64,000 nucleotides of DNA from an uncultured Clostridia bacterium (GTDB lineage: Bacteria > Bacillota > Clostridia > Oscillospirales > Acutalibacteraceae). Below the pieces are notes generated by a model, which saw only the letters and a list, made by a program, of their open reading frames with translations, was not told where the DNA came from and did not search any database. Position 1 is the first letter of the stretch, and each line of letters begins with the position of its first letter. This document shows, piece after piece, positions 1 to 64,000 of the stretch. The stretch is from NCBI GenBank assembly GCA_944384995.1, contig CALWVN010000001.1, positions 186,001 to 250,000 on the forward strand, in the 5' to 3' direction. Both the position numbers and the translations under genes were made by a program.

Positions 1-42
1 GCAAAGGATTTTGCCGCTATCGTTGCCGCTGCATCGAAGTAA
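1..42 (+). CDS. tpiA: Triosephosphate isomerase, C-terminal end only
   Basis: Only the last 13 codons are in the window, reading AKDFAAIVAAASK followed by TAA. The 'DFAAIV' tail resembles the C-terminus of triosephosphate isomerase. The gene sits 20 nt before gpmI, which is the usual glycolytic order in Firmicutes (gap-pgk-tpiA-gpmI). The product would interconvert dihydroxyacetone phosphate and glyceraldehyde 3-phosphate in the cytoplasm. The assignment rests on a very short peptide plus its neighbour, so it is likely but not proven. Confidence 0.7.
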   Translation, partial: AKDFAAIVAAASK

Positions 43-62
43 GAAAGAGGAACCGAACTACC

Positions 63-1598
63 ATGAAAAAACCTGTTGTTTTGTGTATAATGGACGGTTT
101 CGGCTACAACCCGTCCGATTACGGCAACGCCATTCGCGCTGCAAAAACGCCGCGTCTGGACGAAATCATGAAAAACAACCCCATGACCTATATCGGCGCG
201 TCCGGCATGGATGTCGGGCTTCCCGACGGGCAGATGGGTAACTCTGAGGTCGGGCACACCAATATCGGCGCAGGACGTATCGTCTATCAAGAGTTGACGC
301 GCATCACCAAGTCCATTCAAGACGGGGATTTCTTCCAAAACGAAGCCTTTGTAGGCGCAGTGGACAATTGCAAGAAAAACGGTACGGCGCTGCATCTGAT
401 CGGGCTTTTATCCGATGGTGGTGTGCACAGTCATAACACACACCTGTATGCGCTTTTAAAGCTTGCCAAAGACAGCGGGCTTACCGACGTATATGTGCAC
501 TGCCTGTTGGACGGCAGAGATGTGCCGCCGGCCTCCGGCGTAGAATATATTCGCGAATTGCAGCAGAAAATGCAGGAGATCGGCGTCGGCAGGATCGCTA
601 CGGTCATGGGTCGTTTTTACGCGATGGATCGTGACAATATTTGGGATCGTGTCGGTATGGCATACAATGCTATGGTCAACCGTGAGGGTATCGAAGCCGA
701 TGATGCGATCGCCGCTGTGGAAAAATCGTATGATTCGATCGATGAAGACGGCAAGCACCTGACCGATGAATTCGTGATGCCGACTGTGATTGCAGGCGGC
801 GCACCGATTTCGGCGAATGATTCCGTGATCTTCTTCAACTTCCGTCCCGACCGTGCCCGTGAGATCACGCGCTCGTTCGTGGATCCCGATTTTACCGGCT
901 TTGCTCGCAAGGCGTATTTCCCGTTATACTATGTCTGCATGACGCAGTATGACGAGGAAATGCCGAACGTAGAGGTTGCTTTTAAGCCCGAACGGCTTGT
1001 CAACACCATGGGCGAGTATCTGTCCAAGCTCGGTAAAACGCAGCTTCGCATCGCCGAAACACAAAAATATGCACATGTAACCTTCTTCTATAACGGCGGT
1101 GAGGAAAAGGTTTATCCGGGGGAAGATCGCATTTTGATCGATTCCCCGAAGATCTCCACCTTTGACCTCAAGCCCGAAATGAGCGCCTATGAGGTCTGTG
1201 ATGCCGCCTGTAAGGAGATCCTCAGCGGCAAATATGACGTTGTGATCCTAAACTACGCGAACTGTGACATGGTTGGGCATACAGGTATTTTTGATGCGGC
1301 TGTCAAAGCAGTGGAGGCTGTGGATACCTGCGTCGGTAAGCTGACCGATGCGGTCATGCAGATGGGCGGTGTGATCCTGATTACCGCCGACCATGGTAAT
1401 GCGGACCAGATGTATGCAGAGGACGGTTCACCGTTCACGGCACACACCACAAATCCTGTTCCGCTGGTGATCGTGGGCAAGGATTGCAAGCTTAAAGCCA
1501 CCGGCGGCAGGCTTTGTGATCTTTCGCCGACGATGCTGGACATCATGGGACTTGAACAGCCAAAAGAGATGACCGGCGTTTCGTTAATCGAAAAATAA
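63..1598 (+). CDS. gpmI: 2,3-bisphosphoglycerate-independent phosphoglycerate mutase
   Basis: The 511-residue protein has the normal length and motifs of the Mn-dependent, cofactor-independent mutase that interconverts 3- and 2-phosphoglycerate in glycolysis. Visible are the N-terminal metal-binding MDGFG (Asp11), the phospho-serine site in QMGNSEVGHTNIGAGR (Ser61), the C-terminal metal ligands in NCDMVGHTG and ITADHGNADQM, and the phosphatase-like fold these imply. An AGAGGA ribosome binding site precedes the ATG. It follows tpiA by 20 nt and is probably the last gene of a glycolytic operon. No hairpin terminator follows: its stop codon lies inside the 3' end of the convergent spmB gene (15-nt overlap). 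Confidence 0.97.
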   Translation: MKKPVVLCIMDGFGYNPSDYGNAIRAAKTPRLDEIMKNNPMTYIGASGMDVGLPDGQMGNSEVGHTNIGAGRIVYQELTRITKSIQDGDFFQNEAFVGAVDNCKKNGTALHLIGLLSDGGVHSHNTHLYALLKLAKDSGLTDVYVHCLLDGRDVPPASGVEYIRELQQKMQEIGVGRIATVMGRFYAMDRDNIWDRVGMAYNAMVNREGIEADDAIAAVEKSYDSIDEDGKHLTDEFVMPTVIAGGAPISANDSVIFFNFRPDRAREITRSFVDPDFTGFARKAYFPLYYVCMTQYDEEMPNVEVAFKPERLVNTMGEYLSKLGKTQLRIAETQKYAHVTFFYNGGEEKVYPGEDRILIDSPKISTFDLKPEMSAYEVCDAACKEILSGKYDVVILNYANCDMVGHTGIFDAAVKAVEAVDTCVGKLTDAVMQMGGVILITADHGNADQMYAEDGSPFTAHTTNPVPLVIVGKDCKLKATGGRLCDLSPTMLDIMGLEQPKEMTGVSLIEK

Positions 1599-2105
1599 CC
1601 GTACAAAAACGGCAGACAGCAAAAAGCTGATCCCATCGGCACACAGTGCGCAAAGCACCGTGTGCCGAATTTTTTTGATCCCGACCGCGCCGTAGTACAC
1701 CGTAACGGTATAAAATGTAGTTTCGGTCGATCCCGCAATGACTGAGGCTGTACGCCCGATAAAGGAGTCTGCGCCGTAGGTTGTAAGCAGACTTTGAAAC
1801 GCGCTTAAAGACCCGCTTCCGGAGATCGGCGATAAAATACAAAGCGGCAGCACCTCTGCGGGAAACCCGAGCTTGGAAAGCAGGGGTGTGAGTGCGGCGG
1901 TAAGCGCGTCCGAAACACCGCTCGCCGTAAGCATTTGTACGGCGAGCAGCAGCCCGACGAAGGCCGGCAGGACGGCGACGGCGCAGGATATGTTTTCTTT
2001 TGCTCCTTCTAAAAACACATCGAATACCCGCACGCGCTTGCATGCGCCGTAAATCAAGATGCCCCCGATGCAGAACAGGAGAACAAAGGTTCCGATCTCG
2101 CTCAT
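1584..2105 (-). CDS. spmB: Spore maturation protein B (nucleoside-recognition/gate domain)
   Basis: The 173-residue hydrophobic protein has the Gate-domain sequence typical of SpmB, including AVLPAFVGLLLAVQML, the GSGSLSAF segment and the TETTFYTVTVYYGAVG segment near the C-terminus. In Bacillus, SpmA and SpmB are membrane proteins needed for spore core dehydration and heat resistance; the molecular activity is not settled. The ATG at 2105 overlaps the spmA stop codon in an ATGA arrangement, so the two are translationally coupled, and this start is preferred to an in-frame one 66 nt upstream inside spmA. The 3' end overlaps convergent gpmI by 15 bp. Confidence 0.9.
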   Translation of the reverse strand: MSEIGTFVLLFCIGGILIYGACKRVRVFDVFLEGAKENISCAVAVLPAFVGLLLAVQMLTASGVSDALTAALTPLLSKLGFPAEVLPLCILSPISGSGSLSAFQSLLTTYGADSFIGRTASVIAGSTETTFYTVTVYYGAVGIKKIRHTVLCALCADGISFLLSAVFVRLFFD

Positions 2106-2680
2106 CCGTGTTTTCTCCCGAACAGCTTTGTAAGCAGTATTGCACCGGCACAGCTGAGAAACGATACGCAAAGCGTTGCAGGTAAAATCTCCATAGGTGC
2201 ATGCGAACCGCTGTCATGGCGAAGCATGGCTACGGTAGTCGGGATCAGACGAATGCAGGCGGAATTGAGCACAACAAACAGGATCATGTCGTTGCTCGCT
2301 GTATCTTGAAACGGCGCATGCCGCTTCAGCCGCCGCATTGCCTCAATACCGAGCGGTGTTGCAGCGTTCCCGAGCCCAAACAGGTTGGCGGTGATGTTCA
2401 TGGAAACCGCGCTTTTAGCTGCCGAATCGTTTTGAATCCCCGGAAACAGTCGATCTAAAAGCGGGGAGAGCAGCCTTGCGAAACGGTCTGTCAAACCGGC
2501 TTGCTGTGCCACGCGCATCAGCCCGCCCCAAAGGCAGAACATACCAAGCATTTTAAGCGTTACGGTTACAGCTTCCTCAGCCGAGGAAAATACAGCGTCT
2601 GACACCGCCTGGGTGTTTCCGCTGCAAACGGCGAAAATAATCGCGAGTACGATCATGCCTGACCAGATATAATTCATCAT
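2102..2680 (-). CDS. spmA: Spore maturation protein A (nucleoside-recognition/gate domain)
   Basis: About 192 residues, with several hydrophobic segments and the SpmA-type sequence MNITANLFGLGNAATPLGI followed by SNDMILFVVLNSACIRLIP. It pairs with SpmB in spore core dehydration. An in-frame GTG at 2689 extends the reading frame, but a GGTGA ribosome binding site lies 5 nt before the ATG at 2680 and 8 nt before the ATG at 2677, so one of these two ATGs is the likely start. The gene is divergent from an AbrB-type regulator gene across a palindrome-rich 120-bp region, which raises the possibility that the regulator controls it. Confidence 0.9.
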   Translation of the reverse strand: MMNYIWSGMIVLAIIFAVCSGNTQAVSDAVFSSAEEAVTVTLKMLGMFCLWGGLMRVAQQAGLTDRFARLLSPLLDRLFPGIQNDSAAKSAVSMNITANLFGLGNAATPLGIEAMRRLKRHAPFQDTASNDMILFVVLNSACIRLIPTTVAMLRHDSGSHAPMEILPATLCVSFLSCAGAILLTKLFGRKHG

Positions 2681-2709
2681 ATCTATCACCGATACAGTTT
2701 ATTTTGTCG

Positions 2710-2758
2710 AGCATAAAATTATGCTAATATTGACAAAAATGTCAAAAAATGCAATAAT
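2710..2758. promoter_or_regulatory. Divergent promoter region with two palindromes (spmA / AbrB-like gene)
   Basis: On the plus strand a near-consensus sigma-A promoter is present: TTGACA at 2730-2735, a 17-bp spacer and AATAAT at 2753-2758, driving the AbrB-like gene. The -35 box is the left arm of a perfect inverted repeat, TTGACA-aaaa-TGTCAA (2730-2745). A second inverted repeat with 7-bp arms (AGCATAA, 2-bp centre, TTATGCT) lies at 2710-2725. Inverted repeats placed on a -35 box are typical operators; which protein binds here is not known from the sequence. Confidence 0.7.
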
Positions 2759-2799
2759 GATACGAAAGCAATTTCAATTTGTAAAATGGAGGTGCGTTG

Positions 2800-3090
2800 A
2801 TGAAATCAACCGGGATTGTCCGCGGGCTGGATAAAATGGGCAGGATTGTTCTGCCTATGGAGATTCGGAAGCTTTTGCATTTGATCGATGACAAAAGCTA
2901 TGTGGAATTTTACACCGAAGCCGACAGTGTTATTTTGAAGAAGTATGTGCCCGCCTGTATTTTTTGTGACAATGCGGACAATACGGTGGAGTACCACGGC
3001 ATGAAGATCTGTAAGGACTGTTTGCATAAGCTTGACCTGCTTGCGCAGGAGCTCCCGCCGGATACAGACATCGATTCAGACGAAAGCTAA
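2800..3090 (+). CDS. AbrB/SpoVT-type transcriptional regulator with zinc-ribbon tail
   Basis: The 96-residue protein starts with an AbrB-family swapped-hairpin DNA-binding domain (residues 1-48: GIVRGLDKMGRIVLPMEIRK, then a strand ending VILKK) and continues into a short tail with two CxxC pairs (Cys53/Cys56 and Cys71/Cys74) that could bind zinc. AbrB proteins are transition-state regulators in spore formers. A GGAGGTG ribosome binding site at 2788-2794 sets the ATG at 2800; the TTG just before it is too close. It has its own strong promoter and a bidirectional terminator shared with rex. Its targets are unknown; autoregulation through the palindromes in its promoter is plausible. Confidence 0.88.
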   Translation: MKSTGIVRGLDKMGRIVLPMEIRKLLHLIDDKSYVEFYTEADSVILKKYVPACIFCDNADNTVEYHGMKICKDCLHKLDLLAQELPPDTDIDSDES

Positions 3091-3108
3091 AATTCAAAAA
3101 TGGCATAA

Positions 3109-3141
3109 AAATGCGCCGTGCAGAATCTGCACGGCGCATTT
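3109..3141. terminator. Bidirectional intrinsic terminator between the AbrB-like gene and rex
   Basis: A 15-bp perfect inverted repeat (left arm 3109-3123, loop AAT, right arm 3127-3141) with a GC-rich core GCGCCGTGCAG and AAA/TTT ends. It lies between two convergent genes and can end transcription from both. Confidence 0.88.
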
Positions 3142-3160
3142 AAAATTGAATTAATAAGAC

Positions 3161-3790
3161 TTAGAGATTATTAAGGTGGTAGCTGAGTGTCATAAGACTG
3201 TCGGACAGATGTACATTTTCAACTGCAACACCCGGGTAATTCGCTGAAATGTCGTAGTGCGTGAAATTCCAAAAGCCTTTTACACCGAGATTGACCAGCT
3301 CCTGTGTGACTTCGGCAGCGCTTTCACTTGGAATACACAGCACAGCAACGGTCGGGGCGTTTTCGCGGCAGAAATCGTAAAGACCGCTGATCTGCCGGAT
3401 CGGCAAGCCGCGCACAAGCTGCCCCGCCAGCGCTTCGTTGCGGTCAAAGATCCCAATCAGGTTAAAGCCTCGTTCCTCAAAGGACATATGTGCCGCAACA
3501 GCTCTGCCAAGGTTGCCTGCGCCGATCAGCACGGTTTTGGCTTTTTTATTGACGCCGAGGATCTTGCCGATCTCCGCATAAAGCTGGCTGACGTTATAGC
3601 CGTATCCCTGCTGCCCGAACCCGCCGAAGCAGTTTAAGTCCTGGCGGATCTGGGAGGCGGTAAAGCCCATCCGCTTGGAAAGCTCACTGCTGGAAATACG
3701 CTGTAATCCGTTTTTCTTCATTTCCCCTAAAAAACGGTAATAACGGGGCAGCCGCTTGATGACCGAAAGGGAAACGTCGTTTTTTGGCAT
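3161..3790 (-). CDS. rex: Redox-sensing transcriptional repressor Rex
   Basis: The 209-residue protein has the two Rex domains: an N-terminal winged helix (about 1-80, with KRLPRYYRFL and SSSELSKRMGFTASQIRQDL) and a C-terminal Rossmann fold with the dinucleotide motif GAGNLG at 90-95. Rex binds NAD+/NADH and represses fermentation and redox genes when NADH is low. A GAGGTG ribosome binding site precedes the ATG. It starts 9 nt after icd ends and so is probably the last gene of an acn-icd-rex operon, placing the redox sensor beside NADH/NADPH-producing enzymes. The bidirectional terminator follows. Confidence 0.96.
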   Translation of the reverse strand: MPKNDVSLSVIKRLPRYYRFLGEMKKNGLQRISSSELSKRMGFTASQIRQDLNCFGGFGQQGYGYNVSQLYAEIGKILGVNKKAKTVLIGAGNLGRAVAAHMSFEERGFNLIGIFDRNEALAGQLVRGLPIRQISGLYDFCRENAPTVAVLCIPSESAAEVTQELVNLGVKGFWNFTHYDISANYPGVAVENVHLSDSLMTLSYHLNNL

Positions 3791-3799
3791 GAACTCACC

Positions 3800-4969
3800 T
3801 CATTCGCTGAGTGACCGAACGGTCTCCATAACATAGTCGCCGAACGCGCTGCAAGTGGCACCATCCTCGCGGCCGGTGATCTGTAATTTCTTTTCTTCAA
3901 ACATGCAGATATCCAAAGCACGTTCCAGAAGATCCGCCTGCTTTTGCTTTCCAATATGCGACAGGAGCATCACACTTGCACGCAGCATCGAGCAGGGATC
4001 GGCATATTGCGCGCGTCCCTCACGCACCATGCGCGGCGCGGAACCGTGAATGGCTTCAAACATGGCATAGCGTTTGCCGAGGTTTGCACTGCCGGCCGTG
4101 CCGACGCCGCCCTGGAACTCCGCGGCTTCATCGGTAATGATATCACCGTACAGGTTCGGCAGAATAAAGACTTTGAAATCGCGTCTGCGCTTTTCGTCGA
4201 TCAGCTTGGCGGTGGTGATGTCGACATACCACTCGTCCGTAGTGATCTCGGGATATTCCTCGCCGACCTTTTTGCAGATTCGCAAAAACTTGCCGTCCGT
4301 CGTCTTGATAACATTTGCCTTGTTGATGATCGAAACGCGGTCTTTTCCGTTCTTACGTGCGTATTCATAGGCAAGCCGCGCGATGCGCTCCGTGCCCTCA
4401 CTGGTTGTAACAACAAAGTCCATCGCGAGGTCATCGTCCACTTCAATGCCTTTGGAACCGACCGCATACGCACCCTCCGTATTCTCACGGAAGAACGTCC
4501 AGTCGATGCCGAGCTCACGCACCTTGACGGGGCGAACGTTTGCAAACAGATCCAACGCCTTGCGCATGGCAACATTCGCACTTTCGATGTTGGGCCACGG
4601 ATCGCCCGCCTGCGGCGTGGTGGTCGGGCCTTTCAGAATAACGTGGCAGGCTTTCAGCTGCTCAAGCACATCATCCGGGATCGCTTTCATCACCGCTACA
4701 CGGTTTTCAATGGTCAGCCCGTCGATCTCACGGAATTCGATCTTGCCCGCCTTTACGTCGTCAGCAAGCATATAGGCGAGCACGCGCGCGGATTCTTTTG
4801 TGATGATTGGGCCGATGCCGTCGCCGCCGCAAACGCCGATAACGATCTTGTCCAGCTTGTCATAGTCCACAAAATCCTTTTGGGCTTTAATGCGGTCGGA
4901 ACGCGCCGACTGCTCGCGCACCAGCGCTTCAAAGGCTTGCAGAGCTTTTTGCAGATTTGCTTCAGTCAT
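3800..4969 (-). CDS. icd: Isocitrate dehydrogenase (isocitrate/isopropylmalate dehydrogenase family)
   Basis: A 389-residue protein of the beta-decarboxylating dehydrogenase family. The substrate-binding signature SANVAMRKALDLFANVRP (Ser, Asn and Arg ligands), the FRENTEGAYA segment and the metal-site region NLYGDIITDEAAE favour isocitrate over isopropylmalate, as does its position directly after aconitase. It would oxidise isocitrate to 2-oxoglutarate, supplying glutamate synthesis. NAD versus NADP preference cannot be read with confidence. Its AGAGGTG ribosome binding site, 6 nt upstream, selects the ATG at 4969 over an in-frame TTG 9 nt earlier. It is followed closely by rex. Confidence 0.9.
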   Translation of the reverse strand: MTEANLQKALQAFEALVREQSARSDRIKAQKDFVDYDKLDKIVIGVCGGDGIGPIITKESARVLAYMLADDVKAGKIEFREIDGLTIENRVAVMKAIPDDVLEQLKACHVILKGPTTTPQAGDPWPNIESANVAMRKALDLFANVRPVKVRELGIDWTFFRENTEGAYAVGSKGIEVDDDLAMDFVVTTSEGTERIARLAYEYARKNGKDRVSIINKANVIKTTDGKFLRICKKVGEEYPEITTDEWYVDITTAKLIDEKRRRDFKVFILPNLYGDIITDEAAEFQGGVGTAGSANLGKRYAMFEAIHGSAPRMVREGRAQYADPCSMLRASVMLLSHIGKQKQADLLERALDICMFEEKKLQITGREDGATCSAFGDYVMETVRSLSE

Positions 4970-4987
4970 GGGTTGCACCTCTAATGT

Positions 4988-6919
4988 TTATAAAGATTCT
5001 CTTGTATAATTGAGCAGCCCGCCTGCGAGCAGAATGTCTTTCTGTCGCTCGGACAATGAATAGGTAAGCATATAGCGTTCGCCGGTCGTCTTATTTTCCA
5101 GCGTTACGGGTGCGCCGTTTTCCAATTCCGACTTGATGTTCGGAAGGCTCAATTCGTCACCCTGCGAGATCTTGTCATAATCCGCTTCGTTTTGGAAGTT
5201 CAGCGGCAGGATCCCTGCGTTGATGAGGTTTGCACAGTGGATGCGCGCAAAGGATTTGGTGATAACTGCCTTAACGCCGAGATACAGCGGCACAAGCGCC
5301 GCATGTTCACGCGAAGAGCCCTGCCCGTAATTCGCGCCGCCGATGACAATGCCCTTACCCTCTTGTTTGCAACGTTCGGCAAAGGTCTTGTCGCAAACCG
5401 CAAAGCAGAACTGCGAAAGATAGGGGATATTGGAGCGATAGGGGAGGATCTTTGCGCCGGCGGGCATAATGTGGTCGGTCGTGATGTCGTCACCAACCTT
5501 GAGTACCGCTTTTGCTTCGATCGAATCAGGCAGTTTGTCGGTCGTCGGGAAAGGCTTGATGTTCGGCCCGTACAGAACTTCCACGTCTTTCGCCTCTTCG
5601 GGAGAAGCAGGCATGGCGATCATGTTGTCGTTGACGTCAAATTTCTCCGGCATGTCGATGTGCAGCGGTTCGCCGAGCTCGCGCGGGTCGGAAAGGACGC
5701 CCGTAAGCGCCGAATAAGCAGCGACCTCAGGGCTGACAAGATAGATGCCCGCGTCCGCGGTGCCGGAGCGACCCTCAAAGTTGCGGTTGAACGTGCGCAG
5801 CGAAACGCCGCCGGAATTCGGCGACTGACCCATACCAATGCACGGTCCGCAGGCGCTTTCGAGAATGCGCGCACCTGCATCGATCATATCGGCCAAAGCG
5901 CCGTCTTTGGCGAGCATGTTGAGCACCTGTTTGGAACCGGGCGCAATGGAAAGGCTGACGGTCGGACAAACCGTCTTGCCTTTTAAGATTGCTGCGACCT
6001 TGAGCATATCCATAAGAGAGGAATTTGTACAGGAACCGATGCAGACCTGATCGATCTTAATTTTGCCGATCTCCGTAACGGATTTCACGCGGTCGGGCAT
6101 ATGCGGCATTGCCGCCATCGGGGCGAGTGCGGAAAGGTCGATCTCGATCGTTTCGTCGTAAACGGCATCTGCGTCCGCTTCCAAGGCTGTCCAATCCTCG
6201 ACACGGCACTGTGCTTCCAAAAATGCCCTGGTTACTTCGTCGGACGGGAACACGGAAGTCGTCGCGCCAAGCTCCGCACCCATATTTGTAATGGTTGCAC
6301 GCTCAGGAACGGAAAGCGACTTAACGCCTTCGCCCGTATATTCAATGATCTTGCCGACGCCGCCCTTGACGGTCATACGGCGCAGGACTTCCAAGATCAC
6401 ATCCTTTGCCGCAACGTAAGGAGAAAGCTTGCCTGTAAGGTGTACGTTTACGATCTTCGGCATCGTGATATAATAGGTGCCGCCGCCCATAGCAACTGCA
6501 ACGTCCAGTCCGCCCGCGCCCATAGCGAGCATCCCGATGCCGCCGCCTGTCGGGGTATGGCTGTCCGAACCGATCAGCGTTTTGCCCGGCTTGCCGAAGC
6601 GCTCCAAGTGTACTTGGTGGCAGATGCCGTTGCCGGGACGCGAAAAGCGGATACCGCGTTTTTTTGCGACAGATTGGATAAAGCGGTGGTCATCGGCGTT
6701 TTCGAAGCCGGTTTGCAGCGTGTTGTGATCGATGTAAGCCACGGAAAGCTCCGTGCGCACGCGCTCAATGCCCATCGCTTCAAATTCAAGGTACGCCATT
6801 GTACCGGTAGCGTCCTGCGTGAGTGTCTGGTCAATGCGAAGGCCGATCTCGCTGCCCGGTGTCATATCGCCTGAAACGAGGTGGCTTTGGATCAGTTTCT
6901 GTGCAACTGTCAATCCCAT
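4988..6919 (-). CDS. acnA: Aconitate hydratase (short, Clostridia type)
   Basis: The 643-residue protein has the cysteines that hold the 4Fe-4S cluster: Cys297 in CIGSCTNSS, and Cys357 and Cys360 in ACGPCIGMG. It also has GSDSHTPTGGG, and the C-terminal swivel domain with DDITTDHIMPAG and YGQGSSREHAAL. It is shorter than the 900-residue AcnA of E. coli, matching the mitochondrial-like aconitases common in Clostridia. It isomerises citrate to isocitrate and feeds icd, whose start is 18 nt downstream. It has its own promoter and heads the acn-icd-rex operon. Confidence 0.95.
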   Translation of the reverse strand: MGLTVAQKLIQSHLVSGDMTPGSEIGLRIDQTLTQDATGTMAYLEFEAMGIERVRTELSVAYIDHNTLQTGFENADDHRFIQSVAKKRGIRFSRPGNGICHQVHLERFGKPGKTLIGSDSHTPTGGGIGMLAMGAGGLDVAVAMGGGTYYITMPKIVNVHLTGKLSPYVAAKDVILEVLRRMTVKGGVGKIIEYTGEGVKSLSVPERATITNMGAELGATTSVFPSDEVTRAFLEAQCRVEDWTALEADADAVYDETIEIDLSALAPMAAMPHMPDRVKSVTEIGKIKIDQVCIGSCTNSSLMDMLKVAAILKGKTVCPTVSLSIAPGSKQVLNMLAKDGALADMIDAGARILESACGPCIGMGQSPNSGGVSLRTFNRNFEGRSGTADAGIYLVSPEVAAYSALTGVLSDPRELGEPLHIDMPEKFDVNDNMIAMPASPEEAKDVEVLYGPNIKPFPTTDKLPDSIEAKAVLKVGDDITTDHIMPAGAKILPYRSNIPYLSQFCFAVCDKTFAERCKQEGKGIVIGGANYGQGSSREHAALVPLYLGVKAVITKSFARIHCANLINAGILPLNFQNEADYDKISQGDELSLPNIKSELENGAPVTLENKTTGERYMLTYSLSERQKDILLAGGLLNYTRESL

Positions 6920-6968
6920 GTTTTCGGATCTCCTAACTTTTTCATTTTTTTAACAATCTTACGAACAT

Positions 6969-6997
6969 ATTTTAATACCTATAAGAAAGTTTGTCAA
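6969..6997 (-). promoter_or_regulatory. Sigma-A promoter of acn-icd-rex
   Basis: Read on the minus strand, TTGACA (6997-6992), a 17-bp spacer and TAAAAT (6974-6969) form a strong vegetative promoter about 50 nt upstream of the aconitase ATG. No clear Rex operator (TTGTTAA-type palindrome) was recognised over it. Confidence 0.8.
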
Positions 6998-7087
6998 TGA
7001 ATCGGCAAAGATTTTTGACAAGAATTCCTGTTGGATAATTTTATTTGCGAACAAAACAAATAAAATTTTTCGACAGGCGCTTGGGGA

Positions 7088-7116
7088 TTGATTCATTACA
7101 ATGTTTGTGCTACAAT
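7088..7116 (+). promoter_or_regulatory. Sigma-A promoter of tepA-spoIIIE
   Basis: TTGATT at 7088-7093, a 17-bp spacer and TACAAT at 7111-7116. Just downstream, in the likely 5' leader, GCGCAAAA (7125-7132) and TTTTGCGC (7142-7149) form an 8-bp inverted repeat around a GC-rich 9-nt loop; whether it has a function is unknown. Confidence 0.75.
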
Positions 7117-7188
7117 ACTTTCGCGCGCAAAAACACGCGCGTTTTGCGCATACTATGGACAAAAACAGAAATGTGAGGGTGCTAAAGT

Positions 7189-7980
7189 ATGCGTACAAAA
7201 AAACAGGCGAGTTTATTTCAAACCATGATGGCTTCTGTTCCGCCGACGCCTGAATCGCAGGAGGACGAGGAAGGAAACGAACATGAGGAGGCATCGCCGA
7301 TCCGCGAGATCGTCGAGACCGGTTCCATTACCGTTTCCAAAGACGGACATCTGATCCATTGCCTGACCGTGATCGGTCAGATCGAGGGGCATTATATCCT
7401 CCCTGCACAGAATAAAACCACAAAATACGAGCATGTTATTCCGCAGCTTGTCGCGATTGAGGAGAGCAGTGAGATCGAAGGACTGCTTGTGATCCTTAAC
7501 ACGGTTGGCGGCGATATTGAAGCGGGGCTTGCAATCGCGGAACTCATCAGCGGAATGCAGACGCCAACCGTTTCTCTGGTGCTCGGCGGCGGTCACTCGA
7601 TCGGCGTGCCGCTGGCTGTTGCGGCCAAACAGTCGTTTATTGTGCCTTCCGCCACAATGACGATCCACCCTGTGCGCATGAACGGGCTTGTGCTCGGCGT
7701 GCCGCAGACGTTTTCGTATTTTCAGAAAATGCAGGAGCGTATCGTAGATTTTGTCGCACGCAATTCCAATATGCCGCCGAAGCGCTTTCGTGAGTATATG
7801 CTGGCAACCGGGGAGCTTGCAACAGATGTAGGAACGGTGCTGGAAGGAAAGCAGGCGGTGGAGTCCGGCATGGTCGACCGGCTTGGCGGGCTTTCGGATG
7901 CGCTCGACTGTTTATATTCTATGATCTTGAAACGTGCAGCGGGGGAAACCTCGCGGATACCATCCTTGGAGGGAAATTGA
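7189..7980 (+). CDS. tepA: ClpP-like serine protease, translocation-enhancing protein TepA/YmfB type
   Basis: The 263-residue protein belongs to the ClpP/crotonase fold. The oxyanion segment NTVGGDIEAGLAIAEL (104-119), the nucleophile Ser137 in GGGHSIGVPLA and His160 in TIHPVR match the ClpP catalytic layout. The acidic N-terminal stretch of about 40 residues is typical of the TepA/YmfB branch, linked in Bacillus to protein secretion. It has a GAGGGTG ribosome binding site 7 nt before the ATG. The stop codon overlaps the start of the downstream spoIIIE/ftsK gene by one base (TGATG), the same gene pair as in Bacillus. Confidence 0.88.
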   Translation: MRTKKQASLFQTMMASVPPTPESQEDEEGNEHEEASPIREIVETGSITVSKDGHLIHCLTVIGQIEGHYILPAQNKTTKYEHVIPQLVAIEESSEIEGLLVILNTVGGDIEAGLAIAELISGMQTPTVSLVLGGGHSIGVPLAVAAKQSFIVPSATMTIHPVRMNGLVLGVPQTFSYFQKMQERIVDFVARNSNMPPKRFREYMLATGELATDVGTVLEGKQAVESGMVDRLGGLSDALDCLYSMILKRAAGETSRIPSLEGN

Positions 7981-10484
7981 TGGCTGCATCATCCGGTAAA
8001 AAAAGAACTGCACCCCCGTCTCGGGGCACGCGTGCAGCGGCACAGCAGGCAAAGGAGCAGCGCAGGTCTGCACAAAAACAGCTTGCTGCCGTTGTGTTGT
8101 TCTGTGTGGCGTTGCTGTTTTTGTGTCTGTGCTTTATCCCGGGCGGCGGCCTTTGGGGCGGACTTCGCAGCGGCCTGTTCGGTCTCTTCGGCTTCTGCTC
8201 GTTTGTGATCCCGCTTCTGCTGATCTATGTGGCTGTTATGGCTACTTTGGACAAGGCGGGCACAAAAGTCGGCGCAAAGGTTACGGAAGCAATCCTGCTG
8301 ATCGTTTTGATCGCTTCCGCAATACATATTTTTTCGTTCAGCGGTACGGTTGATTTCGGTGCGGATATCGTTGATGCTTTCAATGCGTTTCGTTTAGAAG
8401 GCTCTTTTACCGGCAGCGGTGCGGTCGGTGCGGTGTTCGGCGGGCTTATTCTGCTCGCGACCGGCAGCGGGAAAGCTGCAGCGATCGCGATCGTTTTGAT
8501 TCTGATCTTCCTGTGCGTGATGCTGATGACGGGAATGACGCTTATTCGTCTGTTCCGCGGCGTCGCAAAGCCCGTGCAGAAAGCCGGGGAATACCGCGAA
8601 GAAAAGCTCGAAGAGCTCGCACAGAAGCGTGAACGGGAATATAACGTGGATGTGGATCTCGGTCCGGAGCCTGTAACAGAGAATCCAAAGAAGAAACGCT
8701 CCCGCAGAAAGAACGAGGAAGTTGCGCAAGTTGTATCTGAACCTTCGCAGACGCCGCAGGAGCCTGCGAAGGATGCCGACAAAAAGCCTGTTTTGCTGGA
8801 TGACATCATCAATAAGATGAAAGAACCCGAACCAAAGCTCCCTGCTGACGGCATTATTCCAATTGCCTCGGAAAAATTCGGCACGGACAAGCCGTCGGAG
8901 GAGACACAAAGCAAAGCGGAGCAGGAGACGGACGAAGAACCGCAGAAAACATATGTCAAACCACCGCTTGACTGCCTTGCACCGCCCAAGGCCGCACGCA
9001 ACATGAAATATGAGGATGAATTGAAGGCGAACGCGACGAAGCTTGTGGATACGCTCAAAAGCTTCGGCGTAGAGACGCGCATCGTGGACATTTGCCGGGG
9101 GCCATCTGTCACGCGGTATGAGATCCAGCCTGCGGCGGGCGTAAAGATCAGCCGTATCACCAATCTTACCGACGACCTTGCGCTTAATCTTGCTGCCGGC
9201 GGGCTGCGCATAGAAGCGCCGATCCCAAACAAGGCTGCGGTCGGCATTGAGGTGCCGAATAAGAACCGCGCCACGGTCACGCTGCGCGAGATCATCGATA
9301 CCGATCAGTATCGCAGCGCGAAATCCAAGCTTTTTGTTGCGCTTGGCAAGGATATTGCGGGCAACTGCACCTATGCCGACCTTGCCAAAATGCCGCATTT
9401 GCTTGTGGCCGGTACAACGGGCTCCGGCAAATCTGTGTGCCTGAATTCCATGATCGTAAGTCTTTTGTATAACGCCACGCCGGACGAAGTCAAGCTTTTG
9501 ATGATCGATCCCAAGCAGGTCGAATTTACAGTTTATAACGGCATCCCGCATTTGATCGCGCCCGTGGTCTCCGACCCGCGCAAAGCTTCGGGCGCGCTCG
9601 CTTGGGCTGTGACGGAAATGCTGACACGCTACAAGGCGTTTTCCGACAATAATGTACGCGACATCAACGGCTACAACAGCATCTGTGAGAGCATCGGTGA
9701 AAAGAAAATGCCGCAGATCGTGATTTTCATCGACGAGCTTTCCGACCTAATGATGGCGGCACCGCATGAAGTCGAGGATTCCATTTGCCGTTTGGCGCAG
9801 ATGGCGCGCGCCGCGGGCATGCATTTGGTCATTGCTACCCAGCGCCCGTCCGTGGACGTTATTACAGGTCTTATCAAAGCCAATATCCCAAGCCGTATTT
9901 CTCTGAAAGTCTCGTCACAGATTGACTCGCGCACGATCATTGACGCGGCAGGCGCGGAAAAGCTTTTGGGCAACGGCGATATGCTGTTTTACCCTGTTGA
10001 TATAGCAAAGCCCGTCCGCGTGCAGGGGTGCTATCTGTCCGACGGCGAGGTCGAAAAAGTCGTAGACTTTATCAAAGGGCAGCAGCAGTCGGCGTATGAC
10101 GACGAGGTCATGCAGGAGATCGAACGGCAGGCCGCTATGGAGAAGAAGAAAAACGGCGGTGCTGCCGGCGAGGGTGAAAAAGAATCTGAGGCCGATGAAA
10201 TGGTGCCGAAAGCCATTGAAGTCGTCGTAGAGGCACAGATGGCTTCTACAACGCTTTTGCAGCGCAAGCTGAAGCTCGGTTATGCGCGCGCTGCACGGAT
10301 CATTGAAAACCTGGAGGAGCGCGGTATCATTGGGCCTTACGAGGGCAGTAAGCCGCGCAAGGTGTTGATTTCCAAGCAGCAGTGGTATGAAATGAACGCG
10401 CTCGCGCAAGGCGGCGCGGGACGGGACTATTCCGAGAATGAAACGCCCGCGCAGGAGCAGGAAGCGCCTGAAGCACCATTTTAA
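7980..10484 (+). CDS. spoIIIE: DNA translocase FtsK/SpoIIIE
   Basis: The 834-residue protein has four to five N-terminal membrane segments (about residues 30-190), a charged, Lys/Glu-rich linker (about 200-330), and the motor domain with Walker A AGTTGSGKSV at about 476-485 and Walker B IVIFIDELSDLMM near 580. A C-terminal gamma winged-helix domain (STTLLQRKLKLGYARAARI) recognises KOPS/SRS sequences. It pumps chromosomal DNA through the septum, into the forespore during sporulation. GGAGGG lies 6 nt before the ATG at 7980. FtsK and SpoIIIE cannot be separated by sequence alone. Confidence 0.95.
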   Translation: MAASSGKKRTAPPSRGTRAAAQQAKEQRRSAQKQLAAVVLFCVALLFLCLCFIPGGGLWGGLRSGLFGLFGFCSFVIPLLLIYVAVMATLDKAGTKVGAKVTEAILLIVLIASAIHIFSFSGTVDFGADIVDAFNAFRLEGSFTGSGAVGAVFGGLILLATGSGKAAAIAIVLILIFLCVMLMTGMTLIRLFRGVAKPVQKAGEYREEKLEELAQKREREYNVDVDLGPEPVTENPKKKRSRRKNEEVAQVVSEPSQTPQEPAKDADKKPVLLDDIINKMKEPEPKLPADGIIPIASEKFGTDKPSEETQSKAEQETDEEPQKTYVKPPLDCLAPPKAARNMKYEDELKANATKLVDTLKSFGVETRIVDICRGPSVTRYEIQPAAGVKISRITNLTDDLALNLAAGGLRIEAPIPNKAAVGIEVPNKNRATVTLREIIDTDQYRSAKSKLFVALGKDIAGNCTYADLAKMPHLLVAGTTGSGKSVCLNSMIVSLLYNATPDEVKLLMIDPKQVEFTVYNGIPHLIAPVVSDPRKASGALAWAVTEMLTRYKAFSDNNVRDINGYNSICESIGEKKMPQIVIFIDELSDLMMAAPHEVEDSICRLAQMARAAGMHLVIATQRPSVDVITGLIKANIPSRISLKVSSQIDSRTIIDAAGAEKLLGNGDMLFYPVDIAKPVRVQGCYLSDGEVEKVVDFIKGQQQSAYDDEVMQEIERQAAMEKKKNGGAAGEGEKESEADEMVPKAIEVVVEAQMASTTLLQRKLKLGYARAARIIENLEERGIIGPYEGSKPRKVLISKQQWYEMNALAQGGAGRDYSENETPAQEQEAPEAPF

Positions 10485-10511
10485 GCCGGATATAAAGGAG
10501 GGAGAGAAAGC

Positions 10512-11453
10512 ATGGCAAAGCGCAGAACAACCCGGGAGCGTAAGCTGCCGCGCCTTTTCCTCGCCATTGCCGCAGCGTGTATACTTTTGGTATCGGCGCT
10601 GATTTCCTTCTTTCCGCAGCTGGGGCTGCCGAGCTGGGAAGAGATCTTCCGTGCGGCGGGTCTCAATAAAACGGTTTCTGCCCAAGAATATCCGTTTTCT
10701 GTGCATTACATTGATGTGGGGCAGGCGGACTGCAGTCTGATCATCTGCGGCGACGACGCGGTGCTGATTGACGCGGGCGACGTGGATGCTTACCGCACCA
10801 TCGATGCATACTTGCAGTCGCAGGGGATCACAAGCCTTCGCTATTTGATTTTGACGCACGCGCACGCCGACCACATCGGCAGTGCGGATGAAGTTTTGGA
10901 GAACTACACGGTCAAAAACGTGATCATGCCGCGCTATACAGAAGAGAATACGCCGACGACAGCTGTCTATGAGGATTTGTTGTATGCCCTGGACGCAAGC
11001 GGGGCAAGGGTATTTGCAGCGCAGCCGGGCGAAAAATATACCCTGACTGCTTTCAGTTTTACTGTGCTTGCGCCGAACCGAGACTACACGGAGCTCAACG
11101 ACACCTCCGTTGTGGTGCGTGCGGTTTATGAGGATACCGCATTTTTGTTCCAGGGTGACGCCGAAACGCCGTCAGAGGAGGACATTCTCGAAACGGGGCT
11201 TCCCGTGCAGGCGGATGTGATCAAGCTCGGCCATCATGGCTCGAAAACCGCTTCAAGTGAAGCATATTTACGGGCTGTCTCGCCGACGCTTGCCGTGATT
11301 CCCTGCGGAGAGGGGAACAGCTACAATCTGCCGAGCACGGAGATTTTAGACCGGCTCGACGCTATGGGCATCGACTATCGGCGCACGGATCGAAACGGCA
11401 CGATCGTCGTGACAAGCGACGGCGAGCGCGTTGGGGTACAGACGGAGAAATGA
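10512..11453 (+). CDS. ComEC/Rec2-like metallo-beta-lactamase-fold protein, membrane anchored
   Basis: The 313-residue protein has one N-terminal membrane segment (about 14-33) followed by a metallo-beta-lactamase fold like the C-terminal domain of ComEC. It shows HYIDVGQADCSLI, LIDAGD, the metal motif HAHADH at 116-121 and LGHHGSKTAS near the C-terminus. ComEC itself has a large membrane channel domain, absent here, so this is a free-standing anchored hydrolase whose catalytic part probably faces outward. Such proteins are suspected nucleases, but the substrate is not established. It has an AAAGGAGGG ribosome binding site and is followed 1 nt later by a DUF3006 gene. Confidence 0.85.
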   Translation: MAKRRTTRERKLPRLFLAIAAACILLVSALISFFPQLGLPSWEEIFRAAGLNKTVSAQEYPFSVHYIDVGQADCSLIICGDDAVLIDAGDVDAYRTIDAYLQSQGITSLRYLILTHAHADHIGSADEVLENYTVKNVIMPRYTEENTPTTAVYEDLLYALDASGARVFAAQPGEKYTLTAFSFTVLAPNRDYTELNDTSVVVRAVYEDTAFLFQGDAETPSEEDILETGLPVQADVIKLGHHGSKTASSEAYLRAVSPTLAVIPCGEGNSYNLPSTEILDRLDAMGIDYRRTDRNGTIVVTSDGERVGVQTEK

Positions 11454-11454
11454 T

Positions 11455-11682
11455 ATGTGTTATTGGATCGTAGATCGTTTGGAAGGGGAATTGGTCGTAC
11501 TTGAAACGCCGCAGGGCGGCTTTGTAAGCGTCTCAAAAGCTTCGTTTCAAGATGTATCGGTGCAAGAAGGGGATGCGTGCTGCAAAAACGCGGACGGAAG
11601 TTTCTCGGTTTTGACGGAAGAGACCGAAAAGCGTCGAAAAAAACTTGCGGCACTTCAGAAAAAAATCTTGGAAAAACGGTAA
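11455..11682 (+). CDS. DUF3006 domain protein
   Basis: A 75-residue protein starting MCYWIVDRLEGELVVLE, the hallmark of the DUF3006 family, with a small beta-rich N-terminal part and a Lys-rich helical tail (EKRRKKLAALQKKILEKR). The function of this family is unknown. The ATG at 11455 comes 1 nt after the stop of the ComEC-like hydrolase gene. This pairing recurs in Clostridia and suggests the two products work together, but no activity can be inferred from the sequence. Confidence 0.8.
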   Translation: MCYWIVDRLEGELVVLETPQGGFVSVSKASFQDVSVQEGDACCKNADGSFSVLTEETEKRRKKLAALQKKILEKR

Positions 11683-11689
11683 AAAATGC

Positions 11690-11718
11690 TTGCATTTAAC
11701 GGGTTTCAATGCTATAAT
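11690..11718 (+). promoter_or_regulatory. Sigma-A promoter of rpsB-tsf
   Basis: TTGCAT at 11690-11695, a 17-bp spacer and a perfect TATAAT at 11713-11718, about 100 nt upstream of the rpsB ATG. This leaves a structured 5' leader. Confidence 0.85.
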
Positions 11719-11735
11719 ACTATACGCAATTCGCA

Positions 11736-11795
11736 CGCGCGGGGATTGCGGCAAAATTGCACGAAATGTGTCTTGCCGCCAAGCTGAACCGCGCG
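11736..11795 (+). promoter_or_regulatory. Structured rpsB leader, candidate S2 autoregulatory element
   Basis: The leader between promoter and rpsB folds as nested helices. The outer stem pairs CGCGCGG (11736-11742) with CCGCGCG (11789-11795), the middle stem GCGGCAA (11748-11754) with TTGCCGC (11773-11779), and a small apical GCAC/GTGT helix closes the top. It ends some 20 nt before the AAGGAGG ribosome binding site. Ribosomal protein operons often carry such leaders for feedback by the encoded protein. Here that role is inferred from position and folding only. Confidence 0.5.
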
Positions 11796-11819
11796 GAGGC
11801 ATAAATAAGGAGGAAACTT

Positions 11820-12569
11820 ATGTCAGTCGTATCCATGAAACAGTTGCTCGAAGCCGGTGTGCATTTCGGGCACCAGACCAGAAGATGGAACCCCAAAATG
11901 GCGCCGTACATCTTCACCGAAAGAAACGGGATCTACATCATCGACCTGCAGAAGACGGTCAAAAAGCTGGATGAAGCTTACATGTTTGTCCGCGATGTTG
12001 CAGCGAACGGCGACGAAATCCTGTTTGTCGGCACCAAAAAGCAGGCGCAGGAATCCATTAAGGATGAAGCGACCCGCTGCGGCATGCCCTATGTCAATGC
12101 AAGATGGCTCGGCGGTATGCTGACGAACTTTGTCACCATTAAAAAGAGAATCAAGCGTCTCGCCCAGCTGCAGACCATGCGTGAGGACGGCACGTTTGAT
12201 CTTCTGCCGAAGAAGGAAGCCGCAAAGCTTGAGCTCGAGATCGAAAAGCTGGAGAAATTCCTCGGCGGTATCACCGAAATGAAAAAGCAGCCTGCCGCGA
12301 TGTTCATCGTTGACCCCCGCAAGGAGCGCATCGCCGTTGCGGAAGCGCGCAAGCTCGGCATTCCGATCATCGCGATCGTGGACACCAACTGTGACCCCGA
12401 CGAGATCGATCATGTTATCCCCGGCAACGACGACGCGATCCGTGCCGTGAAGCTGATTTCCGGCGCAATGGCGGACGCAGTGCTTGAGGGCAAGCAGGGT
12501 ATGCAGGGCGCTGCTGCCGAAGAAGAGGATACAGCTCCCGAAGCCGCCGAAGAAGCGGAAGAGAAATAA
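11820..12569 (+). CDS. rpsB: 30S ribosomal protein S2
   Basis: The 249-residue protein is a standard S2: it begins [20 protein letters not shown], continues with YIIDLQKT and [11 protein letters not shown], and has the [12 protein letters not shown] segment. A Glu/Ala-rich acidic tail ends the protein, as in many Clostridia. S2 joins late to the small subunit near the S1 site. The AAGGAGG ribosome binding site stands 6 nt before the ATG. It is the first gene of the rpsB-tsf operon, with a strong promoter and a folded leader. Confidence 0.98.
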
Positions 12570-12579
12570 GAAATCAAAA

Positions 12580-12607
12580 CTGCCCGTGCGACTTTTTGTA
12601 CGGGCAG
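12580..12607 (+). terminator. Intercistronic hairpin between rpsB and tsf
   Basis: CTGCCCGT (12580-12587) and ACGGGCAG (12600-12607) form an 8-bp perfect stem with a 12-nt loop, located between the two genes. The sequence after the stem is not T-rich, so it is more likely a processing or partial attenuation signal than a full terminator. S2 is needed at a different level from EF-Ts, which could explain it. Confidence 0.5.
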
Positions 12608-12639
12608 CTTTACAAAGATTAGAATCGGAGGAATTGATT

Positions 12640-13566
12640 ATGGCATTTACCGCAGCAGATGTCAAGGCGCTTCGTGAAAAGACGGGCGTCGGAATGATGG
12701 ATTGCAAAAAAGCTTTGACAGAAGCCGACGGCGATATGGACAAGGCTATCGATGTTCTTCGCGAGAAGGGTCTCGCCGCTTCCGCCAAGAAGGCGGGCAG
12801 AATTGCCGCAGAAGGCATTGTTTACGCATATACCGATACGGACAAGAAAGTCAGCGTGCTTGTCGAAGTAAACTCTGAAACAGACTTCGTAGCAAAGAAT
12901 GAAAAGTTCGTCAACTATGTTGCCGCTGTTGCTAAGACGATCGCAGATTCTAACCCGGCGGATGTGGACGCTTTGCTTGCTACACCGCTTGCAGGTGATA
13001 CCCGTACGGTTCAGGAAAACCTGCAGGATATGGTGCTTTCCATCGGCGAGAATATGAAAATTCGCCGCTTTGAGCGCGTAGAAGGCATTACGGTTGATTA
13101 CATCCATGGCGGCGGCACGGTCGGTGTGCTGGTCGTGTTCGATACCGACGATGCTACTGCTGCTAAGGATGCGTTTAAGGTCATGGGCAAGGACGTTGCC
13201 ATGCAGGTCGCCGCAATGAACCCGTCGTATCTTGACGAGGCGAGCGTGCCGGCAGATGTTCTGGAGCATGAAAAGGGCATTATGAAGGCTCAGCTTGCAG
13301 AGGACCCCAAAATGGCGAACAAGCCTGAGCAGGTACTCGCTAAAATTGTTGACGGTAAAATCGGCAAATTCTTTAAGGAAAACTGCCTGCTTGATCAGGC
13401 GTTTGTTAAGGACGGCGACATGTCTGTTGCGAAATACGTGGCTTCTGTTGCGAAAGACCTCGGCGCGGATATCAAGGTTGTGCGTTTTATCCGCTATGCG
13501 AAAGGCGAAGGTCTTGAAAAGCGTGAAGACAACTTTGCCGAAGAAGTTGCCGGCATGATGAAATAA
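12640..13566 (+). CDS. tsf: Elongation factor Ts
   Basis: The 308-residue protein begins with the UBA-like domain (ADVKALREKTGVGMMDCKKA) and includes the conserved VEVNSETDFVAKNE segment and two dimerisation-type core domains. EF-Ts exchanges GDP for GTP on EF-Tu. The reading frame is open upstream, but CGGAGGA at 12626-12632 and the canonical MAFTAADVKALR N-terminus fix the ATG at 12640. It is downstream of rpsB, separated by a hairpin, and followed by a strong terminator. Confidence 0.98.
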   Translation: MAFTAADVKALREKTGVGMMDCKKALTEADGDMDKAIDVLREKGLAASAKKAGRIAAEGIVYAYTDTDKKVSVLVEVNSETDFVAKNEKFVNYVAAVAKTIADSNPADVDALLATPLAGDTRTVQENLQDMVLSIGENMKIRRFERVEGITVDYIHGGGTVGVLVVFDTDDATAAKDAFKVMGKDVAMQVAAMNPSYLDEASVPADVLEHEKGIMKAQLAEDPKMANKPEQVLAKIVDGKIGKFFKENCLLDQAFVKDGDMSVAKYVASVAKDLGADIKVVRFIRYAKGEGLEKREDNFAEEVAGMMK

Positions 13567-13581
13567 TAGTACGATCTTCTG

Positions 13582-13614
13582 CAGCACACGCAGCTTGCGT
13601 GTGCTGTTTTTTTT
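13582..13614 (+). terminator. Intrinsic terminator of rpsB-tsf
   Basis: An 11-bp perfect stem (CAGCACACGCA at 13582-13592, loop GCT, TGCGTGTGCTG at 13596-13606) followed directly by eight Ts. Confidence 0.95.
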
Positions 13615-13655
13615 ATGAAAAACAGTATCTTTTTACGGATTTTTTCTTGAATCTC

Positions 13656-13684
13656 TTGTCTTTCCGGGGACAATCGTCTATAAT
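13656..13684 (+). promoter_or_regulatory. Sigma-A-like promoter before cwlD
   Basis: TTGTCT at 13656-13661, a 17-bp spacer and a perfect TATAAT at 13679-13684, 40 nt before the amidase start codon. cwlD genes are often sporulation controlled, but no clear sigma-E or sigma-G box was recognised here. Confidence 0.65.
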
Positions 13685-13724
13685 AATTAAAACGTCTTTC
13701 GCATAGTATTTTCGGGGTGATTCT

Positions 13725-14438
13725 ATGCGGAAAAAGGCGCAATTACAAATGGCGGCAGCCGTTTTGTTGCTGCTTATCTGTTTTTCTTATTTTCTGTATT
13801 CTTTTCATTTTTCTCATTCCGTTTCCTCCGATCCCGCAGAAACCGAACAGGATTTCACGGTTCTCATCGACGCCGGGCACGGCGGTGTGGACGGCGGCGC
13901 GGTAGCAGGCGACGGTACGGAAGAAAAGCATATCAATTTGCAGATTGCCCTGCTTTTAGAGCAGCAGCTCGGCGCGATGGGCATCCGAACCGCTATGACA
14001 CGCACCGCAGACGATTCCATCCATGACAGCAGCGCGCAGACGATCCGCGAAAAAAAGGTATCGGATATCCACAACCGCATGCAGCTTATGGAGGAAACGG
14101 AGAATTGTATTTTTGTCAGTATCCATCAAAATAAATTTTCCGACACTTCACTGAACGGTACACAGGTTTTTTATTCGCCGAACACCACGGCAAGCGCACA
14201 GCTTGCACAAACGATTCAAAACAGTGTCCAAACGCTTTTACAGCCTAAAAATTCGCGTGAGATCGAAAAATCCGGCAGCTCCATCTATTTGCTGTACTAT
14301 GCGCAAAAACCTGCAGTGCTTGTAGAATGTGGTTTCCTGTCAAATGCGGAAGATTTAAGAAAACTGAAAGATGAGACCTATCAAAAGCAATTGGCATTTT
14401 GCATTGCTGCTGGCATTTTGGAATATTTGAACACATAG
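13725..14438 (+). CDS. cwlD: N-acetylmuramoyl-L-alanine amidase, CwlD type
   Basis: The 237-residue protein has an N-terminal membrane/signal segment (about 8-30) and an Amidase_3 catalytic domain. Zinc ligands are His52 (DAGHGG), Glu67 (TEEKHINL) and His134 (SIHQNKF), and the catalytic Glu201 lies in VECGFLSN. The size and single-domain layout match CwlD, which makes the muramic-delta-lactam of spore cortex needed for germination; other cell-wall amidases of this family are possible. It has a strong promoter upstream and radA starts 13 nt after it. Confidence 0.85.
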   Translation: MRKKAQLQMAAAVLLLLICFSYFLYSFHFSHSVSSDPAETEQDFTVLIDAGHGGVDGGAVAGDGTEEKHINLQIALLLEQQLGAMGIRTAMTRTADDSIHDSSAQTIREKKVSDIHNRMQLMEETENCIFVSIHQNKFSDTSLNGTQVFYSPNTTASAQLAQTIQNSVQTLLQPKNSREIEKSGSSIYLLYYAQKPAVLVECGFLSNAEDLRKLKDETYQKQLAFCIAAGILEYLNT

Positions 14439-14451
14439 CAGAGGAATCAAT

Positions 14452-15828
14452 ATGGCATCAACTGCAAAAACCGTATATGTATGCTCGGCCTGCGGGTATG
14501 AGTCTTCCAAATGGTATGGGCAATGTCCCGGATGCCGCGCATGGAACACGCTCGAGGAAGAGCTGCGTGCACCGGTCACGCCGACAGCCAAACGACGCAG
14601 CACGGCCGCTAACGCAAACCGCAGTACGGTACAAAAGCTGTCAGAGATCACGGCAGACACAGAGCATCGCTTTGATACGGGACTGCGTGAACTCAACCGT
14701 GTGCTTGGCGGCGGGCTTGTGAAGGGCTCTTTAGTGCTTTTAAGCGGCGATCCGGGGATCGGCAAATCCACGTTGCTTTTACAGATCTGTGAGCATCTTG
14801 GCAAGGGAATGCGCGTACTGTATGTGTCGGGTGAGGAATCGGCGCACCAACTGAAATTGCGTGCGGCTCGGCTCGGCGTTTCCACGGACAACCTCTCACT
14901 GCTTTGCGAGACGGATGCGCAGTATATTTGTGAAGTGCTTGCTTCCGAAAAGCCTGACATCGTCATGGTGGATTCCATTCAGACGATGAATATCCCGGAG
15001 CTGAATTCTTCATTCGGCAGCGTAACGCAGGTACGCGAAACGACCAATCTTTTTATGCGCACGGCAAAAACGCTCAATATCCCGATCGTCATTGTCGGAC
15101 ACGTCAATAAGGACGGCAATATCGCAGGCCCTAAGGTGCTGGAGCATATCGTAGACGCGGTTCTGTATTTTGAAGGGGATCGCAATCTGTCTTACCGCAT
15201 TTTGCGCGCTGTGAAAAACCGCTATGGTTCGACCAATGAGATCGGCGTGTTCGAAATGCAGGACAAGGGTCTTGTTGAGGTAGAAAATCCGTCTATGATG
15301 CTGCTTTCGGGCCGCCCGAAAAATGTCTCGGGCTCGTGCGTGGCGTGTATTATGGAGGGCTCGCGACCCATCATGGCGGAAGTGCAAAGCCTTGTGACGC
15401 CGACGGGCTTCGGTACGCCGCGCCGTATGGCGACCGGTGTGGATTACGGTCGCGTAGCTATGCTGCTTGCGGTGCTCGAAAAGCGCGCCGGATATTTTGT
15501 GGGCAATATGGACTGCTATGTGAACGTCGTCGGCGGTTTGAAGATCGACGAGCCCGCCTGTGACCTTTCCGTGGCACTTGCCGTGGTTTCGGGATTAAAA
15601 GATGTACCCGTACCCGAGGATGTGCTGGCATTCGGCGAGATCGGCTTGGGCGGCGAGATCCGTGCCGTGACCGCCTGCGAACAGCGTATCCGCGAGGCGG
15701 AAAAGCTCGGATTTCAGAAATGCGTCGTACCTAAATATAATCTTGTCAAGATCAAAAAATCTCTGCGGGCAAATATTGAGGTCATCGGCGTAAGCAATAT
15801 TCGTCAGGCATTTGAAGCGATCATTTAA
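14452..15828 (+). CDS. radA: DNA repair protein RadA
   Basis: The 458-residue protein has the full RadA architecture. A zinc finger with Cys11, Cys14, Cys25 and Cys28 comes first (CSACGYESSKWYGQCPGC), then a RecA-like ATPase with Walker A GDPGIGKST at 99-107, the RadA-specific KNRYG motif, and a C-terminal Lon-like domain. RadA is a hexameric helicase that promotes branch migration in recombination. A GAGGAATCAAT ribosome binding region precedes the ATG. It is probably cotranscribed with cwlD and with the small gene that follows. Confidence 0.97.
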   Translation: MASTAKTVYVCSACGYESSKWYGQCPGCRAWNTLEEELRAPVTPTAKRRSTAANANRSTVQKLSEITADTEHRFDTGLRELNRVLGGGLVKGSLVLLSGDPGIGKSTLLLQICEHLGKGMRVLYVSGEESAHQLKLRAARLGVSTDNLSLLCETDAQYICEVLASEKPDIVMVDSIQTMNIPELNSSFGSVTQVRETTNLFMRTAKTLNIPIVIVGHVNKDGNIAGPKVLEHIVDAVLYFEGDRNLSYRILRAVKNRYGSTNEIGVFEMQDKGLVEVENPSMMLLSGRPKNVSGSCVACIMEGSRPIMAEVQSLVTPTGFGTPRRMATGVDYGRVAMLLAVLEKRAGYFVGNMDCYVNVVGGLKIDEPACDLSVALAVVSGLKDVPVPEDVLAFGEIGLGGEIRAVTACEQRIREAEKLGFQKCVVPKYNLVKIKKSLRANIEVIGVSNIRQAFEAII

Positions 15829-15853
15829 TGGACAAGCCGCTGGGAGGAAGTCT

Positions 15854-16105
15854 ATGCGCAAAACAAAATGGAGCAATTTTACAGGCGCGGTGCTTGGCAG
15901 TACGACGCTGCTTGTAACGGCCGCCGCAGCGCGCCACATGCAGAAAAAATACGGCGAAAAGTACACTGCTTTTCGCGCAGACTGGTCGCATTTGGCGGGA
16001 TATGCCTTTGAAAGGCTTGTTCTGAACAACCCGAAAGTTGTCGAATTTCTCTCTCCGTATTTTGCGGAGGAGAGCGAGCATAAAAGTATGGAGGAAACAA
16101 CATGA
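15854..16105 (+). CDS. Small hypothetical protein coupled to nanA
   Basis: The 83-residue product is not recognised. It has a basic N-terminus (MRKTKWSNF), a moderately hydrophobic stretch (GAVLGSTTLLVTAAAARH, about 10-27) that could be a membrane anchor, and a soluble C-terminal half ending in charged residues. GGGAGGAA at 15842-15849 sets the ATG at 15854; the frame is open into radA but without another good start. The stop overlaps the nanA start codon (ATGA), so translation of the two is probably coupled. Function unknown. Confidence 0.65.
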   Translation: MRKTKWSNFTGAVLGSTTLLVTAAAARHMQKKYGEKYTAFRADWSHLAGYAFERLVLNNPKVVEFLSPYFAEESEHKSMEETT

Positions 16106-16983
16106 AAGATTTTAAAGGCGTTTATGCTGCATTGATGACCCCGTTTCACGAAGACGGCAGCTTGGATAAGGAAGGACTTGTGCGCCTTGCCGAGCACTGT
16201 ATCGATTCAGGGCTTACAGGGCTTTATGTCGGCGGCAGCACGGGCGAGGGCTTTTTGCTGACGGAAGAGGAGCGCATGGAGGTGTTCCGCATTGTCGGTA
16301 AGGCGATGCAGGGCAAATGCAATCTGTTCGCGCATGTCGGCGCTATTTCCACAGACAGCGCTATTCGTATGGCGAAGGTTGCGGAGGACAGCGGCTTTGA
16401 CGCTGTCAGCGCGGTTGCACCGTTTTATTATTCGTTTCCGCTTGAGGCGATCCAGACGTATTATGGGGACATTATGCATGCGACTTCTCTTCCCATGCTG
16501 ATGTACAACTTCCCGAATGCGGGCGGCTTTAACGGGATGCTGGACGTTGTGAATTCCTTTATCCATGACGATAAGCTGCTCGGCATCAAGCACACCTCGC
16601 AAAACCTCTTCGAACTGGAGCAGTTCAAGCATCTGGAGCGCGAGTTATTCGTGTTTAACGGCTTTGATGAAATGCTCGTCGCAGGGCTTTCCATGGGCGC
16701 GGACGGCGGTATCGGCAGTACCTACAACTTTATGCCCGGCATCATTCTCGATATTTACAACAATTTCGTAAAAGGCGATATCCAGGCTGCACAGGCGGCG
16801 CAGGAAAAGGCGGACGAGATCATCACGGCGATCATCCCGTACGGCACGTTCCAAATGGAAAAAGAGATCCTCAACAATCTCGGCATCCATGTCGGCGGCT
16901 GCAGAAAGCCGTTCCTGCCGCTGAGCGCGGAGGGAAAGAAAAAGGCAAAGGAAATTGCCGACAGACTCACAAGCGGGGTGTAA
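16102..16983 (+). CDS. nanA: N-acetylneuraminate lyase
   Basis: A 293-residue member of the DapA/NanA aldolase family. The Schiff-base lysine is Lys163 (GIKHTS), with Tyr135 (MLMYNFP) and the GSTGE carboxylate-binding loop at 45-49. The GGSTGEGFLL and YNFPNAGGFN segments fit NanA rather than DapA, and the next gene is nanE. It splits N-acetylneuraminate into N-acetylmannosamine and pyruvate, allowing host sialic acids to be used. The start overlaps the upstream small gene by 4 nt. No sialic acid transporter or nanK is in the window. Confidence 0.93.
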   Translation: MKDFKGVYAALMTPFHEDGSLDKEGLVRLAEHCIDSGLTGLYVGGSTGEGFLLTEEERMEVFRIVGKAMQGKCNLFAHVGAISTDSAIRMAKVAEDSGFDAVSAVAPFYYSFPLEAIQTYYGDIMHATSLPMLMYNFPNAGGFNGMLDVVNSFIHDDKLLGIKHTSQNLFELEQFKHLERELFVFNGFDEMLVAGLSMGADGGIGSTYNFMPGIILDIYNNFVKGDIQAAQAAQEKADEIITAIIPYGTFQMEKEILNNLGIHVGGCRKPFLPLSAEGKKKAKEIADRLTSGV

Positions 16984-16986
16984 ATT

Positions 16987-17685
16987 TTGGCGCATATCAA
17001 ACAGGGCAGTCTGATCATCAGCTGCCAGGCTGTAAAAGGGGAGCCGCTTTACGGGTATAATATCATGCACCTGATGGCAAAGGCGGCAAAAGAGGGTGGC
17101 GCAGACGTCATCCGCTGCAACTATGTTTCGGACATCAACAGCATCAAAGCGGAGGTCGATCTGCCGACCATCGGCATCATAAAAGCCGAATATCCCGACA
17201 GTGAGGTCTATATCACGCCGACGTTAAAGGAAGTCCAGGCGCTTCTTGAGGAGACGGATACGGAGGTCGTCGCGCTCGACGCAACACGCCGCAGCCGGCC
17301 GAACGGGGAGAAGTTGGAGAATCTTGTGCGCTATATCCGTTCCAACAAACCACAGGTGGAGATCATGGCGGATATTGCGGACATGGAGGATGCAAAGTAC
17401 GCGGATTCCCTCGGCTTTGACTATATCGGCTGCACGCTGCGCAGCTACACGGCTGCTACAAAGGGGATTTCTATTCCGGATTACGACTTTATTGCACAGC
17501 TTGTGCAAACCGTTCATGCGCATGTCATTGCGGAGGGCGGTATTTGGGAAGTCGGGCAGTTAGAAAAAGTTTGGGATGCAAATCCCTATGCGGTCGTGAT
17601 CGGTTCGGCAGTCACACGCCCGCGGGATATTACCGCGCGCTTCCGCCGCGTAACTGATGCCTGTCTTTCCGATCAAGCAAAATAA
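16987..17685 (+). CDS. nanE: N-acetylmannosamine-6-phosphate 2-epimerase
   Basis: The 232-residue TIM-barrel protein has the NanE signature SLIISCQA near the start, the catalytic Lys66 in IGIIKAEYPD, Glu183 in IAEGGIW, and a C-terminal phosphate loop (VVIGSAVTRP). It converts N-acetylmannosamine 6-phosphate to N-acetylglucosamine 6-phosphate after NanA and a kinase. The only start that keeps the conserved N-terminus is TTG at 16987, with GGGGTG just upstream (16974-16979); the first ATG, 26 codons in, would remove it. It begins 3 nt after nanA. Confidence 0.93.
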   Translation: MAHIKQGSLIISCQAVKGEPLYGYNIMHLMAKAAKEGGADVIRCNYVSDINSIKAEVDLPTIGIIKAEYPDSEVYITPTLKEVQALLEETDTEVVALDATRRSRPNGEKLENLVRYIRSNKPQVEIMADIADMEDAKYADSLGFDYIGCTLRSYTAATKGISIPDYDFIAQLVQTVHAHVIAEGGIWEVGQLEKVWDANPYAVVIGSAVTRPRDITARFRRVTDACLSDQAK

Positions 17686-17712
17686 GCGACCCAGGAGCTG
17701 CACCCGTATTTT

Positions 17713-18450
17713 ATGATTCGTACCGTATTATTTGATTTAGACGGCACCTTGCTGCCGATGGACCAAAAGACTTTTGTACATGCGTATTTCAAGGGATTGG
17801 GTGAAAAGCTACTACCCTATGGATTTGAACCGAAGGCGCTGGAGGAGGGTTTGTGGAAAGCCGTAGGTGCTGAGACCAAAAATGATGGCAGCTGTACCAA
17901 TGAAACTGCGTTCTGGCGTGTGTTTATCTCCATTTTTGGCACGCAAGTCGTGGAACTCAAGCCTGTTTTTGAATCCTATTATCAAAACGAGTTTCAAGAG
18001 GTTGCAAAGGCGTGCGGCTTCACCCCACATGCAAAAGAGATCATTGATCTTGTAAAGCAAAAAGGGATGATGCCCGTTCTTGCGACCAATCCCGTTTTCC
18101 CACGTGTTGCGACGGAAAGCCGTATCCGCTGGGCAGGGCTTGATCCCAAGGATTTTGCATTGTACACCACCTATGAAAACGCCTGCTTTTGCAAGCCAAA
18201 CCCGAAATACTACCTTGAAATTCTCGAAAAACTCGATTGTCAGCCGTCGGAATGCTTGATGGTCGGCAACGATGTGGATGAGGATATGGTTGCCGAGACA
18301 CTCGGCATGCGGGTCTTTCTGCTGTCCGATTGTCTGATCAACCGCAGCCAAAAGGATATTTCGCTTTTCCCGAACGGCAGTTTTGCCGAGCTGCAATGCT
18401 TTTTGGACAATATATGCTCCAAAACATCGTCCAAAGACACAGAAAACTAA
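17713..18450 (+). CDS. HAD-family hydrolase (phosphatase)
   Basis: The 245-residue protein has the HAD motifs: motif I DLDGT at 8-12, motif II ATNP (about 134-137), a lysine in CKPNPKYY, and motif IV VGNDVDEDM. An alpha-helical cap lies between motifs I and II. It is probably a phosphatase of small phosphorylated metabolites. Its position 27 nt after nanE could indicate a role in amino-sugar phosphate metabolism, but the substrate cannot be read from the sequence. The ribosome binding site is weak (AGGAG with long spacing). A bidirectional terminator follows. Confidence 0.85.
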   Translation: MIRTVLFDLDGTLLPMDQKTFVHAYFKGLGEKLLPYGFEPKALEEGLWKAVGAETKNDGSCTNETAFWRVFISIFGTQVVELKPVFESYYQNEFQEVAKACGFTPHAKEIIDLVKQKGMMPVLATNPVFPRVATESRIRWAGLDPKDFALYTTYENACFCKPNPKYYLEILEKLDCQPSECLMVGNDVDEDMVAETLGMRVFLLSDCLINRSQKDISLFPNGSFAELQCFLDNICSKTSSKDTEN

Positions 18451-18461
18451 ATGTTATATAA

Positions 18462-18490
18462 AAACGCCCGAACTATGCATTCGGGCGTTT
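18462..18490. terminator. Bidirectional terminator between HAD gene and NUDIX pair
   Basis: An 11-bp perfect inverted repeat, AAACGCCCGAA (18462-18472) and TTCGGGCGTTT (18480-18490), with a 7-nt loop, sits between two convergent genes. Confidence 0.9.
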
Positions 18491-18505
18491 AATAATTGTA
18501 ATTTT

Positions 18506-18970
18506 TTACTTAAGCATCTCGTCCCATTCATCCTTTCCCACTTCCTTTTTGGAAAAAAAGTGCTCAGAAAGGTTGTCATCTAAAAACAAACGGAGCGTCA
18601 TCGGCATACCGTCTGCCAAAGGTAATTTTAGAAAGCTTTCCAGCGGCGTCCAAAAAACCTGCCCCTCCTCAGAGGAGCGCAACGATCCCGAAAAAGTATC
18701 TGTTTTATAAAGCAGGATCATGTATCGTGTGCCGTCTTGCATCGTCCAATCTTTGATGCCGCACAGTTGCAGGTTTGAAGCCGTCAAACCCGTTTCCTCG
18801 AAAACCTCCCGAATCATCGCGTCCGTAAAAGATTCGCCGTATTCCACATGCCCGCCGGGGAACGTAATGCCCGGCCAATCGGGGTTCAACCGATCATCTA
18901 CAAGCACATTGCCTTTACCGTCCGAGATCATGCACATATTCGTAAAAAGTACGGGTTCCGTTTTGCTCAT
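18506..18970 (-). CDS. NUDIX hydrolase (8-oxo-dGTP diphosphatase-like)
   Basis: The 154-residue protein has a complete Nudix box: GGHVEYGESF, then REVFEETGL (pattern Gx5Ex7REUxEExGU). The surrounding sequence (ITFPGGHVE, and WTPLESFLKLPLADGMP after the box) resembles the MutT/YtkD-like proteins that hydrolyse oxidised nucleotides, but the substrate is uncertain. A GGAGG ribosome binding site precedes the ATG. Its start overlaps the stop of the upstream NUDIX gene by 4 nt, so the two are coupled. Confidence 0.9.
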   Translation of the reverse strand: MSKTEPVLFTNMCMISDGKGNVLVDDRLNPDWPGITFPGGHVEYGESFTDAMIREVFEETGLTASNLQLCGIKDWTMQDGTRYMILLYKTDTFSGSLRSSEEGQVFWTPLESFLKLPLADGMPMTLRLFLDDNLSEHFFSKKEVGKDEWDEMLK

Positions 18971-19410
18971 GGTTTTGCCTCCAAACGCTTATGAAGCTCA
19001 TATAAAGCCGTTCTATTGGAATCCAAGGAAAGCCTTTTGCATGCTGCTTCATAGGACATCCAGGCATAATCATCATGCTCTTCGGATAGATGAATGTCTA
19101 CATCACATAAAAATCCAAAAGCGTACTCCGGCACAACGTAAGTATCTGCCGGCCAGTTTCTCAAGTATTTTTCTGCAAATACGTTCGTCGGAATGCTGCA
19201 AACCGATTTCAACGGCAATAATTTTACGTTTTCTATGCTGCATTCCTCACAAATCTCCCGCACAGCGGCGTCGACAGGGGATTCGTCATCCTCACCGCCG
19301 CCCGAAACAAATTGCCATTGATCGCAGTCGGCACGGTGGAAGACACAGTAAAGCCGATGCGCATGATCAAATCGGTAAGGTATAGCAAGAATCTGAAACG
19401 GAGCGCGCAT
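18967..19410 (-). CDS. NUDIX hydrolase (NudB-like)
   Basis: A 147-residue protein with a Nudix box, SGGGEDDESPVDAAVREICE followed by ECSI. The FQILAIPYRF start and the GGGEDDESPVDAA segment resemble dihydroneopterin-triphosphate pyrophosphatase (NudB) and related proteins; the box is slightly divergent (EECSI in place of EETGI). Substrate is not certain. It is the first gene of a two-gene NUDIX operon, with only a weak ribosome binding site (GGAA), and borders a gene-free AT-rich region. Confidence 0.82.
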   Translation of the reverse strand: MRAPFQILAIPYRFDHAHRLYCVFHRADCDQWQFVSGGGEDDESPVDAAVREICEECSIENVKLLPLKSVCSIPTNVFAEKYLRNWPADTYVVPEYAFGFLCDVDIHLSEEHDDYAWMSYEAACKRLSLDSNRTALYELHKRLEAKP

Positions 19411-19851
19411 TTGTGATCATTCCTTGCAGCAATTTTTTGACAAAACCAAAAGGGGAGAAAGCTTTCTATAAATCTCAAGTTAGAATGCGGCGTTATGAAC
19501 AGCTTATGCGTTCAATTCGTGAATTAAGTTAAATTTCCTAATCCTTTGCAGAGCTTATGATCACGCTTTCAAAAACATCTGAATCTTAAGTCGAGTTATC
19601 ATAGCGACGATTCGACATTTTCCGGATGTGGATGATGTTTTAGCGAATAGATCTCAAAATAGCATAGAAGATATTAATATATTTTTTCGAATTCAAAGAG
19701 TCGTGTTAAACATCGAATTATAGTTTTATATTACAATAGCATGTTTTTGACCAAAAATCAAACGTATCAAACTTTTTACAAAAGAGCGAACAACGGTTAG
19801 ATGAGATTTATTTGAGTCGCGCTGAAGGGGCTTTGTGCAAACCCACAATTA

Positions 19852-19879
19852 ATTATACAAAATTAATATTTTGTATAAT
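19852..19879. repeat. 28-bp inverted repeat (12-bp arms, 4-nt centre)
   Basis: The left arm ATTATACAAAAT (19852-19863) is the exact reverse complement of 19868-19879, with TAAT between. Read as an 11-6-11 structure it has the same dimensions as Xer/dif-type recombination sites, and a tyrosine recombinase gene starts 630 bp away. The sequence does not match the known bacterial dif consensus, and such an AT-rich palindrome could also be a terminator or operator. Confidence 0.6.
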
Positions 19880-20479
19880 ATAGGGGAGTGAATTTTGTGT
19901 TTGCATTGGAAATAAGCGGATTTTATAGAACACATTCTTATAAATAATGTATGCACCTTTAGTTATTATCTCACGTTGTCTTACTTTTTCTATAAAAGCT
20001 TTTACTTTTATCGTTTTACCTTTTCAAATTTCGTCTTGCACATGCTCGAATCATTTTTTAGTTGTCTCACATTTTTTATTTAATATTTTTATTACTGTTT
20101 GGTTCGGTAGCTGATAGCTTACTCAGAAGTCATCCATTCCTTTTACTGCAAATAAACCAGGCTTTATCAGAAAAATTTCTATCGGCTGTATTTGACACCT
20201 GTTTTGTTTTGTAGAACAGAATTTTTACATTTTATTCAAATTTTTTCGGATCACGTTAATTAACGTACTATTTGGGCGTGTACGCTTTATGATATAAAGA
20301 CTTCAGCGGATTTTGTAGCAAACAATGTAATTGAAATTATATTTTTCAGAATTAAGAACGGTTTACCCCTTTTTGGCCTGTCCATTGCTTGTTTAGATGA
20401 CAAAACACAAAAAAAGTGATATTATATATGATATAAGTTGATGTAAGTTCAGGTATAAAGAAATATAAAGCACAACAGT

Positions 20480-20494
20480 GTGAAACAGTTTCAC
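20480..20494. promoter_or_regulatory. 15-bp palindrome in the recombinase leader, candidate operator
   Basis: GTGAAAC-A-GTTTCAC is a perfect 7-1-7 inverted repeat that ends 5 nt before the GAGGTG ribosome binding site of the tyrosine recombinase gene. This position is typical of a repressor operator; the cognate protein is unknown. Confidence 0.5.
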
Positions 20495-20511
20495 GCAATA
20501 GAGGTGATAAA

Positions 20512-21528
20512 ATGCCCTTAAAATATGCAAATTCGCCGGATCTTCCGCCGCTGTTGCGTGATTTTGTCAATCATGAATACGCCATTCGCAATAAATCTGC
20601 ATTAACGGTGGATGAATATATACTGGATCTCTCTCTGTTTTTCAGGTATTTGAAGTGCCAAAGGTCGGGAGCTTCCCCTGCCCTTTCGCTTGAAGAAACG
20701 GATATTTCCGATTTGGACATTTCATTTTTTCGTTCCATAACGCTCGGCGATGCATACGCATTTCTGTCTTATTGTAAAATGGAACGCGACAACGATGCTG
20801 CAGCCCGTGCGCGCAAAACCAGCAGCATTCGCGCATTTTTTAAATATCTTGCCGTGCAAAGAAAGCTTTTGGATGAAAACCCCATGCAGGAGCTGGAAAC
20901 GCCGAAACTCAAAAAAACGCAGCCGAAGTACCTGACCTTGGAGGAAAGCCTTCGACTGCTGGAGGCGGTAGATGGAAAATATAAAGAAAGAGATTACTGT
21001 ATCTTGACGTTGTTTTTGAATTGCGGTCTGCGCTTAGCGGAATTGGTTTCCATCAATTATACGGATATCAAAGACAACAACACTTTGGTCGTAACCGGCA
21101 AGGGCAATAAACAGCGCACCATTTATCTAAACGACGCTTGCATGGCGGCAATCAAGAATTACATGGCAGTTCGTCCTGTGGACGGTGTAGCGGCAGCTGA
21201 CAAAACCGCTCTGTTTTTAAGCAGCCGAAAAAAACGCATCAGCCCGAAAACCGTGCAGCATATCGTATATGACTATTTGGAAAAATGCGGGCTCGGTGAC
21301 CGGGGGCTTTCCGTGCATAAGCTGCGCCATACGGCAGCGACTCTGATGTATCGCTACGGCGATGTAGATGTTTTGGTGCTCAAAGAAATTTTGGGGCATG
21401 AAAACCTCGGTACAACGCAAATTTATACACATGTTGTGGACGAACAACTACAGGAAGCGTCTAAAGCCAACCCGCTTGCAAAAGTGCGACAGACCCATAA
21501 AAAGAATACGCCTAAAGAAGAAGCGTAA
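20512..21528 (+). CDS. Tyrosine recombinase, XerC/XerD-like
   Basis: The 338-residue protein has a SAM-like N-terminal domain (about 10-120) and a complete phage-integrase catalytic domain. Arg174 (CGLRLAEL), the lysine of TGKGNKQRT, His269/Arg272 (HKLRH), His296 (LGHENLG) and the nucleophile Tyr305 (IYTHV) are all present. Length and motif spacing match chromosomal Xer recombinases that resolve chromosome dimers, rather than long phage integrases. No second Xer gene is in the window. A GAGGTG ribosome binding site precedes the ATG. An AT-rich, palindrome-bearing region lies upstream, and its 3' end overlaps the next convergent gene by 17 bp. Confidence 0.9.
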   Translation: MPLKYANSPDLPPLLRDFVNHEYAIRNKSALTVDEYILDLSLFFRYLKCQRSGASPALSLEETDISDLDISFFRSITLGDAYAFLSYCKMERDNDAAARARKTSSIRAFFKYLAVQRKLLDENPMQELETPKLKKTQPKYLTLEESLRLLEAVDGKYKERDYCILTLFLNCGLRLAELVSINYTDIKDNNTLVVTGKGNKQRTIYLNDACMAAIKNYMAVRPVDGVAAADKTALFLSSRKKRISPKTVQHIVYDYLEKCGLGDRGLSVHKLRHTAATLMYRYGDVDVLVLKEILGHENLGTTQIYTHVVDEQLQEASKANPLAKVRQTHKKNTPKEEA

Positions 21529-22174
21529 TCCTATCTGAAAAGAACGCGGCGAGTACCGCGCTGAGGGCAGACGAAAATACCAAACTTGCAAACAGAACCG
21601 TGTACCGCAGAAAATACAGGCGCAGCATTTCACCGCCCGCGCCTGCATTTTCATTTTTAAGGAGAATACGGTTCAGATCCCGCGTCATCAGGATACTCTC
21701 ATTGCAGCAAAACAGGAAGCTTGCGGCGGCAATCACGGATGGGAGCAGAAATACAGCGGAAAAATACAGCATTCCGTTGATCGTATAAGTTTTATATAGA
21801 TAGGCGGCGATCAGTCCGACGCCCATCCCCTTAACAAGCGGCAGCGCCCAAAGCAAGGGTTCGCCCGCAACGCAAAGCCCTGAAATAAGGGCAATAAGCA
21901 TATACAGTGTTTCTGTACCAAGTGAATAAAGGAACTTCTTCCATATCGGCTGCCCAGCCCCGGTTTGGATCTCATTTTCTATCACGGTGCGCAGAGCTTC
22001 TGCAATTTGTTCGCTTGCGTTGCGTACCGTGACGGCGCCTAAAAATAAGCCACAGATCAAAATAGCGGTCAGCAAAACCAGCTTGGGATGGTTTTTTAGA
22101 ACCACTGTTTTTTTTCGGCTTCTGCGGTGCAGCCCGGTTGCAATGATGGTAGCACGTCTTTTTTTCCGCCTCAT
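21512..22174 (-). CDS. Stage II sporulation protein M-like membrane protein
   Basis: The 220-residue protein has a very basic N-terminus (MRRKKRRATII and HRRSRKK), a first membrane segment around 33-50 with GLFLGAVTVRN, an extracytoplasmic loop, then four more hydrophobic segments including ISGLCVAGEPLLWALPLVKG. This layout, about five membrane spans with a Gly-Leu-rich motif after the first, matches SpoIIM, part of the forespore engulfment peptidoglycan machinery. The resemblance is by topology and motif, so the call is moderate. GGGAG lies 10 nt before the ATG. The 3' end overlaps the recombinase gene. Confidence 0.65.
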   Translation of the reverse strand: MRRKKRRATIIATGLHRRSRKKTVVLKNHPKLVLLTAILICGLFLGAVTVRNASEQIAEALRTVIENEIQTGAGQPIWKKFLYSLGTETLYMLIALISGLCVAGEPLLWALPLVKGMGVGLIAAYLYKTYTINGMLYFSAVFLLPSVIAAASFLFCCNESILMTRDLNRILLKNENAGAGGEMLRLYFLRYTVLFASLVFSSALSAVLAAFFSDRITLLL

Positions 22175-22266
22175 AAGCTTTTACTCCCTTGCTTTCCACT
22201 TTCAGGCTTTGTACAAGCCCGTTCAAGGCATATATATGTGTGGTTTCCTCAAAACATGCAAGGAAC

Positions 22267-22680
22267 TTACAGCCTTTTGCCGAGCAGTCCGCCCGCAATC
22301 GGCAAAAGGAGTGCAAAGCCGAGTACGATAAGCACATGCAAAGAAAGCATACCCTTTGATATAATTAGCAGAATTGCAAGAATAAAAAGAAGCAGGAACA
22401 GCGAGGCTAGCAGGCCGATCTGCGCCACAGGGAAAGAATTTTTACGGCAGGCAAAAATTCCGCAAAGGAAAAATGCGACGGCACAGCAAACGAAAGCGGC
22501 AATCTGCAAAAACAATTCTGACGGCTGGCGTTTCAAATAGACGGCAGCCAACAGCAGCGTCAGAAGCAAAAAGATCACAAGAGAGATTGCAGCTGCGCGA
22601 AGCGCATAAAAGAGCATCGGTCGAAACCCACTCTTGGTGTTTCGGTTTTGCACAGCCCGTTTTTTTCTTCTTTTCGGCAT
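22267..22680 (-). CDS. TIGR04086-like four-helix membrane protein
   Basis: A 137-residue protein with a basic start (MPKRRKKRAVQNRNTK) and four hydrophobic segments (about 23-47, 55-75, 80-105 and 110-132). This matches the TIGR04086 family, uncharacterised membrane proteins commonly found next to yajC in Clostridia. The ATG at 22680 is preceded by GGGGGTG, but that ribosome binding site is inside the 3' arm of the yajC terminator hairpin, so translation may depend on how the RNA folds. Function unknown. Confidence 0.65.
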   Translation of the reverse strand: MPKRRKKRAVQNRNTKSGFRPMLFYALRAAAISLVIFLLLTLLLAAVYLKRQPSELFLQIAAFVCCAVAFFLCGIFACRKNSFPVAQIGLLASLFLLLFILAILLIISKGMLSLHVLIVLGFALLLPIAGGLLGKRL

Positions 22681-22724
22681 AAAAAACACCCCCGTAACCT
22701 ACTAATCGGTATGCGGGGGTGTTT
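22681..22724 (-). terminator. yajC terminator overlapping the next gene's ribosome binding site
   Basis: On the minus strand an 11-bp stem pairs 22724-22714 with 22694-22684 (core ACACCCCCG/CGGGGGTGT), followed by a run of six Ts (22686-22681) that directly touches the ATG of the downstream membrane protein gene. The GGGGGTG in the descending arm is also that gene's only visible ribosome binding site. Confidence 0.85.
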
Positions 22725-22744
22725 ATTTTTATACCGTTTTTTAA

Positions 22745-23167
22745 TTAAGCCTTATCAGAATCGGCCTTCTTGCCTTTCTTTTTCTTTGCAGCCTTTTCTT
22801 CACGCTCTTTCGCGGCTGCGGCTTTCGCAGCTTCCTGCTCCGCGCGCATTTTTTCTGTAGCGGTGTTGTTCACCTGGATCGCCCAGCGTGCGATTTTCAT
22901 TTTGTTGCGGTCGGCGCCGGTTTCAATGATCAAGGAATCCTCCTTAACCGTAACAACACGGCCCATGATGCCGCCGATGGTGGTGATCTCATCTCCGACC
23001 TGGGTGCTTTCGCGCATTTCCTGATCCTTTTTCTGCTGCTTGCGCTGCGGACGGATCATCAGAAAATACATACCGGCAACCATCACGACCAACAGCACGA
23101 TCATACCGATACTGCTCCCAGAACCGGTAGCTGTGCTTGTGGCCTCAAGGGTAAGCAATTCAAACAT
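22745..23167 (-). CDS. yajC: Preprotein translocase accessory subunit YajC
   Basis: The 140-residue protein has a short N-terminus, a single membrane segment (about 20-40) and the conserved cytoplasmic part starting YFLMIRPQRKQQKKDQEM, followed by GDEITTIGGIMGRV. A Lys/Ala/Glu-rich tail ends the protein. YajC associates with SecDF at the translocon. GGAGG precedes the ATG at 23167, so the longer open frame upstream is not used. It has its own sigma-A promoter, lies downstream of queA-tgt as in many bacteria, and ends at a strong terminator. Confidence 0.95.
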   Translation of the reverse strand: MFELLTLEATSTATGSGSSIGMIVLLVVMVAGMYFLMIRPQRKQQKKDQEMRESTQVGDEITTIGGIMGRVVTVKEDSLIIETGADRNKMKIARWAIQVNNTATEKMRAEQEAAKAAAAKEREEKAAKKKKGKKADSDKA

Positions 23168-23200
23168 AGTTTTTCCTCCAAAATTGAATTCAACGAATGT

Positions 23201-23229
23201 ATTATACATAGAATTTGTCCGATTTGCAA
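23201..23229 (-). promoter_or_regulatory. Sigma-A promoter of yajC
   Basis: On the minus strand TTGCAA (23229-23224), a 17-bp spacer and a perfect TATAAT (23206-23201), 34 nt before the yajC start codon. Confidence 0.8.
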
Positions 23230-23274
23230 GCAAAATGCAAAAATTAACAGTTTATACACACCTGTTTAGAAAAA

Positions 23275-24414
23275 TCATATCCGAGTGTCAAGAATTTCCA
23301 CATATTGCTGCTTATATTCGGTAAAGGTTCCCACTTGCAGTGCGTCGCGAATTTCTGCCAACAGCGTATTATAAAACCAGAGGTTGTGCATGACACACAG
23401 ACGCATAGCAAGCATTTCACCTGCTTTGAACAAATGGCGGATATAGGCACGGGAATGACGTTGACAGGTTGGGCAGCCACAGCTTTCGTCGATCGGTAAC
23501 AGGTCTGCTTTATAACGTTCGTTGTTTATATTGATAATACCGCGTTTCGTGAAAAGGTGTCCGTGCCGTGCGTTGCGGCTGGGCATAACGCAATCAAACA
23601 GGTCGACACCGCGGCTGACAGCCTCTATAATATTGCCCGGTGTGCCTACGCCCATTAAATACCGCGGTTTATTCTGCGGCATATAAGGCGTCACAGCGGA
23701 TATAATGCGGTACATATCCGCCTTCGGTTCGCCGACCGCAAGCCCGCCGATCGCGTAGCCGTCTAAGTCAAGCTCGGCGATCTGCTGCATATGCTCGACA
23801 CGCAGATCGTCATACACAGAACCTTGATTGATCCCAAATAAGAGCTGGTGCGGATTGACCGTATCCGGCTGCGCATTAAGACGCTGCATTTCCGTTTTAC
23901 AGCGTTCCAGCCAGCGCACAGTGCGCGCACAGGAATTCTGGGCGTATTTGTATTCCGCAGGGTTTTGCATGCACTCATCAAACGCCATGGCGATCGTGGA
24001 ACCGAGATTGGACTGAATGCGCATGCTCTCCTCGGGCCCCATGAAGATTTTCCGCCCATCTACATGGGAGTTAAAATACACACCCTCCTCCCGAATTTGT
24101 CGAAGCTTTGCAAGGGAAAACACTTGAAACCCGCCGCTGTCTGTCAAAATGGGGCCGTCAAAACCTGTAAAACGGTGCAGACCGCCAAGGGATCTGATCA
24201 GTTCATCTCCGGGACGCACATGCAAATGGTACGTATTGCAAAGCTGTACCTGGCAGCCGATCTCCTTTAAGTCATACGCGGAAAGCCCGCCCTTTATAGC
24301 GCCGGCAGTGGCGACGTTCATGAAAGCGGGCGTTTGCACTTCGCCATGCACAGTGAAGAACCGGCCGAGCCGTGCTTCACCTTGGGTTTGTAATACTTGA
24401 AAAAGTTGCTCCAT
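23275..24414 (-). CDS. tgt: Queuine/preQ1 tRNA-ribosyltransferase
   Basis: The 379-residue protein is a standard bacterial Tgt. It has the catalytic aspartate region TDSGGFQVFSLAKL, GGLAVGEPK, PRYLMGVGTP, the nucleophile region DLFDCVMPSRNARHG and zinc ligands in CGCPTCQRHSRAYIRHL. It exchanges guanine 34 for preQ1 in tRNAs with GUN anticodons. GGAGA before the ATG at 24414 sets the start. It begins 13 nt after queA ends and the two form an operon for queuosine synthesis. Confidence 0.96.
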   Translation of the reverse strand: MEQLFQVLQTQGEARLGRFFTVHGEVQTPAFMNVATAGAIKGGLSAYDLKEIGCQVQLCNTYHLHVRPGDELIRSLGGLHRFTGFDGPILTDSGGFQVFSLAKLRQIREEGVYFNSHVDGRKIFMGPEESMRIQSNLGSTIAMAFDECMQNPAEYKYAQNSCARTVRWLERCKTEMQRLNAQPDTVNPHQLLFGINQGSVYDDLRVEHMQQIAELDLDGYAIGGLAVGEPKADMYRIISAVTPYMPQNKPRYLMGVGTPGNIIEAVSRGVDLFDCVMPSRNARHGHLFTKRGIININNERYKADLLPIDESCGCPTCQRHSRAYIRHLFKAGEMLAMRLCVMHNLWFYNTLLAEIRDALQVGTFTEYKQQYVEILDTRI

Positions 24415-24427
24415 ATATTCTCCTATA

Positions 24428-25456
24428 TCACAGCAGCAGCATTGCATCGCCGAAAGAGAAAAACCGATAGTTTTCTTTAACGGCGGTTTTGTATGCTTCT
24501 AAAATCTTTTCACGATCATAAAAAGCGGACACCAGCATAATCAGCGTGCTTTCCGGCAAATGAAAATTGGTAAGCAGAGCGTCAATACAGCGAAAGGTGT
24601 AGCCGGGATAAATAAAAATGCTTGTCCAGCCGTCCGCAGCTTGTATATCGCCGTAAAGCGTAGCTACGCTTTCCAATGTGCGGCAGGCAGTCGTGCCAAC
24701 CGCGACCACACGCCCGCCGTTTGCCTTAGTGTCATGAATCAGTTGAGCTGTTTCTTCGGAAATATGGTAATGCTCCGAATGCATTTCATGGTCTTCAATG
24801 TTTTCTGCTTTTACGGGACGGAAGGTTCCGATGCCGACATGCAGCGTGACATAGCCGATTTTTACGCCCTTATCTGCGATTTTTTTCAGAAGTTCCTTTG
24901 TAAAATGCAGCCCCGCTGTGGGCGCCGCCGCTGAACCGAGCTCCTTGGAATATACCGTCTGGTAGCGCTCACTATCTTCAAGCTTCTTTGTGATATAGTG
25001 CGGCAGCGGCATCTCGCCGATCTTTTCGAGCACGGGAAAAATGCTGTCGCCTTCATATTGGAACTTCGCAAGACGGTTGCCGTTCTCCAAAACCTCCATG
25101 ATTTCTGCTTTCAAAAGCCCGTCGCCGAACGAGAATCGTGCGCCTGCCTTTGCACGTCGGCCGGGTCCGGTGATGACTTCCCAAACGTCATTTTCCTTTT
25201 GGTTTAACAGCAGGAATTCCACATGCGCGCCGGTATCCTGCTTAACGCCGTACAACCGTGCGGGAAGCACACGGGTGTTGTTGAGGATCAAGCAGTCTCC
25301 GGGATTCAGATACTCTAAAATATCATAAAAATGCCGATGTTCTAAGTTCCCTGTGTCGCGGTGCACAACCATCAGACGTGAGCTGTCACGCGGCTCTGCG
25401 GGGGTCTGGGCAATGCGTTCTTTTGGTAAATCGTAATAAAAATCCTGCTTTTTCAT
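24428..25456 (-). CDS. queA: S-adenosylmethionine:tRNA ribosyltransferase-isomerase
   Basis: The 342-residue protein matches QueA throughout: the start [41 protein letters not shown] and the C-terminal NFHLPESTL. It transfers the ribosyl part of SAM to preQ1-modified tRNA to make epoxyqueuosine. CAGGAGA lies upstream of the ATG. It is the first gene of queA-tgt and is divergent from the lysine-riboswitch-controlled dap operon. preQ1 synthesis genes are not in this window. Confidence 0.96.
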
Positions 25457-25506
25457 GCTGTTTCTCCTGACAAACGGCGCGTTCTTTACAAATCTTCGGA
25501 AAATGA

Positions 25507-25535
25507 TTGACGAACGCGCATAAAAATGCTATGAT
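25507..25535 (+). promoter_or_regulatory. Sigma-A promoter of the lysine/dap operon
   Basis: TTGACG at 25507-25512, a 17-bp spacer and TATGAT at 25530-25535. Transcription would start just before the riboswitch aptamer. Confidence 0.82.
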
Positions 25536-25544
25536 GACAGTAAC

Positions 25545-25714
25545 TGCGATAGAGGTGCGAAATGCATCAGTAGCGTGTTTTAGGCAGCCGACTGCCGCAA
25601 GAGCGCGCGAAAGGGCATTTTGCCGAAGACCGTGCATGTCGGTTGTGCGGCGGTTTGGGGGCGCATTGCGAAAGCTGCGTCACTGTCATCAGAATTTGGT
25701 GGAGTGCTATCGCA
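25545..25714 (+). promoter_or_regulatory. Lysine riboswitch (L box) aptamer
   Basis: The P1 helix pairs TGCGATAG (25545-25552) with CTATCGCA (25707-25714). Between them are the L-box conserved blocks in order: AGAGGTGCG (25551-25559), CAGTAG (25568-25573), AAAGGGC, GCCGAAG (25622-25628), CTGTCA (25683-25688) and GGAGTGCTATC (25701-25711). The element lies between a promoter and a terminator ahead of asd-dapA-dapB, exactly as expected for lysine feedback: bound lysine stabilises P1 and favours the terminator. A GCAATCACA/TGTGATTGC helix (25712-25739) between aptamer and terminator may take part in switching. Confidence 0.95.
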
Positions 25715-25755
25715 ATCACAAAATGATTGCTGTGATTGCCATCCCCTTTTCTGAT

Positions 25756-25780
25756 GACCGGTTTTTGACCGGTCTTTTTT
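25756..25780 (+). terminator. Riboswitch-controlled terminator
   Basis: GACCGGT (25756-25762), loop TTTTG, ACCGGTC (25768-25774) and six Ts (25775-25780). It lies between the L-box aptamer and the asd start codon. Confidence 0.92.
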
Positions 25781-25820
25781 GTGCAGGAAATAGAATAACA
25801 CGTTTTGGAGGGAAACTCAA

Positions 25821-26903
25821 GTGAAAAAAACGTATAAAGTCGGTGTAATCGGAGCAACGGGTATGGTCGGGCAGAGGTTTTTGACGCTGCTTTGCAATCA
25901 CCCGTGGTTCCAAGTGGAGGTAGTCGCCGCTTCCCCGCGCTCTGCGGGCAAGCCGTATCATGAAGCGGTCGGTAAAAAATGGTGCATGGATGTGGAAATC
26001 CCCGAAAATGTCCGTGACATGATCGTGATGGATGCCACAGGCGATGTGGAAAAGATCGCTTCCATGGTGGATTTTGTGTTCTGCGCCGTGGATATGAAAA
26101 AAGACGAGATCAAGGCGCTTGAAGAACGTTATGCAAAGGCGGAATGCCCCGTTGTATCGAACAACAGCGCGCACCGCCATACGCCCGACGTGCCCATGGT
26201 CATCCCGGAGCTCAACGCCGAGCACATCGGGATCATCCCCGCGCAGAGAAAACGCCTTGGTACAAAGCGCGGCTTTGTTGCCGTTAAATCCAACTGCTCG
26301 CTGCAAAGCTATGTGCCCGCCCTCTATCCCCTGTCCTCGTTCGGCGTGCAGGATGTTTTGGTCTGCACCTATCAGGCGATCTCCGGTGCTGGCAAAACGT
26401 TTGAGACCTGGCCTGAAATGGTGGATAACGTTATCCCTTATATCGGCGGTGAAGAAGAAAAGAGCGAACAGGAGCCGCTCAAGATCTGGGGCAAGATCGA
26501 CGGTGATGTGATCAAACCGGCTGCTTCCCCGAATTTTACGGCACAGTGTCTGCGTGTGCCGGTCTCCAACGGGCATATGGGCGCGGTTTTTGTGCGCTTC
26601 CAGAACAAGCCGAGCAAAGAAGAGATCCTTTCGGTTTGGAAGAATTTCAAGGGCAGAGCGCAAGAGCTGGAGCTTCCCAGCGCCCCCAAGCAGTTCCTGC
26701 ACTATTTTGAAGAGGACAATATGCCGCAGACGAGGCTCAACCGTATGCTTGAAAACGGCATGGCGATCTCCATCGGCAGGCTGCGCGAGGATACGCAGTA
26801 TGATTACAAATTCGTCTGCCTTTCGCACAACACGCTGCGCGGCGCGGCGGGCGGCGCCGTACTGCTTGCGGAGCTGCTGTGCGCGGAAGGCTATATGGAT
26901 TAA
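25821..26903 (+). CDS. asd: Aspartate-semialdehyde dehydrogenase
   Basis: The 360-residue enzyme makes aspartate semialdehyde, the branch point to lysine/diaminopimelate and threonine/methionine. It has the dinucleotide loop GATGMVGQRF (11-20), the catalytic Cys159 in KSNCSLQ and the histidine in SNGHMGAV. Length and details match the archaeal/fungal-like Asd branch found in many anaerobes rather than the enterobacterial one. It starts with GTG, 7 nt after TTTGGAGGG. It is the first gene after the lysine riboswitch, and dapA follows 14 nt after its stop. Confidence 0.95.
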   Translation: MKKTYKVGVIGATGMVGQRFLTLLCNHPWFQVEVVAASPRSAGKPYHEAVGKKWCMDVEIPENVRDMIVMDATGDVEKIASMVDFVFCAVDMKKDEIKALEERYAKAECPVVSNNSAHRHTPDVPMVIPELNAEHIGIIPAQRKRLGTKRGFVAVKSNCSLQSYVPALYPLSSFGVQDVLVCTYQAISGAGKTFETWPEMVDNVIPYIGGEEEKSEQEPLKIWGKIDGDVIKPAASPNFTAQCLRVPVSNGHMGAVFVRFQNKPSKEEILSVWKNFKGRAQELELPSAPKQFLHYFEEDNMPQTRLNRMLENGMAISIGRLREDTQYDYKFVCLSHNTLRGAAGGAVLLAELLCAEGYMD

Positions 26904-26917
26904 CAGGAGGAAGCGAT

Positions 26918-27805
26918 ATGAAGCAACCGATCTTTACAGGCGCCGGTGTAGCCATTGTTACGCCGTTCACGGCGGACAATAAGGTGAATTACCCCGCCCT
27001 GAAGACCATTTTAGAATATCAGATCGAGCACGGCACGGATGCGATCGTCATCTGCGGTACGACCGGTGAAAGCGCAACGCTTTCGCACGAAGAGCATACA
27101 GAAGCGATTCGCTTTACAGTGGAGACCGTTGCACATCGCATCCCCGTTATCGCGGGGACGGGCAGCAATGATACCGCTTATGCCCTGCACCTTTCCAACG
27201 AAGCGGAAAAGATCGGCGTAGACGGTCTTCTGATGGTCACGCCGTATTACAACAAGGCGTCACAGGAAGGGCTGGTTCGCCATTATACCTACTTGGCAGA
27301 CCGTGTTTCCACCCCTATCATCATTTATAATGTGCCGAGCCGTACCGGCTGCAATGTGCAGCCCGAAACCTATGCCGAGCTTTCGAAGCACAAAATGATC
27401 TATGGTGCGAAGGAAGCATCAGGCAATATTTCCTCGATTGCCAAGACCGTTTCGCTTTGTGAACCCGATTTTTCGGTGTATTCCGGCAATGACGACCAGA
27501 TCACGGCGATCATGTCGCTCGGCGGCAAAGGTGTGATCTCGGTGCTCTCGAACGTCGCACCGCAGGTTGCGCACGACATTGCTGCCGCGGCGCTGAAAGG
27601 TGATTTTGAAACGAGCCGCAAGCTGCAGCTGGAATACTTAGAGCTTTGCAATGCGCTGTTTATGGATGTTAACCCCATTCCCGTGAAGCAAGCCATGCGC
27701 ATGATGGGCTTTGACGCAGGCCCGCTGCGTATGCCGCTTTGCGATATGTCGGAGGCCAATACCGAAAAGCTACGTGCGGTTATGCAGAAATATAAGCTGA
27801 TTTAA
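26918..27805 (+). CDS. dapA: 4-hydroxy-tetrahydrodipicolinate synthase
   Basis: The 295-residue aldolase-family protein has Lys165 (YGAKEASGN) for the Schiff base, Tyr137 (IIYNVPSRTG) and the GTTGE loop at 47-51. It condenses pyruvate with aspartate semialdehyde. The AGGAGG ribosome binding site sets the ATG at 26918; the frame is open further upstream inside asd but without support. Second gene of the lysine operon. Dipicolinate made from the product is also a spore core component. Confidence 0.97.
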   Translation: MKQPIFTGAGVAIVTPFTADNKVNYPALKTILEYQIEHGTDAIVICGTTGESATLSHEEHTEAIRFTVETVAHRIPVIAGTGSNDTAYALHLSNEAEKIGVDGLLMVTPYYNKASQEGLVRHYTYLADRVSTPIIIYNVPSRTGCNVQPETYAELSKHKMIYGAKEASGNISSIAKTVSLCEPDFSVYSGNDDQITAIMSLGGKGVISVLSNVAPQVAHDIAAAALKGDFETSRKLQLEYLELCNALFMDVNPIPVKQAMRMMGFDAGPLRMPLCDMSEANTEKLRAVMQKYKLI

Positions 27806-27838
27806 GTTTTTTCGAATGCAACGGGATGTGAAAAGAAA

Positions 27839-28594
27839 ATGACGAGAATAATACTGAGCGGCTGTTTCGGCCGTATGGGCGGTGTGATCACAGGCTGCGT
27901 GAAAGAACGCAGCGACTGTGAGATCGTCGCGGGTGTGGACATCGGCAGCGGCACAGCGGATTTTCCTGTATATAAAAGCTTTGCCGATGTGCAGGAATCG
28001 GCGGATGTGCTGATCGATTTTTCGCATCCGTCCGCACTTGATGGGATTCTCAGCTATGTGACCGAGAAAAAGATCCCGGCCGTTATGGCGACAACGGGCT
28101 ATACGCCCGCACAGGTCGAAAAGCTCAAAGCAACAGCTAATGTGATCCCGCTGTTTTTCTCTGCAAACATGTCGATCGGGGTCAATCTGATCGCAGAGCT
28201 TGCCGCAAAAGCCGCCCGCGTGCTGGAGGGCTCGTTTGATGTGGAGATCGTAGAAATGCACCACAATCAGAAGATCGACGCGCCCAGCGGTACGGCGCTG
28301 ATGCTGGCGGATACGATTTCAGATGCGATGCAGACGAAGCCGCATTATGAATTTGACCGCCATTCCAAGCGCGCCAAACGGGATAAAAACGAGATCGGCA
28401 TTCACGCTGTGCGCGGCGGCACGATCGTCGGCGAGCATCAGGTGATCTTTGCGGGGCTTGACGAGATCATCACGATTTCGCATTCAGCACGCTCCAAAGA
28501 GCTGTTTGCCGTCGGCGCGGTCAATGCCGCCCTGTTTTTGCAGGGAAAAACGCCCGGTATTTATTCCATGCGCGAACTGATTGCTGAAAAATAA
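27839..28594 (+). CDS. dapB: 4-hydroxy-tetrahydrodipicolinate reductase
   Basis: The 251-residue protein has the nucleotide-binding loop GCFGRMG (8-14), the ATTGYT segment, the active-site region VEMHHNQKIDAPSGTAL and the C-terminal SHSARSKELFAVGA. It reduces the DapA product with NAD(P)H in the diaminopimelate/lysine pathway. It follows dapA by 33 nt and precedes the ACT-domain gene by 14 nt. Confidence 0.97.
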   Translation: MTRIILSGCFGRMGGVITGCVKERSDCEIVAGVDIGSGTADFPVYKSFADVQESADVLIDFSHPSALDGILSYVTEKKIPAVMATTGYTPAQVEKLKATANVIPLFFSANMSIGVNLIAELAAKAARVLEGSFDVEIVEMHHNQKIDAPSGTALMLADTISDAMQTKPHYEFDRHSKRAKRDKNEIGIHAVRGGTIVGEHQVIFAGLDEIITISHSARSKELFAVGAVNAALFLQGKTPGIYSMRELIAEK

Positions 28595-28608
28595 ACGGAG
28601 GGCTTATT

Positions 28609-29070
28609 ATGAAAACTGTTCAAAGCATATCCGTCGTGGAAGACGTCACTCTGGTCTCTTTGCACGATTCCCCTGTCGATATCGGTGCACTCGCCGATAT
28701 CTTTGAAAAGCTTGCAGCAGCGGGCGTGGATGTGGACATGATCTCACAGACGCCGCCGCATCGCAACATCCCCGACATTTCCTTTACGGTTTCCGGTGAG
28801 GATATGGGGCGTGTTATGACGGTTTCTGCAGAACTTCGTGCGCAGCATCCTGATCTTAAGCTGTCTGTAAGCGGCGGGCACTGCAAGATCTCCGTTTTCG
28901 GCGAAGCCATGCGCGGCTGTCCCGGTATTGCAAGCCGTGTGTTCGCGGCAGTTGCCGAAACAAAGGCGGATATTATCATGATCACGACGTCCGAGGTGGA
29001 CATTTCTCTGCTGGTCGCGAAAGAAGACATGGAGAATACTGTGGCTGCAATCGAAAAGGCTTTTGCATAA
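28609..29070 (+). CDS. Stand-alone double-ACT protein, aspartokinase-regulatory-domain-like
   Basis: The 153-residue protein consists of two ACT-type repeats (about 5-75 and 82-150). The second, ISVFGEAMRGCPGIASRVFAAVAETKADIIMITTSEVDISLLV, closely resembles the regulatory C-terminus of aspartokinases, but no kinase domain is present or nearby. As the last gene of a lysine-riboswitch operon it may bind lysine or threonine and act on an enzyme in trans, for example an aspartokinase encoded elsewhere. That role is inferred. An ACGGAGGGC ribosome binding site precedes the ATG, so it is an intended gene, not a fragment. Confidence 0.85.
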   Translation: MKTVQSISVVEDVTLVSLHDSPVDIGALADIFEKLAAAGVDVDMISQTPPHRNIPDISFTVSGEDMGRVMTVSAELRAQHPDLKLSVSGGHCKISVFGEAMRGCPGIASRVFAAVAETKADIIMITTSEVDISLLVAKEDMENTVAAIEKAFA

Positions 29071-29092
29071 CAAAAGCTAGGTTAACTACAAA

Positions 29093-29130
29093 AACGGTGC
29101 GGATACGCTTAAGTATCCACACCGTTTTTT
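29093..29130. terminator. Bidirectional terminator after the lysine operon
   Basis: AACGGTGCGGATAC (29093-29106), loop GCTTAA, GTATCCACACCGTT (29113-29126), with one C/A mismatch in a 14-bp stem, flanked by A and T runs. It serves the dap operon and the convergent flavoprotein gene. Confidence 0.9.
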
Positions 29131-29138
29131 CGTTTGCC

Positions 29139-29627
29139 TTATCCGTTCGGGATCAGTTCCTTTGCCTGTTTGCCCGTCAAATGCTCGATCTGCATTTCAA
29201 TAATTCGTACATTGCGAAGGAAACGGTCGATTTCTGTCTCAGTTCCCTTTGGGTCAGCAGGCATGTATTTTTCACCGAGCAGACGAAGCGCCGGGATGAT
29301 TTCCGCTTCTGTTTCCAATATGCGCGCTTTCCCGAAAGCGATCACGCTTTTGTAATAAGACGTAAATTCCGACGGGTGTACATCGTCCTGTGCAATTACG
29401 CAAAATGAAACCTTTGACTCGTTTTGGATCGCATCCAGCTTATGTCCGGATACAGCACAGTGAAAGTACAGCCGGTCGTTTCCGTCAAAGACGAAGCTAA
29501 GCGGCACGGCATACGGATAACCGCTGTCTCCCAAAACAGCTAGCACGCCGGAGGAAGCATCAGACAATATTTTTCGGCTTTCCTCGTCACTTAACGCCTG
29601 CTTGCCGCGGCGCATCGGTCGAAACAC
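29139..29627 (-). CDS. Pyridoxamine 5'-phosphate oxidase-family flavoprotein, NimA-like
   Basis: A 162-residue split-beta-barrel protein with the NimA-type start MFRPMRRGKQALSDEE, then GVLAVLGDSGYPYAVPLSFVF and LYFHCAVSGHKLDAI. Members bind FMN or haem; some confer nitroimidazole tolerance in anaerobes, but most are uncharacterised, so no resistance claim is made. The start is GTG at 29627, 7 nt after GGAGG. It lies 13 nt downstream of tyrS and may be cotranscribed with it. Confidence 0.88.
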   Translation of the reverse strand: MFRPMRRGKQALSDEESRKILSDASSGVLAVLGDSGYPYAVPLSFVFDGNDRLYFHCAVSGHKLDAIQNESKVSFCVIAQDDVHPSEFTSYYKSVIAFGKARILETEAEIIPALRLLGEKYMPADPKGTETEIDRFLRNVRIIEMQIEHLTGKQAKELIPNG

Positions 29628-29640
29628 CGGAATTCCTCCT

Positions 29641-30867
29641 TTATGCGAGCGTTACACGATAAAAAACCTTTTTCCCTTTTTTAAGGATCAGATCACCGTC
29701 GGCAAACGCATCGGCGGAAATCATGTACAGCGGATCGCTGATTTTTTCCTCCTGCAGGGAAACGCCGCCTTGTTGGATGAGTCTCCTCCCCTCACCCTTG
29801 GATTTGATAAGCCCTGCGCGAAGCATTACGTCAAGCAGCTGGATCTTGCCATCTGTGAACGCGTCTTTCGGCAGCTCAACAAACGGCATATTCTCGCTGC
29901 TGCCCGAGCCCGCAAACAAAGCGCGTGCCGCCTCCTGTGCTTTCTGTGCTTTTTCTTCGCCGTGAACGAGTGCGGTAAGCTCATATGCCAGAATCTCTTT
30001 GGCTCGGTTGAGCTCACTTCCCTGCCACGATTCCATTTTTTCAATTTCTTCCAGCGGCAGGAACGTCAGCATCCGAATGCACTTAAGCACGTCTGCATCG
30101 TCCACATTTCGCCAATATTGATAAAACTCAAACGGCGAGGTCTTGTTTTCATCCAGCCAGACCGCCCCCGCTTGCGTCTTGCCCATCTTCTTGCCTTCGG
30201 AATTCAAAAGCAGCGTAATGGTCATGGCGTATGCGTCCTTACCGAGCTTTTTGCGGATGAGCTCGGTGCCTGCGAGCATGTTGCTCCACTGATCGTCGCC
30301 GCCGAACTGCATATTGCAGCCGTATTTTTGGAACAGCTCGTAAAAATCGTAGCTTTGCATGATCATGTAGTTGAACTCAAAAAAGCTCAAACCCTTTTCC
30401 ATACGCTGCTTATAGCACTCAGCACGCAACATATTATTGACGGAAAAGCATGCGCCGACCTCGCGTAAAAGATCAATATAATTGAGATCTAAAAGCCAGT
30501 CCGCATTGTTGACCATCAGCGCCTTGCCGTCGGAAAAGTCAATGAAGCGGCTCATCTGCTTTTTAAAGCAGTCACAATTGTGCTGGATGGTCTCAGGGGT
30601 CATCATCTGGCGCATGTCACTTCTGCCGGACGGGTCGCCGATCATCCCTGTGCCGCCGCCGATGAGCGCAATGGGCTTATTGCCGGCCATTTGCAGCCGT
30701 TTCATCAAGCAGAGCGCCATAAAATGCCCAACGTGCAAGCTGTCCGCAGTGGGGTCAAAACCGATATAGAAAGTCGCTTTACCGTTGTTGACAAGCTCCC
30801 GGATTTCCGGCTCGTCTGTGACCTGCGCGATCAGCCCGCGCGCTTGCAGTTCTTCGTAAACTCCCAT
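29641..30867 (-). CDS. tyrS: Tyrosyl-tRNA synthetase
   Basis: The 408-residue class I synthetase has the HIGH-type motif HVGHFMAL, the KMSKS-type loop KKMGKT, and a C-terminal S4 RNA-binding domain (KGEGRRLIQQGGV). It attaches tyrosine to its tRNA. GGAGG before the ATG at 30867 fixes the start; an in-frame TTG overlapping the ribosome binding site is rejected. Expression is controlled by a T-box leader with a tyrosine specifier codon. Confidence 0.97.
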   Translation of the reverse strand: MGVYEELQARGLIAQVTDEPEIRELVNNGKATFYIGFDPTADSLHVGHFMALCLMKRLQMAGNKPIALIGGGTGMIGDPSGRSDMRQMMTPETIQHNCDCFKKQMSRFIDFSDGKALMVNNADWLLDLNYIDLLREVGACFSVNNMLRAECYKQRMEKGLSFFEFNYMIMQSYDFYELFQKYGCNMQFGGDDQWSNMLAGTELIRKKLGKDAYAMTITLLLNSEGKKMGKTQAGAVWLDENKTSPFEFYQYWRNVDDADVLKCIRMLTFLPLEEIEKMESWQGSELNRAKEILAYELTALVHGEEKAQKAQEAARALFAGSGSSENMPFVELPKDAFTDGKIQLLDVMLRAGLIKSKGEGRRLIQQGGVSLQEEKISDPLYMISADAFADGDLILKKGKKVFYRVTLA

Positions 30868-30891
30868 TTTTTCTTCCTCCAAATATAAAAA

Positions 30892-31148
30892 ATAAAACGC
30901 CCTCTGCTAAAACAGAGGGCGTAAATCTACGCGGTACCACCTCATTCGCCGTTCCCTCGCGAAAACGACCTTGACGAGTGACCAACATCACTCTGCGACT
31001 AACGCTCGCACACGGCGGGGCTTACTGGCAAATGCGTTTTTCCCCGCGGCTCAGGGATGTATTTCAAACAGGGCTTCGCGCTTTCTCACACCGGCCGAAA
31101 GCTCTCTTTGCCGAAACGTCTGTTTTACTTCTTCCCGTCACAGCCGAT
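30892..31148 (-). promoter_or_regulatory. T-box leader specific for tRNA-Tyr
   Basis: Read on the minus strand this 5' leader holds a long stem I region with the specifier segment GAAATACATCCCTGAGC, in which the specifier codon is TAC (31061-31059), matching the tyrS gene. Farther down is the T-box sequence AGGTGGTACCGCG (30942-30930), whose TGGT can pair with the tRNA acceptor end, and then an intrinsic terminator: CGCCCTCTG (30906-30898) paired with CAGAGGGCG (30921-30913) followed by a T-rich run. Uncharged tRNA-Tyr would favour the antiterminator and tyrS transcription. Confidence 0.96.
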
Positions 31149-31154
31149 AGCAGG

Positions 31155-31183
31155 ATTATAGCGGCTTTTTTACGTTTTGTCAA
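31155..31183 (-). promoter_or_regulatory. Sigma-A promoter of tyrS, overlapping the recN stop codon
   Basis: A full consensus promoter: TTGACA (31183-31178), a 17-bp spacer and TATAAT (31160-31155). The TGA stop codon of recN (31182-31180) lies inside the -35 hexamer. Confidence 0.92.
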
Positions 31184-32862
31184 CGATTTTTTTGTAATTT
31201 AGCATTTTCAAGCATTTCCTGTGCGTTTTGCAGCTGGAGCTCCGTTACCGTCAATCCGCCGAGGATACGTGCCAACTCGTGCTTCCTGCCAATGTCGTCC
31301 AGCGCCTCCACGTCAGTAAAGGTCTGCCCGTCACGCTCTGATTTTTCAATACGGAAGTGCGTGTCGGCAAATGCGGCAAGCTGCGCAAGATGCGTTACAC
31401 ACAAAATCTGATGGGACTTGGCAAGCTCCGCCAGCTTGATGGCGATCTTCTGTGCGGCACGCCCGCTCACACCCGTATCCACTTCGTCAAAAATCAAGGT
31501 CTCAACCTCGTCCTTTTCGGCGAGCACGCTTTTGATCGCAAGCATAATGCGTGAAAGTTCGCCGCCCGAAGCAATTTTCGCAAGCGGCTTCGGCGCTTCA
31601 CCCGCGTTTGCAGACAAAAGAAATTCAAGATTGTCCGCGCCGTTTTCCGTAAGTTCACCGGGGGTGTTTTGTACTAAGAACTGCACGGAGGGCATATCCA
31701 GAAAGCGCAATTCCTCGCGGACGTTCTCACAAAACAGATCCGCTGCCTTTTTGCGGGAATCGGAAAGCGCAGCGGCAATTTCGGCAGCTTCTGCTTTCAC
31801 TTTTGAAACTAAAGCGGTCAGCTCCTCGCGGATCTCATCGGACATCTCGATTTGCTCGCGCTCTTGCTTGGCGTTTTCGAGAAAAGCAAGCATATCTGTT
31901 TCCGTTTCACCATATTTGCGGCGCAGTGTATGCAGTGTATCCAGCCGTTCCTCAATTGCATCCGCTGCAGCGGGGTCAAAATCGTCGGAATATAATGCAT
32001 TTCGCAGTGTGTCCGCATATTCCGAAAGCGCATAGGCAGCTTCCCGCACGCCGGCAGCGGCTTCGGAGAATTCAGCAGAAAAAGCGGCGGCGCGATCCAG
32101 CGCGTCAGCAGCCGAAAAAGTAAGTGAAGACGCACCGCCCTCTCCTTCCGCACCGTTCAACGCCGCGTAGGATTGCTGCAAAAGCTCGGAAATACGTTCC
32201 GCATTGCGCAGGACATTTAAGCGCTCTTCAAGCTGCGCGGTCTCGCCCTCGGTGATTTCCGACGCCTCCAGCTCTGCAATTTGATAGTTTAAAATATCCA
32301 GCCGTCTTTGCTTTTCACTTTCATCGGTATTGAGCGCAGAAAGCCGGCGCTTTGCATCTGTATATGCGTCATACGCCGTTTTGTAGCGTGTGCGAAGCGC
32401 CTCGTTTTGCGCAAGGCTGTCGATATAGCCGCAGTGGTACTCAGGAGAGAGCAGGGTTTGGTTATCTGACTGCCCGTGAATACTTACAAGAAATCTTGCA
32501 AGCTGACGAATGGCAGAAACCGTGACCGTAACGCCGTTGATTTTGCAGCTGTTGCGGCCATCGGCAAACATACGGCGCTGAATCAGCACGCTTCCGTCCT
32601 CCTCCTCGGGGACTTCGAGCGTTTGCAGCATATCGGTGATACGTTGGCTTTTTGTGTAAAAAAGTGCAGAGACAAATGCACTGTCGCACCCCGTGCGGAT
32701 GAGTTCGCGTGAAATACGGCAGCCAAGCACGGCGTTGATCGAATCGATAACGATCGATTTTCCCGCGCCGGTTTCGCCGGTCATCACGTTAAAGCCGTCC
32801 GTAAATGTAAGAACAGCTTCCTTGATAACGGCTATATTTTGGATTTGCAGTTCACTGAGCAT
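31180..32862 (-). CDS. recN: DNA repair protein RecN
   Basis: The 560-residue SMC-like ATPase has Walker A GETGAGKS at 29-36, long coiled-coil arms (about 150-370), the ABC signature ASGGELSR and Walker B LIFDEVDTGVSG near the C-terminus. RecN gathers broken DNA ends in double-strand break repair. GGTGAG lies upstream of the ATG at 32862, which overlaps the end of argR by 11 nt. It closes the long asp23-to-recN operon, and its stop codon is inside the tyrS promoter. Confidence 0.97.
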   Translation of the reverse strand: MLSELQIQNIAVIKEAVLTFTDGFNVMTGETGAGKSIVIDSINAVLGCRISRELIRTGCDSAFVSALFYTKSQRITDMLQTLEVPEEEDGSVLIQRRMFADGRNSCKINGVTVTVSAIRQLARFLVSIHGQSDNQTLLSPEYHCGYIDSLAQNEALRTRYKTAYDAYTDAKRRLSALNTDESEKQRRLDILNYQIAELEASEITEGETAQLEERLNVLRNAERISELLQQSYAALNGAEGEGGASSLTFSAADALDRAAAFSAEFSEAAAGVREAAYALSEYADTLRNALYSDDFDPAAADAIEERLDTLHTLRRKYGETETDMLAFLENAKQEREQIEMSDEIREELTALVSKVKAEAAEIAAALSDSRKKAADLFCENVREELRFLDMPSVQFLVQNTPGELTENGADNLEFLLSANAGEAPKPLAKIASGGELSRIMLAIKSVLAEKDEVETLIFDEVDTGVSGRAAQKIAIKLAELAKSHQILCVTHLAQLAAFADTHFRIEKSERDGQTFTDVEALDDIGRKHELARILGGLTVTELQLQNAQEMLENAKLQKNR

Positions 32863-33319
32863 GCGTCTCACCGCTTAACATGGTATCGATCTGTTCTTTC
32901 AGATGCACAGCCTCTTCCGGCGTACGGCAAAGCACAAAAACCGTATCGTCTCCCGCGAGCGTGCCAACGACGCCGGGAAGATCCATGGAATCAATAGCGG
33001 CGCCTGCCGCGTTGCCGGTGCCCGCATAGCACTTCACGGCACAAAGGTTGCCCGCACTGTCTGTAGAAAGTACGGAATGTGCAAATATTTCATAAAACTT
33101 TTGAAAGCTGTCATTTGTCTTTGATGCATTGACCGCATATTTTGCCGGACCGTTGCCGGAGGGCGCTTTAACCAAACGCAGCTCCTTGATATCGCGGGAA
33201 ACGGTGGCCTGTGTCACGTCAAATCCGTTTTGCCGCAGAAGTTCGAGCAGCTCCTCCTGTGTAGTGATATCGTGTGCTTGTACAAGCTGTAGAATCAGCG
33301 CATGGCGTTTCTTTTTCAA
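32852..33319 (-). CDS. argR: Arginine repressor ArgR/AhrC
   Basis: About 155 residues, with an N-terminal winged helix (HALILQLVQ, TTQEELLELL, VTQATVSRDIKELRLVK) and a C-terminal oligomerisation and arginine-binding domain containing GTLAGDDTVFVL. It controls arginine metabolism; in Firmicutes it sits next to recN, as here. An ATG at 33325 exists but is only 2 nt after GGAGG, while a TTG at 33319 is 8 nt away and gives the usual MKKKRHAL start, so TTG is preferred. The ATG overlaps the nadK stop codon (ATGA), so it cannot be excluded. Confidence 0.94.
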   Translation of the reverse strand: MKKKRHALILQLVQAHDITTQEELLELLRQNGFDVTQATVSRDIKELRLVKAPSGNGPAKYAVNASKTNDSFQKFYEIFAHSVLSTDSAGNLCAVKCYAGTGNAAGAAIDSMDLPGVVGTLAGDDTVFVLCRTPEEAVHLKEQIDTMLSGETHAQ

Positions 33320-33321
33320 GG

Positions 33322-34179
33322 TCATGCCCTCCTTTGCGAAAGTTTGCTGTTGAGTACGTCAATAAAGGAATCCGGCTTGATGCGGATGAACGCAGCGCTC
33401 TTCTGTGCGCGTTTTACAATCAGCGTACTGCCCGGTTCCACACGCACGGATGCATCCCCGTCACAGGAAATATATATGTCTTCACCATCATGCGGGATCT
33501 CCACGCAAATTTCGGCACTGCTTTCAAAGATCAGAGAGCGTGCAAACAGAGAATGTGTACAGATCGGCGTGAGCAGGATGCTTTCAATGCGCGGATCCAC
33601 AACAGGGCCTCCGGCGGAAAGCGAATATGCGGTTGAACCCGTAGGGGTGGAGAGAATGATCCCGTCCGCATAATAACGATTTACAAGCTTTCCGTCCGCT
33701 GTAACCATCAGGTCTATAAGCTTGATCTGTTCCCCGCGTGCCACAACCACATCGTTGATGCAGTGTCCGAGATAAAGCGGCGTTTCCTCTCCTTTGCGGC
33801 GACAGAATACGTCCAGCATCATGCGGCGATCCGTCGTATAATTGCCGGAGATCAGCTCCCCGAGCAAATGCAGCTCATTTTTCTCAACGCCTGCCATAAA
33901 GGCAAGGTTGCCCGCATTTACACCAAGTACAGGTTTTTCGTATTTCACCGCTTTTTTTGCGGCATGAATCAACGACCCGTCCCCGCCGATAGCAATAACG
34001 GCGTCCGCATCGGAAAGCAACGTTTCGGTTGGCAGAAAGCTTCCGCGTGTCTCCAAGCACCCGCGAAGCGTTTCTTCAAAGCCATAGGTCACGCCCAGCG
34101 AATCAAGATAAGCACAAACGTCCTTTGTGACCTGTAAAGCACAGTGCCGGGTCAGATTGGGCAGTAATGCGATTTTCAA
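33322..34179 (-). CDS. nadK: NAD kinase
   Basis: The 285-residue protein begins KIALLPNLTR, has the phosphate-binding GGDG motif at 65-68 (IAIGGDGSLIHAA), the catalytic-region HCINDVVVARG and the DGIILSTPTGSTAYSLSAGG segment. It makes NADP from NAD and ATP or polyphosphate. An in-frame ATG at 34185 directly touches the AGGTGA ribosome binding site; the TTG at 34179, 6 nt away, gives the normal MKIALLPN start and is preferred. It is in the isoprenoid/repair operon between tlyA and argR. Confidence 0.95.
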   Translation of the reverse strand: MKIALLPNLTRHCALQVTKDVCAYLDSLGVTYGFEETLRGCLETRGSFLPTETLLSDADAVIAIGGDGSLIHAAKKAVKYEKPVLGVNAGNLAFMAGVEKNELHLLGELISGNYTTDRRMMLDVFCRRKGEETPLYLGHCINDVVVARGEQIKLIDLMVTADGKLVNRYYADGIILSTPTGSTAYSLSAGGPVVDPRIESILLTPICTHSLFARSLIFESSAEICVEIPHDGEDIYISCDGDASVRVEPGSTLIVKRAQKSAAFIRIKPDSFIDVLNSKLSQRRA

Positions 34180-34195
34180 CAGCATTCACCTGCTT

Positions 34196-34996
34196 TTAAG
34201 TATGATGTGAACGCGCTACAAGCGCATCCAAGTCCAAGTCGGCAAAGCTCGGATGATTTTCCTTTCGAAGAAGTAAAAGGTATTCGATATTCCCCTCAGG
34301 GCCGCGGATCGGCGAATAATCCGCACTGAGCACGGAAAACCCTTGCGTAAAAGCAAAGTCAGCTACGGTTTGCAGCACCTCGCGATGCACCGCAGGGTCG
34401 CGCACCACGCCTTTTTTGCCGACATGCTCGCGCCCCGCTTCAAACTGTGGCTTGACAAGGCAGACACAGCTGCCGTTCTCCTTAAGCAGTGTATACAGAA
34501 CGGGGAGAATGATCTTTAAGGAAATAAACGAAACGTCAACGCTTGCAAAATCCGGCGTTTCCGGAATATCCTCAGGGGTCAGATAGCGAAAATTGGTGCG
34601 CTCCATATTGACCACGCGCGAATCGGTACGCAGCTTCCACGCAAGCTGACCGTAGCCGACATCAATAGAATACACTTTCTTTGCGCCGTTTTGCAGCATA
34701 CAGTCCGTAAACCCGCCCGTAGACGCCCCGATATCCATGCAGACCAAGCCCTCAAGCCGTAATGCGAATACACGGATCGCTTTGTCAAGCTTCAAACCGC
34801 CGCGACTGACAAACGGGAGCTTTTCGCCGCGCACGTCTATTTTGTCTTGCAGCGTAACGGACATCCCCGCTTTACTGGCCTTTTGTCCATTGACATATAC
34901 CTGGCCTGCCATAATAAGCGCACAGGCTTTGCTGCGGCTTTCTGCAAGCCCGCGCGAAAATACGGCGGCATCGAGGCGTTCCTTATTCTGCGCCAT
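34196..34996 (-). CDS. tlyA: TlyA-family rRNA 2'-O-methyltransferase
   Basis: The 266-residue protein has an N-terminal S4 RNA-binding domain (about 4-62: RLDAAVFSRGLAESRSKACA and MAGQVYVNG) and a FtsJ-like SAM-dependent methyltransferase domain with DIGASTGGFTDCML and the SRGGLKLDKA lysine. TlyA methylates cytidines of 16S and/or 23S rRNA. GGAGGAG before the ATG at 34996 sets the start, which overlaps the dxs 3' end by 14 nt; the longer open frame upstream is not supported. Confidence 0.93.
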   Translation of the reverse strand: MAQNKERLDAAVFSRGLAESRSKACALIMAGQVYVNGQKASKAGMSVTLQDKIDVRGEKLPFVSRGGLKLDKAIRVFALRLEGLVCMDIGASTGGFTDCMLQNGAKKVYSIDVGYGQLAWKLRTDSRVVNMERTNFRYLTPEDIPETPDFASVDVSFISLKIILPVLYTLLKENGSCVCLVKPQFEAGREHVGKKGVVRDPAVHREVLQTVADFAFTQGFSVLSADYSPIRGPEGNIEYLLLLRKENHPSFADLDLDALVARSHHT

Positions 34997-36845
34997 AGCC
35001 GTACTCCTCCGTGACACTGAGTATACCGGCATAATCAAGCTTATATCGCGTAAGCTGCGCATCTACAGAAGCGTGCTGAACGAATTCATCAGGCACGGCG
35101 GTCAAGTGGAAACGCGGTGCGTGCTCGAATTCCGCAAGGCGTGCGGCAAAGCTTTCACCGATGCCGCCCGATTGGATTCCTTCTTCAAAAAAGAAAACAT
35201 CTTTTGCGTGGGCGGCTCGCTCTATGGGTTCACTCAAAAGCGGGATGATCTGCGTCAGCTTGAGCACGGCGCATGAATGCCCGCGCATGAGCAGTGTTTG
35301 ACGAACTTTTAGTACTTCAGAAAGTACTCTGCCGTATGTTACAAGCACACAGGATGCATTTGTGTCACCGATCCATTCATACGGTGTAAAAGTTTCTTCC
35401 ACAGAAGCTTCATAGTCGCGTTCACGTCCACGCGGATATCGAACAGCCACTACGCCCGAACGATGGTAAACAGCCTCAATAAACGCATGCTTTAACCCAT
35501 CGTAGGTACATGGCGCAAATACGGTTATGTTTGGAATGGCATTTAAAAAGGCGGTGTCTAAAATCCCTTGATGCGAAATGCCGTCCTCACCGACAAAACC
35601 TGCGCGGTCGATCGCAAAAAGCATATGCAGCCCCTGCATGGCACCGTCGTGCACAAGCTGATCGAAGCTGCGCTGCAAAAAGGTCGAATATACTGCAAAA
35701 ATCGGAATCATCCCACCGCGCGACAGTCCCGAAGCAAAGGTTACGGCATGCTCTTCTGCAATACCGACATCAAAAAAACGTTTCGGATAGGTTTTGCGAA
35801 AATCCTCCAGCCCCGTACCCAAGGACATAGCGGCAGTCACAGCACAGATCCGTTTATCTTTTGCGGCGATCTCACAAAGGAACTCACCAAATTTGGAGGA
35901 AAAGTTCGCACCGGAATACAGCGGCTCGCCGGTATCGATATTAAACTCGGAAACACCGTGGAACGTGCTTGGAGATTTTTCGGCATGATCATAGCCCTTG
36001 CCTTTGACGGTGCTGATATGCAGAAGCACGGGCGCTTTAATGGTTTTCGCACCTTCAAGCGCTTCCGTGAGAAGTGTTATGTTGTGCCCGTCAATAGGTC
36101 CCATATACCGAAAGCCGAGGTCCTCAAAAAACGTGCTCTTGTAAATCAGGTTTTTCAAACGTGTCTTGATTTGAAAAACAAATTTAGAAAGCTGCTGCCC
36201 GATCAGCGGGATCTTTTGCAAAAAGCTTTCTGTCTGCGCCTTTAAGCGGAAATATCCGGGCTTGGTACGCAAAACGGCAAGATAACGCGCTACGGAACCG
36301 ACGTTTTTGGAAATCGACATCTCATTATCATTCAAAATTACGATCAAGCGTTTGCCGGAACGTCCCGCATTATTGAGCGCCTCGTAAGCAAGCCCTCCTG
36401 TCAGCGCGCCGTCGCCGATCACCGCGATCGCCGTATGCTTGTCGTTATCCAGCGCAAGCGCTGTAGCAAGGCCGAGTGCTTCAGAGACCGAAGTGCTCGA
36501 GTGCCCGCTGAAAAACATATCATGCTCGCTCTCTCGCGGTGAAGAAAACCCGGAAAGGCCGTTTTCCTGCCGCAAAGTAGAAAAATCTTTATAGCGACCC
36601 GTAAGCAGCTTATGCGTGTAAATTTGGTGTCCGACGTCCCAAACGATCTTATCCTTCGGAGAATCGAACACCCGATGCAGCGCGATTGAAAGCTCAACCA
36701 CGCCAAGGTTAGATGCCAAATGCCCGCCCGTGTGCGAAACAGTATCAATAAGCACCTGCCTGATCTCGTCCGCAAGCTCGGGCAGCGCCGATTCGTCCAG
36801 CTTTTTTAAATCGGACGGCGACTGTATTTTATCCAGATACTTCAT
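34983..36845 (-). CDS. dxs: 1-deoxy-D-xylulose-5-phosphate synthase
   Basis: The 620-residue thiamin-diphosphate enzyme catalyses the first step of the MEP isoprenoid pathway from pyruvate and glyceraldehyde 3-phosphate. It shows HTGGHLASNLGVVEL, the ThDP motif beginning GDGALTGGLAYEALNNAG, the catalytic glutamate region VGIAEEHAVTFASG and the DRAGFVGEDG motif. The open frame runs 48 codons further upstream into ispA, but GGAG 8 nt before the ATG at 36845 and the normal MKYLDKI N-terminus set the start. It is followed by tlyA with overlap. Confidence 0.97.
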   Translation of the reverse strand: MKYLDKIQSPSDLKKLDESALPELADEIRQVLIDTVSHTGGHLASNLGVVELSIALHRVFDSPKDKIVWDVGHQIYTHKLLTGRYKDFSTLRQENGLSGFSSPRESEHDMFFSGHSSTSVSEALGLATALALDNDKHTAIAVIGDGALTGGLAYEALNNAGRSGKRLIVILNDNEMSISKNVGSVARYLAVLRTKPGYFRLKAQTESFLQKIPLIGQQLSKFVFQIKTRLKNLIYKSTFFEDLGFRYMGPIDGHNITLLTEALEGAKTIKAPVLLHISTVKGKGYDHAEKSPSTFHGVSEFNIDTGEPLYSGANFSSKFGEFLCEIAAKDKRICAVTAAMSLGTGLEDFRKTYPKRFFDVGIAEEHAVTFASGLSRGGMIPIFAVYSTFLQRSFDQLVHDGAMQGLHMLFAIDRAGFVGEDGISHQGILDTAFLNAIPNITVFAPCTYDGLKHAFIEAVYHRSGVVAVRYPRGRERDYEASVEETFTPYEWIGDTNASCVLVTYGRVLSEVLKVRQTLLMRGHSCAVLKLTQIIPLLSEPIERAAHAKDVFFFEEGIQSGGIGESFAARLAEFEHAPRFHLTAVPDEFVQHASVDAQLTRYKLDYAGILSVTEEYGYGAE

Positions 36846-36871
36846 TCTGACAACTCCAAAACAGGATAGCG

Positions 36872-37732
36872 TTAGCTCTTGCGCACGGCAAGCTCCCGTG
36901 CAAACGATGCAAGGAACGCAGTATCGCAGGGAAAAGCATCCAGTGCCCGGATTGCGCGGTCGGTCAGCTTGTCCGCAAGCATGCGGCACTGCTCGAGTCC
37001 CAGCAAACGGACAAATGTCACCTTTTGGTTCTTCTCATCACTGCCTGTTGGTTTGCCGAGTTGGGACACATCCCCTGTCACATCCAAGATATCATCCACG
37101 ATTTGAAAAGCAAGCCCGAGACTTTGGGCATATGTGCGCGCAGAATTTAAAAGTGTTTCATCCGTGACACCGGCCGCAATGCAGCCAAGCAAAACTGCTG
37201 CTTCCATCAGTGCACCGGTTTTGAGCCGGTCGATTTTTTCGAGCAGTGCATAGTCGGGCGTACCCGCTTCGGAAAGCAGATCAAGCACCTGCCCGCCGAT
37301 CATGCCGCGAACACCTGCACAGGAAGCAAGGGTCTGTACGGCACGGCAAATATCCTCAGTCGGTAACTGTGCGCTAGTAAGCGTTTCAAAAGCCAGTGTC
37401 AAAAGTCCGTCGCCAGCGAGCAGCGCATAGCTTTCTCCGAATTGCTTATGACAAGAAGGCTTCCCGCGCCGAAAGCCATCATCATCCATGCACGGCAGAT
37501 CGTCGTGGATCAGCGAATAGGTGTGTACCATTTCTATCGCGCACGCAAAAGGCAGTGCTGCTTCCGCCTCCCCGCCGCAAGCTTGGCAAAATTCCAGCGT
37601 GAGCACGGGACGCACACGCTTTCCGCCGTTTTCGACGCTGTACCGCATGGCGTTCGGTACAATATCCTGCCCTTCGCAGGGAATAGTTAAATATTCCGAC
37701 AATGCGCGGTTGATGGTGTCAACATGTTTCAT
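36872..37732 (-). CDS. ispA: Polyprenyl (farnesyl/geranyl) diphosphate synthase
   Basis: The 286-residue protein has both aspartate-rich motifs of trans-prenyltransferases, DDLPCMDDD and DDILD, with NGGKRVRP near the start. The size and the sequence before the first motif fit farnesyl diphosphate synthase. Its product feeds undecaprenyl and quinone synthesis. The start codon overlaps the xseB stop (ATGA). It lies between xseB and dxs, a standard Firmicute order. Confidence 0.95.
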   Translation of the reverse strand: MKHVDTINRALSEYLTIPCEGQDIVPNAMRYSVENGGKRVRPVLTLEFCQACGGEAEAALPFACAIEMVHTYSLIHDDLPCMDDDGFRRGKPSCHKQFGESYALLAGDGLLTLAFETLTSAQLPTEDICRAVQTLASCAGVRGMIGGQVLDLLSEAGTPDYALLEKIDRLKTGALMEAAVLLGCIAAGVTDETLLNSARTYAQSLGLAFQIVDDILDVTGDVSQLGKPTGSDEKNQKVTFVRLLGLEQCRMLADKLTDRAIRALDAFPCDTAFLASFARELAVRKS

Positions 37733-37941
37733 ATCTCGTCACCTTCTGTCTCGTGCTGCACTTCAGAAAGCGTACGGATCTTCTGCTCGGCAGCGTCAAG
37801 CGTCTTGCTGCAAAACGCCGCAAGGTGTGTTCCTTCTTCAAAAAGCTGCAGCGAATCATCCAGAGAAGCGGTTCCGCTTTCCAGTAGCTTTACGATCTCC
37901 TCGAGTCTTGCGACCGCTTGTTCATAAGTCATCTTTTCCAT
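37729..37941 (-). CDS. xseB: Exodeoxyribonuclease VII small subunit
   Basis: A 70-residue helical protein with the XseB signature MTYEQAVARLEEIVKLLESG followed by SLDDSLQLFEEG. It partners XseA to degrade single-stranded DNA. GAGGAA lies 5 nt before the ATG at 37941. It begins 11 nt after xseA ends and overlaps ispA by 4 nt. Confidence 0.96.
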   Translation of the reverse strand: MEKMTYEQAVARLEEIVKLLESGTASLDDSLQLFEEGTHLAAFCSKTLDAAEQKIRTLSEVQHETEGDEI

Positions 37942-37952
37942 GTTGATTCCTC

Positions 37953-39173
37953 TTAAACGTTTCGTGGGTGAATGTCCGTGATCGTGCAATCCGCCGTTCC
38001 GTCGGCAAGACGTACATACAGCGGATCGCCTTCGTGCAGGGCGGCAACGGACTTGATCGGTGCGCCGCTGTGGTCGCTTGCAAGTGCATAACCGCGCGCA
38101 AGTACGGCAAGCGGGCTTAAAGAGTGCAATTTCGCAGACAATTCTCCAAGCTTTGCACGCGCGGCATGAAAGCTTGATTGCTGCAAACTTTGCAATGCGT
38201 TTGTAACCATAAGCAGCCGCATACGTTTTTCATCAAAAAACAACTGCGGTTGCTGAAATGCGCCGCGACTGCAGAGCACGGTAAGCGCACTGCGGCGATC
38301 AGACAGGCCGTCCAGCATTGCCGTGTTCAACCGCGCTTTGGTTTGTAAAAGCTGCGTCCCGAGCGCCGCGTGATCCGGCACGGCAAGCTCAGCGGCAGCC
38401 GAAGGCGTCGGCGCGCGCAGATCGGCAACGAAATCGCAGATCGTAAAATCTGTTTCATGCCCTACAGCGGAGATCACGGGAATTTTGGAACGGTATACGG
38501 CGCGCGCGAGATGCTCATCGTTAAATGCCCAAAGATCCTCCGCCGAGCCGCCGCCTCGTCCCAAGATCAGCACATCGGCACATTGCAGACGATTGAAGGT
38601 GTCCAGCGCCTCAATGATTTGTGCAGGTGCATCTTCCCCTTGTACGGCGACCGGTGCAAAAACGACGCGAGCCACCGGAAAACGACGCTGTAAAACACGC
38701 AAAATATCATGCACGGCGGCGCCCGTTTCGGAGGTGATCACACCGACGGTATGCGGAAAACGCGGCAAAGGCCGCTTATGTGCAGGGGCAAACAGCCCTT
38801 CCCGCGCGAGTTTTTCCTTCAACTGTTCAAATGCAAGACTAAGTGCACCGGCACCGTCCGGCTGCATATCGTCAACAAATATCTGATAAGAGCCGCCCGC
38901 TTCATATAACGATACGCGCCCGCGCACGAGCACGCGCATCCCGTTATCCGCTTGAAAGCGAAGCCGTGACGCTGCATTTCGGAACATCACAGCGCGTACC
39001 TGCGCCTCTTCATCTTTGAGCGTAAAGTACAAGTGGCCGGAGGTGTGGCGCTTAAAGTTAGAGATTTCGCCGACCAGAAAAATATGATTCAGATTTTCGT
39101 CGGCGTCCATTTTGGACTTTACATAGCGGTTGAGCTGCGCGACCGACAAAACTAACGGAGCATCATACAGCAT
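37953..39173 (-). CDS. xseA: Exodeoxyribonuclease VII large subunit
   Basis: The 406-residue protein has an N-terminal OB fold (SVAQLNRYVKSKMDAD, HLYFTLKDEEAQVRAVMF) and the catalytic domain with VGVITSETGAAVHDI, ILGRGGGSAEDLWAFN and ISAVGHETDFTICDFVADLR. It cleaves single-stranded DNA with XseB. Two in-frame ATGs exist; the one at 39173 is 10 nt from AAGGA and the one at 39182 only 1 nt, so 39173 is preferred. Either start overlaps the preceding TsaD-like gene. Confidence 0.95.
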   Translation of the reverse strand: MLYDAPLVLSVAQLNRYVKSKMDADENLNHIFLVGEISNFKRHTSGHLYFTLKDEEAQVRAVMFRNAASRLRFQADNGMRVLVRGRVSLYEAGGSYQIFVDDMQPDGAGALSLAFEQLKEKLAREGLFAPAHKRPLPRFPHTVGVITSETGAAVHDILRVLQRRFPVARVVFAPVAVQGEDAPAQIIEALDTFNRLQCADVLILGRGGGSAEDLWAFNDEHLARAVYRSKIPVISAVGHETDFTICDFVADLRAPTPSAAAELAVPDHAALGTQLLQTKARLNTAMLDGLSDRRSALTVLCSRGAFQQPQLFFDEKRMRLLMVTNALQSLQQSSFHAARAKLGELSAKLHSLSPLAVLARGYALASDHSGAPIKSVAALHEGDPLYVRLADGTADCTITDIHPRNV

Positions 39174-40113
39174 GTGATTCATATCCTTTGTGATTCAACG
39201 CGGCAAGTACGGCAGCGCCTGCGGCATTGTCCGCAGAAAAAGCGGGTTCGGCAAACTTTGCGCCGTAATTTTCAGAAAAATTGCCTTGCAGCGTGCGATT
39301 GGAAGAAACACCGCCGGAAAACAGGATGGGTAAATTGCAGTATTCGCGCAAAAGTGCCAGGAGCATACCCTCAAGCGCCGTCCGAATGCTTTCAATACAA
39401 AATTTCGCAATATCTGCCGCCGGTTCCCCATTGGAAAACATGGCTTGACAGCGGTTTTCTACTCCTGAAAGGCAGCAGTCTACACCTTTCATTGTCGGTT
39501 TTACCGAAAATGTACGGGTGCTTTGTGCGGCAAGGTTTTCCAGAGCGGGACCACACGGGAAAGCAAGCCCCAGCATCACCCCGACACGATCGATCGCCTG
39601 TCCGGCGTGCAGATCCAGCGATCGCGCAACACAACGCACCTCAAAAATGCGACTCTTATGCGGCGTGACGAGCAGCGCTTCCGTCGTGCCGCCCGAAACA
39701 TGAAACGCCAAAAACGGCGCGCGGAGAAGCGAAAACGCATCGGCGGAATATAGCGCCGCAGCAATATGCCCCTCCTGATGCGATACTTCAAAGCAAGGGA
39801 TCGAGCAGGCAAGACTGATCGCTTTCGCTGCCGATTTTCCGGCCAAAAAACAAGGCATATAGGAGCCTTCCGCACGGCGCGGGAACACGGAGACGCCAAC
39901 GCCGTCCAAATGCACGGGCCGGTCGCGCAGCAGCCTTTCGAGCACCTGCGGCAGCTGTACCGTATGGTGAAATACCGCGTCGCTTTGCCGAAGCCCACGC
40001 GCTCCTTTTTTTACGGGCAGCGGCATTTTCTGCTGCACCACGGTACCTTTTTCACTGTCATACAGGGCGGCGGAAGTGGTATAATTGCTCGTATCAATCC
40101 CGAGGTACTGCAT
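39163..40113 (-). CDS. TsaD/Kae1-like (peptidase M22) paralogue
   Basis: The 316-residue ASKHA-fold protein begins MQYLGIDTSNYTTSAALYD and keeps the two metal histidines in SHQEGHIAAA and the conserved aspartate near the C-terminus (SADNAAGAA). It differs from true TsaD, however: GGTTEALL replaces the usual GGHTQ, and the start is GIDTSNYTTS rather than GIETSCDET. Many Clostridia carry such a paralogue between nusB and xseA. Its function is unknown; a role in tRNA t6A synthesis is less likely. The start at 40113 overlaps the nusB end by 20 nt. Confidence 0.82.
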   Translation of the reverse strand: MQYLGIDTSNYTTSAALYDSEKGTVVQQKMPLPVKKGARGLRQSDAVFHHTVQLPQVLERLLRDRPVHLDGVGVSVFPRRAEGSYMPCFLAGKSAAKAISLACSIPCFEVSHQEGHIAAALYSADAFSLLRAPFLAFHVSGGTTEALLVTPHKSRIFEVRCVARSLDLHAGQAIDRVGVMLGLAFPCGPALENLAAQSTRTFSVKPTMKGVDCCLSGVENRCQAMFSNGEPAADIAKFCIESIRTALEGMLLALLREYCNLPILFSGGVSSNRTLQGNFSENYGAKFAEPAFSADNAAGAAVLAALNHKGYESHAV

Positions 40114-40513
40114 CTTGTTCCCTGCTTCTGATAAATGTACCGAGAATGCCGTTGATGAAAGCTGCATCATCCGTCGTGGCATACTTTTTGGCAAGCTCTA
40201 CCGCCTCATTGGCAGAAACACCGCTGGGGACGGAATCCACAAACAGAATCTCGCAAATGGCGAGCCGCAAAACAGAAAGCGCCACCTTGGAAATCCGTTC
40301 TTTTTTCCATCCAATGGCATATTGCTCGATCACAGCGTCAATCTCCGCGAGCTTTTCGTACACCTGCTTAAAAAGATAAGTAGAAAATACAGTCGGTTCC
40401 ATAAGCCGCGCTTCCGCAGCAAATCCGATGATGTCATCTTCGGGCACGTCCATATTGAACGCTTTTTCAAATATCAAGATGAACGCCTGTTCTCTTTCTT
40501 CGCTCCTTGTCAT
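40094..40513 (-). CDS. nusB: Transcription antitermination factor NusB
   Basis: The 139-residue all-helical protein begins TRSEEREQAFILIFE and has the characteristic ISKVALSVLRLAICEILF and VSANEAVELAKKYATTDDAAFINGIL segments. NusB with NusE binds boxA in rRNA leaders. GGAGG precedes the ATG at 40513; the open frame upstream lies within the asp23 region and has no start support. It is second in the asp23-nusB operon, behind a hairpin that overlaps the end of asp23. Confidence 0.95.
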   Translation of the reverse strand: MTRSEEREQAFILIFEKAFNMDVPEDDIIGFAAEARLMEPTVFSTYLFKQVYEKLAEIDAVIEQYAIGWKKERISKVALSVLRLAICEILFVDSVPSGVSANEAVELAKKYATTDDAAFINGILGTFIRSREQDAVPRD

Positions 40514-40531
40514 ATGTTCCTCCCGTAAAAG

Positions 40532-40576
40532 CCAAACAAGCCCTCCGCCTAAACGTGCGGAGAGCCGAATGTTTGG
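40532..40576 (-). terminator. Hairpin between asp23 and nusB, likely attenuator
   Basis: On the minus strand CCAAACA/TGTTTGG (outer, 40576-40570 with 40538-40532) and GCTCTCCGC/GCGGAGGGC (inner, 40565-40557 with 40548-40540, one G-T pair) form a two-part stem, followed by a short CTTTTA. It begins right after the asp23 stop codon and ends before the nusB ribosome binding site, so it could reduce read-through. Confidence 0.65.
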
Positions 40577-40577
40577 T

Positions 40578-40949
40578 TTATGCTCCGGCGGCGCCGTCGG
40601 CGTCAAAGTCGATCCCCTGCACGCTGACGTTTACTTCGCCTACGACCTTGCCGGTCATGCTTTGCACGGCGCTTTTCACACTGCGCTGCACAGCGCTGCT
40701 GACCGTTTGGATATTCGCGCCGCTTTTTACCCGCAAATAGATGTGGATGCGCACACTGCCGTCGAGATTAAACACGCGAACCGCTTTCTCGCCGCACTCG
40801 CTTTTGCGCAGGCGGGAAATCAGATCCGGCGTTTTGGGAACAAAAGCGCTTACGCCCTCCACGTCTTTCGCAGCATTGAGCGCGATCGAGGCGATCACAT
40901 CGTTGGAAATTACGATCTCGCCGCCGGCGGTTTTCTCATTTGTGTTCAT
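40578..40949 (-). CDS. Asp23/Gls24 family envelope stress protein
   Basis: The 123-residue protein has the Asp23 pattern GEIVISNDVIASIALNAAKDVEGV, an internal HIYLRVKSGANIQTV strand and helix, and VNVSVQGIDFD near the end. Asp23 proteins are abundant cytoplasmic or membrane-associated proteins linked to envelope stress; in Clostridia one copy commonly precedes nusB, as here. GGTGG lies 9 nt before the ATG. It has a strong promoter just upstream and heads the operon that runs to recN. Confidence 0.9.
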   Translation of the reverse strand: MNTNEKTAGGEIVISNDVIASIALNAAKDVEGVSAFVPKTPDLISRLRKSECGEKAVRVFNLDGSVRIHIYLRVKSGANIQTVSSAVQRSVKSAVQSMTGKVVGEVNVSVQGIDFDADGAAGA

Positions 40950-40975
40950 AGGGAAAGCCCACCTTTCTTTTCCCT

Positions 40976-41003
40976 ATTATACCACAAACTGCAAAATACT
41001 CAA
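40976..41003 (-). promoter_or_regulatory. Sigma-A promoter of the asp23-nusB-xseA operon, with palindrome
   Basis: On the minus strand TTGAGT (41003-40998), a 16-bp spacer and a perfect TATAAT (40981-40976). An 8-bp inverted repeat, GCAAAATA (40991-40998) and TATTTTGC (41005-41012), covers the -35 box and the spoIIIAH stop codon. Confidence 0.8.
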
Positions 41004-41531
41004 CTATTTTGCTTCAACTATCGTAATTTTTTCTGCGGGAAGCCCCGTTTTATTGATCACGATCTCCTTAACCTGTACGGCGGTTGTGTCGTTGAGCGTG
41101 CCAGATGCCAAGATCACTTCCGCCGTATCCCCGAGCGAAACAAGCGCTTTTCCGCCTGTTTTGGCAGTGATCAGGTTTTCGATCTCAGATTGTGCCTTAA
41201 TATTTTCCGAAAGGGCTTCTAATGCAGCCTGTGCTTTTTGTTTGCTTTCGGCATCTGCCGCAGAATCATCGATCACCGCCTGCAAGGTCGCTTTAGATTC
41301 GTCCAATGCTTTTGAGCGATTGAGTTCAGCGGTTGCAAAATAATCCTCCCCGCCCTCGGCGTTGACGTATTGCGCCTGCCCGAGGTTGGCCTCGGCTGTT
41401 GTTTGAGCCTGCACGCTCTGCTGGATCTCATTAACGGGACGTGTATAATACCAATTCACGTACAGCGCCGCGCCGAGCGCGATGACCAGCCCGAAAAAGA
41501 CGATTTGACGTTTACTGACAGTTTTAGACAT
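41004..41531 (-). CDS. spoIIIAH: Stage III sporulation protein AH
   Basis: The 175-residue protein has one membrane segment (about 9-27) and an extracytoplasmic part with a helical region and a C-terminal ring-building fold (LVSLGDTAEVILASGTLND...VNEIVINKTGLPAEKI-like). SpoIIIAH in the mother cell pairs with SpoIIQ in the forespore across the intermembrane space to form the feeding-tube channel. GAGGAGG precedes the ATG. It is the last gene of the spoIIIA operon. Confidence 0.94.
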   Translation of the reverse strand: MSKTVSKRQIVFFGLVIALGAALYVNWYYTRPVNEIQQSVQAQTTAEANLGQAQYVNAEGGEDYFATAELNRSKALDESKATLQAVIDDSAADAESKQKAQAALEALSENIKAQSEIENLITAKTGGKALVSLGDTAEVILASGTLNDTTAVQVKEIVINKTGLPAEKITIVEAK

Positions 41532-41533
41532 AT

Positions 41534-42076
41534 TTATTCCTCCTCAGGTTTCATTTTTAATATGCTTACTCGGTCTGTCCCAACGCCCAGCGCAGTGCTG
41601 ACCGCTTGGGTTATTGCGCCTGCGACCTCCGGCAGGTTTGCCCCGTCGCAAACAACAATCACGCCCTGTACTTCCGGCGTCTGTGTACGCAGTACCATGC
41701 CTGCGTCGCCGCCGGAGCTGTCAATCAGCACATACTCCGAATCTCTGCTTTCTGAAACTGCGCCGTCGTCGCGGTCGCTTTGTACGCTGACATCGGTAGC
41801 ATAAACCGTCTCGGAGGAACTCTCCAGTGTAAGCAGCACACGTACGCGTCCTGCATTTTCCACTTCGGAGATCACTGCAGCCAAGCGATTTTCCAGCGCC
41901 TCGCAATAAGCGTCTTCACTCTCGGTGCTTATCGTGTTTTCCTTGCTTTCGGTCTGTCCCTGCGGCAAAAATTCGGAAAGTGCCAACAGAAAAATCGCAA
42001 GAATACCGATGCATACGGGGATCCAAACCTTTTTTTCGGTTTTTAAGCGTACTTTAAGCTTTTGCAGCGCCTCCAT
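41534..42076 (-). CDS. spoIIIAG: Stage III sporulation protein AG
   Basis: The 180-residue protein has a single membrane segment (about 17-37) followed by an extracytoplasmic YscJ/FliF-like ring domain (ENRLAAVISEVENAGRVRVLLTLES, then GVIVVCDGANLPEVAGAI). SpoIIIAG forms a large ring in the sporulation channel. GGTGA lies 4 nt before the ATG at 42076; the longer open frame overlaps spoIIIAF and is not needed. spoIIIAH starts 2 nt after it. Confidence 0.93.
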   Translation of the reverse strand: MEALQKLKVRLKTEKKVWIPVCIGILAIFLLALSEFLPQGQTESKENTISTESEDAYCEALENRLAAVISEVENAGRVRVLLTLESSSETVYATDVSVQSDRDDGAVSESRDSEYVLIDSSGGDAGMVLRTQTPEVQGVIVVCDGANLPEVAGAITQAVSTALGVGTDRVSILKMKPEEE

Positions 42077-42080
42077 ACAC

Positions 42081-42530
42081 TCACCTTTCGATCGTAATGA
42101 TTGCAGCCGGTATTCCGAGGGCATCCTCCAAACAGGCGCAGATCTCATCATCACTTTTCTCGGAAGCTGTCACAAGACGCACCGAAGAAAGTACCAAATA
42201 GTTTTCTTCGTCAAGCTCCGTTTGCAGCGTGAGATCCTCCACTTCAATACCGGAGGCGGAAAGCTGTTCGGTGATCGTCGTTTCCAGAGTGTGCGCATAG
42301 ACCTGCTTCTGTCCGACGTCGTAGATGTCATCCTCCCCTATCTGGGGAAAAGTCAGCTCGCCGCTGCTTAACAAATCAGCAAAGGGAGAGATCAGCATAA
42401 AAACCATTAAAAGTGAAATCACAGTTTCCCCCGCTTTCTTTACGTTGCCTGAGGGGAACAGCATCCGAAACAGTAAGACTAAAACGGAAAAAACACAAAT
42501 CGTTACAGACCAGCTTTGAATGGTATCCAT
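42081..42530 (-). CDS. spoIIIAF: Stage III sporulation protein AF
   Basis: The 149-residue protein has two hydrophobic segments (about 5-22 and 34-50) and a C-terminal soluble ring-building domain (YAHTLETTITEQLSASGIEV, LVTASEKSDDEICACLEDAL). It belongs to the SpoIIIA channel complex. The ATG at 42530 is 2 nt after the spoIIIAE stop with AGGA just upstream; the longer open frame would run through spoIIIAE and is rejected. Confidence 0.92.
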   Translation of the reverse strand: MDTIQSWSVTICVFSVLVLLFRMLFPSGNVKKAGETVISLLMVFMLISPFADLLSSGELTFPQIGEDDIYDVGQKQVYAHTLETTITEQLSASGIEVEDLTLQTELDEENYLVLSSVRLVTASEKSDDEICACLEDALGIPAAIITIER

Positions 42531-42532
42531 TT

Positions 42533-43672
42533 CTATCCTTTGAATTGTAAAATCACGCCTGTGGAGATGACCAGCAGGAAGCCGTTGAATATCACAAAAA
42601 TATTGACAAGCGACACGGTAGCAGCGATTCCTTCCAACAACTTTTTGATTTGTGTCTGACCGAGTATACCGCCGATCGCCGCAGCAAACATAAGCGCAAG
42701 GTACCACAAAAGCAATTCAAGAATGACAGGAAGGTGCATCAAGACGATCACAACGATCCCAAACACACCTACTGCGTTTTGGATCAGCCCCATGGAGCCG
42801 AGTACGGAGGTGTACGCCTCCGAAAGCGTACTGCCGACAACGGGCAGCGTACCGCTGACGAGCATTTTTACGCCACGTACCGTTACGCTGTCCCCGGAAG
42901 CGGCAAGGGCCCCTTTGATTGATAAAAGCCCGGTAAAAATCGTAGAGCCGAATCCAAGCACGATGCAGACGACGCGTTTTAAAAAAGCTGCAATGGCATC
43001 AAAGGTATACTTTTCATGCAAAGATGAAACAATGTGCAGCATGAAAAATGCCTGCACCAGCGGCAGCAATGCTTTGCCGTTGATAAAGGAAAGCAGATTG
43101 GAAAGCCCCAGCATCACAGAGCTGTATGCCGCAGAAAGCAGCGGTTTGCCACTCATGGCAATGACGCCAGCAAATGCAGGTATGTAAGCGAGCAGAAAAT
43201 CCGCGCCGAGCTTCACGGCAGACAAAGCCTGTGCTATGCTTTCCGTGATCGGCTGTAAAACGGTCAGAACGATCCAAAGTATGCAAAACAGAGAAAACAC
43301 CGTGCGTATAGTCTCTTTTTTCTCCAGGAAGCCGTCTGCTGCCGCGCCGAGCACCAAAAAGGCACAGACCAAACCGATACAGCGAAGCGGATGTGCTGCT
43401 TTTCCACTCAGAATATCCAAAATTGCCGTTACGACTTTTCTCGGTGATAAAGAAGCGAGCTCCTCATAACTCCCGGATGCGACGCCGATCTCTTCAAGCG
43501 CTTCTTCCGTTTCATCGTCTAACGCATCATAAAGCTCCGAATAAGCCGCCTCTGCTTCGCTTAAATCGCTTTCAGCCGCAAAAGCGGGTACAATGCCCAC
43601 CAAACAGAACACACTGACCAAAGCCACAAGAAGTATATATTTCCGGATTCTTGGTTTTATACGTCTATCCAT
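42533..43672 (-). CDS. spoIIIAE: Stage III sporulation protein AE
   Basis: The 379-residue protein has a signal peptide (about 1-32, ending PAFAAES), an acidic exported region, and seven to eight hydrophobic segments from about 95 on, with GVKMLVSGTLPVVGSTLSEAY typical of SpoIIIAE. It is the largest membrane protein of the mother-cell SpoIIIA complex. GGAG lies 6 nt before the ATG, and its start overlaps the spoIIIAD end by 16 nt. Confidence 0.95.
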   Translation of the reverse strand: MDRRIKPRIRKYILLVALVSVFCLVGIVPAFAAESDLSEAEAAYSELYDALDDETEEALEEIGVASGSYEELASLSPRKVVTAILDILSGKAAHPLRCIGLVCAFLVLGAAADGFLEKKETIRTVFSLFCILWIVLTVLQPITESIAQALSAVKLGADFLLAYIPAFAGVIAMSGKPLLSAAYSSVMLGLSNLLSFINGKALLPLVQAFFMLHIVSSLHEKYTFDAIAAFLKRVVCIVLGFGSTIFTGLLSIKGALAASGDSVTVRGVKMLVSGTLPVVGSTLSEAYTSVLGSMGLIQNAVGVFGIVVIVLMHLPVILELLLWYLALMFAAAIGGILGQTQIKKLLEGIAATVSLVNIFVIFNGFLLVISTGVILQFKG

Positions 43673-44040
43673 GTCAGGCTCCAGGAGATCAATTGTGCTG
43701 CAAGCGGCAGCGCCATTAAAAGGATCGCACCGCGTCCCAAAAGTTCCACAGCAGAAGCCAACGCCGACTCACCGCTGTCCCGACAGAGATTCGCTGCAAG
43801 CTGTGCGGTCAGACAAATCCCGAGCGCTTTGACCAAGAGCTTAAGTACATCACTGTCAATACCTGCTTGTGCACTTAAGGCTTGCAGCTGACCGATCGCC
43901 TCTGCGGCAATACCGACTACAGGCACGCCGATCAGCAGCAGCACAGCAAGCTTGAGAAAAAAGGCGTACTCCGACCGAACGTTTTTCAAGACGATGATAA
44001 CGGCAAGCGCTGCTGTGCACAGCCCTACGATCTTCAGCAT
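43657..44040 (-). CDS. spoIIIAD: Stage III sporulation protein AD
   Basis: A 127-residue membrane protein with about three to four hydrophobic segments, including IVGLCTAALAVIIVLKNVRSEY at the start and ILLMALPLAAQLISWSLTWI at the end. The sequence and position match SpoIIIAD. No strong ribosome binding site is visible, and the ATG is 2 nt after the spoIIIAC stop, so it probably depends on coupled translation. Confidence 0.92.
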   Translation of the reverse strand: MLKIVGLCTAALAVIIVLKNVRSEYAFFLKLAVLLLIGVPVVGIAAEAIGQLQALSAQAGIDSDVLKLLVKALGICLTAQLAANLCRDSGESALASAVELLGRGAILLMALPLAAQLISWSLTWIDV

Positions 44041-44042
44041 CG

Positions 44043-44237
44043 TTACAAATCGAATGTCGAGCGAACAACCTCGTAAAGACTGCTCAGCTGCGGAAGAAGC
44101 ATAACGGCAATCAGAATGATCCCGGCAAGGACAGTCAGCATGGCGTATTCCTCCCGTCCTGATTTTGATAACACTTGATTTAACAGCGCGACGATGATGC
44201 CGATCGCGGCTATTTTGAAGATAAACTCAATTTCCAT
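44043..44237 (-). CDS. spoIIIAC: Stage III sporulation protein AC
   Basis: A 64-residue protein with two membrane helices (about 5-22 and 33-52), the size and pattern of SpoIIIAC (FKIAAIGIIVALLNQVLSKS, GREEYAML). GGAGG lies 4 nt before the ATG. It is between spoIIIAB and spoIIIAD in the complete operon. Confidence 0.93.
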   Translation of the reverse strand: MEIEFIFKIAAIGIIVALLNQVLSKSGREEYAMLTVLAGIILIAVMLLPQLSSLYEVVRSTFDL

Positions 44238-44259
44238 ATGTCCTCCGACCGTGCACCGC

Positions 44260-44772
44260 TTACAAAAAGAGAATAACTAGAAAAACGCCGCCGAGTACGC
44301 CAAGCGTGCGGTAAAGCCCGACTTTCTTTTGACCAGCCGCAAGTGCCGTTGCCTCGACCGTCTCCAGCTGTGCAATGAAATACGTACAATTCGCACGTTG
44401 ACCGGCTCGATCCGTATTGCCGAAAGCGGAGCAAAAAGACCGGATGAGCGTTATCTCCTCTTGCTGCAGTGCACCGGAATTTTGCAGTTCCTCAGTGGCT
44501 TGCTCCCATGCATACTGCAGGGATTCGCCGCTTTGAAACAGTCGATTTACCGTCTGTAAAAAACGAAAATCTGCAAATTCATTTTGCGTCGCCAGCTTTT
44601 CAAGCAGCGCATTCGTTGGACGTAGCGCAAATTCGATTTCACTTTGGATCACTGTGAACAGTCGGATAAATCGATTGATCTCACGCGGACGTCTGCGCAC
44701 CCGGGCGGAATAGTATGCGCCCGTCCACACGCATATTACCAGAATCAGCAAAAGCCCGATCGTTTTGAGCAT
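44260..44772 (-). CDS. spoIIIAB: Stage III sporulation protein AB
   Basis: The 170-residue protein begins MLKTIGLLLILVICVWTGAY, a membrane segment followed by RRRPREINRFIRLFTVIQSEI, and ends with two hydrophobic stretches, as in SpoIIIAB. The conserved MLK start at 44772 (GGTG 7 nt upstream) lies 92 nt inside the 3' part of spoIIIAA in another frame, an unusually long overlap for this operon. A GTG at 44781 is the alternative start. Confidence 0.9.
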   Translation of the reverse strand: MLKTIGLLLILVICVWTGAYYSARVRRRPREINRFIRLFTVIQSEIEFALRPTNALLEKLATQNEFADFRFLQTVNRLFQSGESLQYAWEQATEELQNSGALQQEEITLIRSFCSAFGNTDRAGQRANCTYFIAQLETVEATALAAGQKKVGLYRTLGVLGGVFLVILFL

Positions 44773-45718
44773 CCCGTTCACCAACCTGAACCGTTGTTCG
44801 GATTCTGCCCACGTTTTTGCCTGTTCCCAGAAACAAGACGGTGTTTATACCTCCGTCAGCAAGCAGTTCCCGTATCCCGACTCGTCTTTCCAGATCCTCA
44901 GGTGAATCAGCATGCGCCGTAGCCGCGAAATGCACCCCACTGCGGCAGCCCTCTAAAATCGCCTTTGCGTCTTCACTTGAGCCGATCTCGTCGCAAAAAA
45001 CCATGTCCGGTGACAGTGTCCGCACAGCCTGCGCGATCCCCTCCGCTTTTTCATACCCATACAGAACATCGCCCATAAAAGCAGCGGAAAGCGCACCGTC
45101 ATGGCTTGCAGGGAACAACTCATAGCGCGCATCGATCACGGCACAGGTATAAAGCCTGCCCGAAAAGCCCTGCGAGATTTGGATTGCCAGATCGCGCAGA
45201 ACGGTTGTCTTCCCACTCATCGGCGGACCTGCTAAAAGGATGTTTTGCAAACCGGCTTGAAAACAGGTGTTCAGTACTTCGTGCGCTGCGCCTCGGATTC
45301 TTCTTGCAATGCGAATATTCAGTGCAGTCGGACTGCGGATCCCCGCAACACAACCGTTTTGCCGCACAGCGGTACCGCAAACGCCGATACGATGTCCGCC
45401 CGGCAGTGTCAGGAAGCCGTTTTTCAGTTCTTCCTGATGGCTGTGCACCGAAAACCCGCAGGCGCGTGCCACAATATCCGAAATCTCGGATTCCGAAATC
45501 GTCGGCAAATTATCCGAACAAATACAAGTCGTCTTGCCGGTCTTTGTCAAAAAATAAGTGTTTTGCGGCGTGACCAGTACAATGGGACGACCGCTGCGCA
45601 GCCGGATCTCTGAAAGCGCGTCAGCCGTCTTTTCGTTGACGCGACACAGCATTTCCTGCAAATGTAGCGGCAAAACAGAAAGCACCTGTGAAAGCTCCGT
45701 TCCTTCTTGGCATTGCAT
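44681..45718 (-). CDS. spoIIIAA: Stage III sporulation protein AA (ATPase)
   Basis: The 345-residue protein is a secretion-type ATPase: Walker A GPPMSGKTT, Walker B DMVFCDEIG, and AKAILEGCRSGVHFAATAHA. It is thought to energise the SpoIIIA channel that links mother cell and forespore. At 345 residues it carries an extra tail of about 30 residues encoded in the region that overlaps spoIIIAB. It is the first gene of the spoIIIA operon, with a GAGGTGA ribosome binding site and a possible sigma-E promoter. Confidence 0.94.
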   Translation of the reverse strand: MQCQEGTELSQVLSVLPLHLQEMLCRVNEKTADALSEIRLRSGRPIVLVTPQNTYFLTKTGKTTCICSDNLPTISESEISDIVARACGFSVHSHQEELKNGFLTLPGGHRIGVCGTAVRQNGCVAGIRSPTALNIRIARRIRGAAHEVLNTCFQAGLQNILLAGPPMSGKTTVLRDLAIQISQGFSGRLYTCAVIDARYELFPASHDGALSAAFMGDVLYGYEKAEGIAQAVRTLSPDMVFCDEIGSSEDAKAILEGCRSGVHFAATAHADSPEDLERRVGIRELLADGGINTVLFLGTGKNVGRIRTTVQVGERDAQNDRAFADSGNMRVDGRILFRPGAQTSA

Positions 45719-45736
45719 TCTCGTTCACCTCACTTC

Positions 45737-45764
45737 AATATATGGTTACTTGTCCCGAAATAGA
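45737..45764 (-). promoter_or_regulatory. Possible sigma-E promoter of the spoIIIA operon
   Basis: On the minus strand TCTATTT (45764-45758), a 13-bp spacer and CATATATT (45744-45737) resemble the mother-cell sigma-E pattern (-35 with ATATT core, -10 CATAnnnT) upstream of spoIIIAA. The -35 match is imperfect. The call relies partly on the known sigma-E control of this operon in Bacillus. Confidence 0.35.
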
Positions 45765-45775
45765 ACAAGAATTTG

Positions 45776-45804
45776 TTGCATGGCCTTGCCGCCTGTGGTA
45801 TACT
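45776..45804 (+). promoter_or_regulatory. Sigma-A promoter of the yfhO-like gene
   Basis: TTGCAT at 45776-45781, a 17-bp spacer and TATACT at 45799-45804, 40 nt before the ATG. It is divergent from the spoIIIA operon. Confidence 0.75.
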
Positions 45805-45843
45805 AAATATAAATTTTTTTGACAGATTTCAAAGGATAAAGCT

Positions 45844-48669
45844 ATGGCTAAAGAGAATGTAAAAACCATTAAATCCGTTTTTTACCGCAACCGTTTCGTA
45901 TATCTTGCGGGGCTTTGCGCCGCAGGCATCATGGTGCTTGTCTTTTTTTGCTATGATTTGGTGCCTTTCGGAGATATGACGATCCTGCGCATGGATCTGT
46001 ATCATCAGTACGGCCCGCTGTTTGCGGAATTATATGACCGCGTTACCGAGGGCGGTTCGCTTTTGTATTCATGGCAATCGGGGCTGGGCGGGAATTTTCT
46101 CGGCAATTTTCTGAATTATCTTTCCAGCCCCTTTACCCTGCTGATCTTTATTTTCGGGCATGAAAATATCACGGAAGCGATTTCTGTGATGATCTTACTC
46201 AAATCCGTTGCGTCTGCCTGCACTTTCGCATACTATCTGAAAGCAAGCATGGGCCGCAACGACGCAAGCATTGCCGCATTCGGTGTGTTATATGCGTTTT
46301 GCGGTTACTTTGTGGCGTACTATTGGAACGTGATGTGGATCGACGCCATGTACCTGTTCCCGCTGGTGATCTTGGGAATTGAAAATATCATCCGTCACGG
46401 CAAACCGGGACTTTACTGTGTCTCTTTAGCGCTTTGCTTCATCACAAATTACTATATGGCGTATATGGTCTGCATTTTCTCCGTCCTGTACTTTTTAACC
46501 TTTTATTATTCCAAATACGCTCTCACCGAAAAATTCCACCCGATCGCCGAAGGGGAACCGAAGCCGTCGATCGTAAAACGGCTTAAAAATTCCGTATTCT
46601 TTTGTGCCGGTTGGCAGTTTGCTTTTTACTCCGTTCTTGCCGTTTCTTTATGCTGCGTGCTGTTGTTCCCGCTTATTGAGGTTCTGTCATCCAGCTCTGC
46701 GACTTCGGGCAGCGCACCGGAAAGCCTGCAAAAGTATTTTTCCGTTTTTGATTTTCTTGCCAATCACTTTGCGGCGACGGAGCCGACGATCCGCAGCAGC
46801 GGCACGGATGTCCTGCCGAACGTATACTGTGGTATTTTAACACTCATCCTTGTGCCGTTGTATCTGTTCTGCAAGACGATTCCCGCGCGCGAAAAAGCGT
46901 CGCACATCTGCCTGCTCGGCATTCTTTATCTGAGCTTTGACTTGAATGTCTTAAATTTCTTTTGGCATGGACTGCATTTTCCGAATGATCTGCCGTATCG
47001 CTTTTCTTTCATGTATTCCTTTATCCTGCTGCGCCTGGCATACCGCGCATTTACGCAGCTCAAAGCCTTTTCCATGCGGCAAATCCTCGCTGCTGGCGTA
47101 GCGCTTGTGGTGTTTATCATTTTTGTTGAGGAACTGACCTCCAAAAATGTTGATGACATTTCGCTGCTTTTGAGCCTTGTGTTTGCGGTTGGGTATGTTG
47201 TGATCCTGCATATTTTTAAAAACAAAAAGTATGCAGCGTCCGCTGTCTCCGTGCTGCTGTTGTGCACGGTGCTCTCGGAGGTCGCGCTTGCGGATACCAA
47301 CAAGTATTCCATGAATCAATCGAAAACCAATTACACATCGGATTATCAGAATTTCCGTGCGTTGAAAACACAGCTCGACGAATATGACGGTGGCTTTTAC
47401 CGTATGGAATTGACAAATTTGCGCACGCGCATGGATCCGAGCTGGTACAACTACAACGGCGTTTCCGTATTCTCCTCCATGGCGTATGAAAAAACGGCGA
47501 ATCTGCAAAGCGATGTCGGGTTATTCAGCAACTACATCAACAGCTATACCTATAACCTTCAAACGCCCGTGTACAACGCCATGTTTGGACTGAAATACAT
47601 TGTAGACAACGATAACAACAATATGAGTACACAATTCTACCGCAGACTATTTTCGACAGATGGGTTTGTCGCCTATGAAAATTTGTATGATTTACCCGTC
47701 GCGTTTGCCTGCAATTCGGCAGTTGCATCTTGGGATGCGGGCGCAACAACGGATCCGTTTGCGGCACAGGAAAATTGGTTTGCGGCAGCGACAGGCATCC
47801 CCTCCGTCTTCGAAAGGCTCAATGTCGACTACATCAGCTACAACAACATTGCAGAATTTTTGGAAGGCGAAGTGGAAAGCGGCTCTGTATCCTATCAAAA
47901 ACTCGACGCAAGCGCGGGCGCAAGCTTTACAATGGAATTTTCGCCGCAGACAACCGGTAATGTGTATGTCTACATTCAATCGGACGAAGCTGAAACCGTC
48001 ACCTTTTCTTCTTCTTCCAACCTGTTTTCAAAATCCGTCACACCGTCTGACGGCTATATCCTTGACCTTGGAACACATAACGCGGGTGAAACCATTTATG
48101 TGGATGTCGCCTTAAAAAGTACGGCGCAAAACGGAACGATGGAATTTTACGCCTATACCATAGATACAGCTGCGTTTGAGACAGGGTATGAAATGCTTGC
48201 CGACGGCGGGCTGACCATAGACGCATACAGCGATACCTACCTGCACGGAACGCTGACAGCCGGCGAAGACGAGATCGTTTACACCTCCATCCCCTATGAC
48301 GAAAATTGGCAGATTTATGTAGATGGGCAGCCGATTTATTCGGAGGATATTTTTGCGATTTCCGAAGGGCTTTTGGGCTTTAGGATCGGTGCAGGAGAAC
48401 ACGAGATTACGCTGCGTTACGTTTCTGCGGGGTTCTATACCGGCGCGATCTTTACCTGCATCGCTATCCTTTTCGGAACGTTTCTTGTAATCTGCCGTCG
48501 GCGTGAATGGCTTTGGTATAAACCGAAATATACGCAAAAATGGAAGACGCTGACGAGTCAGGAAACGCTCCTACTGCCGCCAACAAAGCCGCAGGATAAT
48601 TTTATAGCCGAGTATTTGGATTTGGACATCATTGTAGAAGACCGTAAAAAGGATACGGATTCAAAATAA
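45844..48669 (+). CDS. YfhO-family polytopic membrane protein
   Basis: The 941-residue protein has about twelve membrane segments in its first 480 residues, beginning with VYLAGLCAAGIMVLVFFCY and the YfhO-typical loop DLYHQYGPLF...LLYSWQSGLGGNFLG. A large extracytoplasmic beta-rich domain follows (about 490-880), then one last membrane segment (about 885-905) and a charged cytoplasmic tail. YfhO proteins resemble GT-C glycosyltransferases and are linked to glycosylation of teichoic acids or lipid carriers. The substrate here is unknown. AGGA precedes the ATG, and a strong terminator follows. Confidence 0.85.
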   Translation: MAKENVKTIKSVFYRNRFVYLAGLCAAGIMVLVFFCYDLVPFGDMTILRMDLYHQYGPLFAELYDRVTEGGSLLYSWQSGLGGNFLGNFLNYLSSPFTLLIFIFGHENITEAISVMILLKSVASACTFAYYLKASMGRNDASIAAFGVLYAFCGYFVAYYWNVMWIDAMYLFPLVILGIENIIRHGKPGLYCVSLALCFITNYYMAYMVCIFSVLYFLTFYYSKYALTEKFHPIAEGEPKPSIVKRLKNSVFFCAGWQFAFYSVLAVSLCCVLLFPLIEVLSSSSATSGSAPESLQKYFSVFDFLANHFAATEPTIRSSGTDVLPNVYCGILTLILVPLYLFCKTIPAREKASHICLLGILYLSFDLNVLNFFWHGLHFPNDLPYRFSFMYSFILLRLAYRAFTQLKAFSMRQILAAGVALVVFIIFVEELTSKNVDDISLLLSLVFAVGYVVILHIFKNKKYAASAVSVLLLCTVLSEVALADTNKYSMNQSKTNYTSDYQNFRALKTQLDEYDGGFYRMELTNLRTRMDPSWYNYNGVSVFSSMAYEKTANLQSDVGLFSNYINSYTYNLQTPVYNAMFGLKYIVDNDNNNMSTQFYRRLFSTDGFVAYENLYDLPVAFACNSAVASWDAGATTDPFAAQENWFAAATGIPSVFERLNVDYISYNNIAEFLEGEVESGSVSYQKLDASAGASFTMEFSPQTTGNVYVYIQSDEAETVTFSSSSNLFSKSVTPSDGYILDLGTHNAGETIYVDVALKSTAQNGTMEFYAYTIDTAAFETGYEMLADGGLTIDAYSDTYLHGTLTAGEDEIVYTSIPYDENWQIYVDGQPIYSEDIFAISEGLLGFRIGAGEHEITLRYVSAGFYTGAIFTCIAILFGTFLVICRRREWLWYKPKYTQKWKTLTSQETLLLPPTKPQDNFIAEYLDLDIIVEDRKKDTDSK

Positions 48670-48682
48670 ACAGAAGGATAAG

Positions 48683-48718
48683 AAAAAGCACCTCCGATAT
48701 CGATCGGAGGTGCTTTTT
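48683..48718. terminator. Bidirectional terminator after yfhO-like gene and liv operon
   Basis: A perfect 16-bp inverted repeat, left arm 48683-48698 (core GCACCTCCGAT), loop ATCG, right arm 48703-48718, with A5 and T5 ends, between convergent genes. Confidence 0.95.
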
Positions 48719-48739
48719 CATGTCTGTTTGTTCTATATT

Positions 48740-49369
48740 TTATAAGCTTCTTCCCAGCTTGAGCTCGGCAAACTGCCGAATCGCCTGGGCGGTCTTTTGA
48801 AAACCGATGCGCCCGCTGTTGATACATAAGGAATAGTTTCGAACATCGTTCCAATCGTGCCCGGTGTAATAGCGATAGTAATCGCTTCTGTGTTTGTCGA
48901 TCTTTTTGATCTTACGCTCTGCTTCTTTTTCGCTTAGGCCCTCGATCTCCACAATGTTCCGCACACAGGTTTCTGGCGGTGCCCAGACAAGCACATCCAC
49001 GAGGTTCCCAAAATCCCGCAGCACATAGTCCGCACAGCGCCCAACGATCACACAGGAGCGGCTTTCAGCGAGCTCCCGAATGATCTTCGCCTGGTAGTTA
49101 AACAAATTCTCATTGGAAACAAAGTCACTGCTTTCGGGTGGGATCAATTCCCCCGTATATTTATGGGTAGAAGGTGAAAAAATTCCTTTTTTGATCTTTT
49201 CATCCGATTCACCGAACAGCGAAAGATTAATACCACTGTCTTCTGAAGCCAAGTAGAAAAGTTCGCGGTCATAAAACGGAATATCCAGCTCTTTCGCCAG
49301 CATTTTGCCGACGGTCCTGCCGCCGCTGCCGTAGCCGCGCGCAATGGTGATCACATAATTTTCGCCCAT
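48740..49369 (-). CDS. Cytidylate kinase-like P-loop protein
   Basis: The 209-residue protein has a phosphate-binding loop, ARGYGSGGRTVGKMLAKEL (about 10-28), and the lid-like ERKIKKIDKHRSDYYRYYTG segment of the cytidylate-kinase-like family. These proteins are distinct from Cmk proper; their substrates are not established. It begins 21 nt after livF and ends before the bidirectional terminator, so it is probably the last gene of the liv operon. A functional link to amino acid uptake is not obvious. Confidence 0.82.
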   Translation of the reverse strand: MGENYVITIARGYGSGGRTVGKMLAKELDIPFYDRELFYLASEDSGINLSLFGESDEKIKKGIFSPSTHKYTGELIPPESSDFVSNENLFNYQAKIIRELAESRSCVIVGRCADYVLRDFGNLVDVLVWAPPETCVRNIVEIEGLSEKEAERKIKKIDKHRSDYYRYYTGHDWNDVRNYSLCINSGRIGFQKTAQAIRQFAELKLGRSL

Positions 49370-49390
49370 ATTTACCCTGCCTTTCCGGAC

Positions 49391-50101
49391 TTATTCTCCC
49401 AAATAGGCTTTTTGCACGGACGGGTCATGCATCAGATCCGACGCCTTGCCGGAAAGCGTGATGGACCCCGTTTCCAAAACATAGGCACGGTCTGCGATGG
49501 CAAGCGCCTTTTTTGCATTTTGCTCAACCAGCAGAACGGTCGTGCCGCTTTCGCTGATGACACGGATAATGTCAAAAATTTCCGAGACAAGCAGCGGCGA
49601 GAGGCCCATGGAAGGCTCATCCATTAAAATGATGCGCGGATTGCTCATCAAAGCCCTGCCCATGGCAAGCATCTGCTGTTCGCCGCCGGAAAGCGTGCCT
49701 GCGATCTGGTTCTTGCGTTCTTCCAATCGCGGGAAACGAGCATAAACCTTTTCAAGGGATTCGCGGATACCGGCTTTATCCTTTCGTGTATACGCGCCGA
49801 GACGCAGGTTTTCCAGCACGCTCAGCTGTTGAAAAACGCGCCTGCCTTCCGGGACATGTGCCATCCCCATGCCTACGATCTTATGCGCAGGCGTTTTGGT
49901 AAGCTCTTTTCCCTCGAAAACGACACTGCCGCTTTTTGCCGGGATAAGCCCCGTAATGGTGTGCAGGATCGTCGTTTTACCTGCACCGTTTGCGCCGATC
50001 AGGGCAATAACCTCACCTTTCTCAACAGAAAACGAAACGCCTTTTACCGCACGGATAACGCCGTAGCAGACTTCCAGATCTTTGACTTCAAGCATCGCCA
50101 T
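49391..50101 (-). CDS. livF: Branched-chain amino acid ABC transporter ATP-binding protein LivF
   Basis: The 236-residue ATPase has Walker A GANGAGKTT, the signature LSGGEQQML and Walker B RIILMDEPSMGLSP, with the LivF-specific VEKGEVIAL and MAHVPEGRRVFQQLSV segments. With LivG it drives uptake of leucine, isoleucine, valine or related amino acids. GGAGG lies 8 nt before the ATG. It is 14 nt downstream of livG. Confidence 0.95.
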   Translation of the reverse strand: MAMLEVKDLEVCYGVIRAVKGVSFSVEKGEVIALIGANGAGKTTILHTITGLIPAKSGSVVFEGKELTKTPAHKIVGMGMAHVPEGRRVFQQLSVLENLRLGAYTRKDKAGIRESLEKVYARFPRLEERKNQIAGTLSGGEQQMLAMGRALMSNPRIILMDEPSMGLSPLLVSEIFDIIRVISESGTTVLLVEQNAKKALAIADRAYVLETGSITLSGKASDLMHDPSVQKAYLGE

Positions 50102-50115
50102 GCCGTTACCCTCCT

Positions 50116-50874
50116 TTATTCTCCGAGATATGCGGTGATGACTTCCGGATTTTTCAGAACTTCTGCGGTATCGCCGCAGGCGAGCACCTTACCGAAATTC
50201 AGAACCGTCAGTTTTTCACAGATGCCGGAGACCAAATGCATGTCGTGTTCAATCAGTAAGATCGTCATGTGGAATTCATCCCGCACGAATCGAATGGTAT
50301 CCATAAGCTCAGAGGTTTCGTTCGGGTTCATCCCTGCCGCCGGTTCATCCAGCAGCAAAAGCTTTGGATTGGTTGCCAGCGCGCGTGCGATCTCCAGCTT
50401 GCGCTGTTTGCCGTAAGGCAGATTAGAGGAAAGCAATTCGGCATCGTCCTGCAAGCCGAACACAGACAGCAGTTCCATGGCGCGGTCGTCCATTTCCCGC
50501 TCTTTTTTAAAGTAAGACGGCAGCTTGAGCACACCGGAAAGCGTGCTGTATTTGATCTGGTTATGCAGACCGACTTTTACGTTGTCAAGCACAGACATCT
50601 GCCGAAACAGGCGAATGTTCTGAAAGGTTCTTGCGATCCCCATGCGGTTGATCTCAATTTGTTTCTTTCCGACAATGTTTTTACCGTCCAGAAAGATCTT
50701 GCCCTCCGTCGGCTTGTAAACACCGGTGAGCATATTGAATACCGTCGTTTTACCTGCCCCGTTGGGACCGATCAAGCCGTAAAGCTCCCCTGCCTCGATC
50801 TGCATTGAGAAATCGTCCACAGCACGAAGCCCGCCGAACTGGATACCGAGGTTTTTTACTTCCAGCAATGCCAT
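50116..50874 (-). CDS. livG: Branched-chain amino acid ABC transporter ATP-binding protein LivG
   Basis: The 252-residue ATPase has Walker A GPNGAGKTT, the LivG-type signature LPYGKQRKLEIARAL, Walker B LLLLDEPAAGMNP and the C-terminal EHDMHLV switch region. Its start overlaps the livM stop by one base (TGATG), showing coupled translation. Confidence 0.95.
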   Translation of the reverse strand: MALLEVKNLGIQFGGLRAVDDFSMQIEAGELYGLIGPNGAGKTTVFNMLTGVYKPTEGKIFLDGKNIVGKKQIEINRMGIARTFQNIRLFRQMSVLDNVKVGLHNQIKYSTLSGVLKLPSYFKKEREMDDRAMELLSVFGLQDDAELLSSNLPYGKQRKLEIARALATNPKLLLLDEPAAGMNPNETSELMDTIRFVRDEFHMTILLIEHDMHLVSGICEKLTVLNFGKVLACGDTAEVLKNPEVITAYLGE

Positions 50875-51971
50875 CAGGAATTCGCCTCCTTATCCAATCT
50901 ATTGCCCCGCTTTTTGCTCTGCAGCAGGTTCATAATGGAGATCTTCTCTCTGAAAAGATTGATCTTCTCATTGTTATTTGCAAGCATCATCAAAATCAAA
51001 ACAATCGAATAAATCAGCATGCGGTAGCTGTCCATCCCGCGCAGAAGCTCTGGCAACGCGGTCAGAATGATTGCGGCAATAATCGAGCCGCGTGTGCTGC
51101 CGATGCCGCCGAGCACGACGAAGACCAGAATCGTAATGGACATATTATATCCGAAGTTCTTGGTCGTTGCGGTTAAAGAGGACAAATTATGCGCATATAA
51201 AACGCCTGCGATCCCGGCAAAAAACGCGGACACGGTAAATACGATCAGTTTATATTTTGTAACGTTGATCCCAACGCTTTCAGCGGCAATACGGTTGTCA
51301 CGGATGGACATAACCGCGCGCCCGGTGCGGGAATGGATCAAGTTAAGTGAGACAAATACCGTAAGAAGCAGCAAAATAAAGCCAATCAAGAAAGAAGAAT
51401 CCCGCGGCGTACCCGTAATACCGAGTGCACCTTTGATCAGGACTTCACCGTTCTCAGAAAGCCCAAGCGCACTTGTGCTTTCCAAAGAAACATGCAACCC
51501 GTTTTCGTCGATGCCGACATATAAAAGGTTCACAATATTCTTAATGATCTCGCCGAACGCAAGCGTAACGATGGCAAGATAGTCACCTTTTAAGCGCAAT
51601 ACGGGAATACCGATCAAAAGGCCGCAGATCCCGGCGCATATACCGCCGAGCAGCAGTGCGATCAAAAAGCGGAGCCAATCGGGCTGAATCGTCTCTTCAA
51701 AGGTAACGGAGAAAAATGCACTGATATATGCACCGACACACATAAACCCTGCATGCCCTAAAGAAAGATCACCGAGAATACCGACGACAAGATTCAGCGA
51801 GACCGCCATGATGGAATAGGTGCACAACGGCACAAGCAGCCCGGAAAAGAGACTGGACATACTCCCGGTCGCCTGCAAAATCTGCACGATAATAAACATC
51901 GCGGCAAGCATAGCGTAGGTGATCAGGTCGTTTTTGGTCGTTGCTTTCAACGTTCTTTTTTTAGAAGCCAA
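50874..51971 (-). CDS. livM: Branched-chain amino acid ABC transporter permease LivM
   Basis: The 365-residue membrane protein has about nine to ten hydrophobic segments and the LivM motifs LSLGHAGFMCVGAYIS, LRLKGDYLAIVTLAFGEII and VVLGGIGSTRGSIIAAI. It forms the membrane channel with LivH. An N-terminal Lys-rich stretch and a basic C-terminus lie in the cytoplasm. It follows livH by 12 nt. Confidence 0.94.
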   Translation of the reverse strand: MASKKRTLKATTKNDLITYAMLAAMFIIVQILQATGSMSSLFSGLLVPLCTYSIMAVSLNLVVGILGDLSLGHAGFMCVGAYISAFFSVTFEETIQPDWLRFLIALLLGGICAGICGLLIGIPVLRLKGDYLAIVTLAFGEIIKNIVNLLYVGIDENGLHVSLESTSALGLSENGEVLIKGALGITGTPRDSSFLIGFILLLLTVFVSLNLIHSRTGRAVMSIRDNRIAAESVGINVTKYKLIVFTVSAFFAGIAGVLYAHNLSSLTATTKNFGYNMSITILVFVVLGGIGSTRGSIIAAIILTALPELLRGMDSYRMLIYSIVLILMMLANNNEKINLFREKISIMNLLQSKKRGNRLDKEANS

Positions 51972-51983
51972 GACTATCTCACC

Positions 51984-52865
51984 TCACACTTTCTCACTGA
52001 TTTTCTTGCCTAAGAGCCCCGTGGGCTTAATCAGGAGCACTAAAATCAAAACGGCAAATACGATCGCATCGGAAAGCTGGGTGGAAATATAGCCCTTACT
52101 CAGATTCTCGATCACGCCGAGCAAAACACCGCCGAGCATAGCGCCGGGAATGGAACCGATCCCACCGAACACCGCGGCCGTAAATGCCTTGATACCGGGC
52201 ATGGCACCGGTCGTCGGAGAGAGCGCGGGGTATGCGGAGCAAAGCAAAGCGCCTGCTACGGCTGCAAGTGCCGAGCCGATGGCAAAGGTCAGTGTTATGG
52301 TCGCATTGACGTTGATCCCCATAAGCTGCGCGGCGCCGCGATCCTCCGAGACAGCACGCATGGCCCTACCGGGCTTGGTCTTATTGATAAAGAGCGTCAG
52401 TGCAATCATCAACACAATGGAAATCGCAATGGTGGCGATCGTCTCACCGGAAATGTGCAGCGCGCCGTTAAACAGCGTAACAGCGGGCAGCGTGATCACA
52501 GAAGTAAAGCTTTTTGTGTCCGAACCGAAAATCAGCAGTGCAGCATTTTGCAGCAAATAGCTTACGCCGATCGCCGTGATCAAAACCGCCAGCGACGAAG
52601 CATTGCGCAGCGGCTTATAGGCGACTTTTTCGATGATTACACCCAGAACCGTACAAAAAAGAATGGAAGCAAGCACGCTGACAAAGGCCGGCACGCCGGC
52701 TTCTGTCGCCAGAATATATATGATGTACGCACCGATCATAATAACGTCACCGTGTGCAAAATTCAGCATTTTAGCAATGCCGTACACCATGGTATACCCC
52801 AACGCGATCAGCGCATAGATACTGCCAAGGCTGATGCCGGAAACCAAATAGGAAAGAAATTCCAT
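51984..52865 (-). CDS. livH: Branched-chain amino acid ABC transporter permease LivH
   Basis: The 293-residue membrane protein has the LivH hallmarks SLGSIYALIALGYTMVYGI, LNFAHGDVIMIGAYI and AAVFGGIGSIPGAMLGG. The GGGAGG ribosome binding site is 6 nt before the ATG at 52865 and directly touches an earlier ATG at 52871, so the former is chosen. A 51-nt hairpin ends at the first base of this ribosome binding site, between livJ and livH, and probably lowers expression relative to livJ. Confidence 0.94.
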   Translation of the reverse strand: MEFLSYLVSGISLGSIYALIALGYTMVYGIAKMLNFAHGDVIMIGAYIIYILATEAGVPAFVSVLASILFCTVLGVIIEKVAYKPLRNASSLAVLITAIGVSYLLQNAALLIFGSDTKSFTSVITLPAVTLFNGALHISGETIATIAISIVLMIALTLFINKTKPGRAMRAVSEDRGAAQLMGINVNATITLTFAIGSALAAVAGALLCSAYPALSPTTGAMPGIKAFTAAVFGGIGSIPGAMLGGVLLGVIENLSKGYISTQLSDAIVFAVLILVLLIKPTGLLGKKISEKV

Positions 52866-52876
52866 ATCCATCCTCC

Positions 52877-52980
52877 CATATGTGTTTTGAAAAGTTGCAT
52901 CCTGTGCAATTTTTCAAAACACATATGCTTTCTGAAAATTTCAAAGTATGCCGTATGGAGGTTTCTCCATACGGCATACT
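52877..52980 (-). promoter_or_regulatory. Two long hairpins between livJ and livH
   Basis: Hairpin 1 (52945-52980) is a perfect 16-bp inverted repeat around GTTT (left arm core GTATGCCGTATGGAG). Hairpin 2 (52877-52927) has perfect 17-bp outer arms, starting CATATGTGTTTTG, then one G-T position and a further 5-bp stem around a TCCTG loop. Neither is followed by a clear T run, so they are more likely mRNA stabilisers or processing barriers that keep livJ mRNA in excess of the permease mRNA. Hairpin 2 abuts the livH ribosome binding site. Confidence 0.8.
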
Positions 52981-52997
52981 CGAATGAAGATCAAACG

Positions 52998-54173
52998 TTA
53001 CTGAAGAACAGTGTAATCGCCGTTTTCAATACGAACAACGATAGGCGGCTTTGAGGGCTCGCCGTCCGCGCCCCAGGTGATGCCCTGACCGGTCACACCG
53101 GTGTAGGTGATGCTTGTCATTGCGGTCTTCATTGCATCACACATTTCGGAAGCCGTCATGTTCGGTGTAATGCCGGCCTGCTCGGCAGCCTGTTTGATGA
53201 TGTAGATTGCATCATATGCATCCGCAGCAAACTGGTTGAGTGTGGAGGTATCGGAATATTTTGCCGTATAGTTTTTCACAAAGTTCACGGTATGCTCGTC
53301 GGTCGACGAAGGCGTAAACGGAGTCAGAAGCATGACGCCTTCCAGGATGGAGTAATCATAATTCTTGATTCGAAGCAACCCGTCCAGACCGTCGCAGCCG
53401 AACCATTTCACATCAAGCCCTGCCGAATTTGCCTGCTTGATGATCAAAGAAGCTTCTGTGTAATAAATCGGCAGGAAAACAAGCTCCGCACCGGAGGAAC
53501 GGATGGATTGCAGCTGCGCGGAGAAGTCTGTAGCCGTATCTGCGGTGAAGGACTGCTCGGAAACGATGTTAAGCCCCTTCGCAGCAGCTTCCGCGGCAAA
53601 GCGGTCATAAATGCCGGTAGAATAGGCATCGGACGAATCATAAATAACAGCGATCTGCGTTGCGAGGTTGTTCTCCGCAATATAATCCGCCGCCTCAACA
53701 CCCTGCTGCGGGTCAGAGAAGCAAACACGGAACGCATTGTCGCCCTCGATCGCTTCCACGGCTGTTGCGGAAGGCGTCAGAACGAACATATTGTCGGCGG
53801 AAGCAAGCCCCTGGAACGCGATGCATGCGCCGGAGGTGACAGTACCGAGTGAAAGCTGCATACCCCAATCTTTCAGAACATTGTATGCGTTAGCAGCTTT
53901 TTCAGCATCCGCCTCATCGTCTTCCATGCGGAATTCAATTTGAACGCCGTTAATACCGCCGGCAGCGTTGATCTCATCGACTGCAAGCTGCGCACCGTTT
54001 TGGACGCCGATGCCGTACTGCGCATTGTCGCCGGTCAGCGGGCCGCTCAGACCGATCTTAATAGTATCGCCCGTCGAGCCGCCGGAAGCGGCATCATCGG
54101 AACCGCATGCTGCAAAGCACAAAACCACAAGGGCCAGCGCCATGAGCACGGCAAGAACTTTTTTCATTTTCAT
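52998..54173 (-). CDS. livJ: Branched-chain amino acid ABC transporter substrate-binding lipoprotein
   Basis: The 391-residue protein has a lipoprotein signal peptide (MKMKKVLAVLMALALVVLCF, lipobox FAAC, Cys23) followed by a Gly/Ser linker and a periplasmic-binding type I fold (KIGLSGPLTGDNAQYGI, AVDEINAAGGINGV). It captures the amino acid outside the membrane. GGGAGG lies 7 nt before the ATG at 54173. It is the first gene of the operon behind a strong sigma-A promoter, and two hairpins follow it. Exact ligand specificity is not determined by sequence. Confidence 0.94.
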   Translation of the reverse strand: MKMKKVLAVLMALALVVLCFAACGSDDAASGGSTGDTIKIGLSGPLTGDNAQYGIGVQNGAQLAVDEINAAGGINGVQIEFRMEDDEADAEKAANAYNVLKDWGMQLSLGTVTSGACIAFQGLASADNMFVLTPSATAVEAIEGDNAFRVCFSDPQQGVEAADYIAENNLATQIAVIYDSSDAYSTGIYDRFAAEAAAKGLNIVSEQSFTADTATDFSAQLQSIRSSGAELVFLPIYYTEASLIIKQANSAGLDVKWFGCDGLDGLLRIKNYDYSILEGVMLLTPFTPSSTDEHTVNFVKNYTAKYSDTSTLNQFAADAYDAIYIIKQAAEQAGITPNMTASEMCDAMKTAMTSITYTGVTGQGITWGADGEPSKPPIVVRIENGDYTVLQ

Positions 54174-54249
54174 AGAAAAGCCTCCCAATATAGTTTTGCA
54201 GGAAAGAAGATCTGCTCCTGCATATTGGACATAGATTAAGAACGGAAAC

Positions 54250-54278
54250 AGTATATATGGTTTTCACCAATTTGTCAA
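54250..54278 (-). promoter_or_regulatory. Sigma-A promoter of the liv operon
   Basis: On the minus strand TTGACA (54278-54273), a 17-bp spacer and TATACT (54255-54250), leaving a leader of about 70 nt before livJ. No T-box or known riboswitch was recognised in the leader. Confidence 0.85.
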
Positions 54279-54379
54279 GAAAAGTTGCATATTTTCGGAA
54301 GTGATTTTATGAATTTTGCAGTACGCAATATATCGGTTTTTAGGCAATTTGTCGGTATGAGGGCTGCACATCTGTGAAA

Positions 54380-55273
54380 CTATACCACGCCCTGTAGCAA
54401 CAGATCCTCATAGGCGGCATCAAAACCGTCCACAGCACCGTCACCGTTGACATCCATACGAAAATGCATTTCATCCGAAAGCTCCGCGCGCACTGCCGAT
54501 TGTGCAGCGATTAGCTCGTAATCATCAGAATTCACGTTGTTATCCGCGTCCACATCCCCTTTGACCACGATCACAACAGAAAAGTAAACGCGGTTTTTCC
54601 CGCTGCGCACGGTGACGGTCGTTGTGCCCGGAACGTCGGACTGGAACCCGCTGATGGCGTATTCCGACAGCACCTCCTGCGCACCGCCGAAATACGTGGC
54701 TACTACACGCAGACCCTCCGTATTCAGAGTATCCCCGCAAAAATAGAATTTTTGCATCGGTTCGCTTTCAAGCGTGAGTGAGGATTGGGAAATGTCAATG
54801 TAGACCGGGTCAGCGGTAAGCCCGCCGATGGGGTTGTAATTTGCGTCAATAGCTTCGAGAACCTCTAAGGAAATCTCTGCCGTGCCGACCGCGCCCTCCG
54901 CGATTTGGAACACAATTTCGCAAATCGGTTCATCGTTGGTCAGTATATCCTCTGCAACGGTCACAAAAGCAATCGCTACGCTTCCATTCCCCGTGGGTTC
55001 CGCCAAAGCAATACCACCGCAGTCGGAAACCGAACTGCTGTCATATCGCAAAAGCGTATCATCGTAATGCAGCAAAAGCGAAAAGCCGCCGAAATTTCTG
55101 TTTTTTTCCGCGTAAACACGCAGGCGTACGATCCCGCCGTCTTCAACAGCGCCCACAGAAAGGGAAAAACCGTTGTCCGCCGCACCCGAGGGCAAAAGAC
55201 AAGCAAAACACAAAACCAAAATGCAAAGAAAAAATACGGTCAACGCTGTAAAGCCTTTCCGAAAACGTGCCAT
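54380..55273 (-). CDS. Exported protein with cohesin, Ig-like and dockerin domains
   Basis: The 297-residue protein has a signal peptide (about 1-31), a cohesin-like beta sandwich (about 36-165, with NRNFGGFSLLLHYDDTLLRYD), a bacterial Ig-like domain (about 166-238) and a C-terminal dockerin. The dockerin has two calcium loops with ideal spacing, D240-x-D-x-D...N-x-x-D251 and D274-x-N-x-D...D-x-x-D285. Cohesin-dockerin pairs build cellulosomes and other cell-surface complexes. No glycoside hydrolase or scaffoldin gene is nearby. The ATG follows GGAG; it starts 30 nt after the dCMP deaminase gene ends and may be cotranscribed with it. Confidence 0.82.
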   Translation of the reverse strand: MARFRKGFTALTVFFLCILVLCFACLLPSGAADNGFSLSVGAVEDGGIVRLRVYAEKNRNFGGFSLLLHYDDTLLRYDSSSVSDCGGIALAEPTGNGSVAIAFVTVAEDILTNDEPICEIVFQIAEGAVGTAEISLEVLEAIDANYNPIGGLTADPVYIDISQSSLTLESEPMQKFYFCGDTLNTEGLRVVATYFGGAQEVLSEYAISGFQSDVPGTTTVTVRSGKNRVYFSVVIVVKGDVDADNNVNSDDYELIAAQSAVRAELSDEMHFRMDVNGDGAVDGFDAAYEDLLLQGVV

Positions 55274-55303
55274 AATTGTCTCCTAAGCTGCTGAAATATA
55301 AAA

Positions 55304-55792
55304 TCAATACCCTTTTGCACCACTCAAGGATTCGTCATCCTCGATCCATTTCTGCACATTGATGATGCGGTATTCATCTTTGGTATCTCGAATAATTACA
55401 TGCATAATGCCTGCATTGATGACCTGCCGCTTGCACATGGGGCAGCTGCTGGCGCTTGCCACATATTCACCTGAATCGCACTCTTTTCCGACGAGATACA
55501 AGGTGCTTCCGAGCATCTCTTTTCGAGAGGCGCTGATAATCGCATTGGCTTCGGCGTGAACGCTGCGGCATAGCTCATAGCGCTCCCCGCGCGGGACATT
55601 CAGCTGCTGACGCACGCAGTAATTGAGATCGGTACAGTTTTTCCTGCCGCGCGGCGCGCCGTTGTACCCCGTTGAGATCACTTCATCGTTTTGCACGAGC
55701 ACAGCGCCAAAGTGGCGGCGCAAACAGGTGCTCCTCTGGGAAACCATTTCCGCAAGGTCAAGATAGTAATTGATTTTGTCCCGTCTCTCCAT
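55304..55792 (-). CDS. dCMP deaminase family protein (ComEB-like)
   Basis: The 162-residue zinc deaminase has the motif SVHAEANAI (zinc His and catalytic Glu) and the paired cysteines in SSCPMCKRQVI, with TGYNGAPRGRKNC typical of deoxycytidylate deaminases. It converts dCMP to dUMP for dTMP synthesis; in Bacillus the homologue is ComEB. GGGAG lies 8 nt before the ATG at 55792, so the in-frame GTG touching it is rejected. It has its own promoter. Confidence 0.92.
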   Translation of the reverse strand: MERRDKINYYLDLAEMVSQRSTCLRRHFGAVLVQNDEVISTGYNGAPRGRKNCTDLNYCVRQQLNVPRGERYELCRSVHAEANAIISASRKEMLGSTLYLVGKECDSGEYVASASSCPMCKRQVINAGIMHVIIRDTKDEYRIINVQKWIEDDESLSGAKGY

Positions 55793-55821
55793 GCTTTTCA
55801 CTCCCGAAGCTATTTTTTATT

Positions 55822-55850
55822 ATTGTAGCATATCTAAGTCTGCGGCACAA
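55822..55850 (-). promoter_or_regulatory. Sigma-A promoter of the dCMP deaminase gene
   Basis: On the minus strand TTGTGC (55850-55845), a 17-bp spacer and TACAAT (55827-55822), about 30 nt before the ATG. Confidence 0.65.
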
Positions 55851-55862
55851 GCAAAATTTCAC

Positions 55863-55893
55863 AAAAAAAGCGCTCCGGATCAGAGCGCCTTTT
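55863..55893 (-). terminator. Intrinsic terminator after the rpoD pair
   Basis: On the minus strand GCGCTC (55888-55883) pairs with GAGCGC (55875-55870), extended by a G-T pair and four A-T pairs, followed by a run of seven Ts. It begins 6 nt after the second sigma factor gene. Confidence 0.88.
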
Positions 55894-55898
55894 GGAAA

Positions 55899-56996
55899 TC
55901 AATCTAAATAATCTTTTAGCTTTTTACTGCGGCTCGGATGACGCAGCTTGCGCAGCGCCTTTGCTTCGATCTGCCGAATGCGCTCGCGCGTGACACCAAA
56001 CGCGCTACCGACCTCTTCAAGCGTGCGCGGATGCCCGTCCTCTAAGCCGAATCGCAGGGAAAGCACCTTCGCTTCCCGCCGCGTCAGGGTTTTGAGCACC
56101 TCGGAGAGCTGTTCCTTCAAAAGTGTCATGGAAGCTGCATCTGCGGGCGCCAGCGCCTCTTCATCCGGAATAAAATCGCCGAGATGGCTGTCCTCCTCCT
56201 CGCCGATGGGCGTTTGCAGGGAAACAGGCTCCTGCGAAACGCGCAGGATCTCACGCACCTTGTCCACCGGCATGTTCAGCTCCGCCGCGATCTCCTCCGC
56301 CGTCGGGTCGCGCCCGTTTTTATGCAGCAACTGCGTATTCGTCTTTTTGACCTTGTTGATCGTTTCAACCATGTGTACGGGGATGCGGATGGTACGCGCT
56401 TGATCGGCGATGGCACGTGTAATCGCCTGACGGATCCACCACGTTGCGTAGGTCGAGAATTTGAACCCCTTTGTGTAATCGAACTTGTCCACGGCTTTAA
56501 TAAGCCCCAAATTCCCCTCTTGGATCAGATCGAGAAACTGCATGCCGCGCCCGACGTACCGTTTTGCAATGCTTACGACCAAACGAAGATTCGCTTCCGC
56601 AAGACGCTGTTTGGCCTGCTGGTCGTTTTCACTGATGCGCATGGCAAGCTCGATCTCTTCCTCCGGCGTCAGCAGCGGCACGCGCCCGATCTCTTTGAGA
56701 TAGACCTTGACAGGGTCGTCCATGGCGGCTGTACGGCTTTCCGATTCGGCGGCGGCGGCCTCCTGCCCTTTGGGCATCTCACTGTCGAAATTCAGATCAT
56801 CCAGCACCGAATCGCCCATGTCATCCACGATTTCGATATTCTGTGCCTCAATGGTCTCATACAGACGGTCGAGGTCATCCATATCGACGTCCATTTCCAT
56901 AATGACCGCGTCGATTTCCTGTGTCGTCAGTTTGCCGGCTGCTTTCCCTTTCTCTAAAAGCGCCTGCAAAGACGTTTTCTTATCGTTCTTATCCAT
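55899..56996 (-). CDS. rpoD: Housekeeping RNA polymerase sigma factor RpoD/SigA, copy 2
   Basis: A complete 365-residue primary sigma factor: region 1.1 (about 8-60), the 1.2 segment [22 protein letters not shown], region 2 with [20 protein letters not shown] and [13 protein letters not shown], region 3, and region 4.2 with [18 protein letters not shown]. It directs RNA polymerase to TTGACA/TATAAT promoters. It follows a second, near-identical sigma gene by 16 nt, with AAGGAG upstream of its ATG. By hand alignment it differs from that copy at 21 residues plus a 3-residue tail; residues 88-279 are identical. All functional motifs are intact, so it is not a pseudogene. Confidence 0.96.
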
Positions 56997-57012
56997 ATTA
57001 TCTCCTTACACC

Positions 57013-58119
57013 TTATGTAAAATTATCCACATAATCCTTCAGCTTTTTGCTTCGAGTCGGGTGGCGCAGCTTGCGCAGCGCCTTTGCCTCGATCTGCCGG
57101 ATTCGCTCACGTGTGACACCGAATTCACTGCCGACCTCTTCCAGCGTGCGCGGATGCCCATCCTCTAAACCGAACCGCAGGGAAAGCACCTTGGCTTCCC
57201 GATGCGTCAGCGTTTTGAGCACCTCGGAAAGCTGCTCTTTCAACAGCATGCGCGAAGCGGCATCCTCAGGCGCCAGCGCGTCTTCATCCGGAATAAAATC
57301 GCCGAGATGGCTGTCCTCTTCCTCACCGATGGGCGTTTGCAGGGAAACAGGCTCCTGCGAAACGCGCAGGATCTCACGCACCTTGTCCACCGGCATGTTC
57401 AGCTCCGCCGCGATCTCCTCCGCCGTCGGGTCGCGCCCGTTTTTATGCAGCAGCTGCGTATTCGTCTTTTTGACCTTGTTGATCGTTTCAACCATGTGTA
57501 CGGGAATACGGATGGTGCGCGCTTGATCGGCAATGGCACGCGTAATCGCCTGACGGATCCACCACGTTGCGTAGGTCGAGAATTTGAACCCCTTTGTGTA
57601 GTCGAACTTGTCCACGGCTTTAATAAGCCCCAGATTCCCCTCCTGGATCAGGTCGAGAAACTGCATGCCACGCCCGACGTACCGTTTTGCAATGCTTACG
57701 ACCAGTCGAAGGTTCGCTTCCGCGAGACGCTGCTTGGCCTGCTGGTCGTTTTCACTGATGCGCATGGCAAGCTCGATTTCTTCCTCCGGCGTCAGCAGCG
57801 GCACGCGGCCGATCTCTTTGAGATAGACCTTGACAGGGTCGTCCATGGCGGCCGTGCGGTTTTCCGACTCGGCAGCGGCAGCCTCCTGCCCTTTGGGCAT
57901 CTCGCTGTCGAAATTTAGATCGTCCAGCACCGAATCGCCCATGTCATCTACGATTTCGATATTCTGCGCCTCAATGGTCTCGTACAGACGGTCGAGGTCT
58001 TCCATGTCGAAATCCATTTCCAAAATCGCTGCATCGATCTCCTGTGTTGTCAGCTTTCCGGCAGCCTTACCTCTTTCCAAAAGTGCAGTGACAACTGATT
58101 TTTTATTCGTATTGTCCAT
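57013..58119 (-). CDS. rpoD: Housekeeping RNA polymerase sigma factor RpoD/SigA, copy 1
   Basis: A 368-residue primary sigma factor with the same regions as the neighbouring copy. It is the one next to dnaG, the standard place of rpoD in Firmicutes (dnaG-rpoD macromolecular synthesis operon), 34 nt downstream. Its N-terminal 40 residues ([14 protein letters not shown]), the 280-291 linker ([12 protein letters not shown]) and region 4 ([15 protein letters not shown]) differ from copy 2, and it ends DNFT. GAGGAC lies upstream of the ATG. The second copy follows in the same orientation. Confidence 0.96.
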
Positions 58120-58153
58120 ATTCTGTCCTCACACAAAATAATAAGCTCCGAAA

Positions 58154-59920
58154 TCAGTTCGGGCGAAAGAGCTTTAAGAAATCAGCATCGGAAAGCGCCG
58201 CCGGATCTTCAAGCCCGGACTTAGCCTTTTCCTGCGCCAACACGCGGATACAATCCCGGCACTCTTCAGGCGTGTCGGCAAGATTCGGGATGAGCGTCTG
58301 AATCGCGGCGACTGCGCTTTTTTCTTCAGCGGTGAACGAATCCTCCAACATGGAGAGCGAAAAATGCCCATGCTGTGAAATACAGCCCGCAACAGCATCA
58401 AACACGCGTGCATTAAAGGCGGTCACAAAATTTTCAGTCTTTACTTCTTCCTTAATTTGACTGAAAAACTCCGGATTATGCATAAAAGACGCGAGCAGCG
58501 TTTCTTCGGCTTTCGCTGCGCGCAAATGCTTTGCACGTTCGGGATTCACCGTATCCACCGCTTTTTGTGCAGGAGCGGAAAGCTCGCGGATGTCACGCAG
58601 TCGGTTTTGGGTTTTACGCTTCACATTTCCGCTTCGGATCGTCTTTGTCCTTGACAGGATCGCATCTTTAGAGACAGAAGTTTCATCGGCAAGCCGTGCG
58701 GCGTAAATATCGCGCTCCACGGGGCTTGCAACATCGGCAAGCACCTGGCAGGCATCCTCCAAAAAAGAAGCTTTCCCGTCCGACGTGGAAACGTCGTGCG
58801 CAGAACGTGCCTGTAAAATACGGTATTCCACATCGTTTGCCGCATCATTCAACAGCGCACGGAAACGTTCAGGTCCGTGTGTTTTAATGATCTCATCAGG
58901 ATCTTTGCCGCCCTGCATACGGATGACCTTCACATGAATCGTCGTCTTTTCAAACACGGAAAGCGCACGGCGTACCGCCTTTTGACCTGCCTCATCATTG
59001 TCGTAGCAAAGCAGGACTTCCGAAGTGTAGCGGGAAAGCAACGACGCCTGCTGCTCGGTCAGCGCCGTACCCAAGCCCGCAACGGCGTTGTCAAAACCGG
59101 CTTGGTGGAGCGCCACCACATCCATGTTTCCCTCACACAGGATTAGATTTCCGGCTTTGGACTTGCGTGCAAAATTCAGCGCAAACAAGTTTTCACCTTT
59201 CTTATAAATCAACGTATCGCTTGTATTAACGTACTTGCGCGGTGCACCGCTGACAAGCGCACGTCCGCTGAACGCTAAAACGTTGCCGCGCAGATCTATG
59301 ATCGGGAACATGACACGTTCGGAGAAAGCATCATAATAGCTTTTAGAACCGCCGCGCTCACGCATACGCAGCAAATTGGCTTCATACAGTTCACGGTCGG
59401 AAAAGCCCTCGTGGTTTAAATAGCGGCGCAGATTCTCCCACCCGGGGGGCGCAAAGCCAAGCCCGAATTTGCGAATCGTTTTATCCGTTAACCCGCGTTC
59501 GTGAAAATAGGTAAGCCCCGCCTCGCCTGCCGGGGAATACAGGGTGTTGTGAAAATAGCGCGCGGCAAGGCGGTTCGCCTCAAACATCCTGCGCCGCTTT
59601 TCATACAGCCCCGCATCATAACCGCTGTCCTGCGGAACGGCCAACCCGACACGATCCGCAAGCAAACGGACCGCCTCGGTGTAATCTAAATTTTCAATAT
59701 TTTTAATAAAGGTGATCACATCACCGCCGTTGCCGCAGCCGAAACAATAATACGACTGTGTTTCGGGGTAAACGGTGAAGGACGGCGTTTTCTCATTGTG
59801 AAACGGGCAAAGTCCCGTTAAGATTCGCCCGCGACGCTTAAGGGTCACATAAGACGACGCCACGGACTCCATATCTGCGCGCGCGCGAAGCTCCGACAAA
59901 AAGTTCTCTGAAAAAGCCAT
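58154..59920 (-). CDS. dnaG: DNA primase DnaG
   Basis: The 588-residue protein has the N-terminal zinc finger (Cys38, His41, Cys59, Cys62: CPFHNEKTPSF and YYCFGCG), the RNA polymerase core, a TOPRIM domain (LCEGNMDVVALHQAG, LCYDNDEAG) and a C-terminal helicase-binding domain. It makes primers for replication. GAGGTG lies 6 nt before the ATG at 59920 and overlaps an in-frame GTG, which is rejected. It precedes both rpoD copies and follows dgt by 28 nt. Confidence 0.97.
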   Translation of the reverse strand: MAFSENFLSELRARADMESVASSYVTLKRRGRILTGLCPFHNEKTPSFTVYPETQSYYCFGCGNGGDVITFIKNIENLDYTEAVRLLADRVGLAVPQDSGYDAGLYEKRRRMFEANRLAARYFHNTLYSPAGEAGLTYFHERGLTDKTIRKFGLGFAPPGWENLRRYLNHEGFSDRELYEANLLRMRERGGSKSYYDAFSERVMFPIIDLRGNVLAFSGRALVSGAPRKYVNTSDTLIYKKGENLFALNFARKSKAGNLILCEGNMDVVALHQAGFDNAVAGLGTALTEQQASLLSRYTSEVLLCYDNDEAGQKAVRRALSVFEKTTIHVKVIRMQGGKDPDEIIKTHGPERFRALLNDAANDVEYRILQARSAHDVSTSDGKASFLEDACQVLADVASPVERDIYAARLADETSVSKDAILSRTKTIRSGNVKRKTQNRLRDIRELSAPAQKAVDTVNPERAKHLRAAKAEETLLASFMHNPEFFSQIKEEVKTENFVTAFNARVFDAVAGCISQHGHFSLSMLEDSFTAEEKSAVAAIQTLIPNLADTPEECRDCIRVLAQEKAKSGLEDPAALSDADFLKLFRPN

Positions 59921-59948
59921 GGCCGTCACCTCTTTTCAATATCAAAAA

Positions 59949-60962
59949 TTATCCAAGCCCTTTTTCTAACCAAGCGGTCGGGATAAACAAACGCTGATAC
60001 ACGCTCAGCACATAGCGGTCAGACATGCTGGCAACATAATCGCACGCCGCGCGTGCCGCCCCTTCTTCAATAACCGTCAGCCAGCAGGACGACGGCATAA
60101 GGTTCGGATTCTCCGAAAAATATGTATACAGACTTTTGATCAGCGCTTCGGCCTTTTTTTCTTCGCCTTTGCAAACAGGATTCGTGTACACATTTTTAAA
60201 CATAAAGCGGTTTAGCTCGGAAAGCGCCTGTTCCACATCGAGCGCCATAGCGATCGAGCCTGTACTGTTGTCAATGACGGAACGCACCAGCGTATCGATA
60301 CGTTTTGATTTGTTTTCGCCGAGCGTTGTGCGCACATCCAACGGGATATCACTTTCCGCCATGACGCCCGCGCGCACCGCGTCGTCAATATCGTGGTTTA
60401 AATAGGCGATCTTGTCCGCCAGGCGGACAATGCGGCCTTCCAGCGTGGCTGCCTGCTCACCGGTTGTATGGCGAACGATGCCGTCGCGCACTTCAAAGGT
60501 CAGATTCAAGCCCCTGCCGCCTTTTTCGAGCTTGTCCACCACGCGCAGACTGTGTTCGTAATGGCGAAAGCCGCCGTCGTATATTTCGTCCAGAGCGCGC
60601 TCGCCCGCATGGCCGAACGGCGTATGCCCAAGGTCATGTCCGAGTGCGATCGCTTCGGTCAAATCTTCGTTTAAGCGCAGCGCCCGCGCGATCGTACGCG
60701 CGATTTGGGAGACCTCCAGCGTGTGCGTCAAACGGGTACGGTAGTGGTCGCCCTCAGGAGAAAGGAATACCTGCGTTTTGTGCTTGAGTCTGCGAAATGC
60801 GTTGCAATGAAGAATTCTATCCCGATCACGCTGAAACGCTGTTCGAACATCACATTCCGGCTCTTCACGCAATCTGCCGCGCGTATCTGCGCAATGACAG
60901 GCTTTTTCGGAAAGCGTAAGTTCTTCGATCTCAAGCGTTCTTTCCCGAATGGATTTCGCCAA
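59949..60962 (-). CDS. dgt: Deoxyguanosinetriphosphate triphosphohydrolase-like protein
   Basis: About 337 residues with the HD phosphohydrolase motif: HTLEVSQIARTIARAL and LGHDLGHTPFGHAGERAL, and the typical FQRDRDRILHCNAFRRLKHK start of the Dgt family. It would hydrolyse dNTPs to nucleosides and triphosphate. An ATG at 60968 is only 2 nt after GGAGG, while a TTG at 60962 is 8 nt away, so TTG is preferred. It precedes dnaG, as in many Clostridia. Confidence 0.9.
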   Translation of the reverse strand: MAKSIRERTLEIEELTLSEKACHCADTRGRLREEPECDVRTAFQRDRDRILHCNAFRRLKHKTQVFLSPEGDHYRTRLTHTLEVSQIARTIARALRLNEDLTEAIALGHDLGHTPFGHAGERALDEIYDGGFRHYEHSLRVVDKLEKGGRGLNLTFEVRDGIVRHTTGEQAATLEGRIVRLADKIAYLNHDIDDAVRAGVMAESDIPLDVRTTLGENKSKRIDTLVRSVIDNSTGSIAMALDVEQALSELNRFMFKNVYTNPVCKGEEKKAEALIKSLYTYFSENPNLMPSSCWLTVIEEGAARAACDYVASMSDRYVLSVYQRLFIPTAWLEKGLG

Positions 60963-61020
60963 GCACATGACCTCCTTAAACACATCTGATTTTTAATACG
61001 CAAAAATAAGAAATTTCCCT

Positions 61021-61644
61021 TTATTTTTCGGCAAATTTTTCACCGAGTTTTTCGAGCTTGACCTTACCTGCCGAAAGGTCGAAGACTTTATCATAAAGCA
61101 GCGTTGCTTTTTCGCCGGGCAGAACGATCTCAAGCGTGACGTCTTGCGTAAATTCGGTTTTAAGCACCTTGGCGTCAAAGCTCTCCAAAAGCTTCAATAG
61201 TTTCCCATGGAACGCATAGTCGACATTTGCACGAAAAACCGTCTGTTGCTGCATGACGACGATCCCGGCCGCTTCCAGCGCCAAATGTGCCGAGTGGGAA
61301 TATGCGCGCACGAGACCGCCGCCGCCGAGCAGAATCCCGCCGAAATAGCGTGTAACGACGATAACCGCATCCAAAATATCCGCTTTTTCCAAAACGTCCA
61401 AAACAGGTACGCCCGCCGTGCCCTGCGGTTCGCCGTCATCGCTGTACCGCTTCACACCGCCGGCTCTGAGCCGATAAGCAAACACATTGTGCCGCGCGTC
61501 GCGATGCTGACGGCGGATCTCAGTTATGAAAGTCTGTGCCTGCAATTCATCTCTGACGGGTGCAACCGCGCCGATGAAGCGCGACCGCTTTTCCGTGAAT
61601 TCGGCAACGGCGTTTTGATGCACGGTTTTATAGGTTTCGCTCAC
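61021..61644 (-). CDS. yigZ: YigZ/IMPACT family protein
   Basis: The 207-residue protein has the UPF0029 N-terminal domain (EFTEKRSRFIGAV, HNVFAYRL, YSDDGEPQGTAGVPVL, VVTRYFGGILLGGGGLVRAY) and the DUF1949 ferredoxin-like C-terminal domain. Eukaryotic IMPACT affects translation control; the bacterial role is not settled. The start is GTG at 61644, 5 nt after GGGGTG. The reading frame extends further upstream, but that part lies next to the rpmE terminator and is not expected to be translated. Confidence 0.88.
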   Translation of the reverse strand: MSETYKTVHQNAVAEFTEKRSRFIGAVAPVRDELQAQTFITEIRRQHRDARHNVFAYRLRAGGVKRYSDDGEPQGTAGVPVLDVLEKADILDAVIVVTRYFGGILLGGGGLVRAYSHSAHLALEAAGIVVMQQQTVFRANVDYAFHGKLLKLLESFDAKVLKTEFTQDVTLEIVLPGEKATLLYDKVFDLSAGKVKLEKLGEKFAEK

Positions 61645-61660
61645 AAGGTCACCCCAAAGA

Positions 61661-61690
61661 AAAAAGCGGCACAAACCTGCACCGCTTTTT
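61661..61690 (-). terminator. Terminator of rpmE
   Basis: AAAAAGCGG (61661-61669) and CCGCTTTTT (61682-61690) form a 9-bp stem with a 12-nt loop; on the minus strand the stem is followed by a T run. It lies between rpmE and the GTG start of yigZ. Confidence 0.8.
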
Positions 61691-61692
61691 GC

Positions 61693-61902
61693 TTATTTCT
61701 TTGCGTCCAGATTGAATCTTCTGTTGAAGCGATCCACACGCCCGCCGGTATCTACAAGCTTTTGCTTGCCGGTGAAGAAAGGATGGCATTTGGAACAAAT
61801 GTCCACGCGCAGCTCCGATTTTGTGGAGCGCGTCTCAAATTCATTGCCGCAGGCACATTTCACAGTCGCGGTTTTGTATTCGGGATGAACACCCTGTTTC
61901 AT
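61693..61902 (-). CDS. rpmE: 50S ribosomal protein L31, zinc-binding type
   Basis: The 69-residue protein begins [19 protein letters not shown] and contains the zinc-type cysteines (CAC near 16-18 and [13 protein letters not shown]). L31 bridges the ribosomal subunits and is a zinc reservoir. GAGGTG lies 7 nt before the ATG at 61902 and only 1 nt from another ATG at 61908, so 61902 is chosen. It has its own promoter and terminator. Confidence 0.96.
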
Positions 61903-61944
61903 TTTCATTCACCTCTTTCGGGATTCCATCAAATCAGCATAGGG

Positions 61945-61973
61945 ATTTTACCACAACGCCGAAAAAAAAGCAA
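61945..61973 (-). promoter_or_regulatory. Sigma-A promoter of rpmE
   Basis: On the minus strand TTGCTT (61973-61968), a 17-bp spacer and TAAAAT (61950-61945), about 40 nt before the rpmE start. Confidence 0.7.
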
Positions 61974-61992
61974 GTCTTTTTTTCTAAAAGTA

Positions 61993-64000
61993 CTAAATAT
62001 TTACGCGAATGGCTTGCCCAAGCGCAAAGGAATACAAATATGCCTCCCGCACTTCCGCTTCAAAGATCTGCTTTGCAGCATAAGCGTAAACGCTTAGCTG
62101 TGTTTTGTATCTGGCGGCAAGCTCTTCGGGCGCACGGACACGGTCTGTCTTATAATCCACGAGCACGATGTCACCGTTTTCGCCGAACGCACAGTCGATT
62201 ATACCCTGCAGCAGCACCTGTTCATTTTCAAACGCCGGATCATCTTTTTCAATTGCTTTTTTCGCAGGCAAAAAAACGGTAAATTTCTGTTCGCGGCAGA
62301 CAAAATCCGCTTTTTCCATACGCGTAAGCAGCGGAGAATGTAAAAACGCTGTCAGTGCCGCGCGATCAAGCACTTCACAGGCTTCCTGCGTCAGCTTGCC
62401 GATTTGGCAAAGGCGGCGGATCTCTGCTTCCAGATCCTGCTTTGCAGCTGCAAAATCACAATACTGGGCAAAGGTGTGGGTCGCCGTACCACGCATAGCA
62501 GGCGTCATACCGCCTTTTCCGAGAAACGCAGGTCTTGCCTCGGCGAAGAATGAAAACACATCATCACGCGCATTGAGCGCAGAGGCGCTGATTTTTGCCG
62601 GACAGGCGCGCAAAGGCAGGAAAGGATAAACATATTCTATCCTTTCTTTCAGTGTCTGCATAAGCACAGGATCCGCTTTTGCATAAATCTGCGCGGCTTC
62701 CACGGATGGGTCTTCCTGCACTGCATCTCGCGGCACGACGACATGCAAACGAAATTCGGTCTTCGCCTCTTTTTCTCCTGTATAATCTGCCAGAATGCGC
62801 AGTGCTTGGGCGTCAGGGTGTTTCATATATGCTGCGCAGATCCAGGAAAGATAGTTATTCATGCTTTGCACATATGCAGTCGAAACGCTCGTCTCACCGA
62901 GCACATCCTCTGCCGCTTTTTGGGCGATGCGGGCCGTGCCGGTTTGACCGTTTCCAGAGCCTACAAGGATCAGCCGTTCTTTGGCACGTGTCAGCGCAAC
63001 ATACAGCACCCGCAGCTCTTCCGCCTGTGCGTCCGCCTGAATCCCGAGCTTTGCCGCTACATACGGAACGGAAGGGAAGCTGCGCCGCCCATTCGGATCA
63101 TATATTTTCAATCCGAGTTTCATCTTTGGGTGGATCAGCAATGGCTTCCTTTGATCGGAGGCGTTGAAAGCTGCGCCGCATTTGGCGAGGAATACTACAG
63201 GGAACTCCAGACCTTTGCTCTTGTGGATCGTCATAATACGCACAACGTCGGCATATTCGGAAACGCCTGTTGCCGCCTCCACATTTGCTTCATTGTCCTG
63301 CAGACGATTCAAGTACCGCAAGAATCCGGAAAGGCTGTTATTGCCGATTTCGGCATAGCTTTCCGCATAGCGCAGCAAAAGCTGTAAATTCAGTTTTCGG
63401 TTTTCACCACCCGGCATTGCACCGACGATCGCTTGAAAACCGGTCGTCTCATAAATGCTGCGAAGCAGCGCTGCGGGCGTAAGCGCGGTGGAAAGTGCAT
63501 GCAGTTCACGATAATCCGCCAAAAATCTGCGGCACTTGTCCAGATCCGCACGTGAAAGCTTACAAAACAGAGGCTCATCATGCGAGAGCATTTTGATTTC
63601 GGCAAGCTCGTCAGGCGTAAATCCCCAGATCGGCGAAAACAGACAGGCGCACAGCGGGACATCGTCATACGGGTTGTTGAGCGCTTTCAGAAGAGAAACC
63701 ATGGTACGAATTTCCCGCATGGCAAAAAAGCCGCCTTTTTTTTGATAAAACGCCGGAATGCCTGCTTCCTCAAGCGCGTCAAAATACTGTTCGCCACCCG
63801 TAAGCGAGCGCATCAGAATGCAGATGTCCCCATAGCGCACGGGGCGGGTGCCGCCGTTTTCATTCGAGACGGGCGTCTTATCGGCGATCATGGTTTGAAT
63901 ACACTGCGCAATATGCGCCGCCTCAGGCGAAATGCGATCTACCCTTCCGGCGCTTTCGGGCAGCAAATGCAGCTCTACAGGGGCGTCTTCTGCCGAATCA
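61993..64000 (-). CDS. addA: ATP-dependent helicase/nuclease subunit AddA, C-terminal part
   Basis: About 669 residues of a larger protein (full AddA is about 1,200) are inside the window; the 5' part lies beyond the right edge, where the frame is open through base 64000. Visible are UvrD-like helicase motifs (ICILMRS, TIHKSKGLEFPVVFLAKCG, LRVLYVALTRAKERLIL) and the C-terminal RecB-type nuclease with GIIDCAFGENGDIVLVDYKTD. AddAB processes double-strand breaks for recombination. It ends 20 nt before the rpmE promoter. Confidence 0.95.
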   Translation of the reverse strand, partial: DSAEDAPVELHLLPESAGRVDRISPEAAHIAQCIQTMIADKTPVSNENGGTRPVRYGDICILMRSLTGGEQYFDALEEAGIPAFYQKKGGFFAMREIRTMVSLLKALNNPYDDVPLCACLFSPIWGFTPDELAEIKMLSHDEPLFCKLSRADLDKCRRFLADYRELHALSTALTPAALLRSIYETTGFQAIVGAMPGGENRKLNLQLLLRYAESYAEIGNNSLSGFLRYLNRLQDNEANVEAATGVSEYADVVRIMTIHKSKGLEFPVVFLAKCGAAFNASDQRKPLLIHPKMKLGLKIYDPNGRRSFPSVPYVAAKLGIQADAQAEELRVLYVALTRAKERLILVGSGNGQTGTARIAQKAAEDVLGETSVSTAYVQSMNNYLSWICAAYMKHPDAQALRILADYTGEKEAKTEFRLHVVVPRDAVQEDPSVEAAQIYAKADPVLMQTLKERIEYVYPFLPLRACPAKISASALNARDDVFSFFAEARPAFLGKGGMTPAMRGTATHTFAQYCDFAAAKQDLEAEIRRLCQIGKLTQEACEVLDRAALTAFLHSPLLTRMEKADFVCREQKFTVFLPAKKAIEKDDPAFENEQVLLQGIIDCAFGENGDIVLVDYKTDRVRAPEELAARYKTQLSVYAYAAKQIFEAEVREAYLYSFALGQAIRVNI

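Follow-up and report, generated by a model that had tools for sequence, protein, structure and literature searches.

Evidence for an old rpoD tandem in Clostridia whose core is converted and whose ends are constrained in two versions

Two complete genes for a primary sigma factor lie head to tail behind dnaG in the genome of an uncultured bacterium of the Clostridia. Their sequences are best explained by a core that the copies share through gene conversion and by ends that persist as two separate conserved lineages, a reading that we hold with a probability of roughly 0.6; the genes would then supply two primary sigma factors alike in the promoter-binding core, with two regulator-contact surfaces. 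The evolutionary part of this account, namely that the tandem pair is old, that its core undergoes conversion and that its ends are constrained in two versions, is well supported, and the functional part is what we infer from it. Bacteria of this kind usually have a single primary sigma factor. The window, meaning the whole stretch of DNA that was analysed, is 64,000 nucleotides long and contains the following features.

55863..55893, minus strand: hairpin with a T-run 3' of dn, likely an intrinsic terminator (fold of 55851-55915, -21.0 kcal/mol)
55899..56996, minus strand: rpoD downstream copy (dn), 365 amino acids, at its ends closest to the single rpoD of G025 and G059 (R306 and A332 in common)
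56157..56726, minus strand: homogenised core of dn, codons 91-280, most of regions 1.2, 2 and 3 (coordinates computed from codon numbers)
56997..57030, minus strand: duplication junction, with VDNFT and stop of up from leader-like DNA (TTTACATA...GTGAAGGAG type); also the ribosome-binding site of dn
57013..58119, minus strand: rpoD upstream copy (up), 368 amino acids, with rare residues E285, R290, H306, T355 and V364 and the tail NFT
57280..57849, minus strand: homogenised core of up, codons 91-280 (coordinates computed from codon numbers)
58120..58153, minus strand: intergenic leader between dnaG and up, without the TACATA motif present in most leaders of the genus
58154..59929, minus strand: upstream neighbour, which from its sequence we take to be dnaG (DNA primase); species-tree marker in the analysis

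Both rpoD frames are complete, and only 16 bp separate them, which bears out the initial annotation of two full primary sigma genes in tandem after dnaG. Against the NCBIfam RpoD equivalog model (cut-off 572 bits) dn scores 578.9 and up 575.5 bits, each over its full length, and all five Pfam matches (regions 1.1, 1.2, 2, 3 and 4) are above cut-off in either protein. Judged by sequence, both copies qualify as RpoD/SigA group 1 sigma factors. A promoter scan between the copies returned six sites against a mean of 4.2 in shuffles, and no promoter is claimed there; the hairpin behind dn is absent from the list of that scan. On the same strand, positions 49391-54188 of the window hold an ABC-transporter-like gene set (two ATPases, two permeases and a binding protein), presumably a branched-chain amino-acid transporter. 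The source genome contains 12 matches to sigma70 region 2, the best two being the rpoD pair. Typing of six of the remaining ten gave three above curated cut-offs (SigK-, SigE- and SigG-type), one ECF-like factor, and two whose best models, SigH- and SigF-type, score below cut-off.

A search of the genus covered 39 genomes and gave an RpoD match at E<=1e-90 in 37. The match is single in 34, including one (G032) that covers residues 1-241 only, and an adjacent pair is found in three: the source genome (G000), G019 and G012. This search returned no match at that threshold for G013 and G060. The three pairs have the same order, the same 16-base spacing and a near-identical junction. A dnaG tree built from 32 genomes of the genus plus three named outgroups unites the carriers in a clade (100/98), and the sister of this clade is G025+G059, with one rpoD copy each. 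A point against the reading preferred here is that the carriers number only three and that G000 and G019 among them are close to each other.

The initial annotation had proposed a search of related genomes, and the recurrence of the pair and its 16-base junction in two further members of the genus makes an assembly accident unlikely. Short reads do struggle with near-identical repeats, and the source genome (1.89 Mb, 86% complete) is in 22 contigs. Yet the same junction and fixed end differences recur across three genomes, within-pair dS reaches 0.64-0.79 at codons 280-363, and the cores of up and dn differ by 20 silent codons in G000 and 12 in G012, so that the repeat was evidently resolved there. 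An assembly or binning artefact, or a recent duplication without conversion, can thus be given hardly any weight. Assembler collapse could sharpen the stretch of G019 in which the copies show no difference (codons 20-282).

Differences between the two copies are distributed very unevenly along the gene. Alignment reproduces the counts given in the initial annotation: 21 of 365 aligned residues differ, none of them in 88-279, and up has three additional C-terminal residues, NFT. At the DNA level 110 of 1095 aligned bases differ, with a single mismatch over the 177 bases of 56205-56381 and 57328-57504, again as annotated; 55001-59000 is free of N. The G000 and G012 orthologues differ over the whole gene by 181 bases (up) and 189 (dn). 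Counted per 30 codons, base differences between up and dn are 28, 10, 9, 2, 6, 4, 5, 1, 2, 15, 9, 16 and 3 in G000; 23, 2, 16, 4, 4, 0, 0, 1, 3, 13, 8, 14 and 2 in G012; and 24, 0 in the next eight bins, then 15, 9, 13 and 3 in G019. The longest run of agreeing polymorphic sites was reached in 0 of 10000 permutations in each pair genome, so the uneven pattern is beyond chance. These counts agree with the clustering of differences previously noted at the N-terminus, the linker and region 4, and the exchanges R/H at 306 and A/E at 332 are confirmed. The core proteins of a genome are identical or one residue apart.

Trees of the separate parts of the gene give two different groupings. For codons 91-279 the copies group by genome (bootstrap 100 for the G012 pair, 91 for the G000 pair), and for codons 280-365 the three up copies stand together (support 77). 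In AU tests of codons 91-279 the by-copy tree is rejected at 1e-52 (10 rows) and 2e-38 (14 rows), and in codons 31-90 at 9e-5 and 5e-4 (two row sets). For codons 1-30, codons 280-365 and both joined, the by-genome tree is rejected in every run (largest p 5e-5). Extreme AU values vary between runs and row sets and mean 'rejected' rather than an exact figure. A tree in which only the G012 copies are paired, with G000 and G019 by copy, is not rejected by codons 280-365 alone (p 0.38 with 10 rows; 0.22 for DNA and 0.09 for protein with 14 rows), and it is rejected by both ends joined (p 0.012 for DNA, 7e-35 for protein). The case for separate C-termini leans also on shared residues and the tail. 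Base sites at which all up copies differ from all dn copies number 12 in codons 1-30, 0 in 31-279 and 14 in 280-365.

Silent sites give the same picture. The synonymous distance along the alignment, which the initial annotation had named as a check, is 0.17 in the core of the G000 pair and 0.79 at codons 280-363, and core dS between the G000 and G012 orthologues is 1.1-1.3. At codons 91-279 paralogues are thus closer than orthologues, silent sites included. Homogenisation does not extend to the whole gene, as codons 1-30 and 280-365 reject the by-genome tree. The proposal of continuing gene conversion is strongly supported by the rejection of the by-copy core tree in both row sets, and the overall pattern is well supported as partial concerted evolution, in which conversion appears to homogenise the sigma2-sigma3 core and region 1.1 and sigma4 stay copy-specific. 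V31, M33 and V37 in the up copy of G019 are dn-type, as after conversion from dn to up. Conversion from up to dn is less sure: the dn copies of G019 and G012 have an up-like D280, yet D280 is common elsewhere.

The boundary between the copies points to a tandem duplication. The intervening DNA is GTGGATAATTTTACATAAGGTGTAAGGAG in G000 and G019 and almost identical in G012. Up ends in VDNFT, and these residues together with the stop codon lie in DNA resembling the rpoD leader of single-copy relatives, as does the ribosome-binding site of dn, so that the junction joins unit end to unit start. The tail of up is best read as a duplication scar, kept in all three genomes. At 21 of 29 single-copy genus loci the rpoD leader contains TACATA a short way ahead of a GTGAAGGAG-like ribosome site, a count made with a rough choice of start over loci L012-L038, L119 and L120 (29 of the 34 single-copy genus genomes); the motif is missing from the leader of up in all three pair genomes. 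TACATA is a possible conserved leader element.

Contrary to one of the two options in the initial annotation, the duplication is not recent. Copy-specific ends are common to three genomes and synonymously divergent, and the synonymous distance between G000 and G012 is about 1 in rpoD. Duplication after the split from G025/G059 is disfavoured when both ends are joined (AU p 0.022 and 0.034 for DNA, 0.018 and 0.019 for protein); with either end alone the same tree gives AU p 0.07-0.18, and the KH and SH tests do not reject it. A duplication that predates this split is favoured, on the AU test only, and it requires loss of up in G025/G059. At residues 33, 37 and 332, dn has the states of G025/G059 and up those of outer relatives, with exceptions at 33 and 37 in the up copy of G019 and the dn copy of G012. 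A collapsed pair in G025/G059 is unlikely; an up-type leader would be expected there, and a dn-type leader is seen. In the rpoD tree the genus pair nests within the genus, which indicates a duplication event of its own and contradicts the idea that every adjacent pair in the order goes back to one ancient paralogue. The other pairs sit on long branches, and one or several events may lie behind them.

The ends appear to be constrained as well as separate. Eleven residues are fixed between the three up and the three dn copies: 3, 4, 5, 10, 285, 290, 291, 306, 332, 355 and 364. By Pfam placement 285 is at the end of region 3, 290 and 291 lie between regions 3 and 4, 306 and 332 are in region 4, and 355, 364 and the tail are past the region 4 match; equivalent positions in SigA chain 7ckq are numbered 6 higher. 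Within a genome, up and dn differ at eight residues of 280-365 in G000 and at seven in G012 and G019. Despite this, the G000 and G012 up copies differ there by 0 amino-acid and 36 silent codon changes, so that the end differences look constrained; the corresponding numbers for dn are 1 and 48. In a survey of 107 distinct single-copy RpoDs from 109 loci, the up states R290 and H306 do not occur, E285 and T355 occur three times each and V364 once, and M291 (13/107) and E332 (84/107) are common. The dn states R306 and A332 are found in 2/107 each. Rare states are thus present in both copies, more of them in up, and up is not simply 'the derived copy'.

These observations bear directly on the idea that the pair serves dosage only, two copies raising the sigma level and the end differences being tolerated drift whose divergence blocks pairing for conversion. 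The 16-base spacing makes one transcript likely, and the near-identity of the core proteins would suit such a role. Gene conversion also weakens toward the ends of any repeat, so the boundary by itself is no proof of selection. What dosage accounts for poorly is that residues 285, 290, 291, 306, 332, 355 and 364 are constant per copy in all three genomes, and that up accumulated only silent changes in 280-365 between G000 and G012. Dosage alone is therefore rather unlikely.

The reading preferred here, a shared converted core with two conserved sets of ends, can be set out in steps, of which the first three are supported by the sequences. (i) rpoD and its leader were duplicated in tandem behind dnaG, the junction creating the VDNFT end of up. 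(ii) Later conversion has held codons 31-279 alike in each genome, most strongly 91-279. (iii) Codons 1-30 and 280-365 have persisted as two separate conserved lineages. (iv) Both proteins are probably working primary sigma factors made from one transcript. (v) Their -10 and -35 reading surfaces would be the same. (vi) The proteins would differ at surfaces that may contact the beta flap, activators or anti-sigma proteins, or affect region 1.1 functions: region 1.1 itself, the linker that joins region 3 to region 4, and region 4 on its outer faces and tail. (vii) One promoter set would run through two holoenzymes responding differently to regulators or growth state. More tentative, at somewhat less than an even chance, is modular concerted evolution in the full sense: conversion would keep the promoter-opening core and selection would hold two region 1.1/region 4 modules, so that in one cell all housekeeping promoters would be served by two differently regulated holoenzymes.

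Divergent promoter preference seems less likely than divergent contacts with regulators or core enzyme, since the residues of region 2 and of the region 4.2 recognition helix (an 18-residue stretch) are identical in up and dn. A changed preference is nevertheless possible: in Rhizobium etli SigA, according to the available part of PMC4943231, region 4 residues without DNA contact altered promoter use. Because region 4 and its C-terminus hold both differences and the new tail, divergence under attack would also fit, one copy resisting a region 4-directed protein of phage or host and the other being sensitive. Phage regulators acting on the contact between region 4 and beta flap are described in the portion of PMC3985653 available. 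This explanation is distinctly improbable. In each of six genera outside this one, the C-terminal tail is altered in at least one copy of an adjacent pair; since divergence there extends over the whole protein, these tails are only suggestive and no special evidence for an antagonist.

Adjacent rpoD pairs are not confined to this genus. Of 295 genomes sampled from the order, 271 have a match, 250 of them a single one at E<=1e-90 and 21, the source genome included, two. The statement that primary sigma factors are normally single copy thus holds for most relatives, and the adjacent pair is not unique to the source genome. The two matches adjoin on the same strand in 17 of the 21 (with a gap of about 0.8 kb in three) and fall on separate contigs in four. 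Among 291 genomes sampled from the class, 277 had a match and ten had two or more, the source genome included, eight of these adjacent. Both surveys scored at most six first-look candidates per genome, so the two-copy counts are lower bounds. Further adjacent pairs occur in families f8, f17, f20, f26, f40, f53 and f55. Like the genus pair, these are two primary-type sigma genes side by side; unlike it, they share only 130-141 of 189 core residues in the 11 measured outside the genus, against 188-189 in the three genus pairs. The 11 come from 16 such order pairs, those left out being G197 (motif filter), G165, G089, G244 and G305. Four genera (f8, two of f17, one of f20) contribute at least two genomes to the tree, and in these the grouping follows copy rather than genome; the two f26 pairs in the tree are represented by one genome each. 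By sequence comparison, the measured pairs outside the genus are old and diverged. Rows of the 41/46-row rpoD tree were filtered by length and the literal motif RIRQ, and the 40-row tree omits the broken G165 copy as well as G019, G025, G267 and G289. The adjacent pair of G165, from a further family of the order, has an upstream paralogue (L138) with one in-frame TAG; this gene may be decaying or contain a sequencing error. Two primary-type sigma genes, G455:C80:7347-8378 and G520:C137:64377-65408, lie within open frames whose lengths, 828 and 831 codons, suggest a long N-terminal extension.

Because conversion would reset the core and leave the ends, the pair allows selection to be followed separately in each region of the gene. 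The parts that a bacterium can keep in two versions seem to be region 1.1 and the outer side of region 4, and the pair would be a natural test of what they do apart from DNA recognition. Use of rpoD as a single-copy marker calls for caution, as it can be paralogous in Clostridia.

With the group 1 RpoD/SigA proteins of Bacillota the pair has in common regions 1.1-4, an equivalog score above cut-off and a place behind dnaG; it differs in that two copies stand in tandem, the upstream one having a new tail and, in the linker and region 4, rare residues. The Streptomyces Hrd proteins, mycobacterial SigB and the cyanobacterial group 2 are examples of extra primary-type sigma factors. Like these, and like RpoS and the cases in Burkholderia and Dokdonia, the present genome has more than one primary-type sigma factor. 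In the accessible parts of the sources, RpoS is an old RpoD duplicate (PMC7527412), two RpoD proteins are given for Burkholderia (PMC13316101) and for Dokdonia (PMC3587595), and a second RpoD-like annotation in Cupriavidus appears among PMC3587595, PMC10165715, PMC7527412, PMC13316101, PMC12322963 and PMC2864759. Those parts describe no tandem pair or conversion for Dokdonia, Burkholderia or RpoS, unlike the adjacent copies with a core kept alike reported here, and a search of open-licence PMC papers found none describing conversion between tandem rpoD copies. For prokaryotes, 26 genes are reported to be under long-lasting concerted evolution (PMC6053082), in a paper whose main text contains neither 'sigma' nor 'rpoD'. 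As far as the available text of that paper goes, the rpoD pair resembles the 26 genes in that paralogues of one genome are more alike than orthologues, at silent sites too, and differs from them in that only the middle of the gene appears to evolve in concert.
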